Assembly: GCA_025927765.1 (NCBI GenBank)
Contig: JAICKU010000014.1
Span: 1-58,484 of the forward strand
Direction of reading: 5' to 3'
Source: Burkholderiales bacterium
GTDB lineage: Bacteria > Pseudomonadota > Gammaproteobacteria > Burkholderiales > Casimicrobiaceae
DNA length: 58,484 nucleotides
The position numbers were made by a program, and so were the translations under genes. The notes beneath the pieces are model-generated. The model was not told the origin of the DNA and did not search any database. It was given only the letters and a program-made list of their open reading frames with translations. This document shows, one piece after another, positions 1 to 58,484 of the stretch. How positions within the stretch are numbered: the stretch's first letter is position 1; every line of letters starts with the position of its first letter.

Positions 1-254
1 CCGTGCGAGCGGTGTGTCTCGTACCGGATCGCCCCGCTGCTCGCGATGTTCGACGACGCCACTTCTCCAGACCGATGCTCGAAGCCCTCGGGCATCAGGA
101 CCTGGATCCGGTGCGGCGCGCCGGTGACGGGATTGCGGTTCCGCTCGACGTCGCTTTCGAGGACGCCCGGCGCGCTGAAATCGCACGGGCAGCCGAACGC
201 GCAATTGCAGTTCTCGATCCATTCGCCTTCGAGGCGCCAGCTCGCGTTCGGCAT
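1..254 (-). CDS. DUF1326 family protein, 3' end outside window, apparent internal deletion
   Basis: The gene starts at ATG 252-254 on the minus strand and runs off the left edge, leaving about 84 codons. The N-terminus (WRLEGEWIENCNC.FGCPCDF) is the hallmark start of DUF1326 proteins, whose function is unknown. Directly after CDF the reading continues with APGVLES...RNPVTGAPHR...PEGFEHR, which as I know the family belongs to the C-terminal third of these roughly 200-residue proteins. About 110 residues of the middle therefore seem to be missing in frame. Family membership is supported by both blocks; the deletion is inferred from remembered family layout, not from an alignment. No neighbour gives a functional clue. 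Confidence 0.6.
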   Translation of the reverse strand, partial: MPNASWRLEGEWIENCNCAFGCPCDFSAPGVLESDVERNRNPVTGAPHRIQVLMPEGFEHRSGEVASSNIASSGAIRYETHRSH

Positions 255-330
255 GGGACCCTCCCGCTCGGTGGGATGCGGAGCGCCAGTCTAATCCTGC
301 ACCGGAGCGAGGTAAAGGCAACGCCCGGCC

Positions 331-1227
331 TTACAACCGCGCGACGTAGTCGAGCATCCTTCTGCGCTCTTTCGCATCCGGCAGCCGCCCGTGCATCGCG
401 CCGGCGTTGTCGGTCATGTGCGCGGCATTCGTCGTCCCCGGTATCACTGCAGTGACGCGCGGATCGCCGAGCAGATACTTGAGGAAGAACTGTGCCCACG
501 AGGCGGCGAACGGTGTCGCCCAATCCGGGACCGATTTGCCGCGCACCGCGCGAAAGACGCGCGCGCGACCGAACGGCAGCGCCGTCAACACCGCGGCGCC
601 GGTGTCCGCGGCCAGCGGGAGGATGCGCCGCTCGGCGACGCGATTGTCGATCGAGTAATCGATCTGCACGAAATCGGGCTTCTCGCGCGAAAGCACGCTC
701 GCGACCGCGTCGAAGTCGTTGTGGTACGTCGACGTGACGCCGATGTAGCGGCACAAGGCCTGCGCCTTCCAGTCGCGGAATTTCGCGAGCGACTGCGCGG
801 CGTCGTGCACGTTGTGAAGCTGCAGCAGATCGACGCTTCGCACGCGCAGGCGCTCGAGCGAGCGGTGGAATTCGGCGTCATCGGGTGCCTCGACCTTCGT
901 CGCGATGAACAGCCCCTCGCGCCATCCCTGCGGCGCAATCGCGCCGCCGAGGATCGCTTCGGCGTCGCCGTAGGTCGACGCGGTGTCGACGACCTTGCCG
1001 CCTGCGTCGAGCAAGGCGCGCAACACCGCTTCGGCGGCGCTGCGCGTCGCGTCGCTGTCGCGATCGTATTCCCACGCCGTGCCGAGCCCGACGCACGGAA
1101 GGCGCTCGCCGCCGCGTGGAATCGGACGCGTGATGACGTCCGTCATGGTCGGCGTTTGCGCCTGCGTTCGCATTGAAACCAGCGCCGCAGCGGCCGCGAT
1201 CACGAAGCGTCGCCGATCGATCGTCAT
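331..1227 (-). CDS. Tat-exported aldo/keto reductase
   Basis: 298 residues. The N-terminus (DRRRFVIAAAAALVSM) is a twin-arginine signal, so the enzyme probably acts in the periplasm. The TIM-barrel aldo/keto reductase fold follows, with the catalytic tetrad visible: Asp and Tyr in VVDTASTYGDAE, Lys in FIATKVEAP and His in LLQLHNVHD. The C-terminal FFLKYLLGDPRVTAVIPGT stretch is typical of this subfamily, which usually carries NAD(P)H-dependent activity on unknown carbonyl substrates. It starts two bases after the stop of the transporter gene upstream, so the three genes 331-3259 form one tight operon. How a nicotinamide-dependent enzyme is supplied outside the cytoplasm is unclear unless it is exported with cofactor bound, which the Tat route permits. 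Confidence 0.85.
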   Translation of the reverse strand: MTIDRRRFVIAAAAALVSMRTQAQTPTMTDVITRPIPRGGERLPCVGLGTAWEYDRDSDATRSAAEAVLRALLDAGGKVVDTASTYGDAEAILGGAIAPQGWREGLFIATKVEAPDDAEFHRSLERLRVRSVDLLQLHNVHDAAQSLAKFRDWKAQALCRYIGVTSTYHNDFDAVASVLSREKPDFVQIDYSIDNRVAERRILPLAADTGAAVLTALPFGRARVFRAVRGKSVPDWATPFAASWAQFFLKYLLGDPRVTAVIPGTTNAAHMTDNAGAMHGRLPDAKERRRMLDYVARL

Positions 1228-1229
1228 CG

Positions 1230-2513
1230 TCAATCGCCTCGCGCGAGCGCCATCTGTTCCGCGGCGCGCCGCTGTTGCGTACGACCCAGTGCGAGCGACA
1301 GCACGAGCCAGCCGGCCACGACGGGCAGCGACCACAGCGCGATGCCGCCGAGCTTGAGCCCGATTGCCTGCAGGCTGTCGAATACCCAGCCGTACAGCGC
1401 ATCGGATCCGCGATAAATGACGACGTCGATCAGGTTCTTCGCCTTGTACTTCTCGGTGCGCCCGACGACGGTGAAGAACACCTGCCGCGCCGGATTCGCG
1501 ATCGCGAAGTTCATCCATCGCTGCACGACCTGGAACACGAGCACCACGGCGAGCGTCGGCACGAGCGCGAGCGCCGCGAAGCCGACGACGTACACGGCCG
1601 GCAAGGCGGCCGCCGACACGCCCACGCCGAAGCGCCCGAGCACGCGGCCTGTCGCGCACACCTGCGTTGCGAGCGTCAGCAGGCCCACCGCGAGATCGAT
1701 CGACGCGAAGATGCGCGTCTGCGCGCCGGCCCCGTGCACCGTGGCCGACACGATGTTCGCCTGCTCGAAGTACAGGATCGTCGCGCCGAACGACAGCAGG
1801 CTCACCCAGGCGGCGACCCCGAGCAGGTAGGGCGAGCGCATCAGTTCGGGCAGCGCATCGAACGCGCTGCCGCCCAGACGCCGCTCGTGCGTCCGTTCCG
1901 TCGAAGGGCTTCCCACGGCGTGCTCGAGCCGATGCGAGCACAGCACGGCGAGCTCGAGGAACATGATCGCCGGGAGCAACAGGTTCGCGGGCCCGAGCGG
2001 CACCGAGAGCCCGATCGTGATCACCGGCCCGAGCAGCGCGCCCAGCGTTCCGCCGGCGCCGATGAAGCCGAACAACCGCTTGCCCTGCTCGCTCGTGAAG
2101 AGGTCCGCCATGAACGACCAGAACACCGCGACGGCGAACAGGTTGAACACGCTCACCCAGACGAAGAAGATGCGCGCGACGAGCGTCGTGGCGATGCCGA
2201 GCGTCAATAGCAGCCAGAAGAGCGCGAGGTTCGCCGCGAAGAAGTGATAGACGATCGGGATGAAGCGCGTGCGCGGCAGCCGCGCGACCAGCGCGCCGTA
2301 GAACGGCTGCGCGACGAGCAGCGTGAAGAACGTGGCCGTGAAGAGCCACGGCAGATTCTTGACGCCGCCCGCGATGCCCATCTGGTCGCGCAACGGTCGC
2401 AGCACGTAGTACCCGGCGAGGAGCGTGAAGAAATAGGCGAACGACCACAGTGCCGCGGCCTGCTCCTCGGGGGTCGCCGGCAGCGCGAACCGCCGCCAGC
2501 GGGAAAGCATCAT
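1230..2513 (-). CDS. Tlc/NTT-like major facilitator transporter
   Basis: 427 residues with about 12 hydrophobic segments. The N-terminal block FFTLLAGYYVLRPLRDQMG and the later GFIGAGGTLGALLGP segment resemble bacterial proteins annotated as MFS or ATP/ADP-translocase-like (Tlc/NTT) transporters of unknown substrate. The start codon overlaps the stop of the upstream F420-reductase-like gene by 4 bases (ATGA), and the aldo/keto reductase begins 2 bases after the stop, indicating translational coupling. An inner-membrane location is clear; the substrate cannot be read from the sequence. Confidence 0.75.
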   Translation of the reverse strand: MMLSRWRRFALPATPEEQAAALWSFAYFFTLLAGYYVLRPLRDQMGIAGGVKNLPWLFTATFFTLLVAQPFYGALVARLPRTRFIPIVYHFFAANLALFWLLLTLGIATTLVARIFFVWVSVFNLFAVAVFWSFMADLFTSEQGKRLFGFIGAGGTLGALLGPVITIGLSVPLGPANLLLPAIMFLELAVLCSHRLEHAVGSPSTERTHERRLGGSAFDALPELMRSPYLLGVAAWVSLLSFGATILYFEQANIVSATVHGAGAQTRIFASIDLAVGLLTLATQVCATGRVLGRFGVGVSAAALPAVYVVGFAALALVPTLAVVLVFQVVQRWMNFAIANPARQVFFTVVGRTEKYKAKNLIDVVIYRGSDALYGWVFDSLQAIGLKLGGIALWSLPVVAGWLVLSLALGRTQQRRAAEQMALARGD

Positions 2514-3259
2514 GGCGAAAGCGACAGCGTGCGGCGCAACTCGGCGGCGGTGACGTTCTGTCCGTAGCCCGGCGCGCCCTGCTGGAAGCGCGACGCGTCG
2601 GCCAGCTTGCCGACGACGACGGGCTCGAAGCCGGCATCGCGCACGAGGCCCGACGCGGTACGCACCGCTTCCGCGTCGTCGCCGGCGAGCGGGATGGCAA
2701 GCTTCGGATCGCTGCGTTGCGCCTCGCGCGCGAGCAACGCAGACGACAGCGTGTTGAAGCCGCGCACGAGCCGCGTGCCGGGCAAGTACTTCTGCGACGT
2801 GACGCCGATGCCGTCGCGGTCGACTTCGTCGCGCAACGCCTGCCCGTCGCGGCCGGCCACCGCGTTGCACGCGTCGAGGACGATCTTGCCCTGCAGCGCC
2901 GTACGGTTCTCCTCGCCGATCTTCGCGAGCGCACCATAGGGCACGGCGATCAGCACCACGTCGCCGAACGCGATGGCCTGCGCGACACTGCCGGCGCTCG
3001 CGAGCGGGCCGAGTCTGGCGACCATGTCCTTCAGCTCTTCGGGATGGCGCGACGAGAACATGACCGGGTGGCCCGCCTTGACCCAAAGACCGCCGACGGT
3101 GCCGCCGAGCCGGCCGGAGCCGACGACGCCGATGCGAACCTTCGCCGTCCCTTGTGCACGAACGAGCGTTGCGGGAAGCCAGGTGACCAGCGCAAAGCAT
3201 CCAGCGGCGCCGAGCAGGCGCCGGCGCTTGGCATCGAACCTGCGGAACGGGTCCATCAT
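2510..3259 (-). CDS. NADPH-dependent F420 reductase-like oxidoreductase with Tat signal
   Basis: 249 residues. A Tat-type leader (KRRRLLGAAGCFALV) precedes a Rossmann domain beginning RIGVVGSGRLGGTVGGLW, matching the NADP-oxidoreductase, coenzyme F420-dependent (NPD) fold. The SSRHPEELKDMV segment follows the second beta strand, where NADP selectivity is set in this family, and LVRGFNT is another family signature. Members in bacteria without F420 probably use other acceptors. First gene of a three-gene operon with the transporter and the aldo/keto reductase; its stop overlaps the transporter start. Periplasmic location is inferred from the signal. Confidence 0.8.
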   Translation of the reverse strand: MMDPFRRFDAKRRRLLGAAGCFALVTWLPATLVRAQGTAKVRIGVVGSGRLGGTVGGLWVKAGHPVMFSSRHPEELKDMVARLGPLASAGSVAQAIAFGDVVLIAVPYGALAKIGEENRTALQGKIVLDACNAVAGRDGQALRDEVDRDGIGVTSQKYLPGTRLVRGFNTLSSALLAREAQRSDPKLAIPLAGDDAEAVRTASGLVRDAGFEPVVVGKLADASRFQQGAPGYGQNVTAAELRRTLSLSP

Positions 3260-3411
3260 GGCCTCCTTTCGAGTGGCGAACCGAAAGCGTCGTTAGAGCG
3301 ACCGCCGAAAGCCAGTGAACACCGGCGGTTTGACTGCTATTTCACGACGCGGTTTCTGCCCTTCGCCGCGACACTTGCTTACCATTCCACCTCGGAAGGA
3401 GACACAGCTTC

Positions 3412-3723
3412 GTGAGCGAAACCGTCACCGTCATCGTCGGCCACCGTTTGGGGAAGGCCGAAGCCCTGCGCCGTATCAGGGAAGGACTCGCCCGTACGCG
3501 CGGGCAATTCGGCCCGATGATCGCGATCGAGCAAGAATCGTGGGAAGGCGATACGTTGCGCTTTCACATGCGCGCGCTGGGGCAGACTGCGGCGGCCAGC
3601 ATCGAAGTGCTCGAGGAGGCACTGCGCGTCGAAGTGTCGCTGCCCTGGCTCCTCGCGAAAGCGGCGAAACGCCTGATGCCGGCGTTGCGCCACGGCGCGA
3701 CGCTACTGCTGGAAAAGAAGTAG
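3412..3723 (+). CDS. Polyhydroxyalkanoic acid system (PHA granule-region) protein
   Basis: 103 residues, GTG start preceded by a GGAAGGA ribosome-binding sequence at about 3394. The pattern VGHRLGKAEALRRIREGL...FGPMIAIEQESWEGDTLRFHMRALGQTAAASIEV matches the small polyhydroxyalkanoic acid system family (TIGR02610-like) seen near PHA genes in beta- and gammaproteobacteria. Its role is probably granule-associated or regulatory and is not established. It stands alone, convergent with the phytanoyl-CoA-dioxygenase-like gene, with only 14 bases between the stops. Confidence 0.75.
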   Translation: MSETVTVIVGHRLGKAEALRRIREGLARTRGQFGPMIAIEQESWEGDTLRFHMRALGQTAAASIEVLEEALRVEVSLPWLLAKAAKRLMPALRHGATLLLEKK

Positions 3724-3737
3724 GGCGATTCCCGGCG

Positions 3738-4505
3738 CTACTTCAGGAATCCGCTCATCCGCGTCGTCGCCGCGCTCAACCGGTCGTTCTCGGCGTCGTC
3801 GATCGCGAGCACCCGGCGCTGCAGCGGCGTCAGTGCCGCGATGGTTTCCGGTCGCAGCAGCCCTTTCTGGTATTGCTGCTGCGGCTTGTCGTTCCGCGTG
3901 TAGAACGCATGCAGCGCGCGGCGGCAGCGGCCGGTGCGATTGGCCGTTCCACCGTGCCACATGTGCGCGTTCATGACGACCACGGTTCCTGCCTCGCCTG
4001 TGACCAGCTCTTCGCCAGGCAGCGAGCCGGTGTTGCCTGCCTCGGGGAGGCGCCGCCACGTGTGGGAGCGCGGCACCATCCGCGTGGCCCCGTTCTCCGG
4101 CGTGAAGTCGTCGAGCATCCACAACGAATTGCAAACCCAGTAGCCGCGCTCGTCGGCGATCGCGCCCGAGTCGGCATGCCAGGGCTGAGATTCCGCGTTG
4201 TTCGGATTCGTCGAGCGCGCATTGAGGCTGCTGAGCTTGTAGCCCGGGCCGATCACGTGCTCGATGCATTCGAGTATCTCCGGCATCGCGACGATGTCTG
4301 CGAAGATCGCGCCTTTATCGACCAGGTTCGCCAGGCGCCGCGCGCCGGGCTCGTGCCGGAACTCGGATCCGGCCTCGCTGCCTTCCTGCGCCCACAGCAT
4401 TTCCACGCGCTCGCGCAACTCCGCGAGCATCGGTGATGGAACGAAACCCGGCAGGACGAGATACCCCAGTTCGTCGAGTTGCCGTCTCTCGGATTCGCCA
4501 GGCAT
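3738..4505 (-). CDS. Phytanoyl-CoA dioxygenase (PhyH) family protein
   Basis: 255 residues, about the usual family length. The Fe(II)/2-oxoglutarate dioxygenase facial triad is visible: HxD in QPWHADSG and the distal His in NAHMWHGGTANRTGR, followed by the Arg expected to bind 2-oxoglutarate. The start codon lies 4 bases beyond the stop of paaK, so this is the last gene of the paaE-paaN-paaG-paaH-paaI-paaK operon. The substrate is unknown. A PhyH gene is not a standard paa member; hydroxylation of a carboxylic acid or its CoA ester would fit the neighbourhood but is only inference. Confidence 0.85.
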   Translation of the reverse strand: MPGESERRQLDELGYLVLPGFVPSPMLAELRERVEMLWAQEGSEAGSEFRHEPGARRLANLVDKGAIFADIVAMPEILECIEHVIGPGYKLSSLNARSTNPNNAESQPWHADSGAIADERGYWVCNSLWMLDDFTPENGATRMVPRSHTWRRLPEAGNTGSLPGEELVTGEAGTVVVMNAHMWHGGTANRTGRCRRALHAFYTRNDKPQQQYQKGLLRPETIAALTPLQRRVLAIDDAENDRLSAATTRMSGFLK

Positions 4506-4509
4506 CGCG

Positions 4510-5817
4510 CTATCCCATCTTCCGCTTGTCCACCACGCGCTTCGCCTTGCCGAGCGAGCGCTCGATGCCGCCCGCGGCGAGCACGCGCACGCCGGCACTG
4601 ACGCCGATCAGGTTCTTGATGCGCTGCGCGAGACGGGTGCCGGCGGCGTCGGCATCGGCCGAGCCGGCCATGGGCGAACGCTCGACGAGCACGGTCATCT
4701 CGTCGAGGGTGCGCGGGCGCGTGATCTCGACCTGGTAATGCGGCGCGAGCATCTCGTCGCCGAGGATCAGCTCCTCGATCTGTGTCGGGAACACGTTCAC
4801 GCCGCGGATGATCATCATGTCGTCGGAGCGGCCCGTGATCTTCTCGATGCGGCGCATCGAACGGGCGGTGCCGGGCAGCAATCGCGTCAGGTCGCGTGTG
4901 CGGTAGCGGATCACCGGCATCGCTTCCTTGGTGAGCGACGTGAACACGAGCTCGCCCTTCTCGCCTTCCGGCAACACTTCGCCCGTCTGCGGATCGACGA
5001 TCTCGGGATAGAAGTGATCCTCCCAGACGGTGAGGCCATCCTTCGTCTCGATGCACTCCTGCGCGACGCCGGGCCCGATCACTTCCGACAGGCCGTAGAT
5101 GTCGATCGCATCCATGTCGAGCGTCGCCTCGATCGCCTTGCGCATCGTCGGCGTCCACGGCTCGGCGCCGAAGATGCCGATCTTCAACGACGATTCGCGC
5201 GGGTCCATGCCCTGCCGCTGCATCTCCTCGGCGATCGCGAGCATGTACGACGGCGTGACCATGATGATATCGGGTCGGAAGTCGCGAATGAGCTGCACCT
5301 GCCGCTCCGTCTGGCCGCCCGACATCGGGATCACGGTGCAGCCCAGCTTCTCCGCGCCGTAGTGCGCGCCGAGGCCGCCGGTGAAAAGCCCGTAGCCGTA
5401 CGCGACGTGCACGACGTCGCCGCGCCGCCCGCCCGCGGCGCGGATCGAGCGCGCCATCACCGCCGCCCACGTGTCGACATCGTTTCGCGTGTAGCCCACC
5501 ACCGTGGGCTTGCCCGTCGTGCCCGACGACGCGTGTACGCGCACGACGTCTTCGCGCGGCACGGCGAACATGCCGAACGGATAGTTCCGGCGCAGATCGT
5601 CCTTCGCCGTGAAGGGAAAGCGCGCGAGGTCGTGCAGGCTTCGAAGGTCGTCGGGATGCACGCCGGCGCGGTCGAACGCCTGCCGATAGTGCGGCACGTG
5701 ATCGTACGCATGCCTGAGCGACCACTCGAGCCGCGACAGCTGCAGCGCGCGGAGCTCGTCCTGGCTCGCGGTTTCGATCGCCTCGAGATCGCCGGGCGCG
5801 GGCACTCGCGCGGGCAT
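4510..5817 (-). CDS. paaK: Phenylacetate-CoA ligase
   Basis: 435 residues, full length for PaaK. It activates phenylacetate to phenylacetyl-CoA with ATP. The adenylation motif SSGTTGKPTVVGYT, the YGLSEVIGPGV core and the hinge/C-terminal block GRSDDMMIIRGVNVFPTQIEE are all present. It is separated from paaI upstream by 2 bases and followed by the PhyH-like gene, in the downstream half of a divided paa cluster. Cytoplasmic. The start (MPARVPAPGDLEAIETAS) agrees with family length. Confidence 0.95.
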   Translation of the reverse strand: MPARVPAPGDLEAIETASQDELRALQLSRLEWSLRHAYDHVPHYRQAFDRAGVHPDDLRSLHDLARFPFTAKDDLRRNYPFGMFAVPREDVVRVHASSGTTGKPTVVGYTRNDVDTWAAVMARSIRAAGGRRGDVVHVAYGYGLFTGGLGAHYGAEKLGCTVIPMSGGQTERQVQLIRDFRPDIIMVTPSYMLAIAEEMQRQGMDPRESSLKIGIFGAEPWTPTMRKAIEATLDMDAIDIYGLSEVIGPGVAQECIETKDGLTVWEDHFYPEIVDPQTGEVLPEGEKGELVFTSLTKEAMPVIRYRTRDLTRLLPGTARSMRRIEKITGRSDDMMIIRGVNVFPTQIEELILGDEMLAPHYQVEITRPRTLDEMTVLVERSPMAGSADADAAGTRLAQRIKNLIGVSAGVRVLAAGGIERSLGKAKRVVDKRKMG

Positions 5818-5819
5818 CG

Positions 5820-6293
5820 CTATGCCTCGTCCAGTTCGTCGACGATCGTGCCGTCGATCCGGTAGCTCTTGCCACGGAAGAGTGCCACCGTCGACGTGCC
5901 GTTCGTGACTTCGATATCGTAGACGCCGGTGCGCCCGGTGCGGCTGCGCTCGGCACCGCGCGCACGCAATACGTCGCCCTTGCGCGCCGGCGCGAGGTAG
6001 TCGATCGAGCAGCCCTGCGCGACGGTGTTGCGGTTGTAGCTGTTGCACGCGAACGCGAACGTGCTGTCGGCGAGCAGGAAGATGTAGCCGCCGTGGCAGA
6101 TGCCGTGTCCGTTCAGCATGCTGTCGGTCACCGTCATCGTCAGTTCGGCGCGCCCCGGCGCCACGCGCTCGATGCGCATGCCGAGTGCGCGCGATGCGCG
6201 ATCGTTCGCGAACATCCGCTCGGCCACGCGTTCGGCGAGCTGCTGCGCGGCATCCGGGTGCGTGCGCACGTGCGCCTTCAGTGCATCGTCCAT
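5820..6293 (-). CDS. paaI: Hydroxyphenylacetyl-CoA thioesterase PaaI
   Basis: 157 residues, a single hot-dog fold. NGHGICHGGYIFLLADSTFAFACNS contains the HGG and the acidic residue typical of PaaI thioesterases, and the C-terminal QGCSIDYLAPARKGDVL matches the family. It rescues CoA from dead-end hydroxylated phenylacetyl-CoA products. It lies 15 bases after paaH and 2 bases before paaK in the same minus-strand operon. Confidence 0.93.
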   Translation of the reverse strand: MDDALKAHVRTHPDAAQQLAERVAERMFANDRASRALGMRIERVAPGRAELTMTVTDSMLNGHGICHGGYIFLLADSTFAFACNSYNRNTVAQGCSIDYLAPARKGDVLRARGAERSRTGRTGVYDIEVTNGTSTVALFRGKSYRIDGTIVDELDEA

Positions 6294-6308
6294 CGCTCCC
6301 TCGTGTCG

Positions 6309-7865
6309 TTATGTGGAAGCACGATCGTCGGCGAGGGGCGCGCCCACGGCGTGCCGGCGCGCGATCAGCGGCGAGAGCCGGTAGCGATCCTCGCCGTAAT
6401 GTGCGGACAAATTGGCCAGCACGTCGCGCACGCGAGACACGCCGATTTCGTCCGCCCACGCAAGCGGTCCGCGCGGATAGTTGACGCCCTTCTGCATCGC
6501 CGTATCGATGTCGCGCGCCGACGCGATGCCCTGCGTGACCGCGTCCGCAGCCTCGTTCGCCAGCGCGGCGACGGTGCGCAGCACGACGAGGCCCGCGACG
6601 TCGTCGAGCGGCGTGGCGGCAACGCCGGCGGCGTGCAGCGCGCCCGCCACGGCGTCCTGCGTGCTGACGCCGCACGAATCGGCGCGCGCGACGCCGAGTC
6701 GCGGCGTGCGCGCGTAGTCGAGCGCGAGGTCGAACAGCACCAGGCGCTTCGCGCCCGTGGCCGCGGCCCGCGCGGTGGCGGTGCGCCCGTCGGACAGGGC
6801 GAGCATGCCGTCGCCGATCGCGATCGCACCGTCGGGAAAGGCATCGTGCGCAGGTGCCCGCTCGATCGCGATGCCGGCCTGGTCGAAGCGACGCAGCAAC
6901 GGCTCGGCGATGCCGAGTTCGCCACACGCGACGACGCGCTTCGGCGCAGGCTGCACGGCGAGCGTCGCCGCTGCCGGGCGCGCGCTGCCCTCCGCGTAGT
7001 CGTAGAAGCCGCGGCCGCTCTTGCGCCCGAGGTGGCCCGCGCGCACCCGCTCTTCCTGGATGACGGACGGCGCATAGCGTGGATCGTGGTAGCACGCCTC
7101 CCACACGGTGCGCGTGACCGCGAAGTTCACGTCGTTGCCGATCAGGTCCATCAGCTCGAACGCACCCATGCGAAAGCCACCGGCTTCGCGCAGCAGCGCG
7201 TCGATCGTCGGCACGTCGGCGGCGCGCTCGGCGAGCAGCCGCAACGCCTCGCCATAGAACGGGCGCGCGCAACGGTTGACGATGAAGCCCGGCGTGGACG
7301 TCGCGCGCACGGCCGCCTTGCCCCAAGCCGTAGCGATGGCGGCGACGCATTCGGCGACGGCGTCGTCGGTCGCGAGGCCGCTCACGACTTCGACCAGCTG
7401 CATCAACGGCACCGGATTGAAGAAGTGCATGCCGACGACGCGTCCGGGAAAGCGCAGACCGGCGGCGAGCGCGGTGATCGACAGCGACGAGGTGTTGGTG
7501 GCGAGGATCGTCGACGCGCCCACGATCTTCTCGAGCTCGCGCAGCAGGGCGCGCTTTTCGGCAAGGTCCTCGACGATCGCCTCGATCACGAGCCGCGCGC
7601 TCACGCAATCGCCGAGGGCGTGCACCGGGGTGATGCGGCTGACGGCGGTTTCGCAGGCCGCGGCGTCGATGCGGCCCTTGGCAGCCTGCGCCATCAGCGC
7701 CTCGGCGATGGCCCCCCGCGCCTTCTCCGCCGCGTTGAGGCGCGTGTCGAACAGGCGCACCGGATGCCCGGCCATTGCCGCCACCTGCGCAATCCCGCGA
7801 CCCATGGCGCCGGCGCCGATCACGGCCACCGTCGCGTCGCGCGGGATCGGTGCTGCCTGCGCCAT
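6309..7865 (-). CDS. paaH: 3-hydroxyadipyl-CoA dehydrogenase PaaH
   Basis: 518 residues, the size of the two-domain PaaH enzymes. The NAD-binding start VAVIGAGAMGRGIAQVAAMAGH and the catalytic-region motif GMHFFNPVPLMQLVEV are present, followed by a second, C-terminal 3-hydroxyacyl-CoA dehydrogenase domain from about residue 300. It oxidises 3-hydroxyadipyl-CoA to 3-oxoadipyl-CoA late in the aerobic phenylacetate pathway. It follows paaG by 44 bases and precedes paaI by 15. The matching thiolase (paaJ) is not in this window. Confidence 0.93.
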   Translation of the reverse strand: MAQAAPIPRDATVAVIGAGAMGRGIAQVAAMAGHPVRLFDTRLNAAEKARGAIAEALMAQAAKGRIDAAACETAVSRITPVHALGDCVSARLVIEAIVEDLAEKRALLRELEKIVGASTILATNTSSLSITALAAGLRFPGRVVGMHFFNPVPLMQLVEVVSGLATDDAVAECVAAIATAWGKAAVRATSTPGFIVNRCARPFYGEALRLLAERAADVPTIDALLREAGGFRMGAFELMDLIGNDVNFAVTRTVWEACYHDPRYAPSVIQEERVRAGHLGRKSGRGFYDYAEGSARPAAATLAVQPAPKRVVACGELGIAEPLLRRFDQAGIAIERAPAHDAFPDGAIAIGDGMLALSDGRTATARAAATGAKRLVLFDLALDYARTPRLGVARADSCGVSTQDAVAGALHAAGVAATPLDDVAGLVVLRTVAALANEAADAVTQGIASARDIDTAMQKGVNYPRGPLAWADEIGVSRVRDVLANLSAHYGEDRYRLSPLIARRHAVGAPLADDRAST

Positions 7866-7909
7866 CTCAGCTTTGCGCGAAGCGCATCCCGCGCAGCACC
7901 GGGGTCATG

Positions 7910-8698
7910 CTAGCGCCCGGAGAACTGCGGCGTACGCTTGGCGAGGAACGCCTCGACGCCCTCGCGATAGTCGTCGCTCTGCCCGAGCTCGCGCTGCGTC
8001 TCGCATTCGAGCGCGAGCTGCGCCTCGAGCGTGTTGTGCGACGACGCGTGCAGCACACGCTTGATCGCGGCGAGGCCGCGCGTGGGCGCGACGGCGAGCT
8101 TCGCGAGCAGCGCATCGATCGTCGCTGCGAACGCCTCGTCGTCGACGCACTTCCAGATGAGGCCGATGTGTTCGGCGTCCTCCGCCGTGAGCTTGTCGGC
8201 GAGCATGGCGAGTCCCATCGCACGGGCCGTGCCGACGAGGCGCGGCAAAAAATACGTGCCGCCGGCATCGGGGATGAGGCCGATGCGCGCGAACGCCTGC
8301 ACGAAGCTCGCCGAGCGCGTCGCAATGACGAGGTCGCACGCGAGCGCGATGCTGGCGCCCGCGCCGGCGGCGACGCCGTTGACGCCGCACACCACCGGCA
8401 TCGGCAGGTTGCGCAGTGTGAGGATCAGCGGGCGGTAGTTCTTCTCGATCGAGCGTCCGAGATCGACGGGTGCAGCCCCCGGCGCGACCGCGCGGTCCGA
8501 CAGGTCCTGTCCTGCACAGAAGCCGCGTCCGTTGCCGGTGAGGAGCAGCACGCGCGAGCCGTCGCTCGCCACGCGCGACAGCGCGTCGCGAACCTCCTCG
8601 TGCATCTGGTCGGTGAAGCTGTTCAGCCGATCGGGCCGGTCGAGCGTGATGCGCGCGATGCCGTCCGCGGATTCGAAGCGAATCTGTTCGTAGTTCAT
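7910..8698 (-). CDS. paaG: 1,2-epoxyphenylacetyl-CoA isomerase PaaG
   Basis: 262 residues, crotonase fold. FCAGQDLSDRAV and GLIPDAGGTYFLPRLVG carry the CoA oxyanion loop and the Asp characteristic of PaaG. It isomerises ring-1,2-epoxyphenylacetyl-CoA to the oxepin and also shifts double bonds in the later beta-oxidation steps. It starts 6 bases after the stop of paaN and is translated with it. No separate paaF enoyl-CoA hydratase is seen between paaG and paaH. Confidence 0.93.
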   Translation of the reverse strand: MNYEQIRFESADGIARITLDRPDRLNSFTDQMHEEVRDALSRVASDGSRVLLLTGNGRGFCAGQDLSDRAVAPGAAPVDLGRSIEKNYRPLILTLRNLPMPVVCGVNGVAAGAGASIALACDLVIATRSASFVQAFARIGLIPDAGGTYFLPRLVGTARAMGLAMLADKLTAEDAEHIGLIWKCVDDEAFAATIDALLAKLAVAPTRGLAAIKRVLHASSHNTLEAQLALECETQRELGQSDDYREGVEAFLAKRTPQFSGR

Positions 8699-8704
8699 GG
8701 CAGC

Positions 8705-10393
8705 CTAGATATGTCTGCGGTGCTGCACGACGCGGAACCGGTTCGCGACATACGCGGCGTCGGTCAGCGCCGCATTCGCCGCGGGGTTCGCGCCCGTGCC
8801 GTGGAAATCCGAGAACGCCGCGGACTGATTGACGAAGACGCTGCCGGTGAGGTTGATTGACAGCGACACGCCCACGTCCTCCGCGACGTCGATCGCCTGC
8901 GCGATCACGTCGTCGCTCGTCGAATAGACCGACAGCGTCAATGCGCCATGGCCGGCCACCGCGTCGCGCGCGATCGCGAGGCTGTCGGTCGTGCCGTCGG
9001 TCGCGATGACGAACGCGATGGGGCCGAACCATTCGTTGAGGTACGTCGCGCGATCGCTGCGCTTCAGCTTCACGATCAGGGGCGTGCGGATCGTCGCATC
9101 GGGGTATTCGCCGTGCGTGACCGGGCGTGTGTCGAGCGCGATGTCGCCGAGCGCGCGCGCGGCTTCGAGCCTGCGCAGCACGCCGTCGTTCACCACGGCG
9201 CCCAGCACGTCGGCGGCGCGCGCATCGTCGGCAAGCAGCTTCTGCACGCCGTCGGCGAGCGCCTGCGCGAACGCGTCGAACGACACATGCCCGCTCTCGG
9301 TGTCGATGCCCTCCTTCGGCACGTACACGTTCTGCGGCGCCGTGCACATCTGGCCGGTATAGAGCGCGAGCGAGAACGCGAGGTTGCGGATGAGGCCCTT
9401 GAAATCGCCGGTGCTGTCGACGATCACCTGGTTCACGCCCGCCTTCTCCGTGTACACCTGCGCCTGCCGCGCGTGCTCTTCGAGCCAGCGGCCATTCGCG
9501 GTGCTGCCGGTGAAATCGACGATCTTGATCTCGGGGCGAAGCGCCAGCGACTGCGCAACGTCGTCGCCGGCGTCGTGCGCGACGAGCGTGACGACGTTCG
9601 GGTCGAAGCCCGCGTCGCGCAGCACGTCGCGCGCGATGCGCACCGTCATCGCCAGCGGCAGGATGGCATTCGGATGCGGCTTCACGATCACGGCGTTGCC
9701 GGTGGCGAGGCTCGCGAACAGGCCCGGGTAGCCGTTCCACGTCGGGAACGTGTTGCAGCCGATCACGAGCGCGACGCCGCGCGGCACGATGCGGAAGCGC
9801 TTTTCCATGCGTATTGGATCGCCCCTGCCCTGCGGCTTCTCCCAGGTCGCCCTGTCCGGGACGCGGCGCATCTGGTCCCATGCGTAGGCCACCGCCTCCA
9901 GCCCGCGATCCTGCGCGTGCGGGCCGCCCGCCTGGAACGCCATGACGAACGCCTGTCCGGTGGTGTGCATCACCGCGTTGGCGATCTCGAAGCTGGCCTT
10001 GTTGATGCGATCGAGGATCTCGAGGCACACTCCCACCCACGCCTCCGGGCCGGCCTTGCGCCACTGCGCCTGCGCGAGTTCCACCGACGCCATCAGGGCG
10101 TCGATGTCGGGCTTCGGATAGGTGATGCCGAGGCGTACGCCGTACGGCGAGCGTTCGCTGCCCACCTGCCCCACCGTGGCCGGCTGCGACAGCGGAAAGC
10201 GCGTGTTCGCCAGTCCATCGAACGCCGCCTTGCCGGCGGCCGCCGCGCCTTCACCGTAATTGCGCGGGCTCGGCGACTCCGGATACGGCGTCCAGTAGCC
10301 GCGCTGACCGATCGCGTCGACGGCCCGCTCGAGCGTGGTGCGATGGCGTTCGAAAAAGGGATGCGTCACGGCGGTCGCAGCTTCGTTGCCCAT
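8705..10393 (-). CDS. paaN: Phenylacetic acid degradation aldehyde dehydrogenase PaaN
   Basis: 562 residues of aldehyde-dehydrogenase fold only. The catalytic Cys is in LYTGQMCTAPQNVYVP and the GSTANGRW segment covers the cofactor-binding turn. Unlike PaaZ there is no C-terminal MaoC hydratase domain, so ring-opening hydrolysis of oxepin-CoA must come from another protein. That arrangement (PaaN/PacL type plus a separate hydratase) is known in many bacteria. The start MGNEAATAVTHPFFERH is a typical PaaN beginning. It lies 50 bases downstream of paaE and 6 bases before paaG. Confidence 0.9.
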   Translation of the reverse strand: MGNEAATAVTHPFFERHRTTLERAVDAIGQRGYWTPYPESPSPRNYGEGAAAAGKAAFDGLANTRFPLSQPATVGQVGSERSPYGVRLGITYPKPDIDALMASVELAQAQWRKAGPEAWVGVCLEILDRINKASFEIANAVMHTTGQAFVMAFQAGGPHAQDRGLEAVAYAWDQMRRVPDRATWEKPQGRGDPIRMEKRFRIVPRGVALVIGCNTFPTWNGYPGLFASLATGNAVIVKPHPNAILPLAMTVRIARDVLRDAGFDPNVVTLVAHDAGDDVAQSLALRPEIKIVDFTGSTANGRWLEEHARQAQVYTEKAGVNQVIVDSTGDFKGLIRNLAFSLALYTGQMCTAPQNVYVPKEGIDTESGHVSFDAFAQALADGVQKLLADDARAADVLGAVVNDGVLRRLEAARALGDIALDTRPVTHGEYPDATIRTPLIVKLKRSDRATYLNEWFGPIAFVIATDGTTDSLAIARDAVAGHGALTLSVYSTSDDVIAQAIDVAEDVGVSLSINLTGSVFVNQSAAFSDFHGTGANPAANAALTDAAYVANRFRVVQHRRHI

Positions 10394-10443
10394 GCGCTAA
10401 CTCTAGCACGCACGTCGCCCGCGGCGACGGCGCGAAAATCCGC

Positions 10444-11523
10444 TCAAGTCGCGCTCGTCCGGTCGAAGTCGAGGGTCACCTTGTCGGTGACCGGATAGCT
10501 CTGGCAGGCGAGCACGAATCCGCGCGCAACCTCGTAGTCCTCGAGCGCGAAATTCACGTCCATGTCGACCTCGCCTTCGACGAGCAGGCAGCGGCAGGTC
10601 GAGCATACGCCGCCCTTGCACGAGTACGGCAATTCGACGCCCTGCCGCAGACCCGCGTCGATCACGTTCTCGCGGCCCTTGTCCGCCGCGAACGTACGGC
10701 GCGCGCCATCGACGACCACGGTGATCTCGCATTGCGCGTTCGCGTCGACCGCCAGCGGGCGGACGACGTGCGTGTGCTTCGGAATGCTCGCCGCGAAGCG
10801 CTCGACGCGCACGCATTCGGGCGCGACGCCGTGGGCGATGAGCGACCCGCGTACTGCTTCCATCATCGCGTCGGGTCCGCAGAGGAACGCGGCATCGACG
10901 TCGTCAACGCGCACCCAGCGCTCGAACAGTGCGTCCGCCTTCGCGCGGTCGATGCGGCCGTGCAGAAGCTCGATGTCCTGCGCCTCGCGCGAGAGCACGT
11001 GCACGAGGTTGAAGCGGTCAAGGTATTGGTCCTTGAGCGCGGCGAGCGCATCGCGGAACATCACCGTCGACGACGCACGGTTGCCGTAGATCAGCGTGAA
11101 GCGCGTGCGCGCGTCGGCCGCGAGCGCGGTGGCCACGAGCGAAACGAGCGGCGTGATGCCGCTGCCCGCCGCGACGCCGAGGTAATGCCGCGGCTGCCCG
11201 TCGGAAGGCTGCAGCGTGAAATGACCCATCGGTGCCATGACGTCGATGCGATCCCCGCGTTGCAGCACCTCGTTCGCGAACGCCGAGAACGTGCCCCCGG
11301 GTGCGCGCTTGACGGCGATGCGCAGGGCGTCGCCCTCCGGCGCGCAGATCGAATACGAGCGTCGGAGGTCGGCGCCGCCGAGTTGCGTGCGAAGCGTCAG
11401 GTGCTGGCCCGCGGCGAAGCGAAACGCGTCGCGCAGATGTGCCGGCACGTCGAACGTGACGACGACCGCGTCGCGCGTGTCGCGCTCGATGCTCGCGATT
11501 CGAATCGAGTGAAACTTGCTCAA
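10444..11523 (-). CDS. paaE: Phenylacetyl-CoA epoxidase reductase PaaE
   Basis: 359 residues, full length. The FAD domain (DLRRSYSICAP), NAD domain (GVAAGSGITPLVSL) and C-terminal plant-type [2Fe-2S] ferredoxin (PYSCKGGVCSTCRC plus a distal Cys in LACQSYP) are in the usual order. It passes electrons from NADPH to the PaaABC epoxidase. The start appears to be TTG at 11523, placed where family members begin (SKFHS.RIA). In most genomes paaE follows paaD directly; here paaDCBA is nearly 10 kb away across a plus-strand block, so this is the first gene of a separated half-operon. Confidence 0.93.
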   Translation of the reverse strand: MSKFHSIRIASIERDTRDAVVVTFDVPAHLRDAFRFAAGQHLTLRTQLGGADLRRSYSICAPEGDALRIAVKRAPGGTFSAFANEVLQRGDRIDVMAPMGHFTLQPSDGQPRHYLGVAAGSGITPLVSLVATALAADARTRFTLIYGNRASSTVMFRDALAALKDQYLDRFNLVHVLSREAQDIELLHGRIDRAKADALFERWVRVDDVDAAFLCGPDAMMEAVRGSLIAHGVAPECVRVERFAASIPKHTHVVRPLAVDANAQCEITVVVDGARRTFAADKGRENVIDAGLRQGVELPYSCKGGVCSTCRCLLVEGEVDMDVNFALEDYEVARGFVLACQSYPVTDKVTLDFDRTSAT

Positions 11524-11631
11524 GCGTATAAGCGAGGCGACTGGTGTCAGCGAATGACGCAGGCGAATCGCCTCGCGTTCGTCTCAATAAGTCGAATGCG
11601 AAACACGCACGACGCGGAGCTTCAAATTAAC

Positions 11632-11661
11632 TTGACACTCCGCGGACGAGTGGAATATGTT
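11632..11661 (+). promoter_or_regulatory. Candidate sigma-70 promoter of the amidohydrolase/cus operon
   Basis: TTGACA at 11632-11637 matches the -35 consensus exactly. TATGTT at 11656-11661 follows after an 18-base spacer as -10. It reads toward the amidohydrolase gene at 12028, implying a leader of about 360 bases, in a locally AT-richer stretch. No copper-box palindrome of CueR/CusR type is evident to me. Confidence 0.5.
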
Positions 11662-11769
11662 GCCTCCCACAATTCGCATAATCCACACTGTAGCAAACGA
11701 ATTCGGCGAGCGATTCCAACGTCCCCACCTTCCCTGAAATCGATCAAGACCAGCACCGGGAGGAGCATC

Positions 11770-11862
11770 TTGAATTTCGAGCTTCAGCGCATTGCAGTAC
11801 TCGTGTTCGCAAGAACCGTCACGTCCTGTCCATCTGGCGGGTCAACGCCGCCGCATCATTAG
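11770..11862 (+). CDS. Possible 30-residue leader peptide
   Basis: A TTG codon at 11770 follows a good GGGAGGAG sequence (about 11759-11766) and opens a 30-codon frame ending TAG at 11862. It lies in the long leader between the promoter candidate and the amidohydrolase gene. The peptide ends SCPSGGSTPPHH, with one Cys and two terminal His. A translated leader peptide sensing metal is imaginable, but the frame may equally be chance. I recognise no family. Confidence 0.2.
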   Translation: MNFELQRIAVLVFARTVTSCPSGGSTPPHH

Positions 11863-12027
11863 CGCAGATTTGCGCGAACGAGTTTCGAGCCGCTCAGCGG
11901 ACGACGGCGCTCGGCCCACACCACGCCCTTTTTGATCGTCGCTTCTGCAGCACCGGGCGGTGACATGCCCGAGTTCGCGCTGCGCGGCCAGCCCGGCCAC
12001 GGCGACGTTAACGCAGAGGAGGAAGGC

Positions 12028-15000
12028 ATGAAAGCAGGGGAAGTTTCGTGTAGCGCAAGTCCCATCCCTCATCGACGCCGTCGCAGTCCCTCATTACCGA
12101 TTCGGCTGGCTTCGCTACTCGCGTGCGCGGCGCTCGCCGGTGGCGCGCACTACGTGCACGCGGCAGGCGCATCCACGCCGGTGCTCGGTCTTGCCGGTCC
12201 CGAGAACCAGAACGAGCTACCCGCGCCGTTCAAGGACATTGCCGTCGAGATGCATGAAGGTACGAACATGGCGGCCGTACCCTCACCCGACGGCACGAAG
12301 ATGGTCCTCTCGTTGCAGGGCGGGCTCTGGATCATCCCGGCGAACGGCGGAACGGCAACGAAGATCACGCCGTGGGACGTCGAAGCAACACAGCCCGCGT
12401 GGTCGCCCGACGGCCAGTGGATCGCGTTCCAGAACTACTCGACGGAAGCGAACTATGCGATCTGGGTCGTGAAGGCCGACGGTTCACAGATGCACGCGCT
12501 CACGAGCGGTCCCTTCGACGACCGCGAGCCGTCGTGGTATCCCGACTCGAGCAAAGTGATCTTCTCGTCCGACAGGAGCGACGACAAGCAGTACAAGATC
12601 TGGTCGGCAACGCTTGCCGGGCAACTTCAACAACTCACTCGCGGTAACGGCGCGGAGAGCAATCCCGTCGTTTCGCCCGACGGTACCAAGATTGCCTTCG
12701 TCGACAACAACAATACGATCTACACGATGCCGGCGGATCTGAGCGCTGCTCCGGCCGTGTTCGGAGCAGGCAGTTTCCCGCAGTGGACGCCGGACAGCGA
12801 GAACCTCGTTTACCAGAACGGCGGCAATCTCATCGTCAACGGCAACGCGGTCACCAGCGACGAGGACCTGTTCCCGTTCCCGGTGCAATACACCGGCACC
12901 GGGCGCTTCGTCTATACCGCGAGCGGGAAGATTCTTACGCGCGACGCCAATGGCGCCGGCGTTCAGAACATCGCGTTCAGCGCAACGCAGGTGCTGCGAC
13001 GGCCGACGATCACGCCCTCCATGAGCCGGCCGAGCCTTGGCCATACGGGCACGCAGCGCGTGAAAGGCATCAATGGCGCGGTCATCTCGCCCGACGGCAA
13101 GAGTATCGCGTTCGTCGCGCTGAACGACCTGTGGGTGATGAAGATCGGCCAGGCGCCGGTCCGGCTCACCAACGACATCGACCGCGACGTCGATCCGCGC
13201 TGGACTGCCGACGGCCGCTTCATCTATTGGTCCACCGACAAGAACAATGCGGGGAGCCTGGCGGTCGACAAGATCGACGTCGTCAACCATCAGCGCACGC
13301 GCGTGGCCGCCATCCCGAGCGTGTCGATGATCCAGCCGACGCTTTCGCCCACGGAGGATCGCTTCGCCTATTCCACCGGTTCGGGCTTCGTCGAGGTGAT
13401 GGACATCGCCACGCGCACGCGCACACCGCTCGTCGACCACCTATCGCCGCAGCCGCAGGTCAGTCGCCCGTTCTGGTCGAGCGACGGCACCAAGCTGATG
13501 TTCGTCGACAACGACCGCGTCAATCCGCGCTTCCGCGAGGGTTACAACAAGTTGCGCGTCGTGGACATCGCAACGAAGACCGCAACCTGGTACGCGGTTG
13601 GGCCGAAGCCCGCGACGATCTCGGATCGCACCGAGGGCGCGGCAGCGTGGGCGCCGGACGGAAAGAAGGTCGCGTTCATCAGCGAATCGGTCATCAAGCT
13701 GATGCCGACGAACCCGGATGGATCGCCGTCGGGCCCGGCCGTGCAGCTCACCAACGAAGTTGCCGACATGATCTCGTGGCAGGCCGACTCGCAGACGCTG
13801 ATGTACATGTCCGCGGGCAAGCTCAAGAAGATCAAGGTCGACGGAACGGGCCAGCAGGACGTCGCACTCGAGCTTACCTACAAGCCGGAAGCGCCGACGG
13901 GCAAGACGATCATCCATGCAGGCGCCGTCTGGGACGCGATCTCGCCGCAGCTCAAGCATGACGTCGACATCGTCATCAACGGCAACCGCATCACGTCGAT
14001 CGAGCCGCACAAGGAGCGCCCGCGCACGCCGAACACGACGTTCGTCGACGCGTCGCAGCAGACCGTGCTGCCCGGCTACTGGGATCCGCATTTCCATCCG
14101 CTGAACGTCTACCAGGGCAGCCAGTTCAACCTGGTGTGGGCGGCCATGTTCGCGTACGGGTTCACGTCGGTGCAGTCCGTCGCAGGTCCGATTTACGCGA
14201 GCACGGAGATCCGCGAGGCGCTTGATGCCGGCAACATGATCGGTCCGCGGCTCTACACGTCGACGCCGCTCATGGAAGGCAACCGCGTTTCGTACGACAT
14301 GTCACGCGCCGTGCCGAACGCCGAGGTCGCCGACCGCGAAATCAAGCGGTTCGAGGCCGTCGACATCGACTGGATCAAGACGTACGTGCGGGATCCGATT
14401 CCGGCGATGAGGAGGTTCGCGGCGGCAGCGCACAGGATGGGGGTTCCGAGCGGCACGCACCTTCTGTATCCGGGCTACTCGACGGGGATCCAAGGCCTCA
14501 CCCATCTCCAGGCGACGCAGCGCATGGGCTACGGCTGGGCGAAGTCGCCGAAGGGCATCGCTTACCAGGACGTGAACGCGCTCGTGGGTCCTGGCGACGT
14601 GCATCTGATGGAAACGCTCGGGTCGATCCGCATGGCCGCGAAGAGCCCGATCCTGCTGAGCGGCGACCGCTTCAACGTCCTGATGCCGATCCCGTACGTG
14701 ACGGGCCTGCTCGCGCAGAACCCGCCGACCGCGTCTCAACTGGCAACGATCAAGATCGCGACGGATGACGATGCGCGAGCGATCGAGGCGGGCGCGTTGT
14801 TCGCGATCGGCACCGACGTGCCTCTCAACCCGCCGGGCGTGCAGAACCACGCGAGCCTGATGGCGTTGGGTCTCAGCATGTCGAATCATCAGGCGCTGCA
14901 GGCGTTGACGATCAATGCGGCCAAGATGAGCTTCAAGGATCGTGACCTCGGGAGCATCGAGGTCGGCAAGCTCGCGGACCTCACGATTGTCGACGGCAAC

Positions 15001-15204
15001 CCGCTCGACGATCTCAAGTACGCGGCGGCCGTGCATTACGTCGTCAAGAATGGCTCCGTGTACACGCTCGACAAGATCATGGCGCCGTTCAAATCGCCGG
15101 TTCAGCTTGCAGCACGCCGCAAGGCACTCGTCGCTTTCGACCAGGCCTGCAAGGAAGACTCGAAGAAGTGCTTCACCGAAGCCCACGTTTCGGCGGGGGA
15201 CTGA
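12028..15204 (+). CDS. Periplasmic TolB-like propeller / amidohydrolase fusion protein
   Basis: 1058 residues. The start ATG 12028 follows a strong AGAGGAGGAAGG site and opens a signal peptide (basic n-region, then PIRLASLLACAALAGG). Residues about 50-630 are WD40/TolB-type beta-propeller repeats, with many SPDGTKI and WSPDG blades. Residues about 640-1030 are an amidohydrolase domain: metal motif HFH near residues 688-690, later SGTHLLYPG, GTDVP near Asp930 and the closing ADLTIVDGNPL block. Such fusions are predicted exported metal-dependent hydrolases, sometimes grouped with imidazolonepropionase-like enzymes or peptidases; the substrate is unknown. It is the first gene of the cus-type operon, 59 bases before cusC. 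Confidence 0.88.
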   Translation: MKAGEVSCSASPIPHRRRRSPSLPIRLASLLACAALAGGAHYVHAAGASTPVLGLAGPENQNELPAPFKDIAVEMHEGTNMAAVPSPDGTKMVLSLQGGLWIIPANGGTATKITPWDVEATQPAWSPDGQWIAFQNYSTEANYAIWVVKADGSQMHALTSGPFDDREPSWYPDSSKVIFSSDRSDDKQYKIWSATLAGQLQQLTRGNGAESNPVVSPDGTKIAFVDNNNTIYTMPADLSAAPAVFGAGSFPQWTPDSENLVYQNGGNLIVNGNAVTSDEDLFPFPVQYTGTGRFVYTASGKILTRDANGAGVQNIAFSATQVLRRPTITPSMSRPSLGHTGTQRVKGINGAVISPDGKSIAFVALNDLWVMKIGQAPVRLTNDIDRDVDPRWTADGRFIYWSTDKNNAGSLAVDKIDVVNHQRTRVAAIPSVSMIQPTLSPTEDRFAYSTGSGFVEVMDIATRTRTPLVDHLSPQPQVSRPFWSSDGTKLMFVDNDRVNPRFREGYNKLRVVDIATKTATWYAVGPKPATISDRTEGAAAWAPDGKKVAFISESVIKLMPTNPDGSPSGPAVQLTNEVADMISWQADSQTLMYMSAGKLKKIKVDGTGQQDVALELTYKPEAPTGKTIIHAGAVWDAISPQLKHDVDIVINGNRITSIEPHKERPRTPNTTFVDASQQTVLPGYWDPHFHPLNVYQGSQFNLVWAAMFAYGFTSVQSVAGPIYASTEIREALDAGNMIGPRLYTSTPLMEGNRVSYDMSRAVPNAEVADREIKRFEAVDIDWIKTYVRDPIPAMRRFAAAAHRMGVPSGTHLLYPGYSTGIQGLTHLQATQRMGYGWAKSPKGIAYQDVNALVGPGDVHLMETLGSIRMAAKSPILLSGDRFNVLMPIPYVTGLLAQNPPTASQLATIKIATDDDARAIEAGALFAIGTDVPLNPPGVQNHASLMALGLSMSNHQALQALTINAAKMSFKDRDLGSIEVGKLADLTIVDGNPLDDLKYAAAVHYVVKNGSVYTLDKIMAPFKSPVQLAARRKALVAFDQACKEDSKKCFTEAHVSAGD

Positions 15205-15263
15205 AGCGTCGAAACCGCATCCCGCGCCTGGGCAAGACTCGCCAGGCGCGGGACGCGCCCGTC

Positions 15264-16427
15264 ATGTACACCGGTTTTCAAGTCCACGTGAGCGCCGTGC
15301 GCAAGCTGCTGGCGCCGACGCTCGCGTCCTGTGCCGCGGCATTGATCGTCGGTCAAGCGATGGCGGCGCCCGCCCCGCTCACGCTTTCCGACGCGCAGCG
15401 ACTCGCCGTCGACCGCTCACCGCAGATTGCGGCGTTCGACGCGAGCATCGCCGCAGCGCGCAACATGTCGCTGAACGCCGAACGCCTGTTCGACGCGACG
15501 CTGCAGTTCGGTGCCGATTACCTTCCGATCGCTCGACAGCTCTCGGGTCCTGAAGCCAAGCAGGCGCTCGTGCAGCGCTACGGGCGCGAAGCCGACCGCG
15601 TCGATGCGCAGAAGATCGCCGCGAGCGTCGATGTCGCGCGCGAGACGGCGCTGGCGTGGCTCGACTGCCATTACACCCAGCGGATGACGCGCATTGCCGC
15701 CGAGCAGCTCAAGTTCGCGCGGATCGAGCTCGAAGGCGCCGAGCGCATGTATTGGGCGGGACGCACCAGCCAGGCAGAGTTCTATGCGGTCCGCAGCATG
15801 TTGGTGATGTTCGAGGACAAGTCGAGCGAGCTCGAACACGGCGAACGGGCAGCGCGCATTTTGCTCGAGCGGTGGGTCGGCGACCGCGGCGACGCGCCGC
15901 TCGCCCCGCTCCCGACGATCGATCGCATCCGCTTGACGGCGGCAGCCTTGGAGGGCGACCTGACACGCGAGCCGTCTGTCCTGCTCCTCGAGCGGCAGGC
16001 AGCGATCGCGGCGAGCGACGTGCGCGTTGCGCAGGCGAGCGGCCGATCCGAAGCCGAAATTGCGGCGACTGTCGCGAAGCGCGATACCTTGCGCGCGACG
16101 CGCGAGGAGAAGCTGCGTACCGAAGTGGCACAAACGAGGATCATGATCGACGAGTGGCAGCACGCACGCGATCGTCGCGACCGCTATGCGCGCGAGCTCG
16201 TACCGCTGGCGCGCGAACGGACGCTCGCGACGCTCGCCGCCTATCGCGGCGGCAAGGCGACCCTCATGGAAGTGCTGTCGGCGCGGCGCGCCGAGACCCA
16301 AGCGCAATTGCAGAGCGTCGAGGTGGAGCGTGAGGTGGCGCGAACGTGGGCGCGGCTCAACTTCGCACTTCCCGAAACCTTCGCGTCGACGCCACGCTCG
16401 GTGTCACTCCAGGAGCGTGGCGAATGA
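15264..16427 (+). CDS. cusC: TolC/CusC-type outer-membrane factor lacking expected beta-barrel segments
   Basis: 387 residues. A signal peptide (VRKLLAPTLASCAAALIVGQAMA) is followed by LTLSDAQRLAVDRSPQIAAFDA and, near the end, TLATLAAYRGGKATLMEVLSARR, both strong markers of CusC/CzcC-like outer-membrane efflux proteins in heavy-metal RND systems. Compared with the family layout I know, the stretches encoding the outer-membrane strands are absent or very short in both repeats: after FGADYLPI, and between VAQASGRSEAE and the second coiled coil. The start is taken as ATG 15264; GTG 15288 is possible. The position before cusB and cusA supports the role. Whether this version can still form a pore is doubtful. 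Confidence 0.75.
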   Translation: MYTGFQVHVSAVRKLLAPTLASCAAALIVGQAMAAPAPLTLSDAQRLAVDRSPQIAAFDASIAAARNMSLNAERLFDATLQFGADYLPIARQLSGPEAKQALVQRYGREADRVDAQKIAASVDVARETALAWLDCHYTQRMTRIAAEQLKFARIELEGAERMYWAGRTSQAEFYAVRSMLVMFEDKSSELEHGERAARILLERWVGDRGDAPLAPLPTIDRIRLTAAALEGDLTREPSVLLLERQAAIAASDVRVAQASGRSEAEIAATVAKRDTLRATREEKLRTEVAQTRIMIDEWQHARDRRDRYARELVPLARERTLATLAAYRGGKATLMEVLSARRAETQAQLQSVEVEREVARTWARLNFALPETFASTPRSVSLQERGE

Positions 16428-16488
16428 GCACGAAGGGCTGCCCCGAGGGCGAATCAGCCCCGCAACGCGTAGCGTGGAGGGTCGTCCC

Positions 16489-17994
16489 ATGAGCCGCCGA
16501 GCCTATGTGCTCGGCATCTGCGCGGCCGGGGCGCTCGCTGCCGTTGTCTACGTGGCGTTCGAAGCCGGCGTGCAGCGCGCGCGCCACGACGCGGCGCCTT
16601 CCGCGGCTTCGTCGATCGTGGCGACGGCATCCACCGCGGATCGAGTGGCGTCATCGGCACGGCAGGCGACTCCCGGCGACGCGACGACCGGCAGGCGCGT
16701 GCTGTATTGGCACGATCCCATGGTGCCGGGGCCGAAGTTCGACAAGCCGGGCAAGTCGCCTTTCATGGACATGCAGCTCGTGCCTGTATATGCCGACGAC
16801 GCTCCCCCGGCCGATGGCGTCCCCATCGATCCTCGGGTGCAACAGAGCCTCGGCATTCGCACCGCCCGGGCGGTCACCGGTTCGCTGTCGACAGCGATCT
16901 CCGTCGTCGGAAACGTCGCGTACAACGAACGGGACATCGTCGTCGTACAAGCGCGAAGCAATGGATTCGTCGAGAAGCTTTTCGTTCGCGCCGCGCTCGA
17001 TCCCGTGCGCAAGGGTCAACGGCTGGCCGAGCTCTATGTGCCGGAATGGATCGCGGCACAGGAGGAGTACCTCGAGGCGAAGCGACTGCGAACGGACGTC
17101 GACGCCCTCGCACTCGGTGGACTCGCAGACGCCGCGGCACAACGGATGCGACTCGCCGGCATGACGGAGGAGCTGATCCGCGAAGTCGACGCGAAGGGCG
17201 CCGTGCAGTCGCGGTTCACGGTCACCTCGCCGATCGACGGCGTCGTCGGCGAGCTTTCGGCGCGCGAAGGCATGACGATCGCCTCCGGCGCCCCCCTCTT
17301 TCGACTGAACGGTCTTGCCACGGTCTGGGTGAATGCCGAAGTGCCGGAAGCGGCGGCGGCCGGGTTGCGTCCGGGCATGAGCGTCGAAGCGCGGACACCG
17401 GCACTTGCCGGCGTGGTGTTCAAGGGACACGTCAGCGCCATCGTGCCCGAGGTGAATCCAGCGACGCGCACGCTCAAGGCTCGCGTCGAACTCGCCAATC
17501 CGGGCGGTCGCCTGGTCCCGGGCATGTTCGCCACCGTCGACTTGAAGACGGCACGGCGAAGCGACGCCGTGCTCGTTCCAAGCGAAGCCGTGATCCGCAC
17601 CGGGACGCGCGCGATCGTCATTCTCGCGCACGCCGGCGGTCGCTTTGCCCCGGTCGAGGTGAAGATCGGCGACGAAAGCGACGGGCGCACGGAGATCCGC
17701 GACGGTGTTCGCGCAGGCGACGAGGTTGTCGTCTCGGGGCAATTCCTCATCGACTCGGAAGCCAACCTTAAGTCCGCACTGAGAAGAATGGATGGCGCGC
17801 CTGAAACGGCCGGCGACGCGATGAAGGTTGCGCCCGCGGGCGAGCACGACCACGCGATGCACGCTCAGCATTCAGGCGGGCACGACCCTACGATGCACGC
17901 TCCGAATCCGGCTGACCACGACCCGATCCATGCGGCGCCAACCCCGGGCGCCCACGAACACGGCGCGCACAACCCGGCGCCTGCCGTCAGGTAA
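16489..17994 (+). CDS. cusB: CusB-type periplasmic adaptor with heavy-metal-binding domain and His-rich tail
   Basis: 501 residues. An N-terminal membrane anchor/signal is followed at about 72-100 by a heavy-metal-binding domain ([20 protein letters not shown]). The membrane-fusion-protein core comes next, with barrel-sandwich segments [16 protein letters not shown] and [15 protein letters not shown]. The C-terminus (from about 445) is rich in His and Met in repeated HDH/HDP/HEH units instead of the CusF-like domain often fused here. GGAGG at 16476 sets the start at ATG 16489. It would hand Cu(I)/Ag(I) to the RND pump. cusA starts five bases after the stop. Confidence 0.9.
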
Positions 17995-17998
17995 GCGC

Positions 17999-20900
17999 GT
18001 GGTCGCGCGGCTCATCCGCTGGTCGATCGACAATCGACTCCTGGTACTGCTCGCGACGGTGCTGCTCGCGGCGTGGGGCGTCGCCTCGCTCGTGCGCACA
18101 CCCGTCGATGCCATTCCCGATCTTTCCGACGTGCAGGTGACGATCCGCACGACGTTTCCGGGACAGTCACCGGGAATCGTCGAGCAGCAGGTGACCTATC
18201 CCATCGCCACGACGATGCTCTCCGCGCCGGGAGCGAAGGCGGTGCGCGGCTATTCCATGTTCGGTGACTCGTTCGTGTACGTGCTCTTCGACGACGCCAC
18301 CGATCTCTACTGGGCACGCTCGCGCGTACTCGAGTATCTGAACCAGGCCCAGGCAAGGCTCCCCGCGCAGGCGAAGGCTTCGCTCGGCCCCGACGCGACC
18401 GGTGTCGGCTGGATCTATGAATACGCGCTTGTCGATCGCAGCGGACGCGTCGATCTCGCCGAGCTTCGGGCGCTGCAGGACTGGTTTCTCAAGTACGAGC
18501 TCAAGACGGTGCCGAACGTCGCAGAAGTGGCGAGCGTCGGCGGCATGGTGCGGCAATATCAGATCGTGCTCGACCCCGATCGGTTGCGCGCCTATGGCAT
18601 TCCCCACGGCAAGGTCATCGAGGCCGTGCGCCACGCGAACGAGGAAGCAGGCGGCTCCGTAGTGGAGTTGAGCGAGGCGGAGTACATGGTGCGTGCCTTG
18701 GGATATCTGCGCTCGCTCGAGGACTTCCGGCGCATTCCGCTCGCCGTCAGCGACGCCGGAGTGCCCATTGCGCTCGGCGACGTTGCGCGCGTGCAGGTCG
18801 GACCGGAGATGCGCCGGGGCATCGCCGAACTCGACGGTGAAGGCGAGGTTGCGGGCGGGATCATCGTGATGCGCAGCGGCGCGAACGCGCTCGAAACGAT
18901 CGACGCGGTCAAGGCGAAGCTCGCATCTCTGGCAACGGCGCTGCCGAGCGGCGTCGAAGTGATCACGGTTTACGACCGCTCCAACCTGATCAAGCGTGCG
19001 ATCGGCAACCTTGGCGTCACTCTCGCCGAGGAGTTTGCAGTCGTCGCCCTCGTCTGCCTCGTGTTCCTGCTGCACCTTCGCTCGGCATTCGTGGCGATCG
19101 TGTCGCTTCCGCTCGGCATCGCGATCGCGTTCATCGTGATGCGGCATCAGGGGATCAACGCGAACATCATGTCGCTCGGCGGCATCGCCATCGCGATCGG
19201 AGCCATGGTCGATGCCGCGGTCGTGATGATCGAAAACGCGCACAAGCACATCGAGGCGTGGCAGCGGATGCATGCCGGCGCGAATCCGGATGCGCGCACG
19301 CGCTGGCAACTGATCGAGCGGGCGTCGACGGAAGTGGGACCCGCCCTGTTCTTCTCCCTCGTCATCATCACGCTTTCGTTCGTGCCCGTGTTCACGCTCG
19401 AGGCGCAGGAAGGGCGGCTCTTCTCGCCCCTGGCCTACACGAAGACGTACGCGATGGCGATTGCGGCGGCCCTCTCCGTCACGCTCGTCCCGGTGCTCAT
19501 GGGATATTTCATTCGCGGCAAAATCCCCGGAGAGCTCGCCAATCCGGTCAACCGCGTGCTCGTGAGTGGATACCGCCGCCTGTTGCCGAAGGTGTTGCGC
19601 CGGCCATGGACGACGATGCTCGTCGCGCTGCTGATCGGCGCCTCGGCGCTCTGGCCCGCGAGCCGCGTGGGGGGCGAGTTCATGCCCGCGCTCGACGAAG
19701 GCGACCTTCTGTACATGCCATCTGCCCTGCCCGGCATCTCCGTGGCGAAGATGAGCGAGCTCCTGCAGCAGACGGATCGCATGATCCTGTCGGTGCCGGA
19801 AGTTGCAAGCGTGTTCGCGAAGGCGGGACGTGCCGAAACCGCGACGGATCCTGCACCGCTCGAAATGATCGAGACGGTCATCCAATTCAAGCCGCGCAGC
19901 GAATGGCGGCCGGGCATGACGCCCGAAGCGCTGGTGGAGGAGCTGGACCGGAAAGTGCGCATTCCAGGCCTTTCGAACGTGTGGGTACCTCCCGTACGAG
20001 CGCGGATCGACATGCAGGGGACCGGCGTGAAAACTCCGGTCGGCATCCGAGTGGCGGGGACGGATATGGCCGGGATCGATCGCATGCTCGTCGCCATCGA
20101 GCGCGTCGCTCGCGAGGTCCCCGGCGTCAGCTCGGCGTTTGCTGAGCGCCTCACCGGCGGGCGGTATATCGACGTGCGCATCGATCGTGCGAGCGCCGCG
20201 CGCCATGGGTTGAACGTCGCCGACGTGCAGAGCATCGTCACGGCTGCCATCGGCGGGGACAACATCGGGGAAACCGTCGAAGGCCTGCAGCGCTTTCCTA
20301 TCAACGTGCGCTATCCGCGCGACACGCGTAATTCGGTCGATGCACTCCGACGCCTGCCCATGCTGACCGAGCGCGGTGCGCAGATTCGATTGAGCGACGT
20401 TGCGAGCATCGGCATTGCCGACGGCCCTTCGATGCTGAAGAGCGAGAACGGCCGGCTCTCCGGCTGGGTGTATGTCGACATCCGCGGTCGCGACCTTCGT
20501 TCGGCCGTACACGATCTACAGCGCGCCGTCGCCGATCGCGTCCAGCCCAAGGACGGCTACTCGATCTCCTGGTCGGGGCAGTTCGAATCGCTCGAGCGCG
20601 CCACGCAGCGCCTGAAGACCGTCGTCCCTGCGGTGATCGCCTGCGTGCTCGTACTGCTGGTCGTCGTGTTTCGACGTGCGGGCGATGCCGCGATCATCGT
20701 CGCTACGCTACCGTTGGCGCTGGTGGGGGGACTCTGGTTGATGACGCTGCTCTCGTACGACATGTCGGTCGCCTCGGCCGTCGGCTTCATCGCGCTGGCG
20801 GGCGTCGCCTCGGAAATCGGCGTCGTCATGCTCGTCTACATCAATGCTGCGATCGAAAGGCGCCGACTAGACGGTCGACTCGATGATCAGCACGCGCTCG

Positions 20901-21181
20901 CGGAGGCGATCGTCGACGGCGCCGCGCTCCGCGTGCGACCGATCATGATGACCGCCGCGGTCGTGATCGCGGGATTGCTGCCGATGATGTGGAGCAGCGG
21001 CACCGGGTCCGAAGTGATGAAGCGCATTGCCGCGCCGATGCTCGGCGGAATGATCAGTGCACTCGTACTTTCGATGTTCGTCGTTCCCGCCGCATGCCTG
21101 CTCGTGCGTCGATCGCAGACGCGCAAAGGGCGGCCGTCGATTTCAGGCCAGCCTTCCGACCGCGAGGTGTCGCCCGTGTAG
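17999..21181 (+). CDS. cusA: Cu(I)/Ag(I) RND efflux pump CusA
   Basis: 1060 residues, full length for heavy-metal RND pumps, GTG start at 17999. With that start the three Met residues that bind Cu/Ag in E. coli CusA fall at the same numbers: Met573 (DLLYMPS), Met623 (APLEMIE) and Met672 (RIDMQGTG). This supports both the start and monovalent copper/silver specificity rather than Zn/Co/Ni. Other hallmarks include [11 protein letters not shown] near the N-terminus and the transmembrane-4 segment [23 protein letters not shown] with acidic proton-relay residues. It is convergent with paaD, with 31 bases between the stops. Confidence 0.95.
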
Positions 21182-21195
21182 CGACAGCGGCGTCA

Positions 21196-21222
21196 GCCGC
21201 ACTGCGCGTGGGTCAGTGCGGC
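21196..21222. terminator. Hairpin between convergent cusA and paaD
   Basis: A perfect 9-bp stem (GCCGCACTG / CAGTGCGGC) with a 9-base loop lies between the cusA stop and the last codons of paaD. It could end transcription from both sides, but there is no T-run on either strand, so it may only slow polymerase or stabilise 3' ends. Confidence 0.4.
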
Positions 21223-21704
21223 TTGAAGTAATCGAACGGCTCGCGGCAATCGATGCAGCGGTACTGCGCCTTGCACGGCGTGGAGCCGAAGCGCGACAGC
21301 TCCTCGGTGCGCGGCGAGCCGCAGTGCGGGCAGCGAACCGTGCGCGCCGCGAAGCGGACGACCTGGGCCTCACGCGTCGCATGCGGCGGCGCGATGCCGA
21401 ACGCTGCGAGCCGCGCGCGCGCCTCCGGCGCGATCCAGTCGGTCGTCCACGCCGGCGACAGCGACGTCACGACATCGAGCGCGCCCGTCGCGACATCCGC
21501 CGCTGCGACGCGCACGTCGTGCTCGATCACGCGCGTCGCGGGACAGCCGGAATACGTCGGCGTGAGCGTGACCGTGCACGCATCGTCGGCGCAGCGGACG
21601 CCGCGCACGATGCCGAGCTCGACGATCGACACGACGGGAATCTCCGGGTCCATCACGCTGCCCAGCACTCGCCACAATGCTTCCTCGCGCGTCGACACGC
21701 TCAC
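21213..21704 (-). CDS. paaD: Phenylacetyl-CoA epoxidase maturation protein PaaD
   Basis: 163 residues. The GTG start (21704) overlaps the paaC stop by 4 bases. The DUF59/MIP18 domain is seen in the N-terminal half (VMDPEIPVVSIVELGIVRGV, PTYSGCPAT). A C-terminal zinc-finger-like tail CPHCGSPRTEELSRFGSTPCK...CIDC is diagnostic of PaaD. It is needed for iron-sulfur or diiron maturation of the epoxidase system. In a standard paaABCDE operon paaE would follow at once; here the convergent cusA gene does. Confidence 0.93.
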   Translation of the reverse strand: MSVSTREEALWRVLGSVMDPEIPVVSIVELGIVRGVRCADDACTVTLTPTYSGCPATRVIEHDVRVAAADVATGALDVVTSLSPAWTTDWIAPEARARLAAFGIAPPHATREAQVVRFAARTVRCPHCGSPRTEELSRFGSTPCKAQYRCIDCREPFDYFKPH

Positions 21705-22477
21705 CACCGCGCCTCCGGGTACATGCGCGGCAGCGCCTGCATCTCGGCGAGCATTCGCGACAGATGCTCGGTGTGCACGCCCTGCTTGCCGCCGCGGCCA
21801 CGCGCGCCCTGCATCCAGGGATCCGCCGGCACGTCGAGCGTCGCTTCGGCGAACACCGACTGGACGGCCGCCCGCCACGGCGCTGCCAGCGCAGCGTTGT
21901 CGGCGGCGATGCCGGCGTCGATCAGCGCACGCTCGGTCTCGTCGACGCTGAACATCTCGCCGGTGTACATCCAAAGCGCATCCACGGCTGCCTGCATCCG
22001 TGCATGCGACACGTCAGTACCGTCACCCAGCCGGATCACCCACTGCGACGAGCGCTCGACGTGATAGCGCACCTCCTTCAGCGCCTTCGCCGCGATCGCC
22101 GCGATGCGCGAATCGCGCGAGGTCGCGAGCTCGGCCAGCAGCAGCACGTGCCACTGGTCGAACAGGTATTGGCGCGTGATCGTGTCGCCGTAATGGCCGT
22201 TCGGCTGCTCGACCAGCAGCAGGTTGCGGAACTCGCGGTCCGTGCGGAAGAACGCGAGCTGGTCTTCGCTGCGCCCGACCGCGTCGGCGCGCGCCTCGAC
22301 CTCGCCCGCGTAGGCAAGCCACAGCCGCGCCTGTCCCAGGAGATCGAGGCCGACGTTCGTCGACGCAATGTCCTCCTCGAGCACCGGCCCCTTGCCGACC
22401 CATTCGCCGAGGCGCTGCGCGAGGACGAGGTCGTTGTCGGCGAGGCGCAGCAGGTAATCGAAGAGCTGGAGCTTCAA
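21701..22477 (-). CDS. paaC: Phenylacetyl-CoA epoxidase structural subunit PaaC
   Basis: 258 residues. Characteristic blocks include LADNDLVLAQRLGEW, ASTNVGLDLLGQARLWL and KEVRYHVERSSQWVIRLGDGT. PaaC is a ferritin-like subunit that pairs with PaaA and has no active diiron site. The start overlaps the paaB stop by 4 bases and the end overlaps the paaD start, so paaBCD are translationally coupled. Confidence 0.95.
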   Translation of the reverse strand: MKLQLFDYLLRLADNDLVLAQRLGEWVGKGPVLEEDIASTNVGLDLLGQARLWLAYAGEVEARADAVGRSEDQLAFFRTDREFRNLLLVEQPNGHYGDTITRQYLFDQWHVLLLAELATSRDSRIAAIAAKALKEVRYHVERSSQWVIRLGDGTDVSHARMQAAVDALWMYTGEMFSVDETERALIDAGIAADNAALAAPWRAAVQSVFAEATLDVPADPWMQGARGRGGKQGVHTEHLSRMLAEMQALPRMYPEARW

Positions 22478-22758
22478 ATGTGCTTCACTTCGTCGGGCAT
22501 CGGAAAGAACGTCGGATGGCGGTACACCTTGTCGTTCGCGGGGTCGAACAGCGCCTCGCGATCGCCCGGCGCCGACGCATGCACGTCCGCCGAGCGCACC
22601 ACCCAGATCGACACGCCCTCGTTGCGCCGTGTGTAGACGTCGCGCGCGTTACGCACCGCCATTCCGGCGTCCGGCGCGTGCAGGCTCCCTACGTGCTTGT
22701 GCGCGAGCCCATGCTGCGAGCGGATGAACACTTCCCACAGCGGCCATTCACTGCTCAT
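22474..22758 (-). CDS. paaB: Phenylacetyl-CoA epoxidase subunit PaaB
   Basis: 94 residues, the usual length when started at ATG 22758 (SSEWPLWEVFIRSQHGLAHK). PaaB bridges PaaAC heterodimers in the epoxidase complex. RNEGVSIWVVRS and the C-terminal KVYRHPTFFPMPDEV are conserved. It sits 13 bases after paaA and overlaps paaC by 4. Confidence 0.95.
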   Translation of the reverse strand: MSSEWPLWEVFIRSQHGLAHKHVGSLHAPDAGMAVRNARDVYTRRNEGVSIWVVRSADVHASAPGDREALFDPANDKVYRHPTFFPMPDEVKHI

Positions 22759-22771
22759 TCGTTCTTCCCGC

Positions 22772-23764
22772 TCATGCCGCCGCCTTCGCGCGCGCGTCGC
22801 GCTTCTGCGCATGCGCGACGGCCGCTTCGCGCACCCACGCGCCGTCTTCCCACGCGTTGACGCGCGTACGCATCCGGTCGCGGTTGCACGGACCGTGGCC
22901 CTTCAGCACCTCGTGGAATTCGCTCCAGTCGATCGCGCCGAAGTCGTAATGCCCGCGATCTTCGTTCCAGGCGAGATCGTCGTCGGGTATGCGCAGGCCG
23001 AGGTAGTCGGACTGCGGCACCGTCTGGTCGACGAAACGCTGGCGCAATTCGTCGTTCGACAGCCGCTTGATCTTCCACTTCGCCGAATGCGCGCTGTGCA
23101 CGCTCGCCGCGTCCGGCGGACCGAACATCATCAGCGACGGCCACCACCAGCGATCGAGCGCATCCTGCGCCATCGCCTTCTGCTCGGGCGTGCCGCGGCA
23201 AAGCGACATCATGACGTCGAAACCCTGGCGCTGGTGGAACGACTCCTCCTTGCAGATGCGGATCATCGCGCGAGCATAAGGACCAAAGCTGCAGCGGCAC
23301 AGCGGAATCTGGTTCATGATCGCGGCGCCGTCGACCAGCCAGCCGACCGCGCCGATGTCGGCCCACGTGAGCGTCGGGTAGTTGAAGATCGACGAGTACT
23401 TGACCTTGCCGGCGTGCAGGTCCTCGATCATCTGCTCGCGCGATACGCCGAGCGTCTCCGCCGCGCAGTACAGGTACAGGCCGTGTCCCGCCTCGTCCTG
23501 CACCTTCGCCATCAGGATCGCTTTGCGCGCAAGCGAGGGGGCGCGCGTGATCCAGTTGCCTTCGGGCAGCATGCCGACGACCTCCGAGTGTGCGTGCTGC
23601 TGGATCTGGCGGATCAGCGTGCGCCGGTACGCCTCCGGCATCCAGTCCTTGGGCTCGATGCGCACGTCGTCGTCGATGCGCGCCTGGAACGCGCGCTCGT
23701 CGTCCGACATGTCGGCCGTGTCGGCCACTTTCGTGAGCCCGGTATCGATCATCTGCGCGTACAT
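22772..23764 (-). CDS. paaA: Phenylacetyl-CoA epoxidase catalytic subunit PaaA
   Basis: 330 residues. The diiron ligands are visible in the two ExxH elements, [14 protein letters not shown] and [12 protein letters not shown]. It inserts one oxygen atom into the ring of phenylacetyl-CoA to give the 1,2-epoxide. First gene of the upstream half of the divided paa cluster (ABCD). A possible -10 element (TATGAT, minus strand, 23820-23815) lies just upstream in the short divergent gap to the next plus-strand gene; I cannot identify a convincing -35 or regulator site. Confidence 0.96.
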
Positions 23765-23850
23765 ACGCCACTCCCGTCGATCGCGCCCGTCGGCGCGTTG
23801 CGAACCTCTCGCCGATCATACATTCCAACGCTGACAATCGAGGATCGACG

Positions 23851-24243
23851 ATGATGCCAAGTCCCGCGCAGCAACCTCCCGAGCCGTCCCGGCAGGAGCA
23901 GACCATCGACGAGATGGTCGAGGAAACCTTCCCGGCCAGCGACGCCACGCAGTTGCCCGGACGCGCCGCCGGCGCGCCCGAGGCCGGCGCCACCGAGCCC
24001 GACCCGCGCCGCGAGTTCCCCCAGACGACGCCGCGCACGATCGGCAACCAGGGCGTGATCCCCGCGACGCGGCAGGGCGAAGAGCGCGTGCCGCTCGGCG
24101 GAACCGCGGTCGCGCTGTTCCGGCTCGACGCGAACGCGCGTTCGCTCGCGGTGCGCTTCAGCGAAGACAGCGCGTCGCTCGATGCGGCGGCAGTCGACCG
24201 GCTGATCGCCGCGCTGTCGGAGATGCGTACGCGCATGGCCTGA
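23851..24243 (+). CDS. Small conserved protein with DEMVEETFPASDAT motif
   Basis: 130 residues, ATG 23851 (tandem ATG), divergent from paaA. The segment QTIDEMVEETFPASDATQ is a motif shared by many short bacterial proteins of unknown function (commonly ...DEALEETFPASDP...). The middle is proline-rich and probably disordered, and residues about 80-130 look folded. No enzyme motif is visible. Its position next to paaA does not establish a link to phenylacetate metabolism. Confidence 0.65.
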   Translation: MMPSPAQQPPEPSRQEQTIDEMVEETFPASDATQLPGRAAGAPEAGATEPDPRREFPQTTPRTIGNQGVIPATRQGEERVPLGGTAVALFRLDANARSLAVRFSEDSASLDAAAVDRLIAALSEMRTRMA

Positions 24244-24271
24244 CGGGGCGCGCCGCGCCGTTTCGGATCCC

Positions 24272-24303
24272 GCAAAAACAACGAGGCAGCTTGCGCTGCC
24301 TCG
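24272..24303 (-). terminator. Rho-independent terminator of the ABC importer operon
   Basis: A perfect 9-bp stem CGAGGCAGC / GCTGCCTCG (24282-24290 with 24295-24303) encloses a 4-base loop. Read on the minus strand it is followed by TTGTTTTTGC, a good U-tract. It lies about 165 bases beyond the stop of the last importer gene. Confidence 0.75.
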
Positions 24304-24468
24304 CGTCGCCTTGCCCCTTTTGGCGGGTGAATCAACTCCGCCGCCGGTTCCACCACCGGTGCCCCTAAGCGACCGGCAATTCGCGGCGGTTGCACTTGAA
24401 AATCGGCGACTTCGTACGACGTTGCCCACGGCTACGCGCCGCGCACGGTCGTCTGCGGCGCGTTGCCG

Positions 24469-25284
24469 TCAGCGGCCGACCATCGCGAGCACGTCGGCCT
24501 TGAGAAAGCGCTCGACCACGAGCATGAACGCGATCGACGGCACCAGCAGGAGCAGCGCGGTGATCGATGCGATCTGGTAATTGCCGCCCATGCTCGCGTT
24601 GAACATGAGCAGCGGCAGCGTCATCACGTCGGGCACGCCGACGAAATACGTGCCGGTGAATTCGTCGAGCGACTCGAGGAACACGAAGATCGCGCTCGCC
24701 ATCAGGCCGGGGGCGGCCAGCGGCAGCGTCACCGTGCGAAAGCAGGTCCACGCCGAGGCGCCCATGTTGCGCGCCGCTTCCTCGAGCGAATCGTCGATCG
24801 ACGCGAACGCGGCCGAAGCGATCCACACGGCGAGCACGAGCCCGTGCGACGCGTGCACGAGCACCACGCCGGTGATCGTGCCGGCGAGCCCGATCCGGTA
24901 GAACACCTGCGCAATGTTCACGTACACCGGCAGGTTCGGCACCGCCTGCGGCAGCAGGAACGCGAGCAGGATCAGCCCGCGCCAGCGAAGCTTGAGACGC
25001 GCAAGCGCGTAGCCGGCAGGAATCGCGACGGCGAGGCTCACCGCAACGGTCAGAAGCGCGATCCAGACGCTCGTGCCGAGCGACGCGAGCGCGTTGCCGC
25101 GCGGCGAGAACACGCGCTGCCAGAACGTGAAGCCGTACTCGAGCGGCAGCTTGCTCGGGAAGTACCACTTCTCCGCGAACGCCCACAGCACGAGATTGGC
25201 GAGCGGCCCGAAGATCGCGAACGCGAAGAGCGCGATCAGCAGCGCGCGGACGAGCGGCGTCGCGAAGCGCCCGGCGAGCGTCAT
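24469..25284 (-). CDS. ABC importer inner-membrane permease (second)
   Basis: 271 residues, six hydrophobic segments, with the EAA loop at EEAARNMGASAWTCFRTVTLPLAAPGL. This is a PotC/type-I importer permease fold. Its ATG (25284) overlaps the stop of the first permease by 4 bases. It is the last gene of the operon acidic ORF - ATPase - binding protein - permease - permease. The substrate is probably a polyamine, thiamine or similar small organic cation, or iron, judged only from family resemblance. Confidence 0.88.
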   Translation of the reverse strand: MTLAGRFATPLVRALLIALFAFAIFGPLANLVLWAFAEKWYFPSKLPLEYGFTFWQRVFSPRGNALASLGTSVWIALLTVAVSLAVAIPAGYALARLKLRWRGLILLAFLLPQAVPNLPVYVNIAQVFYRIGLAGTITGVVLVHASHGLVLAVWIASAAFASIDDSLEEAARNMGASAWTCFRTVTLPLAAPGLMASAIFVFLESLDEFTGTYFVGVPDVMTLPLLMFNASMGGNYQIASITALLLLVPSIAFMLVVERFLKADVLAMVGR

Positions 25285-26168
25285 GACCGCGTGTTCTGCT
25301 GCACTGCGTGGCGCAGGTAGAACGCGGCCCCGATCGCCGCAAGCACCAGCGACAGCAGGCACAGCGCGTTCGCGACCGCGTAATCGGCGAACGTGTTGAT
25401 CCGGTACGCGACGTCGACGGTGATCATCGTCGGCGAATTCGGGTTGATCATCAGCGGGACCGACAGCACGGACAACATCGCGACGAACGACAGCACGAGC
25501 CCGACGAGCAGCGTCCCCTTGACCTGCGGCAGCACGATGTCGACGAGCACGCGCCAGCGCGGCGCGCCGAGGTTTTGTGCCGCCTCGATGTGCTGGCGCT
25601 CGAGCGCCGCCATCGCGCCGGCGAGGAGCAGCGTCACGAACGGCGCCTGCTTCCACACGAACGCGACGACGATGCCGCGCCAGTCGAGCATCGACTGCGC
25701 GGAAATCGGCTCGATCAGCCCCGAGCCGATCAGCGCGTGATTGAGCATGCCGTTCTTCGCGAGGAACGTGCGCATGACCTGTCCGGTGACGACGAACGGA
25801 ATGAACAGCGGCCAGCGATAGAGCCACCGCAGGATCGCGACGGCGCGCGGATGCTCACCGAGCGTCAGGTACGCCGCGATCGCGATCGCCGCGACCGCAA
25901 TCAGCATCGTCGACAGCATGACGATCGCGACGGTGAACGCGAGGTCGCGGCCGTACAGATCCAGCGCCTTCGCGAAATGCGCGGTCGTGAAGGCGCTGCC
26001 CGCCGTGAACGCGCTCACGGCGGAGAGCACGAGCGGCAGCACGAAGAAGAGACCGACGACGAGAAGCGCGGGCGCGACGAGCGCGACCGCTATCCAGCGA
26101 CGCTCCCGCGGTGCGCGTTCGGCGGCGATCGCGTCTTCAGCGATCGCCGCCACCGTCGAATCGGTCAT
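25281..26168 (-). CDS. ABC importer inner-membrane permease (first)
   Basis: 295 residues with six membrane segments. The EAA-type loop IEAAQNLGAPRWRVLVDIVLPQVKGTL is conserved for contact with the ATPase. PotB-like. It starts 22 bases after the substrate-binding gene and is translationally coupled to the second permease. The N-terminal 25 residues are polar and cytoplasmic. Confidence 0.88.
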   Translation of the reverse strand: MTDSTVAAIAEDAIAAERAPRERRWIAVALVAPALLVVGLFFVLPLVLSAVSAFTAGSAFTTAHFAKALDLYGRDLAFTVAIVMLSTMLIAVAAIAIAAYLTLGEHPRAVAILRWLYRWPLFIPFVVTGQVMRTFLAKNGMLNHALIGSGLIEPISAQSMLDWRGIVVAFVWKQAPFVTLLLAGAMAALERQHIEAAQNLGAPRWRVLVDIVLPQVKGTLLVGLVLSFVAMLSVLSVPLMINPNSPTMITVDVAYRINTFADYAVANALCLLSLVLAAIGAAFYLRHAVQQNTRS

Positions 26169-26190
26169 CGCGTGCGGCCGAACGACGTGG

Positions 26191-27333
26191 CTACTTCAGC
26201 ACCACCTTCTCGTAACCCTCGACGATGTCGGTGAAGTACTGCGACAGCGGGAACGGCCGGCCCTTGCTCGACAAATCCGCCGGCGAGATGTCGGTGAAGA
26301 GCTTGTTCCACGTCGCCGGCGGCATCTTCGACTGCACGTACTGCGGGTCGATGCCCGGGTACCAGTTGAACTGCTTGACGATGCCGTCGGCCTGGACTTC
26401 CGGGCTTTCCGCGAGGTCGATGAACTTCTTCGCGAGATCCGGGTGCGCGGCCTTCGTGGGAATCACGTAGTACATCGGCTGTCCGGGCAAGCCCGGCGAC
26501 GGCAGCGTGAGCTTCACCTTCGGGTTCATCTTGCCGTCCGCCATCCACGTGTAGAACATGTCCACCCACACCGGTCCCATCGCGATCTCGCCGCGATTCA
26601 GCATGTCGAGCGTGCCCGCGTTGCCCGGCGTCATCTGTACGTACTGGTTGAACGCCTTCAGGCTCTCGAGCGACTTGTCGATCGCGGCCTTCGCTTTAGG
26701 GTCGTACGGCCCTTTCTCGAGCGTGTCGCGCATGCCGCTGTTGGCCTCGACCCAGCCCATCACGAAGCCCACGCCCGACATGCCGCCCTTGACGCCGTTG
26801 TAGCCGAACTGCTTCGGGTTCTTCTTCACCCATTCGGCGAGCTCGGCGAAGCTCTTCGGCGGCGCCTTCACGAGGTCGGGGTTGTACGCGAGCGCGATCT
26901 GGCTGTGGAACATCGGCAGCACATAGCCGTCGACGTTCGCGCCGAGCGCGTTCTTCGCGCTGTCGCGCGACACGAGCTTGCCGGCCGCCACGTCGTGCCG
27001 ATACGGCATCAGCAGCTTGTCTTCGACCATCGTCGCGGCCCCGCGCTGGTGCACCACGGCCACGTCCACGTCCCAGCTTGCGGCCCCCGCCTTCTGCTGC
27101 GCCTCGAGCTTCTCGAAGATCTTCTGCGACCCGGCGTCGCCCGGGCCCGTGCCGACGGCGCGCACCTTGACCCCCGGGTTCATCTTCTCGAACTTGGGCC
27201 CGAGGTAGTTGTTGACGTAGTCGACCATGTTCTGGTCGCCGGCGCTGACGACGTTCAGCGTCGTCTGCGCCGCTGCGGTGCCGGCCATGGCCAATCCGAG
27301 CGCCGCGATGGACAGAAGGCTGCGAAGTTTCAT
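26191..27333 (-). CDS. Periplasmic substrate-binding protein of ABC importer
   Basis: 380 residues. ATG 27333 follows GGGAGAG and opens a classic signal peptide (KLRSLLSIAALGLAMAGTAAAQ). The mature part belongs to the family 1 extracellular solute-binding proteins (PotD/AfuA-like), for example VWVDMFYTWMADGK and SPGLPGQPMYYVIPTKAAHPDLAKKFIDL. Ligand-contact residues are not identifiable by eye, so the substrate is left open. The gene follows the ATPase after a 93-base gap with no obvious terminator. Confidence 0.88.
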   Translation of the reverse strand: MKLRSLLSIAALGLAMAGTAAAQTTLNVVSAGDQNMVDYVNNYLGPKFEKMNPGVKVRAVGTGPGDAGSQKIFEKLEAQQKAGAASWDVDVAVVHQRGAATMVEDKLLMPYRHDVAAGKLVSRDSAKNALGANVDGYVLPMFHSQIALAYNPDLVKAPPKSFAELAEWVKKNPKQFGYNGVKGGMSGVGFVMGWVEANSGMRDTLEKGPYDPKAKAAIDKSLESLKAFNQYVQMTPGNAGTLDMLNRGEIAMGPVWVDMFYTWMADGKMNPKVKLTLPSPGLPGQPMYYVIPTKAAHPDLAKKFIDLAESPEVQADGIVKQFNWYPGIDPQYVQSKMPPATWNKLFTDISPADLSSKGRPFPLSQYFTDIVEGYEKVVLK

Positions 27334-27426
27334 GATCTCTCCCGAATCGTTGGAGGCCCGTTCACGCAAGGTCGATCGGCGGGCCCTGATCGCTGATCAC
27401 CTTTATCTCACCCACGCGCGCCCGGA

Positions 27427-28473
27427 TCAGCCGGCAGTGGCGGCGCGGGGAAACAGCAGCAGCGCGTCGTGCGGCACGATCACCGCCACCGACGCGCCTT
27501 CGTCGATTCGTTGTTCCGCGTGCGCCCACACGTCGGCATCGTCGCTTTGCACCCGGTAGCGCCAGCCCTGCCCCACGTAGAGCGTCTGCACGACGCGCCC
27601 GTGCAGACGCAACTCGCCGTTCGCGGGTTGCGACGCGCTTGCATCGACGCGCGCCGTATCGCTGCGAAAGTGCGCGACGAGCCGTTCGCCGTCACCGCTG
27701 CCGCGGGTGACGCGCAGCGTGCCGTCGCGATCGCGCATCAGCGCCACGGCGTTGTCCGCGCCCATGAAGCCCGCGACGAACGCCGATGCGGGGCGATGGA
27801 AGATGTCTTCGGGGGACGCGTATTGCACGACGCGGCCGGCGTCGAGCACCGCGATGCGATCGGCGAGCGTCAGCGCTTCCTCGCGGTCGTGCGTCACGTA
27901 GACGGCGGTGATGCCGATGCGCTTCTGCAGCGCGCGCAACTCATGGCGCAGCTCGATGCGCACCTTGTAGTCGAGGTTCGACATCGGCTCGTCGCGGAGC
28001 AGCAGCGCCGGATCGCCGGCGCGCGCGCGCGCGCGCGCGACGCGCTGCCGCTGTCCGCCCGAGAGCTGCGTGACCGGACGCGACGCGAAGCCCTGCAGCT
28101 GCATCAGCGCAAGCAACTCGTCGACGCGCCGCGCGATCGCGTTCTTCGACGCGCCGCGCATGCGCATGCCGTAGCCGATGTTGCCGGCGACGCTCATGTG
28201 CGGCCACAGCGCATACGACTGGAACATCATCGCCGTGCCGCGCTTTTCCGGCGGCAGCGACGTGATGTCGCGGCCGTCGACGCGGATGCTGCCCGAGCGC
28301 GGCGTAACGAAGCCCGCGATCGAGCGCAAAAGCGTCGTCTTGCCGCAGCCGGAGCTGCCGAGCAGCGCGACGAGCTCGCCGCGCGCGACGTCGAGCGTCA
28401 CGTCGCTCAGCACGCGCACGTTGCCGTACGCGGCACATACGCGTTCGATGGCGAGAAAGGGATCGGAACTCAG
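27427..28473 (-). CDS. ABC importer ATPase, non-standard start and altered Walker B region
   Basis: About 348 residues. Walker A (GSSGCGKTTLL), Q-loop (MMFQSYALWPHMSV), signature (LSGGQRQRV), D-loop (SNLDYK) and H-loop (YVTHDREEA) are present, followed by a C-terminal TOBE-like domain. The Walker B strand reads ALLLRDEP instead of the usual LLLLDEP. The preceding helix reads ARARARA inside a (GC)n run at 28018-28039, where family members have ALARALA. There is no ATG, GTG or TTG in frame near the expected N-terminus; CTG 28473, overlapping the stop of the acidic ORF as CTGA, is the best start. Translation may depend on coupling. Confidence 0.85.
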   Translation of the reverse strand: MSSDPFLAIERVCAAYGNVRVLSDVTLDVARGELVALLGSSGCGKTTLLRSIAGFVTPRSGSIRVDGRDITSLPPEKRGTAMMFQSYALWPHMSVAGNIGYGMRMRGASKNAIARRVDELLALMQLQGFASRPVTQLSGGQRQRVARARARAGDPALLLRDEPMSNLDYKVRIELRHELRALQKRIGITAVYVTHDREEALTLADRIAVLDAGRVVQYASPEDIFHRPASAFVAGFMGADNAVALMRDRDGTLRVTRGSGDGERLVAHFRSDTARVDASASQPANGELRLHGRVVQTLYVGQGWRYRVQSDDADVWAHAEQRIDEGASVAVIVPHDALLLFPRAATAG

Positions 28474-28622
28474 GATCGTACTGCCTGCAGCGGCTCTTCG
28501 TCTTCGTCGTCTTCGTCGTCTTCTTCTTCGTCGTCGTCGAAGTCGTCGTCGTCGGGCGGATCGCCGATGGGCGTTTCGTCCAGCGTCACGCCGGCGTCCC
28601 GCAGCCAATCGATCGGTTCCAT
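28470..28622 (-). CDS. 50-residue highly acidic protein
   Basis: ATG 28622 is preceded by AAGGAGGG at ideal spacing. The first 22 residues (MEPIDWLRDAGVTLDETPIG) look ordered. From residue 21 to 43 almost every residue is Asp or Glu, encoded by a GAC/GAA trinucleotide tract. The stop overlaps the proposed CTG start of the ABC ATPase. I do not recognise a family. It could be a translational lead-in for the ATPase, a metal- or polyamine-binding peptide, or an acidic DNA-mimic-like protein; none of these is shown. Confidence 0.6.
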   Translation of the reverse strand: MEPIDWLRDAGVTLDETPIGDPPDDDDFDDDEEEDDEDDEDEEPLQAVRS

Positions 28623-28757
28623 CGTGCCCTCCTTCGAAGATTCATTTTGCCTGCGCGCGGTCCAACCCGCTGGCCGCGCCCGTTTTCCGCGCAGCATACC
28701 GCAATCGCCGCCCGCCCCGTTCACCGTCGGGCGTCCATCGAGGAGACACCTGCACGC

Positions 28758-29657
28758 ATGAGCAAACAGATGCAAGCCAAGATGACCGAACAGGAGCCGA
28801 AGCCTCCTTTCCCCGAGCAGCACCAGAAAGGCCCGGGCCTCGAATCGAAGCTCGATCCGCTGCCGCATTTCCACGCCGAGGCCTACAAGCCGGCCGGCAA
28901 GCTCGAGAACAAGGTCGCGCTGATCACCGGCGGCGATTCCGGGATCGGGCGCGCGGTCGCGCTGCTCTATGCGCGCGAAGGCGCCAAAGTGGCGATCGTG
29001 TACCTGCCCGTCGAGCAATCGGACGCCGACACCACGAAGAAGGCGATCGAAGAGGTGGGCGGCACCTGCCTGCAGATCGCCGGCGACCTCACCGACACCG
29101 CGTTCTGCGACAAGGTGGTCGAAAAGACCGTGCAGGAGTTCGGCACGATCGACATCCTCGTCGCGAACGCGGGGCACCAGAACCGCAAGAAGACGCTGCA
29201 GGACGTGACGGACGAGGAGTTCGACCGCACGTTCAAGACGAACATCTACTCGTACTTCCGCCTCGCGCGCGCCGCGCTGCGGCACATGAAGCCTGGCAGC
29301 GCGATCATCGCCACGAGTTCGGAAACGGGCATCCTGGGCTCGAAGCTCCTGCCCGATTATTCCGCGACGAAGGGGGCGATCAACGCCTTCACCAAGACGC
29401 TCGCGATGAACGTCCTCGACCGGCACATCCGCGTGAACGCCGTCGCACCCGGTCCCGTGTGGACGCCGCTCAATCCTTCGGACGCAGGCGAGACGCCCGA
29501 GCAGGTCGCGCAGTTCGGTGCCGACAGCCCGATGGGACGGCCCGCGCAACCGGAAGAACTCGCGCCGGCCTACGTGTTCCTCGCGTCGAACGCCGATTCG
29601 TCGTACATCACCGGGACGGTGCTGGAGGTCATGGGCGGGGAGACGACGGGCGGATGA
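28758..29657 (+). CDS. Short-chain dehydrogenase/reductase (YghA / stress-protein-39 type)
   Basis: 299 residues. An N-terminal extension of about 45 residues ending PHFHAEAYKPAGKLENK is typical of the YghA/GSP39 branch. The NAD(P) motif TGGDSGIGRAVA, NAG motif (LVANAGHQN), catalytic Ser region (IATSSETG) and YSATKGA with the Tyr-x3-Lys pair are all present. AGGAG upstream supports ATG 28758. Substrate unknown; members are often stress-induced aldehyde/alcohol oxidoreductases. Monocistronic, divergent from the ABC importer. Confidence 0.9.
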   Translation: MSKQMQAKMTEQEPKPPFPEQHQKGPGLESKLDPLPHFHAEAYKPAGKLENKVALITGGDSGIGRAVALLYAREGAKVAIVYLPVEQSDADTTKKAIEEVGGTCLQIAGDLTDTAFCDKVVEKTVQEFGTIDILVANAGHQNRKKTLQDVTDEEFDRTFKTNIYSYFRLARAALRHMKPGSAIIATSSETGILGSKLLPDYSATKGAINAFTKTLAMNVLDRHIRVNAVAPGPVWTPLNPSDAGETPEQVAQFGADSPMGRPAQPEELAPAYVFLASNADSSYITGTVLEVMGGETTGG

Positions 29658-29671
29658 GCGCGCGGGGCAAC

Positions 29672-30982
29672 TCAGTGCAGCTTGACGTGCGGCTCGGTGC
29701 GGCGCGTGATCATGCGCGCGACCGTATCGAGCGCCGTCTTCCAGAAACCGTGCAGCGCGAGCTCGTGCAGCTTGTAGAGCGACAGGTACATCATCCGCGC
29801 GAACCAGCCCTCGAGCCAGATGTTGCCGCCGGTCAGGCTGCCCATCAGGTTGCCGACCGTCGAGAACTCGCCAAGCGACACGAGCGAGCCGAAGTCGCGG
29901 TAGCGCCACGATAGGAGCGGCTGGTCCCGCAGCATGCGGCCGATCTGCTTCACCATGTGCGACGCCTGCTGGTGCGCCGCCTGCGCGCGCGGCGGCACGA
30001 TCGTTCCATCGCGGCCGAGCCACGGGCACGCCGCGCAGTCGCCGATCGCGAACACATGGTCGTCGCGCGTGGTCTGCAGCGTGGGCCGCACGACGAGTTG
30101 ATTGAGGCGGTTCGTCTCGAGCCCGTCGAGGTCGCGCAGGAATTCGGGTGCCTTGACGCCGGCCGCCCAGACGACGAGCTCGGCCGGAATGAATTCGCCG
30201 TCGGCGAGCTCGACGCCGTCGTCGCGCACCGCCGAAACGCGCGAAGACGTGCGCACGCTGACGTGCATCTGCGTGAGCAATCGCGCCGCGGCATCGGAGA
30301 TGCGTGCAGGCAGCGCCGGCAGGATACGCGGCGCCGCTTCGATGACGACGACGTGCATCTGCTTGTCGATGTCGACGTGGTCGAGGCCGTAGGTGACGAG
30401 CGTGCGCGTCGCGTTGTGCAGCTCGGCGGCCAGCTCGACGCCCGTCGCGCCCGCGCCGATGATCGCGATGCGAAGCTGCGAGCGGCCGAGCGGCCCGGGC
30501 TGCGCGTGCGCGCGCATGAACGCGTTGACGAGCCTGCGATGGAAGCGCTCCGCCGCGTCGGGATCGTCGAGCGAAATCGCGTGCTCCTGTGCGCCCGGCG
30601 TGCCGAAATCGTTGGTGCGGCTGCCGACGGCGATCACGAGCACGTCGTATGGCACGGCGCGCAGCGGCGTCACCGCCTCGCCGTGCTCGTCGACGAACGG
30701 CGCGACGTGCACCACGCGCGCCGCTCGTTCGAGCCCGGCCATTTCGCCGAGCAGGAACCGGAAGCGGTGCCAGTGCGATTGCGCGAGATAGTCGGTCTCG
30801 TAGACGCGCACGTCCATGCTGCCCGCGGCGATCTGGTGCAGGTGCGGCTTCCAGAAATGCGTGCGCGCGCGCTCGATCAGCGTCACGTCGACGCGGTCGC
30901 CGCCGCCGTACTTGTCGCCGAGCTTCGTCGCGAGCTCGAGGCCGCCTGCCCCGCCGCCGACGATGACGACGCGAAGGGTCAA
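29672..30982 (-). CDS. ndh: Type II NADH:quinone oxidoreductase (NDH-2)
   Basis: 436 residues. Two dinucleotide-binding motifs (VVIVGGGAGGLELATKLG for FAD and IAIIGAGATGVELAAEL for NADH), plus HVFAIGDCAACPW and a quinone-site-like AQAAHQQASHM. The C-terminal amphipathic region (residues about 385-436) would hold the enzyme on the inner face of the membrane. It transfers electrons from NADH to quinone without pumping protons. It follows the lipoamide dehydrogenase gene with a 94-base gap containing a palindromic repeat. Confidence 0.92.
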   Translation of the reverse strand: MTLRVVIVGGGAGGLELATKLGDKYGGGDRVDVTLIERARTHFWKPHLHQIAAGSMDVRVYETDYLAQSHWHRFRFLLGEMAGLERAARVVHVAPFVDEHGEAVTPLRAVPYDVLVIAVGSRTNDFGTPGAQEHAISLDDPDAAERFHRRLVNAFMRAHAQPGPLGRSQLRIAIIGAGATGVELAAELHNATRTLVTYGLDHVDIDKQMHVVVIEAAPRILPALPARISDAAARLLTQMHVSVRTSSRVSAVRDDGVELADGEFIPAELVVWAAGVKAPEFLRDLDGLETNRLNQLVVRPTLQTTRDDHVFAIGDCAACPWLGRDGTIVPPRAQAAHQQASHMVKQIGRMLRDQPLLSWRYRDFGSLVSLGEFSTVGNLMGSLTGGNIWLEGWFARMMYLSLYKLHELALHGFWKTALDTVARMITRRTEPHVKLH

Positions 30983-31012
30983 CGCGGTCGCGTTGCGGAC
31001 GACTCACCCGCC

Positions 31013-31063
31013 GCGCTGCCGCTCGGCTCCCTCGCCCCGCTTGCGTGGAGAGGGTGGGGGAGA
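31013..31063. repeat. GC-rich palindromic intergenic repeat (REP-like)
   Basis: The stretch CCGCTCGGCTCCCTCGCCCC, then a GCTTGCGTGG turn, then AGAGGGTGGGGGAGAGGGG forms an imperfect hairpin between lpdA and ndh. Similar CCCTC...GAGGG palindromes are widespread intergenic elements in proteobacterial genomes. Only one copy is seen here. Confidence 0.5.
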
Positions 31064-31076
31064 GGGGAGTCGATCG

Positions 31077-32840
31077 TCATTTCGTCCGCTGCGGCGGCAG
31101 GTCGGTGCATACGCCTTCGTAGACTTCCGCCGCCATGCCGATCGATTCGGACAGCGTCGGATGCGGGTGGATCGTCTTGCCGATGTCGACGGCGTCGGCG
31201 CCCATCTCGATCGCGAGCCCGATCTCGCTGATGAGATCGCCCGCGTGCGTGCCGACGATGCCCCCGCCGATGATCCGGTGCGTGCCTTCCTCGAAGAGGA
31301 GCTTCGTGAAGCCTTCGTCGCGGCCGTTGGCGATCGCGCGGCCGGACGCGGCCCAGGGGAACAGGCCCTTGCCGTATGCGATGCCCTTCGCTTTGCATTC
31401 GTCCTCGGTCACGCCGGTCCACGCAACTTCGGGATCGGTGTACGCGACCGACGGAATCTGCCGCGCGTCGAAGTACGACTTCATGCCCGACGCGGCCTCG
31501 GCCGCGACGTGGCCTTCGTGCACGGCCTTGTGCGCGAGCATCGGTTGGCCGGCGATGTCGCCGATCGCGAAGATGTGCGGGACATTCGTGCGCATCTGCT
31601 CGTCGACCGTCACGTAACCGCGCTCGGTCACCTGCACGCCCGCCTGCGCGGCGCCGATCGCGTTGCCATTGGGAATGCGGCCGACGCCGACGAGCACGAG
31701 GTCGTACACCTGCGCTTCGCCTGGCGCGTTCTCGCCTTCGAAGCCGACGCGAATGCCGGCCGGCGTCGCCTCGGCCGATGCCGTCTTCGTCTTCAGCATC
31801 ATCCGGTCGAAGCGCGGCGCGTTCACCTTCTGCCACACCTTCACGAGATCGCGGTCTGCGCCCATCATCACGCCGTCGAGCATCTCGACCACATCGATGC
31901 GCGCGCCCAGCGACGAATACACGTTGGCCATCTCGAGGCCGATGATGCCGGCGCCCACCACGAGCATGCGCTTCGGGACGAGCGGCAACTCGAGCGCACC
32001 GGTCGAATCGACGATGCGCGGATCGGCGGGCATGAACGGCAGATGCACCGCTTCGCTGCCCGCGGCGATGATCGCGTGCGCGAAGCGGATCGTCTTCGTC
32101 TGCCCGGTCGATTCGCGGCCACTGCCCTGCGTGAGCGTCACCTCGAGGTGATGCGCGTCGAGAAAGCGGCCGACGCCGCGCACGACCTCGACCTTGCGTG
32201 CCTTCGCCATGCCCGCGAGGCCGCTGGTGAGCTTCTTCACCACGCCGTTCTTGAAGTTGCGCAGTGCGTCGAGATCGATCGCCGGCTCGCCGTAGCGAAT
32301 GCCGTGCGACGCCATCGTCTTCACTTCGTCCATCACGAACGCGGTGTGCAGCAGCGCCTTCGACGGAATGCAGCCCACGTTGAGGCACACTCCGCCGAGC
32401 GTCGCGTATCGCTCGACGATCACCGTCTTCATGCCGAGATCGGCGGCACGAAACGCGGCCGAGTAGCCGCCGGGGCCCGCGCCGAGGACGAGCATGTCGC
32501 ACTCGATGTCGGCCCTCACCCGGGGTGCGGGCTGCGCGGGCTGCGCGCGCGAAGCGGCAGGCTGCGTCAAAGCCCGCGTCGTCTCGGACGGCTGAACCGA
32601 CGACGCATCCTCGAGCGTCAGGATCGGCGTGCCCTGCGACACCTTGTCGCCGATGTTCACGATCACCGCCGAAACCTTGCCCGCCGCCGGCGACGGCACG
32701 TCCATCGTCGCCTTGTCGGATTCGAGCGTGACGAGCGGATCCTCGGGCTTCACGACATCGCCCGGCTTCACCAGCACGTCGATCACCGGCACGTCGCTGA
32801 AGTCGCCGATGTCCGGAACCTTCACTTCCATGGTCGCCAT
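31077..32840 (-). CDS. lpdA: Dihydrolipoyl dehydrogenase (E3) with N-terminal lipoyl domain
   Basis: 587 residues. Residues 1-80 are a lipoyl domain with the modifiable Lys in ESDKATMDVP. A Pro/Ala linker leads to the flavoprotein with redox-active disulfide GGVCLNVGCIPSK, the NAD motif VVGAGIIGLEMANVY and the C-terminal HPHPTLSE active-site base. It reoxidises dihydrolipoyl groups of a 2-oxoacid dehydrogenase. Lipoyl-E3 fusions are usual for the pyruvate complex in betaproteobacteria, where aceE and aceF normally precede. Here neither is present and aspartase lies immediately upstream. Confidence 0.93.
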   Translation of the reverse strand: MATMEVKVPDIGDFSDVPVIDVLVKPGDVVKPEDPLVTLESDKATMDVPSPAAGKVSAVIVNIGDKVSQGTPILTLEDASSVQPSETTRALTQPAASRAQPAQPAPRVRADIECDMLVLGAGPGGYSAAFRAADLGMKTVIVERYATLGGVCLNVGCIPSKALLHTAFVMDEVKTMASHGIRYGEPAIDLDALRNFKNGVVKKLTSGLAGMAKARKVEVVRGVGRFLDAHHLEVTLTQGSGRESTGQTKTIRFAHAIIAAGSEAVHLPFMPADPRIVDSTGALELPLVPKRMLVVGAGIIGLEMANVYSSLGARIDVVEMLDGVMMGADRDLVKVWQKVNAPRFDRMMLKTKTASAEATPAGIRVGFEGENAPGEAQVYDLVLVGVGRIPNGNAIGAAQAGVQVTERGYVTVDEQMRTNVPHIFAIGDIAGQPMLAHKAVHEGHVAAEAASGMKSYFDARQIPSVAYTDPEVAWTGVTEDECKAKGIAYGKGLFPWAASGRAIANGRDEGFTKLLFEEGTHRIIGGGIVGTHAGDLISEIGLAIEMGADAVDIGKTIHPHPTLSESIGMAAEVYEGVCTDLPPQRTK

Positions 32841-32882
32841 GCTTGAATCCCTTCTTGTTGTTCTCGCTGGCCGACGCGGCGG

Positions 32883-34301
32883 TCAGTCGCGCGCGGCCTT
32901 CGGCATCGGCCGCGGCCGCGTCAGCACCTCCGGCTGCAGGATCTCGTCGAGCCGCTCCTTCGACAAAAGGCCGCGCTCGAGCACGAGATCGTAGACGCTG
33001 CGTCCCGTCGCGAGCGCTTCGCGCGCGATTTCCGTTGCGTTCGCGTAGCCGATGTACGGATTCAACGCAGTGACGACGCCGATCGAATTCTCGACGAGGC
33101 CGCGCAGCCGCTCGCGATTCGCCGTGATGCCCTTCACGCAGCGATCGGCGAGCACGAGGCAGCCATTGCGAAGATGGGTGATGCTCTTGAAGAGGCTGTA
33201 CGCGATGATCGGCTCGAACGGATTCAACTGCAGCTGGCCGCCCTCGGCGGCGAAGCTCACCGTGATGTCGTTGCCGATCACCTCGAACGCGATCTGGTTC
33301 ACGACTTCGGGAATCACCGGATTCACCTTGCCGGGCATGATGCTCGAGCCCGCCTGCACGGCCGGAAGGTTGATCTCGCCCAGCCCCGCGCGTGGGCCGC
33401 TCGACAGCAGCCGCAAGTCGTTGCACGTCTTCGACAGCTTGACCGCGACGCGCTTCAGCACGCCGGACAGTTGCGCGAAGGCGCCCGCATCCTGCGTCGC
33501 CTCGATCAGGTTCGGTGAGGTGACGAGCGGAATCCCGGTGATCGCCGACAGCCTGCGTGTGACGAGTTCCGCGTACCCGGGCGGCGCGTTGATGCCGGTG
33601 CCGATCGCGGTCGCGCCGAGGTTGATTTCGCGGATGAGCGTCGAGGCCTCCTTCAACCGTTCCTCGTCTTCGCCCAGCATCACCGCATAGGTCGAGAACT
33701 CCTGGCCGAGCGTCATCGGCACGGCGTCCTGCAACTGCGTGCGGCCCATCTTGAGGATGTCGTGGAACTCCTCGGACTTCTGCTCGAACGCGTGCCGCAG
33801 ATGCGCCATCGCGTCGACGAGCCGGAAGATGCCGAAGTACGCCGCCACCTTGATCGCCGTCGGATACACGTCGTTGGTGCTCTGGCTCATGTTGACGTGC
33901 TCGTTCGGGTGCAGGTGCTTGTACTCGCCCTTCGCGTGCCCCATGAGCTCGAGCGCGCGGTTCGCGATCACCTCGTTCGCGTTCATGTTGGTCGACGTGC
34001 CCGCACCGCCCTGGATCACGTCGACGACGAACTGATCGGTCAGGCGGCCCTCGCGGATTTCCTCGCAGGCCTTGACGATCGCGTCGGTGCGCGCCTGGTC
34101 GAGCAGGCCGAGCTCGTTGTTGGCGCGTGCCGCGGCCTCCTTGATGGCGGCAAGCGCGCGAATCAGGTCGAAGTAGCTCGAGATCGCCGTGCCTGTGATC
34201 GGAAAATTCTCGACGGCACGAAGCGTGTGGACGCCGTAGTAGGCGTCGGCGGGAACGTCGCGGTTGCCGAGGAGATCGTGCTCGCTGCGGGTTTGGGCCA
34301 T
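32883..34301 (-). CDS. aspA: Aspartate ammonia-lyase
   Basis: 472 residues, start ATG 34301 (AQTRSEHDLLGNRDVP). The superfamily signature GSSIMPGKVNPVIPE is intact, and the NMNANEVIANRALELMG and GRTQLQDAVPMTLGQEF blocks match aspartase rather than fumarase. It converts aspartate to fumarate and ammonia, useful anaerobically to feed fumarate. It lies 42 bases upstream of lpdA, same strand, probably co-transcribed. The divergent gap to the next gene (34302-34464) shows no clear FNR box. Confidence 0.92.
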   Translation of the reverse strand: MAQTRSEHDLLGNRDVPADAYYGVHTLRAVENFPITGTAISSYFDLIRALAAIKEAAARANNELGLLDQARTDAIVKACEEIREGRLTDQFVVDVIQGGAGTSTNMNANEVIANRALELMGHAKGEYKHLHPNEHVNMSQSTNDVYPTAIKVAAYFGIFRLVDAMAHLRHAFEQKSEEFHDILKMGRTQLQDAVPMTLGQEFSTYAVMLGEDEERLKEASTLIREINLGATAIGTGINAPPGYAELVTRRLSAITGIPLVTSPNLIEATQDAGAFAQLSGVLKRVAVKLSKTCNDLRLLSSGPRAGLGEINLPAVQAGSSIMPGKVNPVIPEVVNQIAFEVIGNDITVSFAAEGGQLQLNPFEPIIAYSLFKSITHLRNGCLVLADRCVKGITANRERLRGLVENSIGVVTALNPYIGYANATEIAREALATGRSVYDLVLERGLLSKERLDEILQPEVLTRPRPMPKAARD

Positions 34302-34464
34302 GAGGTTCGAAAGGCGTCCGCGGATCATCCGCCGAAGCCTGCAATGTACGCGGAATCGCAGGCACGCCGGTGCGCCGGGCCGCCGATTGCAATTCTTACA
34401 GCGATGACAGGGGCGGTGGCACGCGCCAAAATGAACGTTTGCACGTCATCGACAGGAGGCTTGC

Positions 34465-35043
34465 ATGATTGCCGAGACACTCTTTCGGGCGGCGACGTTC
34501 GTCACCGGCGTCGGGCTCGCTGCGACGGCGACGGGCGGCGGGCAGTTCACGCTGTCGAGCAGCGACTTCTCGCCGGGCGGTAAGCTCGCCGACGAGCAGG
34601 CGTTCGACGGCATGGGCTGCACCGGCCGGAACCTGTCGCCCGAACTGCGCTGGAGCAATGCGCCGGCGGGCACGAAGAGTTTCGCGCTGATGCTGCACGA
34701 TCCCGACGCGCCCACCGGCGGCGCCGGCTGGTGGCATTGGATCGCGTTCGACATTCCCGCGACGGTCACCGAGTTGGCGAAGGGTGCCGGCAAGCCGGAC
34801 GGCTCAGCGATGCCGCGCGGCGCGCAAACGGTGGCCAACGACTACGGGCAGCCGGGCTACGGCGGCCCGTGTCCGCCCGAAGGCGACAAGCCGCACCGCT
34901 ACGTGTTCACCGTGTACGCGCTCAAGGTCGACAAGCTCGGCGTGCCGAAGGACGCGAACGCGTCGACTGCCGGCTTCATGATCAATGCGAACGCGATCGG
35001 CAAGGCGTCGGTGACGGGGATGTACGGGAGACCGAACAGATAG
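34465..35043 (+). CDS. YbhB/YbcL-type Raf-kinase-inhibitor-like (PEBP) protein
   Basis: 192 residues with an N-terminal hydrophobic stretch (about 1-24) that is likely a signal peptide. The PEBP ligand pocket is visible in LMLHDPDAPTGGAGWWHWIAFDIP and GYGGPCPPEGDKPHRYVFTVYAL. Bacterial members bind small anionic or phospholipid-like ligands; the role is unknown. ACAGGAGG precedes ATG 34465. A GGGTCAG palindrome begins a few bases after the stop. Confidence 0.9.
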   Translation: MIAETLFRAATFVTGVGLAATATGGGQFTLSSSDFSPGGKLADEQAFDGMGCTGRNLSPELRWSNAPAGTKSFALMLHDPDAPTGGAGWWHWIAFDIPATVTELAKGAGKPDGSAMPRGAQTVANDYGQPGYGGPCPPEGDKPHRYVFTVYALKVDKLGVPKDANASTAGFMINANAIGKASVTGMYGRPNR

Positions 35044-35048
35044 CTCGA

Positions 35049-35138
35049 GGGGCCAAAAGTAGGGTCAGACTCGACGTTCCGCCCCCACGACGGCGCAGAA
35101 AATCGCCGGAAAGTAGAGTCGGACCCTACTTTTGCCCC
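35049..35138. repeat. GGGTCAG palindrome, copy 1
   Basis: The left arm (35049-35072, core AAAAGTAGGGTCAGACTC) and right arm (35116-35138, core GAGTCGGACCCTACTTTT) are inverted repeats of about 23 bases with one substitution and a one-base gap, around a 43-base spacer. It begins 6 bases after the PEBP stop. It is related to the elements at 36973, 40724, 45664 and 56223. Confidence 0.7.
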
Positions 35139-35223
35139 GACTTCCCCTTCGCCTCCCACAGCGTCGACGCCGACGTACGCGGGCCCGTGCGGCGGGAAGG
35201 AACGCGGATCGAACGCGCGACCG

Positions 35224-36357
35224 CTACGCGGGAACGAGCCGCAGGCGCGTGATCTCCGAAGGTGCGCCGAGGCGCTTCGGCGGCCCCCAGTAGCCGGTGC
35301 CCCGGCTAGTGTAGACCCACAATTGCCCGAGGCGCGCGAGGCCGGCCGTGAACGGCTGCTGGAAGCGCACGAAGAAATTCCACGGCAGGAATTGACCGCC
35401 GTGCGTGTGCCCGGAGAGTTGCAGGTCGAACCCCGCGCGCGACGCGGCCGGCGCGGAGCGCGGCTGGTGTGCGAGCAGCACCTTGAGCGCGTTCGCCGGC
35501 GCGCCGGCGATCGCCTTCTGCGGATCGCTGCGATGCGCGGGCACGAAATGGTGCGCCGTGACGTCGGTCACGCCGGCGACCACGACCGATTCGCCGTGGT
35601 GTTCGATCACCACGTGCTCATTCAGCAGCACGCGGATGCCGAGCCTTTGCAACTCGCCGATCCACGGCTGCACGCCCGAGTAGTACTCGTGGTTCCCCGT
35701 GACGAAATAGACGCCGTGACGCGACGTGATGTCGCCAAGCGGCGCCGTGTGCCGCGAGAGTTCGGGTACGGTGCCGTCGACGAGATCGCCGGTGATCGCG
35801 ACGATATCCGCGTCGAGCGCGTTGACCGCGGCGACGACCTGTTCGACGTGCGCACCGTCGATGGTCGGTCCGACGTGCACGTCGGTGATCTGCGCGATCG
35901 TGAAGCCGGCGAGCGCCGGCGGCAGCGACGCGATGCGGATCTCGACGTCGCGCACGCGTGCGACGCGCCGTGCGTTGACGTAGCCCACGAGCGTGAGCAG
36001 CGCCGTCAGCAGCGGCACGGCGATCGCACTCGCCGGCAGGACCGTCGACATGGGCACCGCGACATGACCGAGCAGCGTGACACCGGCAAGGGCCAGCAGT
36101 ACGACGTCGCGAACGATCGTCAGCACGACGAGCGTCGAGAACGCGCCGAGCGCGATCAGGCCCGCCCACATGAGGAGGCGCGCGCGTCCCGCAGCGCGCG
36201 TGCGCCGCAGGCGGAAGCCGTACGGAATGAGCCACGCCGACGCCACGAGGATCAGTGCAGCCGCGACGACGCCGGCGGCGCCGAACGGCAGGTCGGGCAG
36301 GATGCGGACCGCGACGTAGCCGTGCAGCAGCAGGAGAAGAACGCGCATGCGCGACAT
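35224..36357 (-). CDS. Membrane-anchored metallophosphoesterase
   Basis: 377 residues. The first 130 or so contain four hydrophobic helices. The calcineurin-like domain follows with all metal motifs: ITDVHVG (DxH), GDLVDG, TGNHEYY (GNHE) and SGHTHGG. The YaeI/YkuE-like branch includes UDP-2,3-diacylglucosamine- or phospholipid-related hydrolases, but no substrate can be assigned. ATG 36357 or 36348 are equally possible. It is divergent from the damaged intradiol dioxygenase gene. Confidence 0.88.
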   Translation of the reverse strand: MSRMRVLLLLLHGYVAVRILPDLPFGAAGVVAAALILVASAWLIPYGFRLRRTRAAGRARLLMWAGLIALGAFSTLVVLTIVRDVVLLALAGVTLLGHVAVPMSTVLPASAIAVPLLTALLTLVGYVNARRVARVRDVEIRIASLPPALAGFTIAQITDVHVGPTIDGAHVEQVVAAVNALDADIVAITGDLVDGTVPELSRHTAPLGDITSRHGVYFVTGNHEYYSGVQPWIGELQRLGIRVLLNEHVVIEHHGESVVVAGVTDVTAHHFVPAHRSDPQKAIAGAPANALKVLLAHQPRSAPAASRAGFDLQLSGHTHGGQFLPWNFFVRFQQPFTAGLARLGQLWVYTSRGTGYWGPPKRLGAPSEITRLRLVPA

Positions 36358-36436
36358 GGAGACTAAACTGGGGGCGGGACAGGTGCGTGCAAGGCGAAGC
36401 CGAGGAACGATCGTGAAACATCTTGAACGACCGGCG

Positions 36437-36973
36437 ATGAAGCGTCGGCGGCTCCTCGGCGGTTTCGCCGCCGCGTCCATCGCCCTTGCGAGCGGACGTT
36501 CGTGGGTGCAGGCCGCCTCGGCGTCATCGTCGTGCGTGCTGACGCCCGCGCAGACCGAGGGACCGTTCTTCGTCGACGAGCGGCTGCAGCGGGTCGACCT
36601 GCGCGTCGATCCGCGCGCGTGTATTCCGATACGCGCGACGCGCCGGGGCCGCAGTTCCTGCGGCGGCTTCCAGCGCACCGACGGCACCGGGATGGTGCAC
36701 TTCGAGACGATCTATCCGGGTGCGTACCCCGGACGCGCGGTGCACGTCCACTTCAAGGTGCGCAGGCAAGACGGCCGCGAATTGACGTCGCAGCTCTACT
36801 TCGACGATGCGTTGACCGATCGCGTGCAGGCGCACGTGCCGTACACGAACGCGCGCCGAACCCGCAACGGCGACGACTTCATCTATCGGCGTGGCGGCCG
36901 CGACCTCACGCTCGACGTCGTCGCGCGTGGCGACGGCTTTGCCGCGAACTACGACACGGGCGTGCGCATTTGA
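36437..36973 (+). pseudogene. Tat-exported intradiol ring-cleavage dioxygenase, internally deleted and frame-damaged
   Basis: The open frame encodes 178 residues with a Tat signal (KRRRLLGGFAAASIALASG), the family start LTPAQTEGPFFVDE and the C-terminal iron-site block FETIYPGAYPGRAVHVHFK with Tyr and two His ligands. Between them, residues about 57-75 make no sense (CIPIRATRRGRSSC). In the next frame the same DNA encodes VYSDTRDAPGPQFLR, the segment that should carry the first Tyr ligand. Upstream the usual AAVDIWHCDA region is absent. So there is an internal deletion with a frameshift, followed by a compensating shift near 36662. The product would lack one iron ligand. Sequencing error in the two shifts is possible; the missing segment is not explained by that. 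Confidence 0.7.
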
Positions 36974-37047
36974 ATCGGGGTCAGGGCAACATTTCGGCTC
37001 GCACGCATTTCAGGGTGCCCCGCGCGAATTGTTGCTCTGACCCCGTT
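36973..37047. repeat. GGGTCAG palindrome, copy 2
   Basis: The left arm CGGGGTCAGGGCAACATTTCG (36976-36996) and right arm CGAATTGTTGCTCTGACCCCG (37025-37045) pair with a few mismatches around 28 bases. It starts at the stop codon of the intradiol gene and ends about 9 bases from the stop of the convergent nitronate monooxygenase gene, so it may terminate both. Confidence 0.65.
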
Positions 37048-37055
37048 CACGCCAT

Positions 37056-38090
37056 TCAAAGCGCCGCGAGTTCGCGCACGATCTGCGATGCCGGCACGTC
37101 GCGGCAGCCGCTCGCATTCTGCCCCGACCACAACGGCGAGAAATCGCCGGATCCGGCTCGCTCGGCCGCGGCGCGAAGCGGCGCGACCGCTGCGGCGGCG
37201 AATGGAAACGATGGCGCCTTCGCGCTGATCGGGCCCACTTCGCGCACGACGCGATTGACGATGCCGCGCGCGGGACGCCCGGTGAACACGTTGGTGATCG
37301 CGGTATGGCGTGCCGCTTCGCTCGCGAGCGCGGCGCGATGAATCGGGGTCGTCGTCGTTTCCGGGCAACGCAGGAACGCGGTGCCGACCTGCGCGGCGAT
37401 GGCACCGAGTGCGAGCACGGCCTGCACCCCTGCCGCGTCGGCGATGCCGCCGGCAGCGATCACCGGCACGCGCACGGCGCGCGCGATCTGCGGGACGAGC
37501 GCGAGTGTGCCGACCTGCGTCGCGAGATCGGTGGACAGGAAGATGCCGCGATGCCCGCCCGCTTCCGCGCCCTGCGCGACGATCGCGTCGACGCCCTTCG
37601 CCTCGAGCCAGCGCGCTTCGTCGACCGTGGTGGCCGACGCGAGAATGCGCGCGCCGGTTGCGCGTGCGCGCGCGAGCAGCGCATCGGTGGGCAGTCCGAA
37701 ATGAAAGCTCACCACGGCGGGCTTCACTGCTTCGAGGACGCCGGCCGCCTCTGCGTCGAAAGGCGCGCGCGCGGGGCCCGGCTTGATCGTCGCAGGATCG
37801 ACGTCGAATTCGCGGTAATACGGTGCCAGCGTTTCGCGCCAGGCGGCCTCGGCCTGCGGATCCGGTTCCGCGGGCGCATGGCAGAAGAAATTGACGTTGA
37901 AGGGACGATGCGTCGCCGCCTGGATCGCACCGGCCTCGCGCCGAATGCCGGCGGCATCGAGCATCGCGCAAGGCAGCGATCCGAGCCCGCCTGCGTTGCA
38001 TACGGCAATCGCGAGCGTGCTCGCCTGCACGCCCGCCATCGGCGCCTGCACGATCGGCACGTCGATGCCCAGCAGTTGTCGCAGATTCAT
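37056..38090 (-). CDS. Nitronate monooxygenase (2-nitropropane dioxygenase family)
   Basis: 344 residues. FMN-binding TIM barrel with VPIVQAPMAGVQAS, a GLPTDALLAR strand, IVAQGAEAGGHRG (catalytic His region), PVIAAGGIADAAGV (phosphate-binding loop) and VGTAFLRCPE. It oxidises alkyl nitronates with release of nitrite or related products. Start ATG 38090. It is divergent from the DUF488 gene with only 33 bases between starts. Confidence 0.88.
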   Translation of the reverse strand: MNLRQLLGIDVPIVQAPMAGVQASTLAIAVCNAGGLGSLPCAMLDAAGIRREAGAIQAATHRPFNVNFFCHAPAEPDPQAEAAWRETLAPYYREFDVDPATIKPGPARAPFDAEAAGVLEAVKPAVVSFHFGLPTDALLARARATGARILASATTVDEARWLEAKGVDAIVAQGAEAGGHRGIFLSTDLATQVGTLALVPQIARAVRVPVIAAGGIADAAGVQAVLALGAIAAQVGTAFLRCPETTTTPIHRAALASEAARHTAITNVFTGRPARGIVNRVVREVGPISAKAPSFPFAAAAVAPLRAAAERAGSGDFSPLWSGQNASGCRDVPASQIVRELAAL

Positions 38091-38123
38091 CCGATCCCTT
38101 TCCACAGAAGAAGGAGCCCGACG

Positions 38124-38651
38124 ATGACGGCACGCGTGATCTACACGATCGGCCATTCGACGCGAAGCGCGGACGAGTTCGTCGCGCTGCTGCAGGCGCA
38201 CGCCGTCGACTGCCTCGCGGACGTTCGCACGGTGCCCCGCTCGCGCCACAATCCGCAGTTTAACGAGGACGCGCTCGCCGCGACGCTCGCCGCGCACCGC
38301 ATCCGCTACGTGCGCATCGCGGGACTCGGCGGCTTTCGGCGCACGTCGCCCGATTCGCCCAACACGGCCTGGCGCAACCTGTCGTTTCGCGGCTATGCCG
38401 ATTACATGCAGACACCGGCATTCGCCGAGAACGTCGAGGCGCTGATCGCGATCGCGCAGGACCATACCGTCGCCATCATGTGCGCCGAAGCGGTGCCCTG
38501 GCGCTGCCACCGCTCGCTCGTCGCCGACGCGTTGCTCGTGCGGGGCGTGCATGTCGAGGAGATCGCGGGCGAGACGAAGACGGCGCCGCATCGGCTGACG
38601 CCGTTCGCGAAGGTCGACGGAACGCGCATTCGCTACCCCGCCGCCAACTAG
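38124..38651 (+). CDS. DUF488 family protein
   Basis: 175 residues. AAGGAG at 38111 sets ATG 38124. The hallmark YTIGHSTRSADEF start, LADVRTVPRSR and the Cys-containing AIMCAEAVPWRCHRSLVADAL are conserved in DUF488, a family of unknown function proposed to bind nucleic acid or nucleotides. Its stop (TAG 38649-38651) runs into GGGTCGGACCC, a short relative of the GGGTCAG palindrome. Confidence 0.85.
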   Translation: MTARVIYTIGHSTRSADEFVALLQAHAVDCLADVRTVPRSRHNPQFNEDALAATLAAHRIRYVRIAGLGGFRRTSPDSPNTAWRNLSFRGYADYMQTPAFAENVEALIAIAQDHTVAIMCAEAVPWRCHRSLVADALLVRGVHVEEIAGETKTAPHRLTPFAKVDGTRIRYPAAN

Positions 38652-38681
38652 GGTCGGACCCGGGTTCCCGCGACGCTCCGT

Positions 38682-38695
38682 TTGATCCCGGTCAA
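38682..38695 (+). promoter_or_regulatory. FNR/DNR box upstream of nitronate-monooxygenase-like gene
   Basis: TTGATCCCGGTCAA matches TTGAT-N4-ATCAA at nine of ten positions. A TATGCT -10 element lies at 38719-38724, placing the box centre about 42 bp before the expected start site, the class II activator position. The leader to ATG 38760 would be about 30 bases. Confidence 0.8.
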
Positions 38696-38759
38696 GGCCG
38701 CGCGGGCGTCGTTTCGCCTATGCTCGCTCGCTCCCGGTCGCGACGTCCGCGACATTCGC

Positions 38760-39932
38760 ATGCCCGCCGACCCGCCTCCTCCGCTCGCGCCCCGTTCCCT
38801 CGTCATCCGCGGTCACGCGCTGCTGCCGATCGTGCAGGGCGGCATGGGTGTGGGCGTGTCGGCGCATCGCCTCGCCGGCAACGTCGCCCGCCTCGGCGCG
38901 CTCGGTACCATCTCCTCGGTCGACCTGCGGCGGCATCACGTCGACCTGATGGAACGCACGCGGCACTGCCGCGATCGCGCGACGATCGACGCCGCGAACC
39001 TCGAAGCGCTCGATCGCGAAATCTGCGCGGCGCGCGAGATCGCCGCCGGCAACGGCATGGTGGCGGTGAACGTGATGCGCGCGGTGTCGGGTTACGCGGA
39101 CTACGTGCGCCAGGCGTGCGCGAGCGGTGCTGCGGCCATCGTCGTCGGTGCGGGATTGCCGCTCGACCTGCCCGACCTCGCGAGTTCGCATCCCGACGTC
39201 GCGCTCGTGCCGATCCTCTCCGACGCGCGCGGCGTGCATGTCGTGCTGCGCAAATGGGAGCGCAAGAAGCGCTTGCCCGACGCGATCGTGCTCGAGCATC
39301 CGCGCTACGCCGGCGGTCATCTCGGCGCGGGCAGCATCGACGAGCTCGCCGACCCGCGCTTCGATTTCGAGCGCGTGATCCCCGCGACGCTCGACGTCTT
39401 GCGCCGCATGGGCCTGGCCGAGGACGCGATTCCGCTGATTCCCGCGGGCGGCATCAACTCGCCGGAGCGCGTGCGCGAGCTGTTCGCGCTCGGCGCGAAG
39501 GGCGTGCAGCTCGGCACCGCGTTCGCCGTCACGGAAGAAGGCGACGCCGCGCTCGAATTCAAGCAGGTGCTCGCCAATGCGAAGCCGTCGGACCTCGTCG
39601 AGTTCATCAGCGTGGCCGGCCTGCCGGCGCGGGCGGTGCGCACGCCGTGGCTCGACAACTACCTGCGGCACCTGCCGAAGCTGCAGGCCGTCGCGCACGT
39701 GAAGCAGCGTTGCACGCTGTATTTCGATTGCCTCGCGACCTGCGGTTTGCGCGACGGCATCGCGCACATCGGCCAGTTCTGCATCGATACGCAACTCGCG
39801 GCCGCGCTGCGCGGCGACGTGAAGAAGGGACTGTTCTTCCGCGGTGCGGCCGCGCTGCCGTTCGGCGCGCAGATTCGTCCCGTGCGCGATCTCGTCGCGC
39901 ATCTGCTCGGGCTGGCCGTCGCACCTGCGTAG
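38760..39932 (+). CDS. Nitronate monooxygenase-like flavoprotein under FNR/DNR-type control
   Basis: 390 residues, ATG 38760. Family features: LLPIVQGGMGVGVSAHRLAGNVARLGALGTIS at the N-terminus (segments VQGGMGVGVS and LGALGTIS), EHPRYAGGHLGAG with the likely catalytic His, IPLIPAGGINSPERV and GVQLGTAFAVTEEG. It is longer than the paralogue at 37056, with an extra Cys-containing C-terminal part (CTLYFDCLATCGLRDG). The FNR box at -42 indicates induction under oxygen limitation or NO. Together with the following regulator this suggests a role in nitrogen-oxide conditions rather than simple nitronate detoxification; that is inference. Confidence 0.85.
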   Translation: MPADPPPPLAPRSLVIRGHALLPIVQGGMGVGVSAHRLAGNVARLGALGTISSVDLRRHHVDLMERTRHCRDRATIDAANLEALDREICAAREIAAGNGMVAVNVMRAVSGYADYVRQACASGAAAIVVGAGLPLDLPDLASSHPDVALVPILSDARGVHVVLRKWERKKRLPDAIVLEHPRYAGGHLGAGSIDELADPRFDFERVIPATLDVLRRMGLAEDAIPLIPAGGINSPERVRELFALGAKGVQLGTAFAVTEEGDAALEFKQVLANAKPSDLVEFISVAGLPARAVRTPWLDNYLRHLPKLQAVAHVKQRCTLYFDCLATCGLRDGIAHIGQFCIDTQLAAALRGDVKKGLFFRGAAALPFGAQIRPVRDLVAHLLGLAVAPA

Positions 39933-40019
39933 ACGAGTCGCGGACCGCCTCCCCGGCGCCGTCGGCCACGCCGCTCGACGTTGCTCGACCGTGGTACCCT
40001 TCCGCGCGCGAGCGAAACC

Positions 40020-40712
40020 ATGTCGCGCCCGAAGATCTCCGCCCAGACGTTCCTGTCGCGCCTGCCCCTGTTCGAGGAGCTCGCGCCGGCCGAGCTCGAC
40101 CGCGTCGCGGCCGGCACCACGGAACTGCACGTCCCGCGCGGCGAAATCGTCGTCAATCGCGGCGACCCTTGCGTGGGTTTCCACGTCGTGATCTACGGAC
40201 AGGTGAAGCTCGCGTTCCTGTCGCCCGGCGGCGGCGAGAAGGTGGTCGAGATCATCCCGGCCGGCCACTCGTTCGGCGAAGCGCTGATGTTCATGGGCAA
40301 GCCGTACATCGTGATGGCGCAAACGCTCGCCGACTCCATGCTGCTGCACGTGTCGAAGAAGGCGGTGTTCGACGAACTCGAGCGCGACGCGGACTTCGCG
40401 CGCCGCATGCTCGCCGGATTGTCGCGGCGGCTGCACGCGCTGATCAGCGACGTCGAGTCGTACTCGATGCAGTCGGGCACCGAGCGCGTGATCGGCTACC
40501 TGATGCGCCAGGACGAGGAGCACGCAGCCGCGAACGCGCCCTACGTGATGCGGCTGCCGACATCGAAGGCGGTGGTCGCGTCGCTGCTCAACGTGACGCC
40601 CGAGCACTTCTCGCGCATCCTGCACGACCTGACCGAGCAGACGCTGATCGAGGTCGACGGCCGCGAGATCCGCATCGTCGATCCGGCGCGGTTACGCGCG
40701 TATCACGGCTGA
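40020..40712 (+). CDS. dnr: Crp/Fnr-family regulator, DNR type
   Basis: 230 residues. A cyclic-nucleotide-binding-like beta-roll occupies about 15-130, followed by a long dimer helix (RRLHALISDVESYSMQSGTERV) and a winged helix. The recognition helix contains Glu195, Ser198 and Arg199 (TPEHFSRIL), the E-xx-SR pattern that in FNR and DNR reads TTGAT half-sites. There is a single Cys (about 51) and no N-terminal Cys cluster, so it cannot be a [4Fe-4S] FNR; DNR proteins sense NO through heme. Matching boxes are at 38682, 41337, 45715 and 55068. The gene lies 87 bases after the nitronate-monooxygenase-like gene and is perhaps co-transcribed. Confidence 0.85.
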   Translation: MSRPKISAQTFLSRLPLFEELAPAELDRVAAGTTELHVPRGEIVVNRGDPCVGFHVVIYGQVKLAFLSPGGGEKVVEIIPAGHSFGEALMFMGKPYIVMAQTLADSMLLHVSKKAVFDELERDADFARRMLAGLSRRLHALISDVESYSMQSGTERVIGYLMRQDEEHAAANAPYVMRLPTSKAVVASLLNVTPEHFSRILHDLTEQTLIEVDGREIRIVDPARLRAYHG

Positions 40713-40723
40713 CGCGAGAAGCA

Positions 40724-40806
40724 GCGAAAGTAGCGTCAGGCTCGACTTGCTGCGAGCGGAGTCCGACCCTGCTTCTGGATCGAGTGGAGTCTGACCCTAC
40801 TTTCGC
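40724..40806. repeat. GGGTCAG palindrome, copy 3 (with a middle unit)
   Basis: The left arm GCGAAAGTAGCGTCAGGCTC (40724-40743) and right arm GAGTCTGACCCTACTTTCGC (40787-40806) are inverted repeats. A third unit GAGTCCGACCCTGCTTC lies between them at 40759-40775. It sits between the convergent dnr and DUF2249 genes. The TAG stop of DUF2249 lies inside the right arm. Confidence 0.7.
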
Positions 40807-41018
40807 TTTCGGATGGTGATGTCGAGCAGCGCGTCGACGCCCGGCTCCTCCTCGTGCGTATAGCCGTTGCGATCGAGGATGCGGAAGAGCGGCACCGGCC
40901 GGCAGTTGATCTTCACGCGCAGGCAATCGTCGGCGCCCAGCCGATCCAGTGATTCAAGCACGCGTTCGAGCGGCTCCGGTGCCTGCAGGCCGCGCACGTC
41001 GAGTTCGATGGTCGCCAT
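40797..41018 (-). CDS. DUF2249 (TusA-like) protein
   Basis: 73 residues. IELDVRGLQAPEPLERVLESLDRLGADDCLRVKINCRPVPLF (here in segments ELDVRGLQAPEPLERV and RVKINCRPVPLF) matches DUF2249, small TusA-like proteins common beside denitrification and hemerythrin genes. The last codons and stop are supplied by the GGGTCAG palindrome. The start lies 10 bases after the stop of the heme A synthase fragment, and both could be transcribed from the divergent FNR-box region near 41340. Confidence 0.75.
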   Translation of the reverse strand: MATIELDVRGLQAPEPLERVLESLDRLGADDCLRVKINCRPVPLFRILDRNGYTHEEEPGVDALLDITIRKRK

Positions 41019-41028
41019 CGATGAGATC

Positions 41029-41310
41029 CTAACGGTCGAGTGAATCGCGAAGCGCCCCGGCCCGCGCGTGCCGGCGCACGCAGCGCGTGCGCGACGAGCG
41101 CCACACCGCGGCCCCGACCGCCGGCACCGCGAACGCAAGCAGCCACGCGATCGCGCGATGGTCGAACTGCACGGTCGCCATGTTGTAGAGCGGATTCAGG
41201 TACCACGGCTCGAGCATCATGATCTCGGGCGGCACAACGTTGCCGTTCATCGAAGGGAACGTGTTGTACGCGGCGAGCGCCGATGCGTTCGCCTGTTGCA
41301 TGGACGCCAT
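41029..41310 (-). pseudogene. Fragment of COX15/CtaA-type heme A synthase
   Basis: 93 residues. The segment [20 protein letters not shown], then [21 protein letters not shown], is the diagnostic central loop and heme-ligand His region of COX15-type heme A synthases, which are normally 330-380 residues with eight helices. Here only one helix follows ([17 protein letters not shown]) and the C-terminus dissolves into an Arg-rich tail. It may be a remnant of a second ctaA, or a retained mini-protein. An intact, quite different CtaA homologue lies at 49671. It starts 27 bases from the FNR box. Confidence 0.6.
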
Positions 41311-41336
41311 TCAACACGCGTGCGGTCGGGCATTGC

Positions 41337-41350
41337 TTGATCCGCGTCAA
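41337..41350 (+). promoter_or_regulatory. FNR/DNR box of the sNOR-like operon
   Basis: TTGATCCGCGTCAA. A TAGATT -10 element at 41373-41378 gives the same box-to--10 distance as at 45715, placing the box centre about 41.5 bp before the predicted start site. The box is nearly symmetrical and lies between divergent genes, so it could also affect the minus-strand heme A synthase fragment and DUF2249. Confidence 0.8.
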
Positions 41351-41441
41351 TGGCATCGCGGATCGCGAAGCCTAGATTTGCGCCGTGACGCGGGCGCCAG
41401 CGTGCGCGCTCGCAGGCAGCGCAACATCAAGGAGCGATGCG

Positions 41442-41630
41442 ATGAACGACAAAGTGGCGCCCAACCTGCTCGGGACGATCGAGGATGACGAGCTCGACGA
41501 ACCCATACCGGCGATGCAGCAACTGCTGGACAACCCTTTCCTGCTGCTCTTCATCGGTGTGGCGATGCCGACGGTTCTCTACGTCATCTGGGGCGTGATG
41601 GAGATCGTCAGCATTCCGATGGCCAAGTGA
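41442..41630 (+). CDS. Small single-helix membrane protein of the NOR-like operon
   Basis: 62 residues. AAGGAG precedes ATG 41442. An acidic N-terminus (TIEDDELDEPIP) is followed by one transmembrane helix (PFLLLFIGVAMPTVLYVIWGVMEIV, residues about 32-56). It precedes the CuA subunit gene by 13 bases. By position and size it resembles accessory subunits such as the subunit IIa or IV helices of heme-copper oxidases. I do not recognise a named family. Confidence 0.75.
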   Translation: MNDKVAPNLLGTIEDDELDEPIPAMQQLLDNPFLLLFIGVAMPTVLYVIWGVMEIVSIPMAK

Positions 41631-41643
41631 CCCGGAGCCTTGC

Positions 41644-42186
41644 ATGAGCGCGATCGAACCTCCCGTCGAGCGCATCTGGTGGAAGCAGCCGCTCGACCGC
41701 GTCGAAGGCACGTGGATCGTCATCGCCTTCGTCTGGTGCATCGTCATGTTCGTGATGATGCCGTACTGGCACATCTACGGTAAGCAGAACCTCAGCAACG
41801 AGGCGTACAGAACCACCGCCGAGGCGTACCTCAAGAAGGCGACGGAGTCGGCCGAGAAGACGACGGTCCGCACCGAGACCGACCTCAAGATTCCGGTCGT
41901 GCATCCCGCGCCCGGCGGCGACGCCTATCTCGTCGCGCGCCTGTGGCAGTGGTGGCCGATGCTCGAGCTCGAAGAAGGCAAGACGTATCGGATCCATCTC
42001 GCGTCGATGGACTTCCTGCACGGCTTCTCGCTGCAGCCCGAGAACATCAACATCCAGGTGCATCCCGGCTACGAGCACATCGTGACCGTCACGCCGACCA
42101 GGGCCGGCACCTACTCGATCATCTGCAACGAGTATTGCGGCATCAATCATCACACGATGGCGAGCAAGCTCTACGTCGTGAAGTAA
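41644..42186 (+). CDS. CuA subunit II of sNOR-like heme-copper NO reductase (NorS-like)
   Basis: 180 residues. One N-terminal transmembrane helix (about 22-42) and a periplasmic cupredoxin domain. CuA ligands are all present: His126 (LHGFS), Cys161, Cys165, His169 and Met172 (CNEYCGINHHTM), plus the Glu163 carbonyl position. It is only 180 residues, against 220-350 for typical oxidase subunit II, with a single anchor helix. It would accept electrons from cytochrome c or cupredoxin and pass them to subunit I. The order II-I-SenC corresponds to norSY-senC described in ammonia oxidisers. Confidence 0.85.
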   Translation: MSAIEPPVERIWWKQPLDRVEGTWIVIAFVWCIVMFVMMPYWHIYGKQNLSNEAYRTTAEAYLKKATESAEKTTVRTETDLKIPVVHPAPGGDAYLVARLWQWWPMLELEEGKTYRIHLASMDFLHGFSLQPENINIQVHPGYEHIVTVTPTRAGTYSIICNEYCGINHHTMASKLYVVK

Positions 42187-42202
42187 TGAGGGAGCGTCGA
42201 TC

Positions 42203-43930
42203 GTGATCAACCGCAACTTCCGCACCGACCCGGCCACCGGCCTCGTCTTCCACGAGACGGCCGAGAAGCTGATCCGCGCCAACGCCGTCGCCGCGGTCGT
42301 GTCGCTGCTCGTCGGCGGCATCCTCGCGTTCTTCGTCATCATGACGCGCTGGCCGGCCGTGCACCTGTTGCCGGCCGACTGGTTCTACCTCGTGCTGACC
42401 GCGCACGGCGTCGACATGCTGGTGCTGTGGATCATCTTCTTCGAGATCGCGGTGCTGTACTTCGCCGGCTGCGTGCTGCTGAAGTGCCGCCTCGCTGCGC
42501 CGAAGTGGGCGTGGACCGGGTTCTGGCTGATGGTGATCGGCGGCATCATGAACAACGTCGCCGTGTTCCGCGGCGACTCGAGCGTGATGTTCACCTCGTA
42601 CGTGCCGATGGGGGCACACCCGGCGTTCTACCTCGGCCTGATCCTGTTCGCCGTCGGCGCGCTGATCGGCTGCTTCGTGTTCCTGGGTTCGCTCGTCGTC
42701 GCCAAGAGCGAAAAGACGTACAACGGGTCGCTGCCGCTCGTCACGTTCGGCGCGGTGGTCGCGTGCATCATCGCCGTGTTCACGATCGCGTCGGGCGCGA
42801 TCATCCTGATCCCGACGTTCCTGTGGTCGGTGGGACTGATCCCGACGATCGACTCGCTGATGTACAAGACGGTGTGGTGGGCGTTCGGCCACAGCTCGCA
42901 GCAGATCAACGTGTCGGCGCACGTCGCGATCTGGTACGCGATCGCCGCGATCGTGTTCGGCGCGAAGCCCATGTCGGAGAAGGTGTCGCGCGGCGCGTTC
43001 CTGCTCTACATCTTCTTCCTGCAGCTCGCCTCCGCGCACCATCTCCTGTCCGACCCGGGCCTCACGTCGAACTGGAAGATCTTCAACACGAGCTACGCGA
43101 TGTACCTCGCGGTGCTCGCGTCGATGGTGCACGGACTGACGGTGCCGGGCGCGATCGAAGTCGCGCAGCGCCAGAAGGGCTACAACCGGGGTCTCTTCGA
43201 GTGGTTGCGCAAGGCGCCGTGGGGCAACCCGGTGTTCTCGGGCATGTTCATCTCGCTCGTGGGCTTCGGGTTCCTCGGCGGCATCTCGGGCGTGATGATG
43301 GGCACCGAGCAGCTGAACCTCATCATCCACAACACGATCTACGTGCCCGGGCACTTCCACGCCACCGTCGTCGTCGGCACCACGCTCGCGTTCATGGCGA
43401 TGACGTACTTCCTGATCCCGACGCTGTTCCGGCGCGAGATCATGTTTCCGAAGCTCGCCAAGTGGCAGCCGTACCTGTTCGGCCTCGGCATGAGCGGCTT
43501 TGCGCTGTTCATGATGGGCGCCGGCACGCTCGGCGTGCCGCGCCGGCACTGGGACATGACGTTCGCGGGCAACCCGCTCGGGTACGAGTTCGCGGGCACC
43601 GCGTACCTGATGATGGGCCTCACCGCCATCTGCGGCCTCATCGCGATCATCGGCGGCGGCGCCTACCTGCTGATCACCGTCGGCAGCGTGTTCTTCGGCA
43701 AGAAGATCGACGTGCCGGAGTATCGGACGCTCACGCTGCGCGAAGGCGCCGCGCCGCGTCCGGTGCGCCAGCCCGTCGCCGTCGCCATCGGTGCGCATCA
43801 CGGCAACATCGGCATCGCCGGTTTCGTGGCGCCGGGCACGTTCACGCTCGCGATGGTGTTCCTCGTCGCGTTCGTCCTGTACTACTTCGTCAACTGGAAG
43901 TACCTGTCGACGGTCTGGCCCTTGTCGTAA
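42203..43930 (+). CDS. Heme-copper subunit I lacking the HPEVY tyrosine (sNOR/NorY-like)
   Basis: 575 residues, about 13-14 membrane helices, GTG start with GAGGGAG upstream. Low-spin heme ligands: His68 (TAHGVD) and His386. High-spin heme ligand: His384 (PGHFHAT). Active-site metal ligands: His230 in helix VI and His279-His280 (ASAHHLL). Where oxygen reductases have HPEVY, this protein has H-S-S-Q-Q, so the cross-linked Tyr is absent, as in the proposed NO reductase branches of the superfamily. Operon context (CuA subunit, SenC) and FNR/DNR box support NO reduction. The exact family (sNOR) is from memory of the NorSY type and has not been checked by phylogeny. Confidence 0.85.
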   Translation: MINRNFRTDPATGLVFHETAEKLIRANAVAAVVSLLVGGILAFFVIMTRWPAVHLLPADWFYLVLTAHGVDMLVLWIIFFEIAVLYFAGCVLLKCRLAAPKWAWTGFWLMVIGGIMNNVAVFRGDSSVMFTSYVPMGAHPAFYLGLILFAVGALIGCFVFLGSLVVAKSEKTYNGSLPLVTFGAVVACIIAVFTIASGAIILIPTFLWSVGLIPTIDSLMYKTVWWAFGHSSQQINVSAHVAIWYAIAAIVFGAKPMSEKVSRGAFLLYIFFLQLASAHHLLSDPGLTSNWKIFNTSYAMYLAVLASMVHGLTVPGAIEVAQRQKGYNRGLFEWLRKAPWGNPVFSGMFISLVGFGFLGGISGVMMGTEQLNLIIHNTIYVPGHFHATVVVGTTLAFMAMTYFLIPTLFRREIMFPKLAKWQPYLFGLGMSGFALFMMGAGTLGVPRRHWDMTFAGNPLGYEFAGTAYLMMGLTAICGLIAIIGGGAYLLITVGSVFFGKKIDVPEYRTLTLREGAAPRPVRQPVAVAIGAHHGNIGIAGFVAPGTFTLAMVFLVAFVLYYFVNWKYLSTVWPLS

Positions 43931-44005
43931 CGCGGGAACGCGCGGGCGCGGCACGCACACGGCCGGGGCCCGCGCGGCTTGCGTGATCGAACAGCGAAGA
44001 CGACG

Positions 44006-44908
44006 ATGAACGCGACGACGACGCATGACGCGACACGACGCCAAAGCCGCGTCGCCCTGTTCTTCGATCTCTTCAAGCTGCGCATCGGCCTCGTGATCGG
44101 CTTCACGGCGCTCGCGGGCCTCGCCGTCGCGCCGGGACCGATGCCGTCAGCGTGGCGCATGGCGCTCCTGGTCTTCGCGGTCGTCGCGTCGTCGGCCGCC
44201 GCCGGCGCCTTCAATCAATACGTCGAGCGCGACATCGACGAGCGCATGGCGCGCACGCGACGCCGTCCGTTCGTCACCGGCCGTCTCGTGCATTCGCGCC
44301 GCTGGCTCGCGCTGATCGTGCTCATGTGCGCCGCCTCGGTGGCGCTCGCCGCGTTCGTCGCCAATGCGATGGCGGCGCTCTATACGTTCCTCGGCGCCTT
44401 CGTCTACGGCGTCGTCTACACCGTCTGGCTCAAGCGCCGTACGCCGATGAACATCGTCGTCGGCGGCCTCGCCGGCAGCTTCGCCGTGCTGGCGGGCGCC
44501 GCGGCCGTGACGCCCGGCGGTCTCGGCGCCGTGCCGCTGTGGCTCGCCGTGGTGCTGTTCCTGTGGACGCCGCCGCATTTCTGGAGCCTCGCGATCGCCT
44601 GCCGCGGCGACTACGAGGCGGCCGGCGTGCCGATGCTGCCCGCCGTCGTCGGCGACGTGCGCGCCGCGCGCGCGGTGCTCGTCGGGACCGTGCTGCTCGT
44701 CGCCGCATCGATTGTGCCGGCGCGGGTCGGCCTCTCGTGGATCTACGGCATCACCGCTGCGGCGAGCGGCGCGTACTTCCTGTGGAAGAGCGTGCTGCTC
44801 GTGCGCGATCCCTGCCGGAAGACCGCCATGGCGAATTTCCACGCGTCGCTCGTGCAGCTGACGCTGCTCCTGTCCGCGGCAATCGCCGATGCGCTGCTCG
44901 TTGCATGA
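44006..44908 (+). CDS. ctaB: Protoheme IX farnesyltransferase (heme O synthase)
   Basis: 300 residues, nine or so helices of the UbiA superfamily. The Asp-rich motif NQYVERDIDERMARTRRRP and the YTVWLKRRTPMNIVVGGLAG loop are typical of CtaB/CyoE. It converts heme B to heme O. Its place between subunit I and SenC suggests that the linked heme-copper enzyme uses heme O or A in its active site, which is not usual for classical cNOR and qNOR (heme b3). Its 3' end overlaps senC by 20 bases. Confidence 0.92.
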   Translation: MNATTTHDATRRQSRVALFFDLFKLRIGLVIGFTALAGLAVAPGPMPSAWRMALLVFAVVASSAAAGAFNQYVERDIDERMARTRRRPFVTGRLVHSRRWLALIVLMCAASVALAAFVANAMAALYTFLGAFVYGVVYTVWLKRRTPMNIVVGGLAGSFAVLAGAAAVTPGGLGAVPLWLAVVLFLWTPPHFWSLAIACRGDYEAAGVPMLPAVVGDVRAARAVLVGTVLLVAASIVPARVGLSWIYGITAAASGAYFLWKSVLLVRDPCRKTAMANFHASLVQLTLLLSAAIADALLVA

Positions 44909-45704
44909 GCGCCTGATCGCGCTGATCGTCCTCGCGCTCGTCGCGATCCCTGCCGTCGCGCTCGACGGCGACGCGGCGATGCGGCAAAGCCGCGCCGCGA
45001 TCGGCCGCACGCCGGCCGACTACGCGTTCACCGACGCCCATGGGCGCCGCGTGCAGCTCGCCGATTTACGTGGCAGGCCGCTCCTCGTGAGCTTCGTGTA
45101 CACCGGTTGCGGACAGGTGTGTCCGACGACGACGCGCTACCTGGACAAGGCCGTGCAGGAGGCAGCGGCCACGCTCGGCGACGACGCGTTCCACGTCGCG
45201 ACGATCGGCTTCAACTTGCCGTTCGACAACGTCGAGGCGATGCGCCAGTTCGCGAAGCACCAGGGCATCGACCGCGCGCAATGGAAGTTCCTGTCACCGG
45301 ACGCGGGCAGTGTGGAGCGCCTGACCGCCGACTTCGGCTTCTCGTACGAGGCGAGCACCGGCGGCTTCGATCACGTCACGCAGGTGTCGGTCGTCGACGG
45401 GAACGGGCGCATCGTCCAGCAGCTCTACGGCGAGTCGTTCGATCCGAAGCTGCTCGTATCCGCGGTGCGCAACGCCACGATCGGAGCGCCCGTCGTGCCG
45501 CAGGATCTGTCCGATCTCGTCTCGCGCGTGCGCATCCTCTGCACCGTCTACGACCCGCGCACCGGCACCTATCGTCTCGACTACAGCCTGTTCATCGAGA
45601 TCTTCGCGGGCCTCACGGTGCTCGGCGCCACGCTGACGTACCTGACGCGCGAATGGCGGCGTCAACGATCGGGGTCAGGGCAAAAAGCGCGCTCTTTGCC
45701 CTGA
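44889..45704 (+). CDS. senC: SCO1/SenC copper chaperone
   Basis: 271 residues. An N-terminal signal (LIALIVLALVAIPAVALDG) is followed by a thioredoxin-like domain with copper ligands Cys74-x3-Cys78 (TGCGQVCPTT) and His162 (GGFDHVTQVS). A C-terminal helix (LFIEIFAGLTVLGATLTYL) anchors it. It inserts copper into the CuA site. The last residues and TGA stop are encoded by the GGGTCAG palindrome at 45664, giving the odd tail SGSGQKARSLP. ATG 44889 overlaps ctaB; TTG 44901 is an alternative start. Confidence 0.92.
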   Translation: MRCSLHERLIALIVLALVAIPAVALDGDAAMRQSRAAIGRTPADYAFTDAHGRRVQLADLRGRPLLVSFVYTGCGQVCPTTTRYLDKAVQEAAATLGDDAFHVATIGFNLPFDNVEAMRQFAKHQGIDRAQWKFLSPDAGSVERLTADFGFSYEASTGGFDHVTQVSVVDGNGRIVQQLYGESFDPKLLVSAVRNATIGAPVVPQDLSDLVSRVRILCTVYDPRTGTYRLDYSLFIEIFAGLTVLGATLTYLTREWRRQRSGSGQKARSLP

Positions 45705-45715
45705 CCCCGATCGTT
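45664..45715. repeat. GGGTCAG palindrome, copy 4, near-perfect 52-base hairpin
   Basis: Two 26-base arms (outer AACGATCGGGGTCAGGGCAA) pair with a single A/C mismatch and essentially no spacer. It contains the senC stop codon and abuts the FNR box at 45715. It would be a very strong hairpin between the two respiratory operons, suited to end or protect the first transcript. Confidence 0.85.
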
Positions 45716-45728
45716 TGATCCACGTCAT
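45715..45728 (+). promoter_or_regulatory. FNR/DNR box of the cytochrome b fusion operon
   Basis: TTGATCCACGTCAT. TAGCAT at 45751-45756 is the -10 candidate. The box centre lies 41.5 bp before 45763, the A of the ATG, so the predicted transcript would be leaderless; no Shine-Dalgarno sequence precedes the ATG. Confidence 0.7.
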
Positions 45729-45762
45729 GTCGAAAGGTGCACGGCGCGCCTAGCATTCACGC

Positions 45763-47709
45763 ATGCTGAGCGCGATCCAGCACGGCGGGCAGTTTCTCTT
45801 CCTTCGCCTCGAGCGCCTTTTCAATCGCGCGTTCGGCGAGGCGAACAACCCGCTCTACTACCTCGGCGCGATCACGTACTTCCTGTTCTGGATCGTCGTC
45901 GCCAGCGGGCTCTACCTGTACATCTTCTTCAAGACCGGCGTGCATGAAGCGAACGCGTCGGTCGAGCACCTGACGCACGACCCGTGGTACGTCGGCGGCG
46001 TGATGCGGAGCCTGCACCGCTACGCGTCGGACGGCCTCGTACTCGGCATGCTGCTGCACGTCACGCGCCATTTCACGTTCGACCGCTACCGCAGCTTCCG
46101 CTGGTTCTCGTGGATCACCGGCGTCGTCGTGCTGTGGCTCGTCTACGTGTCGGGCATCAACGGCTACATGCTGCCGTGGGATCGGCTGGCGCAGTTCGTC
46201 ACCGTCGGCACCGCCGAATGGCTCGACTGGCTGCCCGTGTTCAACGGCACGCTGATCCGCAACTTCATCTTCGAAGGCGCGGTCAACGACCGGCTCTTCT
46301 CGCTGCTGTCGTTCCTCCACATCGGCTTCCCGCTCGGCGTGCTCGCGCTGCTGTGGATCCACACGCAGCGCGTTCCGGGAGCCCGGACCAATCCGCCGCG
46401 GCCGATCATGGCGTGGCTCGTCGGCTCGCTCGTCGTGCTGTCGCTGCTGAAGCCGGCGCTCTCCCAGGGCATCGCGAACCTCGACACGGTGCCCGCTTCG
46501 ATCGATGTCGACTGGTTCTACCTGCCGATCTTTCCGCTGTTCTATCGCTGGTCGGTGGGCCACGTGTGGCTGCTGGTCGGCGTGGGAACGCTCCTGTTCG
46601 TGCTGCTGCCGTGGCTGCCGCCGAAGCGCCGCGGCAGGAACGAGTTCCACGTGATGGTGCACCCCGACAATCGCATCGTCGCGGCGCAGCCGGGCGAAAC
46701 GCTGCTCGACGCCGCGCTGCGCGACGAGATCGCCTTCCCGTTCGACTGCCGCAACGGGGGATGCGGCGTCTGCACGTGCACGCTGCTGTCCGGCCGTGTC
46801 GACTACGGCATCTACCAGTCGACGGCGTTGACGAAGGACGAGATCGCCGCGGGCAAGGCGCTGGCGTGCTGCGCGACGCCGCTCTCGGATGTCGAGATCG
46901 AGTACGTGCCGCAGCAGGCGGGGGCGGCACGCGCAGTCCCGAAGCATCGCGCGCAGGTGATCGAGCTCCGGCCTCTGGCCGACGACGTGATGCTCGTGCG
47001 CCTCGCACTGCTCGGCGAGCCCCCGCTTCGCTTCTACGCGGGCCAGTACCTGAACGTGCTGCTCGACGATGGCGAGAAGCGCAGCTTCTCGTTCGCGACG
47101 GCGCCGCACGACACCAAAGCGATCGAGCTGCACGTGCGCTACGTGCCGGGCGGCAAGTTCACGACGCGCGTCTTCCAGCAGATGAAGGTCGGCGACGTGA
47201 TCGAGTTCGAGGGACCGCAGGGCTCGTTCTTCCTGCGCGAGGACAGCGACAAGCCCATCGTGTTCGTTGCCGGCGCCACCGGGTTCGCGCCGGTCAAGAG
47301 CATGCTCGAGCACGCGTTCCACGCCGGGATCACGCGGCCGATGGTGCTGTACTGGGGCGTGCGCGCGAAGAAGGACCTGTACCTCGGCGACCTCGCGCAG
47401 CAATGGACGCGCGACCATTCGAATTTTCGCTTCGTTCCGGTGTTGTCCGAACCCACGCCCGGGGATCACTGGGACGGTCGAACGGGCCTCGTGCACGAAG
47501 CGATCCTCGCCGACTACCCCGATCTCTCGGGACACCAGCTCTATGCGTGCGGCTCGGTGCGAATGGTCGAGTCCGCGCATCCGGCGTTCGCGGCGCACGG
47601 CCTGTCGCAGGACGACTGCTTCTCCGACGCGTTCCGGCTCGCGCCACAACGGCCGCGAACGAGCGACCAGTCGGAGCTGGTGCGCCTCGGCGGGGTCGAA
47701 GTGGCATGA
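45763..47709 (+). CDS. Cytochrome b / [2Fe-2S] ferredoxin / FAD-NAD(P)H reductase fusion
   Basis: 648 residues, three modules. Residues about 1-290 form a cytochrome b (b/b6 N-terminal type) with both bis-His pairs: LHRYASDG...LLHVTRH and LHIGFPLG...WIHTQR, each 14 residues apart. Residues about 295-380 form a plant-type ferredoxin with Cys329, Cys334, Cys337 and a distal CC near 370. Residues about 385-648 form an FNR-like reductase with RSFSFATAP (FAD) and FVAGATGFAPVKSM (nicotinamide). Electrons could run NAD(P)H - FAD - 2Fe-2S - two b hemes - quinone or a partner enzyme. I know no characterised protein with this architecture. First gene of the second FNR-boxed operon. Confidence 0.88.
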   Translation: MLSAIQHGGQFLFLRLERLFNRAFGEANNPLYYLGAITYFLFWIVVASGLYLYIFFKTGVHEANASVEHLTHDPWYVGGVMRSLHRYASDGLVLGMLLHVTRHFTFDRYRSFRWFSWITGVVVLWLVYVSGINGYMLPWDRLAQFVTVGTAEWLDWLPVFNGTLIRNFIFEGAVNDRLFSLLSFLHIGFPLGVLALLWIHTQRVPGARTNPPRPIMAWLVGSLVVLSLLKPALSQGIANLDTVPASIDVDWFYLPIFPLFYRWSVGHVWLLVGVGTLLFVLLPWLPPKRRGRNEFHVMVHPDNRIVAAQPGETLLDAALRDEIAFPFDCRNGGCGVCTCTLLSGRVDYGIYQSTALTKDEIAAGKALACCATPLSDVEIEYVPQQAGAARAVPKHRAQVIELRPLADDVMLVRLALLGEPPLRFYAGQYLNVLLDDGEKRSFSFATAPHDTKAIELHVRYVPGGKFTTRVFQQMKVGDVIEFEGPQGSFFLREDSDKPIVFVAGATGFAPVKSMLEHAFHAGITRPMVLYWGVRAKKDLYLGDLAQQWTRDHSNFRFVPVLSEPTPGDHWDGRTGLVHEAILADYPDLSGHQLYACGSVRMVESAHPAFAAHGLSQDDCFSDAFRLAPQRPRTSDQSELVRLGGVEVA

Positions 47710-48209
47710 AACGCGTGCTCCGCTACGCCGCGCAGGCGATCCTGTACGCCGCCTTCGTCGGCGTTATCGGCTACTTCTCGAACCAGCCGGCCTACGAGCA
47801 TCTGCCGGCCAGCGATGCGCTGCTGAAGGTGTCGCTGTCGCACGCCGGCGCTCGCAAGGAAGCATGTCACGAGCGCTCGGCCGAGGAACTCGCGAAGCTC
47901 GCGCCGAACATGCGCGCGCAGACGGTGTGTCCGCGCGAGCGCGTGCCAGTCGTCGTCGACGTCGAACTCGACGGTGCGCGCCTCTTCCACGTCGTCGCCC
48001 CGCCTTCGGGGCTCGCCAGGGACGGCGCGTCGACGATCTATCGCCGGCTCCCGATCGTCGCGGGGGAACACCGCATCACCGCACGCCTGTCCGACACGCC
48101 CGACGGCACGTTCCATTACACGCACGACGCGACGCTGAACCTGCCGCCGGGTCGCGTGGTCGTCGTGGACTTCGATCCCACGCAAGGCGGCTTCGTCATC
48201 CGAAGCTGA
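47706..48209 (+). CDS. Unknown membrane-anchored periplasmic protein
   Basis: 167 residues. The ATG overlaps the fusion gene stop by 4 bases. One N-terminal helix (LRYAAQAILYAAFVGVIGYF), then a periplasmic domain with two Cys (KEACHERS and AQTVCPRE) that could form a disulfide, and beta-rich segments such as RLPIVAGEHRITARLSD and PPGRVVVVDFDPTQGGFVI. I do not recognise it. Its tight coupling to the cytochrome b fusion and the following heme-copper subunit suggests an assembly factor or accessory subunit of that complex. Confidence 0.75.
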   Translation: MKRVLRYAAQAILYAAFVGVIGYFSNQPAYEHLPASDALLKVSLSHAGARKEACHERSAEELAKLAPNMRAQTVCPRERVPVVVDVELDGARLFHVVAPPSGLARDGASTIYRRLPIVAGEHRITARLSDTPDGTFHYTHDATLNLPPGRVVVVDFDPTQGGFVIRS

Positions 48210-48225
48210 CGCACGGTGACGCGTC

Positions 48226-49674
48226 ATGCATGACTCCTGGCTCGACTGCCCGCTCCGCGCCTCGGACGCGTTTCGCACGACACGCGCGGCCACGCCGGCG
48301 GCGCGCTACCGGCTCGACATTCCTACAGATGCACGGCAAGCACTCGCGACACGCTGGCTCGGCCTCGGGCTCGCCGCGCTGATCGCCGCGGGGGTGCTGT
48401 CGATCCTTCTGGTGCTCTCGCGTACACCGGGCATCGCGCGCGTGCTGCCCGTGGCGGATTTCTTCCAGGTCGCACTCGTCGCGCATGTCGATCTATCGGT
48501 GCTCGTGTGGTTCTGCGCGTTCGCCGGCATGCTGTGGACGCTGAACAGCGCGCCACGCGCCCTGCGCGTCGCGACGTGGGGCTTCGCGCTCGTCGCCGCG
48601 GGCACGGCGGCGATCGCGCTCGCGCCGTTCGCCGGTGCGGGCCGGCCGGTGATGGCGAACTACATCCCGGTGCTCGACGAGCCGATCTTCCTCGCGGGCC
48701 TCGTCGTCGTCGCGCTCGGCGTGGCCGTCGTCGTGCTGCGCGGCATGGCCACGTCGCTGCCCGTGCGCCTGCGCCTCGACGGCGGCGACGCGCTGCGCTT
48801 CGGGCTCAACGCCTCGCTCGTCGCAACTGCAGTCGCCCTCCTCGCGTTCGTCGCGTCGTTCGCGGCGGCGCCGTCGTCGCTCGCGCCGAAGGCGTACTAC
48901 GAATTGCTGTTCTGGGGCGGCGGACACGTGCTGCAGTTCACGTGGACCCTCCTGATGCTGGTCGCGTGGCTGTGGCTCGCCGATGCCACGGGCGCGCGCG
49001 TGCCGCTGTCGCCGCGTGTGGTGACGCTGCTGTTCGGCATCGGCCTCGCATCGGTGTTCGCCACGCCGCTCATCTATCTCGCGCACGACGTCGGCTCGAT
49101 CGAGCATCATCGACTGCTCACGTGGCTGATGCGCTTCGGCGGCGGACTCGCGATTCCCCCCGTCGCCGCAGCCGTCGTGCTCGCGCTCGCGCGGCATCGT
49201 CATGTCGCCGACGACGCGAAGCCGCTGCGCGCATCGCTCGTCGCGTCGCTCGTGCTGTTCTGCGCCGGCGGCGGGATCGGCTTCCTGATCTCGGGCAGCA
49301 ACGTGAAGATCCCGGCGCATTACCACGGCTGCATCGTCGGCGTGACCATCGCGCTGATGGGGCTCGCTTACCTGCTGCTGCCGAAGCTCGGCTTCGCGCG
49401 GCCGTCGGGGCGCCTCGCGACGTGGCAGCCCTGCATCTACGGCGGCGGGCAGTTGCTGCACATCGCGGGGCTCGTGTGGTCCGGCGGTTACGGCGTGCAG
49501 CGCAAGGTCGCAGGCAGTGAGCAGGTGCTGCGCACGACGCAGGAGATCGCCGGGATGGGCTTGATGGGACTCGGCGGCTTGATCGCGGTGATCGGCGGCA
49601 TCCTGTTCGTGGCCGTCATGGTGAACGCCATGTGGTATCGCGTCGACGCGGCGCCCCTCGACCTCGTGCGATGA
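48226..49674 (+). CDS. Second, divergent heme-copper oxidase superfamily subunit I (putative NO reductase)
   Basis: 482 residues, about 12 helices. All six expected His are found: His87 (VAHVDLS), His234 (WGGGHVLQF), His294-His295 (SIEHHRLL), His365 and His367 (PAHYHGC). Helix VI has G-G-G-H-V-L-Q (Gln237) in place of HPEVY, with no Tyr three or four residues after the His. This is not an O2-reductase active site and also differs from the HSSQQ protein at 42203. A GGGHxxQ pattern recalls the eNOR-type proteins as I remember them, but this needs phylogeny. No CuA subunit accompanies it; the cytochrome b fusion may be its electron donor. The stop overlaps ctaA. Confidence 0.8.
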   Translation: MHDSWLDCPLRASDAFRTTRAATPAARYRLDIPTDARQALATRWLGLGLAALIAAGVLSILLVLSRTPGIARVLPVADFFQVALVAHVDLSVLVWFCAFAGMLWTLNSAPRALRVATWGFALVAAGTAAIALAPFAGAGRPVMANYIPVLDEPIFLAGLVVVALGVAVVVLRGMATSLPVRLRLDGGDALRFGLNASLVATAVALLAFVASFAAAPSSLAPKAYYELLFWGGGHVLQFTWTLLMLVAWLWLADATGARVPLSPRVVTLLFGIGLASVFATPLIYLAHDVGSIEHHRLLTWLMRFGGGLAIPPVAAAVVLALARHRHVADDAKPLRASLVASLVLFCAGGGIGFLISGSNVKIPAHYHGCIVGVTIALMGLAYLLLPKLGFARPSGRLATWQPCIYGGGQLLHIAGLVWSGGYGVQRKVAGSEQVLRTTQEIAGMGLMGLGGLIAVIGGILFVAVMVNAMWYRVDAAPLDLVR

Positions 49675-50666
49675 ACCTATCCATCGCGCCGGGCGTGCCC
49701 GCCGTCGATCGGCGCACAAACGTCGACGTCCCGGCCCAGCGCGTCGTGCGGATCCTCGCCACGCTCGCGGCCGCGCTCGTGCTCGTGATCGTCGTCGCCA
49801 GCGCCTACATGCGGCTTTCGGCCGCCGGACTCTCCTGCAGCGACTGGCCGGCGTGCTACGGGCACATCGCGACGACCGCCGAGCCGACGACGCACTTGCG
49901 GATCGCGCGCGTCGCGCATCGGATCGCCGCCACCGCAGTCGCGGCCATCGTGCTCACGCTCGTCGGCGTCACGCTGGTCGCGCGGCCACGACGCATCGGG
50001 CAGGCGCTGGCCGCGATCGGTGCACTCGGCGTCGTCGTGGGTTTGGCGGTCCTCGGCATCGCCACCTCCAGGCTTGCCGCTGCGCCGCTGCTGCCGGCGG
50101 TGACCCTCGCGAATCTGCTCGGCGGCTTCGTCCTGCTCGCGCTGGTGGTCGCGGTGCGCGCGACGAGCGACCCAATTCGCGTGGTCGTTGCGTCCTGGGT
50201 GCGCACACTCGCCCTCGTCGCGGTCGTCGTCGTCGCGTTGCAGGCCGTCCTGGGCGGCTTCGTCAGCGCGCGCTTCGCGGGGCTCGCGTGCCCCACGTTT
50301 CCACTCTGCGGGGTCGAGGTGCCAACGCGTGCGCTCCCCGCGCTGCTCGACCCGTTCGCCCCCATCGCCGTCGACGCGGCGAACACGATCGTGCGCGCGC
50401 CGGCACTTGCAGCGTTGCAATGGGCGCATCGCGTGGGCGCGCATGCCGTGCTGTTCCTGGCGATCGCGCTCGCGATCGGGCTCGCCCGCGCGCGCCATTT
50501 CGCGCTGGCCACAGCGGCAATCGCGCCCGTGATCGCCGAACTCGCGCTCGGCGTCGGTTCGGTCGTCTTCGATCTGCCGCTCCCCGTCGTGCTGGCGCAC
50601 ACCCTCGTCGCGGCGCTACTGCTCGCGACGCTCGTCGCCGTCGCCCTGCGATGCCGATCATCCTAG
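49671..50666 (+). CDS. ctaA: Heme A synthase (CtaA/COX15 family)
   Basis: 331 residues, eight predicted helices in two four-helix halves. Conserved His residues are in RIARVAHRIAA, LQWAHRVGAH and VLAHTLVAA. Cys pairs GLSCSDWPACYG and GLACPTFPLCG lie in equivalent loops of each half, as in bacterial CtaA. It oxidises the C8 methyl of heme O to the formyl of heme A. It overlaps the second heme-copper subunit gene by 4 bases, arguing that a heme A-like cofactor is built for this cluster. The 3' end overlaps the RES toxin gene by 9 bases. Confidence 0.88.
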   Translation: MNLSIAPGVPAVDRRTNVDVPAQRVVRILATLAAALVLVIVVASAYMRLSAAGLSCSDWPACYGHIATTAEPTTHLRIARVAHRIAATAVAAIVLTLVGVTLVARPRRIGQALAAIGALGVVVGLAVLGIATSRLAAAPLLPAVTLANLLGGFVLLALVVAVRATSDPIRVVVASWVRTLALVAVVVVALQAVLGGFVSARFAGLACPTFPLCGVEVPTRALPALLDPFAPIAVDAANTIVRAPALAALQWAHRVGAHAVLFLAIALAIGLARARHFALATAAIAPVIAELALGVGSVVFDLPLPVVLAHTLVAALLLATLVAVALRCRSS

Positions 50667-51392
50667 CGACGACGGAGCGAACGACAACCACTTTCGTCCC
50701 CGCGGCCGTTCGGCGACGAAGCGATCCCGCAGCGCGTTGACGCGATACGTGAGCCAGGCGCGATGCCTTGGATTCGACAGCCGCGAAGCGCGTAGGACAG
50801 CCGCGTTGGTGCCGTCGCTGCGCGCCGAACGCACGAGCACGCCGTTCTGGCCCTGCTCGTGGAGATAGCGCCCGAGCGCCTGGGTGAACGCATAGCTCGT
50901 GCGATCGACGAGTTGCGGACAGGCGATCTCCCTGCCGCGCAGATCGATCAGCAGCGAGTCGCAGCGCACGTCGAACACGCGCCGCTCGGTGACGATCTCG
51001 CGGTCGAGATCGCCGTAGCTGTCCTGCACGAACCGATACCAGTGCCACGCGGTTTCGAACACCGTCGTCTCGACGTCCAGCGAGCCGTACCACACGCCAT
51101 AGCGCGTGCCGTCGGAAAAGCGTGTCGCCTGCCAGTGCGCGCTGTCGAACGTGTAGCTGATCACGGTGCCATAGTCGAACGGACGCGTGATCAGCGCCGC
51201 ATCCGTCGGCGTGCGGTTCGCGGCTTCCGCGGCAATGGCGACGTCCCAATCGGCGGGATCGGAGGACAGGTCGTCGAACAGGTGCTGCGACGTCCGGATG
51301 CCCGGAATGTTACGAACGAGATCGCCGTGGAAATCGACGTTCGCGGCGAGTAGCTCGGCGAAGTCGGGCGATCGTGGCGGCGCCTTCGTCAC
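50658..51392 (-). CDS. RES-domain toxin
   Basis: 244 residues, GTG start at 51392 directly after the antitoxin stop. The RES fold is recognisable by TRFSDGTRYGVWYGSLDVETTVFETAWHWY (segments TRYGVWYGSLD and ETTVFETAWH) with conserved Arg, Tyr and Glu. Known RES toxins degrade or ADP-ribosylate using NAD+ and deplete the cell of NAD. Organised antitoxin-toxin on the minus strand between the respiratory island and the kor operon. Confidence 0.88.
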   Translation of the reverse strand: MTKAPPRSPDFAELLAANVDFHGDLVRNIPGIRTSQHLFDDLSSDPADWDVAIAAEAANRTPTDAALITRPFDYGTVISYTFDSAHWQATRFSDGTRYGVWYGSLDVETTVFETAWHWYRFVQDSYGDLDREIVTERRVFDVRCDSLLIDLRGREIACPQLVDRTSYAFTQALGRYLHEQGQNGVLVRSARSDGTNAAVLRASRLSNPRHRAWLTYRVNALRDRFVAERPRGRKWLSFAPSSLG

Positions 51393-51815
51393 CTACTCGC
51401 CGCGCAGGAAATCGAGATAGCGTCGCAGCGCGAGCAGGCCCTCGAAGCCATGCCGCACGATCAGGTCGATCGGCCGCGCGCCGAGGCGCCGATTGCCCGT
51501 CGTCATCCATGCATACGCGAGATCGCGATCGTGCGGAAACAGGATGCGCAGCGACTTGTGGATGCCGAGCAGGTGCGACGCGCGATCGAGGAGATCACGG
51601 TCGTCGGCCAGCGGCTCGCCGGCGCGATACCGGACGAGCGTGCTGCGGCTTCCAGGCGAGATGCCGAGCGCTGCTGCTTGCTCGGCCGCGGAAAGGCCCC
51701 AGTGCCCGAACAGCGTCGTGATCATCCGCGCGAGGCGAGCGCGTGCCTCGCGACTCGTCGCATCCACGGCGAGCGTGGGGACGGGGACCGGGCGGGAGGC
51801 TTTCGAGGACCGCAT
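51393..51815 (-). CDS. Xre/MbcA/ParS-type antitoxin
   Basis: 140 residues from ATG 51815. A helix-turn-helix-like N-terminal part (LSAAEQAAALGISPGSRSTLVRYRAGEPL) precedes the C-terminal toxin-binding domain (RPIDLIVRHGFEGLLALRRYLDFLRG), in the usual DUF2384/Xre-MbcA-ParS order that partners RES toxins. An operator palindrome lies immediately upstream, consistent with autoregulation. Confidence 0.88.
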   Translation of the reverse strand: MRSSKASRPVPVPTLAVDATSREARARLARMITTLFGHWGLSAAEQAAALGISPGSRSTLVRYRAGEPLADDRDLLDRASHLLGIHKSLRILFPHDRDLAYAWMTTGNRRLGARPIDLIVRHGFEGLLALRRYLDFLRGE

Positions 51816-51820
51816 ATGGA

Positions 51821-51845
51821 AACTGATACATGCATTGTACCAGTT
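51821..51845 (-). promoter_or_regulatory. Palindromic operator and extended -10 promoter of the TA pair
   Basis: Arms AACTGATACA and TGTACCAGTT around a 5-base TGCAT centre match at nine of ten positions. On the minus strand the right arm contains TGGTACAAT, an extended -10 element, so binding by the antitoxin would cover the promoter. It ends 6 bases before the antitoxin ATG. Confidence 0.7.
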
Positions 51846-51859
51846 TGAACAGCCCGCCA

Positions 51860-52396
51860 CTAATCCACATACCTCGGCGGGTCCGGATCGTCCGCCCAGT
51901 TTTCGGCGGGCTTCTCGGCGCGCGCGAGCCACGCGCGCACGAGCGCCACGTGCTCGCGCTCCTCCGCCTCGAGTCCGCGCGCGGCCTCACGCACTTCGGC
52001 GTCCTCCACGGCCGCGGCGAGATCGGCATAGAACCGCTCCGCGCGCTCCTCGCACGCAAGGGCCAGTTCCAGCGCATGATACGGCTGCATCAGGTAATGC
52101 ACGGCGTCCTCGCCCGGCGTCTCCGGACCCTCGGAAAACGGGCTGCCGCGCGGCACGTACTCGCGCCAGTGCATCTGCGCCATGACCGCCCGCGCGTGGC
52201 CCGTCTCGATATTCGCCATCCGCCGGAACAGCTCGGCCACCTCGACGTTGTTCGCCATTTCCATCGCATCGGCGAGCTCCGCATAGCGTTGCGCGGCCTC
52301 GCTTTCCATCGCGAGCGCGAGCGACATGAACTCGGCGAGATTGCGCGGCGGCTCGTATTCGATCGTGGTGCCCGCGGCCTGCATCGCTGCGTTCAT
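51860..52396 (-). CDS. Ferritin-like (rubrerythrin-type) diiron protein
   Basis: 178 residues, overlapping the korB stop by 4 bases. Four-helix bundle with carboxylate/His motifs ESEAAQRYAEL, ETGHARAV, EERAERFYADL and EAEEREHVALV, i.e. two E...ExxH sets expected for a diiron site. There is no rubredoxin domain. Translational coupling to korAB suggests protection of this oxygen-sensitive oxidoreductase from peroxide or oxygen, or iron supply; this is inference. Confidence 0.8.
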   Translation of the reverse strand: MNAAMQAAGTTIEYEPPRNLAEFMSLALAMESEAAQRYAELADAMEMANNVEVAELFRRMANIETGHARAVMAQMHWREYVPRGSPFSEGPETPGEDAVHYLMQPYHALELALACEERAERFYADLAAAVEDAEVREAARGLEAEEREHVALVRAWLARAEKPAENWADDPDPPRYVD

Positions 52397-53229
52397 AGCG
52401 CGAACTCCGCTTCGAGATCCTCGACGCGCGACCTCGGCTCCGCTGGCGCGAGCGGACACACGGGCCGGTCGCCGGCGTACAGCACGCCGATGTTGAAACC
52501 GTCGTCGGTCATGAGCCGGCGGGCCGCGCGCGACGCATCCGTCGTCGGCTCGACCGGCGCCGGCCGTACCTGCGTCTTCCACTCGCGCTGCTCGGGCCGG
52601 AACGTGACGCACGGCGACAGGATCTCGACGAACGAGAAGCCCGGGTGACGGATCGCCTGCGCGAGGATGTCGGCGGTCCCGTTGGGATCGCCCGAGAATG
52701 CGCGCGCGATGAAGTTCGCGCCCGACGCGAGCGCGACGACCAGCGGATGGAACACACGCAGCTTCGTGCCGCCCGGCGAGAGCTTCGAATCCCAATCGGG
52801 CTCGGTGGTCGGCGACGGCTGGCCCTTGGTCATGCCGTACACGTGGTTGTCCATCACGATGTACGTCAAATCCACGTTGCGCCGGCACGCGTGCAGGAAG
52901 TGGTTGCCGCCGATCGAATAGCCGTCGCCGTCGCCGCCGGCGACGAGCACCGTGAGGTCGGGACGCGCGACCTTGAGACCGGTCGCCGCGGCGAGCGAGC
53001 GCCCGTGCACGCCGTGGAAGCCGTAGCAGTTCGTGTACGCGGGAATGCGCGACGAGCACCCGATGCCGGACACGACGACGACGTCCTCGGGTGGCAGGTC
53101 GAGCATCGCCAGCGCTTTCGTCACCGAGGAGAGCACCGAATAGTCGCCGCAGCCGGGGCACCAGATCGGCTTGTACGCGGACTTGTACGTTTGCGCCGTA
53201 CGTGGCGCGCAGGGGGCGACGTCGTTCAT
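52393..53229 (-). CDS. korB: 2-oxoglutarate:ferredoxin oxidoreductase beta subunit
   Basis: 278 residues. TPP/Mg motif GGDGDGYSIGGNH, the N-terminal Cys motif WCPGCGDYSVL and SGIGCSSRIPAYTNCYGFHGVHGR are typical of KorB. It carries TPP and one [4Fe-4S] cluster and hands electrons to ferredoxin. Its ATG overlaps the korA stop by 4 bases. In Thauera-type anaerobic aromatic degradation, KorAB regenerates the reduced ferredoxin used by benzoyl-CoA reductase, fitting the divergent had-oah-dch-fdx operon. A pyruvate or branched-chain substrate cannot be excluded by eye. Confidence 0.88.
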   Translation of the reverse strand: MNDVAPCAPRTAQTYKSAYKPIWCPGCGDYSVLSSVTKALAMLDLPPEDVVVVSGIGCSSRIPAYTNCYGFHGVHGRSLAAATGLKVARPDLTVLVAGGDGDGYSIGGNHFLHACRRNVDLTYIVMDNHVYGMTKGQPSPTTEPDWDSKLSPGGTKLRVFHPLVVALASGANFIARAFSGDPNGTADILAQAIRHPGFSFVEILSPCVTFRPEQREWKTQVRPAPVEPTTDASRAARRLMTDDGFNIGVLYAGDRPVCPLAPAEPRSRVEDLEAEFAL

Positions 53230-55010
53230 CGTGTGCTCCAGGCGAGGATGGCGTCGGCGAGTTCGCCGGGACGAAGCGGCAGCGGACCCGGACGATGGAA
53301 GCTTCGCGGCTTGCCGGGCAGGTCGATCATCGCGCGCAGGTACCGATACAGTTGCGCGCCGTGGTTCTGCTCGGCGACGAGCACCTGCGACACACCGGCG
53401 AGCGCTTCGTCGAACCGTTCCTGCGACAGCGGCGCGAGCAGGCGCAACGCGATCAGCCGTACGTGCGTGCCGCGTTCGCGCAAACGCCGCAGCGCTTCGC
53501 GCACCGGTGACGCCGCCGATCCGAACGTGATGATCGCGCGCTCGCCGCTGCCTTCGCGATCGGCCCACATCTCGCCGTAGTCGTGCAGGACGAGCTTGCG
53601 CAGGCGCTTGTCGAGCTGCCGCGCGTGGTCGCGCGCCTGGCTGCTCGGAATGCCGCCTTCGGTGTGCTCGAGGCCGTCGGCCGTGTACACGACGCCGGGC
53701 GTGCCGGGGATCGCCATCGGCGAGATGCCGCTTTCGGTGTCGCGATAGCGCTTGTAATCCGGAACGTTCGCTGTGGCCGTCAGTCGGCGCGCGACCCACG
53801 TGCTTTGCGCCGGCTCGTCGACGATCGCGCGCGACTGGCCCATGAACTGGTCGGACAGCACGAGCGCGGGCGCCTGCAGCGCTTCGGCGAGATGCACCGC
53901 CCATTGCGTCGTCGCGAGGCAGTCGCCGATCGACGTCGGCGCCACGACGAGGTGCGGCGCATCGCCGTGCAGTCCCGACACCGCGAACGACAGGTCGCTC
54001 TGCTCGCTCTTCGCCGGAATGCCGGTGGACGGTCCGCCGCGCATCACGTCGACGACGACGATCGGCGTTTCCGATGCGACCGCGAGGCCGATGCCTTCGG
54101 TCATCAGCGCGAGCCCCGGGCCTGCCGTCGCGGTCAACGACGGCACGCCGCCGTACGACGCGCCTATGATCATGTTGACGGACGCGAGCTCGTCCTCCGC
54201 CTGCACGAGCGTGCCGCCGACCTTGGCGAGCGCGGGCGCCATCCATTCGAGCAGCTCCGTCGCCGGCGTGATCGGATACGCGGCGACGAAGCGTACGCCG
54301 CCGCAGAGCGCGCCGTACCCGGCGGCTTCGTTGCCGCTCAAGAGCCACCGCGTGCCCCGCGCCGGCTTCGCCGCGCCGAGCGTGGGAAACGCGTCGACCT
54401 GCGATGCGGCTGCGATGCCGGCGCGAAGGGCTTCGAGATTCGCGGCGAGTCCCGCGTCGTCGCGCTTCCACGACTGCCGAAGCGCCGCTTCGAGCACCGC
54501 CGCGGAGAGTCCGGACAGCGCGCCTGCGAGCCCCAGTGCCACCATGTTGATCCAGCTGCCCGGGATCGATTTCGCGATCTTCTTGAGCGGCAGCGGAACC
54601 ACGCGCGCGCCGCTCGCACGGAACACGTCGGGCGTGTCGCCCTCGCCGGCGTCACCGACGATCACGCTGTTCTCGCAGAGCGGAATCTCGTCGGCGAAGC
54701 GATGGACGTTCTGCCAGTCGACCGCGACCAGCAAATCGAATGCATCGCCGAGCGCGGCCACCGGCCGATGCGCGAGCCGCACGAGCGCGGCCGCTTCGCC
54801 GCCGCGGATCTGCGGCCCGCTCGTGCGCACCATGAGCCCATACAGGCCCGCCTTCGCGGCGGCTTCGAGCAGCAGCATCCCCGCCGTCATCACGCCGCTG
54901 CCGCCGCTGCCCGCGATCGCGATCGACAGGCTCGACGACGCCACCGGCGACGCTCGACGCGAAGGCGCGCTCGCCGCCGCACGCTCCTCCGTTCCCACCG
55001 GCATGTCCAT
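53226..55010 (-). CDS. korA: 2-oxoglutarate:ferredoxin oxidoreductase fused gamma/alpha subunit
   Basis: 594 residues, ATG 55010 with GGAG upstream. Residues about 20-220 are the gamma domain (IAGSGGSGVMTAGMLLLEAA, RTSGPQIRGGEAAAL). Residues about 235-594 are the alpha domain (FVAAYPITPATELLEWM, TATAGPGLALMTEGIGLA). The gamma-alpha fusion paired with a small beta subunit is the KorAB layout. First gene of the minus-strand operon korA-korB-ferritin-like; the divergent gap carries an FNR box. Confidence 0.88.
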   Translation of the reverse strand: MDMPVGTEERAAASAPSRRASPVASSSLSIAIAGSGGSGVMTAGMLLLEAAAKAGLYGLMVRTSGPQIRGGEAAALVRLAHRPVAALGDAFDLLVAVDWQNVHRFADEIPLCENSVIVGDAGEGDTPDVFRASGARVVPLPLKKIAKSIPGSWINMVALGLAGALSGLSAAVLEAALRQSWKRDDAGLAANLEALRAGIAAASQVDAFPTLGAAKPARGTRWLLSGNEAAGYGALCGGVRFVAAYPITPATELLEWMAPALAKVGGTLVQAEDELASVNMIIGASYGGVPSLTATAGPGLALMTEGIGLAVASETPIVVVDVMRGGPSTGIPAKSEQSDLSFAVSGLHGDAPHLVVAPTSIGDCLATTQWAVHLAEALQAPALVLSDQFMGQSRAIVDEPAQSTWVARRLTATANVPDYKRYRDTESGISPMAIPGTPGVVYTADGLEHTEGGIPSSQARDHARQLDKRLRKLVLHDYGEMWADREGSGERAIITFGSAASPVREALRRLRERGTHVRLIALRLLAPLSQERFDEALAGVSQVLVAEQNHGAQLYRYLRAMIDLPGKPRSFHRPGPLPLRPGELADAILAWSTR

Positions 55011-55067
55011 TCGATTCTCCGCGCGCTCGCGATGGCGACAGTAGACGTTCTGCACACGTCGCATGCG

Positions 55068-55081
55068 TTGATGCAGATCAA
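55068..55081. promoter_or_regulatory. Perfect FNR/DNR box between korA and had
   Basis: TTGATGCAGATCAA is a full match to TTGAT-N4-ATCAA. Toward had, GAACAT at 55104-55109 sits at the same distance as the -10 elements of the other boxes. The box also lies 58 bases from the korA ATG, so it could serve both operons. FNR-type AcpR in Azoarcus controls an anaerobic benzoate operon from such a box. Confidence 0.8.
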
Positions 55082-55152
55082 GGCACTTCTGCGCCGCCGC
55101 GCAGAACATGCCACAAATCGGTATTGCGGTACCACATTGCTAGGAGCACCCC

Positions 55153-56220
55153 ATGCGCATCGACGGACACCGCTGGCAGATGAGCGCGGCCAATGCGCCG
55201 CTGGCGCGCGAGGCCTGCATTTTCGAAGCCGGCGATGGCGAAGTGGTCGTCAGGATCGCGGGCTGCGGTGTGTGCCACACCGACCTCGGCTACCTGTACG
55301 ACGGCGTGCGCACCAACCAGCCGCTGCCGCTCGCGCTCGGCCACGAGATCAGCGGCACCGTCGTCGCGACGGGTCCGGGTGCGGAAGCCTGGCAGGGCCG
55401 GGCCGTGATCGTGCCGGCCGTGCTGCCCTGCGGCGAATGCGATCACTGCCGCCGTGGCCGCGCGACGATCTGCCGCCATCAGAAGATGCCGGGCAACGAC
55501 ATGCACGGCGGATTCGCGTCGCACATCGTCGTGCCCGCACGCGGCCTGTGCGTGGTCGATCTCGAGCGCCTCGCCAACGCGGGGCTCACGCTCGCCGAGG
55601 TGTCGATCGTCGCCGATGCGGTGACCACGCCGTACCAGGCGGTGCGGCGTGCAGGGGTCGAGCCCGGCAGCCTCGCGATCGTAGTGGGCGCCGGCGGCGT
55701 CGGCGGCTATTGCGTGCAGATCGCGAAGGCGATGGGCGCCACCGTCGTCGCGATCGACGTCGACGAGGCGAAGCTGGCGGCCATTGGCCGCCACGGCGCG
55801 TCGCTGACGCTGAACGGCCGGCAGCACGACGCGAAAGGCGTGAAGGGCGCGATCGTGGAATTCGCGCGCGCGAACCGGCTGCCGACGACCGAATGGTGCA
55901 TCTTCGAATGCTCGGGCACGGCCGCGGGGCAGCTCACCGCGTTCGGGCTGCTCGTGCACGGCGCGACCCTGTCCGTCGTCGGCTTCACGATGGACAAGGT
56001 CGAGATCCGCCTCTCGAACCTGATGGCGTTCGACGCACGCGCGCTCGGCAACTGGGGCTGCCCGCCCGAGCTCTACCCGGCCGCGCTCGGCCTCGTGCTC
56101 GACGGGAAGATCGCGGTGAAGCCGTTCGTCGAGGCGCGCCGCCTCGACGACATCAACGAGGTTTTCCACGCCGTGCACCAGCGCGAGATCCGCAAGCGCG
56201 CCGTGCTCGTCCCCGCCTGA
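55153..56220 (+). CDS. had: 6-hydroxycyclohex-1-ene-1-carbonyl-CoA dehydrogenase
   Basis: 355 residues, medium-chain zinc alcohol dehydrogenase. Catalytic zinc region [28 protein letters not shown] (segments CGVCHTD and LALGHE), four-Cys structural zinc loop ([16 protein letters not shown]) and NAD motif [20 protein letters not shown]. The order with oah and dch identifies it as the Had enzyme of the Thauera-type benzoyl-CoA pathway: NAD-dependent oxidation of 6-hydroxycyclohex-1-ene-1-carbonyl-CoA to the 6-oxo compound. AGGAG precedes ATG 55153. First gene of the operon. Confidence 0.9.
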
Positions 56221-56222
56221 AA

Positions 56223-56249
56223 CGAAATGAGGGTCAGGCCCTCGTTTCG
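56223..56249. repeat. GGGTCAG palindrome, copy 5 (short)
   Basis: CGAAATGAGGG / CCCTCGTTTCG arms with one mismatch around a 5-base TCAGG loop, starting two bases after the had stop and inside the had-oah gap. Same GGGTCAG core as the longer copies. As an intra-operon hairpin it may tune relative expression rather than terminate. Confidence 0.6.
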
Positions 56250-56297
56250 AACGCTTCCTTTCATCGGACCGTTACCAAGCGATCGAGGAATCAGCGA

Positions 56298-57419
56298 ATG
56301 AATGCCCCCGAACTCGCGCGCGCAGTCCTGAAGTCGCACGACCTCGTCGACGCCGTCGCCGCACCCGGCGTCCGCTACGAGTTGCGGCCCGCGCAAAAGC
56401 CCGACGGCACGACCGTCAGCGGCCTCTACAACGCGTGGATCACGCTCGACAACCCGTCGCAGTTCAACTCGTACACGACGGACATGGTGAAGGCCGTGAT
56501 CCTCGGCTTCCGCGCGGCGTCGAACGCGCGCGACGTGAACTGCGTCGTGTTCACCGGCACCGGCGACAAGGCGTTCTGCACCGGCGGCAACACCAGGGAA
56601 TACGCGGAGTACTACGGCGGCCGGCCGCTCGAATACCGGCAGTACATGCGGCTTTTCAACGACATGGTGTCGTCGATTCTCGCGTGCGACAAGCCGGTGA
56701 TCTGCCGCGTGAACGGCATGCGCATCGGCGGGGGCCAGGAGATCGGCATGGCGTGCGATTTCTCGGTCGCGCAGGACCTGGCGCGCTTTGGTCAGGCGGG
56801 GCCCAAGCACGGCTCGGCACCGATCGGCGGCGCCACCGATTTCCTGCCGCCGATGATCGGCAACGAGCGCGCGATGGTGGCGGGCGTGCTGTGCGAGCCG
56901 TTCTCCGCGCATAAGGCGTATCACTGGGGCCTGCTCGCGGACATCGCGCCGGCACTCGTCGTCGACGGCGCGTACGTCGCGAATCCGCTGGTGGAATCGC
57001 AGCGGATGGTCGACGAGTACGGCCGCTTCGTCTTCGGCGAGCCGAAGACCGGCGACGCGGCGAAGGAAGCGAAGGCCCTGCTCGCACGCGGCCGCGTCGA
57101 CCTCGCGCAGCTCGATGCGCGCGTGGAAGCCCTGTGCGCCAAGCTCCTGCTCACCTTCCCCGACTGCACGACGAAGACCCTCGAGGAACTGCGCAAGCCG
57201 AAGCTCGACGCGTGGAACCGCAACAAGGAAAACTCGCGCGCGTGGCTCGCGCTCAACATGATGACCGAGGCGCGCGCGGGCTTCACCGCGTTCAACGAAG
57301 GCACGAAGGACGACCGCGAGGCCGATTTCGTGCTGCTGCGGCAGCGGCTCGCGCAGGGCGAAGGCTGGACGGGTGGCCTGTTCGACGCCATTTTGCCCAG
57401 GAACAAGCCTGGCGCGTGA
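56298..57419 (+). CDS. oah: 6-oxocyclohex-1-ene-1-carbonyl-CoA hydrolase (ring opening)
   Basis: 373 residues, larger than ordinary crotonases. Features of the BamA/Oah family: ITLDNPSQFNSYTTDMVKAVI (segment NPSQFNSYTTDMV), FTGTGDKAFCTGGNTREYAEYYGGRPLEYR (segment CTGGNTREYAEYYGG) and GGGQEIGMACDFSVAQD. It hydrates and hydrolytically opens the alicyclic ring to 3-hydroxypimelyl-CoA, a diagnostic step of anaerobic benzoyl-CoA degradation. It follows had by 77 bases containing a short palindrome and precedes dch by 4. Confidence 0.93.
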   Translation: MNAPELARAVLKSHDLVDAVAAPGVRYELRPAQKPDGTTVSGLYNAWITLDNPSQFNSYTTDMVKAVILGFRAASNARDVNCVVFTGTGDKAFCTGGNTREYAEYYGGRPLEYRQYMRLFNDMVSSILACDKPVICRVNGMRIGGGQEIGMACDFSVAQDLARFGQAGPKHGSAPIGGATDFLPPMIGNERAMVAGVLCEPFSAHKAYHWGLLADIAPALVVDGAYVANPLVESQRMVDEYGRFVFGEPKTGDAAKEAKALLARGRVDLAQLDARVEALCAKLLLTFPDCTTKTLEELRKPKLDAWNRNKENSRAWLALNMMTEARAGFTAFNEGTKDDREADFVLLRQRLAQGEGWTGGLFDAILPRNKPGA

Positions 57420-57423
57420 CGTG

Positions 57424-58212
57424 ATGAATGCCACGCCGCAAGCGGCGGCGGCGCCGATCGACTGCTGGCTCGACCGCGACCGTGCGCTCCTGCGTCTGCG
57501 CCTTGCGCGGCCCAAGGCGAACATCGTCGACGCGGCTATGATCCGCGCGTTACAAGACGCGCTGCGCGAGCATGCATCGAACACGAAGCTGCGCGCGGTG
57601 CTGCTCGACGCTGCCGGCCCGCACTTCAGCTTTGGCGCGAGCGTCGAGGAACATCGCGCGGCGCAATGCGAAGCGATGCTCGACGCGCTGCACGCGCTGA
57701 TCGTGGCGATGCTCGAGTTTCCCGCGCCGATCGTCGTCGCGGTCAAGGGCCAGTGCCTCGGCGGTGGCCTCGAAGTGGCGCTTGCCGGCACCGTGATCGT
57801 CGCGCATCCGCAGGCGCTGCTCGGCCAGCCGGAAACGCGGCTTGGCGTATTCGCGCCTGCGGCTTCATGCCTGTTGCCATATCGGATCGGCGTCGGCGCG
57901 GCCGAGGATCTGCTGCTGTCGGGTCGCAGCGTGAGCGGCAGCGAGGCGAAGGCGATGGGACTCGTGGAACTGCTTGCCGACGACCCGGAAGCCGCGGCGC
58001 TCGCGTACGTCGACGAATACCTCGTGCCGAAGAGCGCCGCCGCGCTGCGGCTCGCGCTTTGCGCCGCGCGCGGCCCGCGCGTGCACGAGGTGCGCCGCCG
58101 GCTCGACGCGTTGACGCGGCTTTACGTGGACACGCTGATGACGACGCACGACGCCACCGAAGGCATCGACGCGTTTCTCGCGAAGCGCGCGGCTGCGTGG
58201 CAGCACCGCTGA
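57424..58212 (+). CDS. dch: Cyclohexa-1,5-diene-1-carbonyl-CoA hydratase
   Basis: 262 residues, crotonase fold: LLDAAGPHFSFGASVEEHR, AVKGQCLGGGLEVALAGTV and a GQPETRLGVFAPAASCLLP loop. The FSFGASVEEH motif is typical of Dch, which adds water to the dienoyl-CoA made by benzoyl-CoA reductase. ATG 57424, with GTG 57421 possible. It is 4 bases after oah and 43 before the ferredoxin gene. Confidence 0.9.
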   Translation: MNATPQAAAAPIDCWLDRDRALLRLRLARPKANIVDAAMIRALQDALREHASNTKLRAVLLDAAGPHFSFGASVEEHRAAQCEAMLDALHALIVAMLEFPAPIVVAVKGQCLGGGLEVALAGTVIVAHPQALLGQPETRLGVFAPAASCLLPYRIGVGAAEDLLLSGRSVSGSEAKAMGLVELLADDPEAAALAYVDEYLVPKSAAALRLALCAARGPRVHEVRRRLDALTRLYVDTLMTTHDATEGIDAFLAKRAAAWQHR

Positions 58213-58255
58213 AACGCGCGCCCCGAATCACCCCAACGCCAGAAAGGAGACGACG

Positions 58256-58484
58256 ATGGCCCTGCAAATCACCGACGACTGCACGGCGTGCGACGCATGC
58301 CGGCCCGTGTGCCCGAACGAGGCGATCAGCGTGGGCGACCCGGTCTACGTGATCGATCCGCTGCGCTGCACCGAGTGCGTGGGCGCCGAGGACGAGCCGC
58401 AGTGCCGGCTCGTGTGCCCGGCCGATTGCATCGAGGACCATCCCGATTACCGCGAGTCGCGCGACTCGCTGCGCGCCAAGTACC
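58256..58484 (+). CDS. fdx: 2[4Fe-4S] ferredoxin (truncated by window edge)
   Basis: 76 codons are visible from ATG 58256 (AAAGGAGA site). The first cluster motif is C-x2-C-x2-C-x3-C (CTACDACRPVCP). The second has the extended spacing C-x2-C-x8-C-x3-C (CTECVGAEDEPQCRLVCP), as in Allochromatium/Thauera-type ferredoxins of very low potential. In Thauera this ferredoxin feeds benzoyl-CoA reductase and is reduced by KorAB. The bcr genes would be expected to the right of the window. Confidence 0.9.
   Translation, partial: MALQITDDCTACDACRPVCPNEAISVGDPVYVIDPLRCTECVGAEDEPQCRLVCPADCIEDHPDYRESRDSLRAKY

What the first reader, a model, noticed from the sequence alone, without database searches (positions are those of the whole stretch)
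41442..45704. FNR/DNR-boxed operon for a Tyr-less heme-copper NO reductase (sNOR/NorSY type)
Subunit I keeps all six metal-ligand His but has H-S-S-Q-Q where oxidases have HPEVY, so the cross-linked Tyr needed for O2 chemistry is missing. It comes with a short CuA subunit, a 62-residue helix protein, heme O synthase and SenC. The gene order resembles norSY-senC. Regulation by an NO/low-oxygen box fits NO reduction. Such enzymes have hardly been studied, and the 62-residue subunit is undescribed as far as I know.
Basis: partly seen in the sequence, partly recalled or inferred. Interest (0 to 1): 0.75.

Follow-up and report, generated by a model that had tools for sequence, protein, structure and literature searches.

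The report
Gln-type nitric oxide reductase (eNOR) operon
This is a gene set for a known but little-studied type of bacterial nitric oxide reductase (eNOR, not sNOR as first guessed), ordinary for that type, accompanied by an unexplained second membrane protein of the same fold that seems to travel with it.

Summary
In detail: an operon behind an FNR/DNR-type box encodes a heme-copper subunit I with all six His ligands and Gln (H-S-S-Q-Q) where B-family oxidases have Tyr, plus a 62-aa helix protein, CuA subunit, heme O synthase and SCO/SenC. The label sNOR fails: a published table gives Asn for sNOR and Gln for eNOR. Subunit I falls in one supported Gln-type clade apart from the ten B-family oxidases included; Q233, Q234, N236 and H310 are invariant in 101 of 101 sequences. 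The family is widespread (575 confirmed matches in one capped scan). Of 200 genomes of the order, 17 of 19 carriers and 37 of 181 others have a strong cd1-type gene. It fits the published eNOR (ba3-a1), for which NO reductase activity is reported; no verified eNOR could be put in the tree. Added here: the 62-aa protein is a conserved positional counterpart of subunit IIa; the cluster runs to about 50.7 kb and includes a heme-copper-fold protein without a conserved CuB His pair, present in 19 of 19 carriers and 1 of 181 others. A new member of a known kind; the companion protein is the part worth pursuing.

The parts
39981..40712 (+). Crp/FNR-family regulator without an N-terminal Fe-S Cys cluster (DNR/FtrB-like); likely but unproven regulator of the operon
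   Evidence: PF00027 + PF13545; FtrB model PRK09392 at 1e-29, 103.6 bits, below its cut-off 211; homologues at E 1e-74 or better in 8 of 115 related loci. Absence of the Cys cluster is read from the sequence; the E-x-x-S-R recognition-helix reading is recalled knowledge.
40800..41021 (-). DUF2249/TusA-like small protein, divergent from the operon
   Evidence: PF10006 45.4 bits; matches in 16 of 115 related loci, 13 genomes
41032..41310 (-). C-terminal fragment (93 aa) of a heme A synthase gene, divergent; full-length in relatives
   Evidence: PF02628 positions 206-280 of 322; 12 relatives carry a CtaA frame of 345-473 aa on the opposite strand 580-1021 bp before subunit I; two of these tested span PF02628 2-321 of 322
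41337..41350 (.). FNR/DNR-type box TTGATCCGCGTCAA, centre about 98 bp before the first start codon
   Evidence: enriched at this place in relatives
41442..41630 (+). 62-aa single-helix protein, positional counterpart of subunit IIa
   Evidence: 85 of 100 loci after an overlap filter (L053 on the wrong strand), 95 of 100 same-strand matches without it (L099 is spurious); P23 90, Q26 92, D30 94, W50 95, G51 96 of 96
41644..42186 (+). subunit II with CuA site (C161xxxC165xxxH169xxM172)
   Evidence: PF00116; CxxxCxxxHxxM in 101 of 101 subunit II sequences collected
42203..43930 (+). subunit I, Gln-type heme-copper NO reductase (Q234 = codon 42902-42904)
44006..44908 (+). heme O synthase (CtaB/CyoE)
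   Evidence: TIGR01473 254.7 bits, cut-off 210.3
44889..45704 (+). SCO1/SenC copper chaperone
   Evidence: PF02630 52.2 bits
45763..47709 (+). cytochrome b (N-terminal type) fused to 2Fe-2S ferredoxin and FAD/NAD reductase domains
   Evidence: PF00033, PF00111, PF00970, PF00175; cyt b matches in 78 of 100 loci: by score 18 loci like this one, 72 of the more distant kind, 12 with both; the 72 distant proteins all have two 4Fe-4S motifs
47706..48209 (+). 167-aa protein of unknown function, conserved behind the cyt b gene
   Evidence: relative in 27 of 100 loci; no Pfam match better than E 0.06
48226..49674 (+). second heme-copper-fold protein ('HCO2'): heme His H87, H365, H367 plus H234 and Q237, no conserved CuB His pair
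   Evidence: PF00115 49.5 bits; 26-sequence alignment; model pLDDT 84.7, cbb3/ba3 fold; co-occurrence
49632..50666 (+). divergent CtaA-like (heme A synthase family) protein; the true start may be the later ATG at 49671
   Evidence: PF02628 103.8 bits

Best explanation
The operon encodes an eNOR (published also as ba3-a1): a B-family-derived, CuA-containing NO reductase fed by cytochrome c or a cupredoxin. Inferred path: electrons enter at CuA of subunit II, pass to the low-spin heme (H68/H386) and on to the high-spin heme (H384)/CuB (H230, H279, H280) site, where 2 NO become N2O. Gln234 stands in for the cross-linked Tyr, so four-electron O2 splitting is not expected. Protons would come by a reshaped K-channel (Y245 and S307 kept, Thr replaced by invariant His310). 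SCO loads CuA; CtaB, and heme A synthase elsewhere in the genome, supply heme; the small helix completes subunit II. An FNR/DNR-family regulator turns the operon on at low O2 or with NO. Shown here: gene content, ligand residues, clade, box conservation, co-occurrence with cd1-type genes. Inferred: activity, electron donor, proton path, heme type, which regulator.
For: Gln at the Tyr position, the published eNOR hallmark (Table A4), in 101 of 101 sequences, and in 13 of 13 loci read from the Thermomicrobium-like phylum (one of them already among the 101). Single clade (99/95) apart from ten B-type rows (100/99), all ten with Tyr. Closest solved structures by sequence and fold are B-type oxidases, Thermus ba3 and entry 7deg. 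Strong cd1-type gene in 17 of 19 carriers against 37 of 181 others, Fisher 3e-9. nirS or NirK-like genes near it in Thermus plasmids and in Bdellovibrionales, alphaproteobacterial, Nitrospirae, Thermomicrobium-phylum, Gemmatimonadota and Fraserbacteria loci. NO-related neighbours: Rrf2 regulator and DUF542 in Thermus, hemerythrin family in 25 of 115 loci, the query's own locus included. FNR-type box in 31 of 95 against 42 of 1900. Literature (passages): ba3-a1 operon with SCO and no catalytic Tyr, function then open (PMC6431628); activity since reported, renamed eNOR (PMC8879329).
Against: No biochemically verified eNOR (e.g. of Rhodothermus marinus) could be placed in the tree, so membership rests on the hallmark residue, B-family affinity and descriptions in papers. 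The main eNOR paper (PNAS 2024) is not held. The window's own genome (95.64% complete) showed no strong cd1 gene and no NirK over the cut-off; carrier G100 shows no strong cd1 gene either. In this order NirK over the cut-off occurs in 0 of 19 carriers and 21 of 181 others. The own genome also encodes a qNOR, so eNOR is not its only NO reductase. Two of the four B-type K-channel residues are changed. Shared ancestry inflates the Fisher values.
Confidence: 0.88

Rival explanations
1. It is an sNOR (NorSY-SenC type).
For: CuA subunit, subunit I and SCO/SenC in a row behind a low-oxygen/NO-type box.
Against: sNOR is listed with Asn at the Tyr position, here Gln in 101 of 101. In the order, a B-type query gave 36 of 399 genomes with a match; the three loci read outside the Gln type keep Tyr, so no Asn-type was seen, but not all matches were read.
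Confidence: 0.04
2. It is a degenerate B-family oxygen reductase that scavenges O2 at low oxygen without the cross-linked Tyr.
For: Closest solved relatives are B-type oxidases. Low-oxygen-type box. PMC6431628 (2019, passages) left the function open and called it a degenerate B family oxidase. For the related sNOR question, PMC6967387 (passages) argues for O2 reduction.
Against: No Tyr at the ba3 position nor at the cbb3 position in TM7. The invariant Q/Q/N/H set shows conserved function, not decay. Linked to cd1-type genes, NirK-like genes, DUF542, hemerythrin. Activity later reported for the subtype (PMC8879329).
Confidence: 0.06
3. About its role, and compatible with the best explanation: in this organism it removes NO made by neighbours or by chemistry (detoxification) rather than serving a respiratory chain from nitrite.
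For: Own genome: no strong cd1 gene and no NirK over the cut-off found, but qNOR and NosZ present.
Against: A CuA enzyme with a partly kept K-channel suggests coupling to the respiratory chain. The assembly is incomplete (148 contigs), so a nir gene may be missing. 17 of 19 carriers in the order do have a cd1-type gene.
Confidence: 0.4

Closest known systems
eNOR (ba3-a1 subtype of B-family heme-copper enzymes)
   Same: Gln at the active-site Tyr position, B-family-like subunit I, CuA subunit, SCO in the operon, company of nirS/nirK genes
   Different: Nothing tested sets it apart; the cyt b-ferredoxin-reductase module and the CuB-less companion were not mentioned in the passages I saw
sNOR (NorSY-SenC of Nitrosomonas)
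   Same: CuA subunit + subunit I + SenC; B-type relation; proposed NO reductase
   Different: Asn reported at the active site there, Gln here
CuA-NOR / bNOR (Bacillus)
   Same: CuA subunit, B-family relation
   Different: Asn reported at the active site (Table A4)
ba3 oxygen reductase (Thermus thermophilus; Aquifex aeolicus)
   Same: Fold, six His, CuA subunit, small helix gene upstream of subunit II
   Different: Cross-linked Tyr there, Gln here; K-channel Thr there, invariant His here

Membership tests
eNOR | Gln at the position of the cross-linked Tyr | tested here: met
   Q234; 101 of 101 sequences; criterion from Table A4
eNOR | B-family-related subunit I with the six His ligands | tested here: met
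   (H386 is Lys in the 2 Thermus plasmid copies among the 101)
eNOR | cupredoxin (CuA) subunit II next to subunit I | tested here: met
   CxxxCxxxHxxM in 101 of 101 subunit II sequences
eNOR | one proton channel (K-channel) | tested here: inconclusive
   of the four B-type K-channel residues named in PMC3128077, Y245 and S307 are kept, Tyr became Q234, Thr became H310, each 101 of 101
eNOR | same clade as a biochemically verified eNOR | not testable with these tools
   no verified, named eNOR sequence was reached; the one genome-contig scan kept 80 of 575 relatives
eNOR | NO reductase activity | not testable with these tools
   needs the protein
sNOR (NorSY) | Asn at the position of the cross-linked Tyr | tested here: not met
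   Gln
sNOR (NorSY) | same clade as Nitrosomonas NorY | not tested
   no verified NorY at hand
B-family O2 reductase | cross-linked Tyr in H-x-x-x-Y | tested here: not met
cbb3 (C-family) O2 reductase | Tyr six residues before the HH pair in TM7 | tested here: not met
   Leu/Ile in 101 of 101; the genome's own cbb3-like protein shows YMWAGPHH; that this Tyr is the cross-linked one is recalled
subunit IIa of B-type oxidases (for the 62-aa protein) | single-helix protein encoded directly upstream of subunit II | tested here: met
subunit IIa of B-type oxidases (for the 62-aa protein) | detectable sequence homology | tested here: not met
   hhalign probability 0.6% against six B-oxidase IIa-type proteins

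The most novel reading that the evidence does not exclude
eNOR in the window's order, and in some Nitrospirae, Rokubacteria, Deltaproteobacteria and a gammaproteobacterium, works with a dedicated second heme-copper-fold protein (48226-49674) that has lost the CuB His pair but kept the heme ligands and the GHxxQ signature. It may be a diheme NO-binding, NO-sensing or heme-delivery partner derived from the same ancestor as eNOR. My three literature searches that bear on it (open-access library only) listed no paper about it.
Probability: 0.35. Interest if true: 0.65.

Novelty: new member of a known kind. Interest (0 to 1): 0.38.

Why it matters
The plasmid copies of this type are annotated as cytochrome c oxidase, so genomes that carry it can be miscounted in N2O budgets. 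The GH-x-x-QQ-x-N ... H310 signature separates it from the oxidases examined here. The window's organism appears to hold two NO reductases and NosZ without a detected NirS or NirK. If the CuB-less companion is a true eNOR partner, it would be a new use of the heme-copper fold and a direct handle on how eNOR is assembled or sensed.

Tried and rejected
sNOR: rejected on the active-site residue. A search with a Deinococcus B-type protein in 399 genomes of the order for an Asn-type sNOR gave matches in 36; the best three (L158-L160) keep Tyr, two further loci read (L161, L166) are Gln-type, the rest were not read one by one; no sNOR reference was obtained. Tyr from TM7 as in cbb3: rejected. Homology of the 62-aa protein with subunit IIa: position and helix fit, sequence does not. 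The companion as a full oxidase or NOR: the window copy and some others show EHH in TM7, but the pair is not conserved among 26 sequences, so CuB is unlikely. The companion as a universal eNOR subunit: rejected, matches below 1e-50 in 6 of 29 genomes searched (30 chosen loci, one not held), one of the six being L085 of the window's own order; the weak matches in others fall at least in part on subunit I itself. In the order, the copy of G102 has one in-frame TGA, and three carriers (G011, G132, G170) have a second, more distant copy, the kind also found in the one non-carrier G145. Its sister relation to eNOR (99/97) is weakened by long branches that the tool flagged and by only four A/C/qNOR rows. 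Literature searches: no listed title or abstract start points to it.

Limits of the counts: the genome-contig scan used the patterns WI[IL]FFE[VIM]A and [WY]W[GA][FML]GH[SG][SA]Q, so part of the conservation of G229, H230 and Q233 is built in; Q234, N236 and H310 are not in the patterns. In one search the SCO and CtaB counts (40 and 48 of 100) are lower bounds, because flanks end and an overlap filter hides frames. In one search three of the 115 loci (L231-L233) were second stretches of G022, G118 and G055, fetched because a cd1 gene was known to be near; without them 9 of 112 loci match cd1 at 1e-8, five strongly (E below 1e-150: L121, L056, L053, L105, L029). NirK-like: 7 of 115, two being Thermus plasmids and one weak (L064). 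The box controls are random stretches, mostly coding. Fisher values ignore shared ancestry. PF02239 also covers NirN/NirF-type proteins (recalled), so one search counts cd1-type genes, not proven NirS.
Full report
What is there. Window 41442-45704 holds, on the + strand, a 62-aa single-helix protein, a CuA subunit II, a 575-aa heme-copper subunit I, heme O synthase and SCO/SenC. The box TTGATCCGCGTCAA lies at 41337-41350. Same-strand genes continue with a cytochrome b-ferredoxin-FAD/NAD fusion (45763-47709), a 167-aa protein, a second heme-copper-fold protein (48226-49674) and a CtaA-like protein (49632-50666). Divergently placed are a DUF2249/TusA-like gene and a 93-aa C-terminal fragment of a heme A synthase gene.

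Subunit I. By sequence and by predicted fold (pLDDT 81.8) its nearest solved relatives are B-type oxidases: Thermus ba3 and entry 7deg. The His ligands are complete. At H230-S-S-Q-Q234 the Tyr of H-P-I-V-Y is Gln. In 101 sequences (window plus 100 loci) Q233, Q234, N236, Y245, S307 and H310 are invariant, as are H68, H230, H279, H280 and H384; H386 is Lys in the two Thermus plasmid copies. The scan patterns that found 80 of the loci force part of the G-H-x-x-Q conservation, not Q234, N236 or H310. Of the four K-channel residues named for B-type oxidases in PMC3128077 (passages), two are kept, one became Gln, one became His. A Tyr at the cbb3 place is absent.

Which family. Table A4 of PMC8756737 (part 1 of the appendix read; passages) lists Y for oxygen reductases, E for cNOR and qNOR, N for sNOR and CuA-NOR, D for gNOR, Q for eNOR. 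The window fits eNOR and not sNOR. PMC6431628 (passages) described a ba3-a1 operon with SCO genes in magnetospirilla; [quoted passage not shown] PMC8879329 (passages) says, citing another work, that this subtype reduces NO with cytochrome c and is renamed eNOR. PMC4653789 (passages) reports eNOR in an operon with NirK in Ardenticatena (Chloroflexi). Here 13 of 151 genomes of the phylum of G399 (the genome of L040, 92% like Thermomicrobium; Chloroflexota by my recall of GTDB) carry the family, and all 13 loci read show the Gln pair as GHGAQQ, GHPAQQ or GHGSQQ; 2 of the 12 longer stretches taken hold a NirK-like gene. In a 58-row tree the 34 Gln-type rows are one group (99/95), the 10 B-type rows another (100/99). 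No verified eNOR or sNOR row was available.

Spread and company. On plasmids, Defluviimonas carries the same gene order at 62% identity, followed by hemerythrin; two Thermus plasmids read carry it beside nirS or a NirK-like multicopper oxidase, an Rrf2 regulator and DUF542. Over 100 loci the window's proteins find relatives, after an overlap filter, as follows: CuA 89, small helix protein 85, cyt b module 77, CtaB 48, SCO 40, 167-aa protein 27, regulator 19, companion 19 (lower bounds; without the filter same-strand CuA 100, and small protein 95). In 200 genomes of the window's order 19 carry subunit I. A strong cd1-type match occurs in 17 of these and 37 of the other 181 (Fisher 3e-9), in seven carriers about 2-30 kb from subunit I on one contig (G022, G055, G118, G092, G039, G010, G065; coordinates). 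Against a simple picture: the own genome and G100 have no strong cd1 match; NirK over the cut-off occurs in 0 of 19 carriers and 21 of 181 others. The own genome has a qNOR and NosZ.

Regulation. A perfect TTGAY-N4-RTCAA box lies within 300 bp upstream in 31 of 95 operons with enough upstream sequence, against 42 of 1900 random stretches of the same loci. A Crp/FNR-family gene stands before the operon (39981-40712), and homologues at E 1e-74 or better stand near 8 of 115 related loci. That this protein binds this box is inference.

The 62-aa protein. It is found before the CuA gene across phyla, with P23, Q26, D30, W50 and G51 in 90, 92, 94, 95 and 96 of 96 (L099 in that set is spurious). Place, size and single helix match subunit IIa of B-type oxidases, shown experimentally in Thermus and Aquifex (PMC3128077); profile comparison finds no sequence homology (probability 0.6%). 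I call it a positional counterpart.

Heme supply. Twelve relatives carry a CtaA frame (345-473 aa) on the opposite strand 580-1021 bp before subunit I (two tested are full-length), and some a CtaA-like gene near it. In the window the first is reduced to a fragment, the second lies behind the companion gene, and the genome has a complete CtaA elsewhere. This points to heme A or O in the enzyme; not settled here.

The companion protein. The 482-aa product of 48226-49674 scores 49.5 bits to PF00115, has no sequence match in the PDB at E 0.01, and is modelled at pLDDT 84.7 with the heme-copper fold (cbb3 and ba3 best). Among 26 sequences H87, H234, Q237, H365 and H367 are invariant while the TM7 His pair for CuB is not. 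It is present in 20 of 200 genomes of the order at E 1e-30: all 19 eNOR carriers plus G145 (Fisher 1e-25). In a Deltaproteobacterium, a Nitrospirae and a Rokubacteria bin its frame is the next long one after subunit I. In 29 searched genomes chosen from other loci, 6 have a match below 1e-50, one of these from the window's order. The tree joins it to the Gln-type clade (99/97) with long branches. Most likely it binds two hemes and no CuB; whether it senses or binds NO or serves assembly is open.

Verdict. The companion protein is the novel element.

Noticed in passing
48226-49674: Heme-copper-fold protein without a conserved CuB His pair, found in all 19 eNOR carriers and 1 of 181 other genomes sampled in the order
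   Followed up: partly
41032-41310 (-): 93-aa C-terminal remnant of a heme A synthase gene where 12 relatives have a long divergent CtaA frame; a CtaA-like gene lies at 49632-50666
   Followed up: partly
45763-47709: Cytochrome b fused to 2Fe-2S ferredoxin and FAD/NAD domains; most relatives have instead cytochrome b with two 4Fe-4S motifs (FlpD-like end in Defluviimonas), some have both
   Followed up: partly
L029:8983-10668 and L030:7983-9668: Thermus plasmid Gln-type copies have H-F-K where the other 99 of 101 have the second His, so the low-spin heme may have a Lys ligand
   Followed up: no
L042, L047, L061, L063, L068, L079, L103: Seven loci show subunit I as a frame of about 505 aa plus a separate 43-48 aa frame matching its C-terminal helix, as if the last helix were its own gene
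   Followed up: no
45664-45715: 26-nt inverted repeat (96% complementary, no gap) across the end of the SCO gene, possibly a terminator or attenuator before the cyt b gene
   Followed up: no
L028:13526-13930 and 24 other loci: Hemerythrin-family frame in 25 of 115 loci near the operon, a possible NO/O2-binding partner
   Followed up: no
37059-38588 (-) and 38682-39932 (+): Two nitronate monooxygenase-family genes back to back upstream
   Followed up: no
own genome C107, C20: qNOR and NosZ present while no strong cd1 gene and no NirK over the cut-off was found, suggesting an NO/N2O consumer
   Followed up: partly
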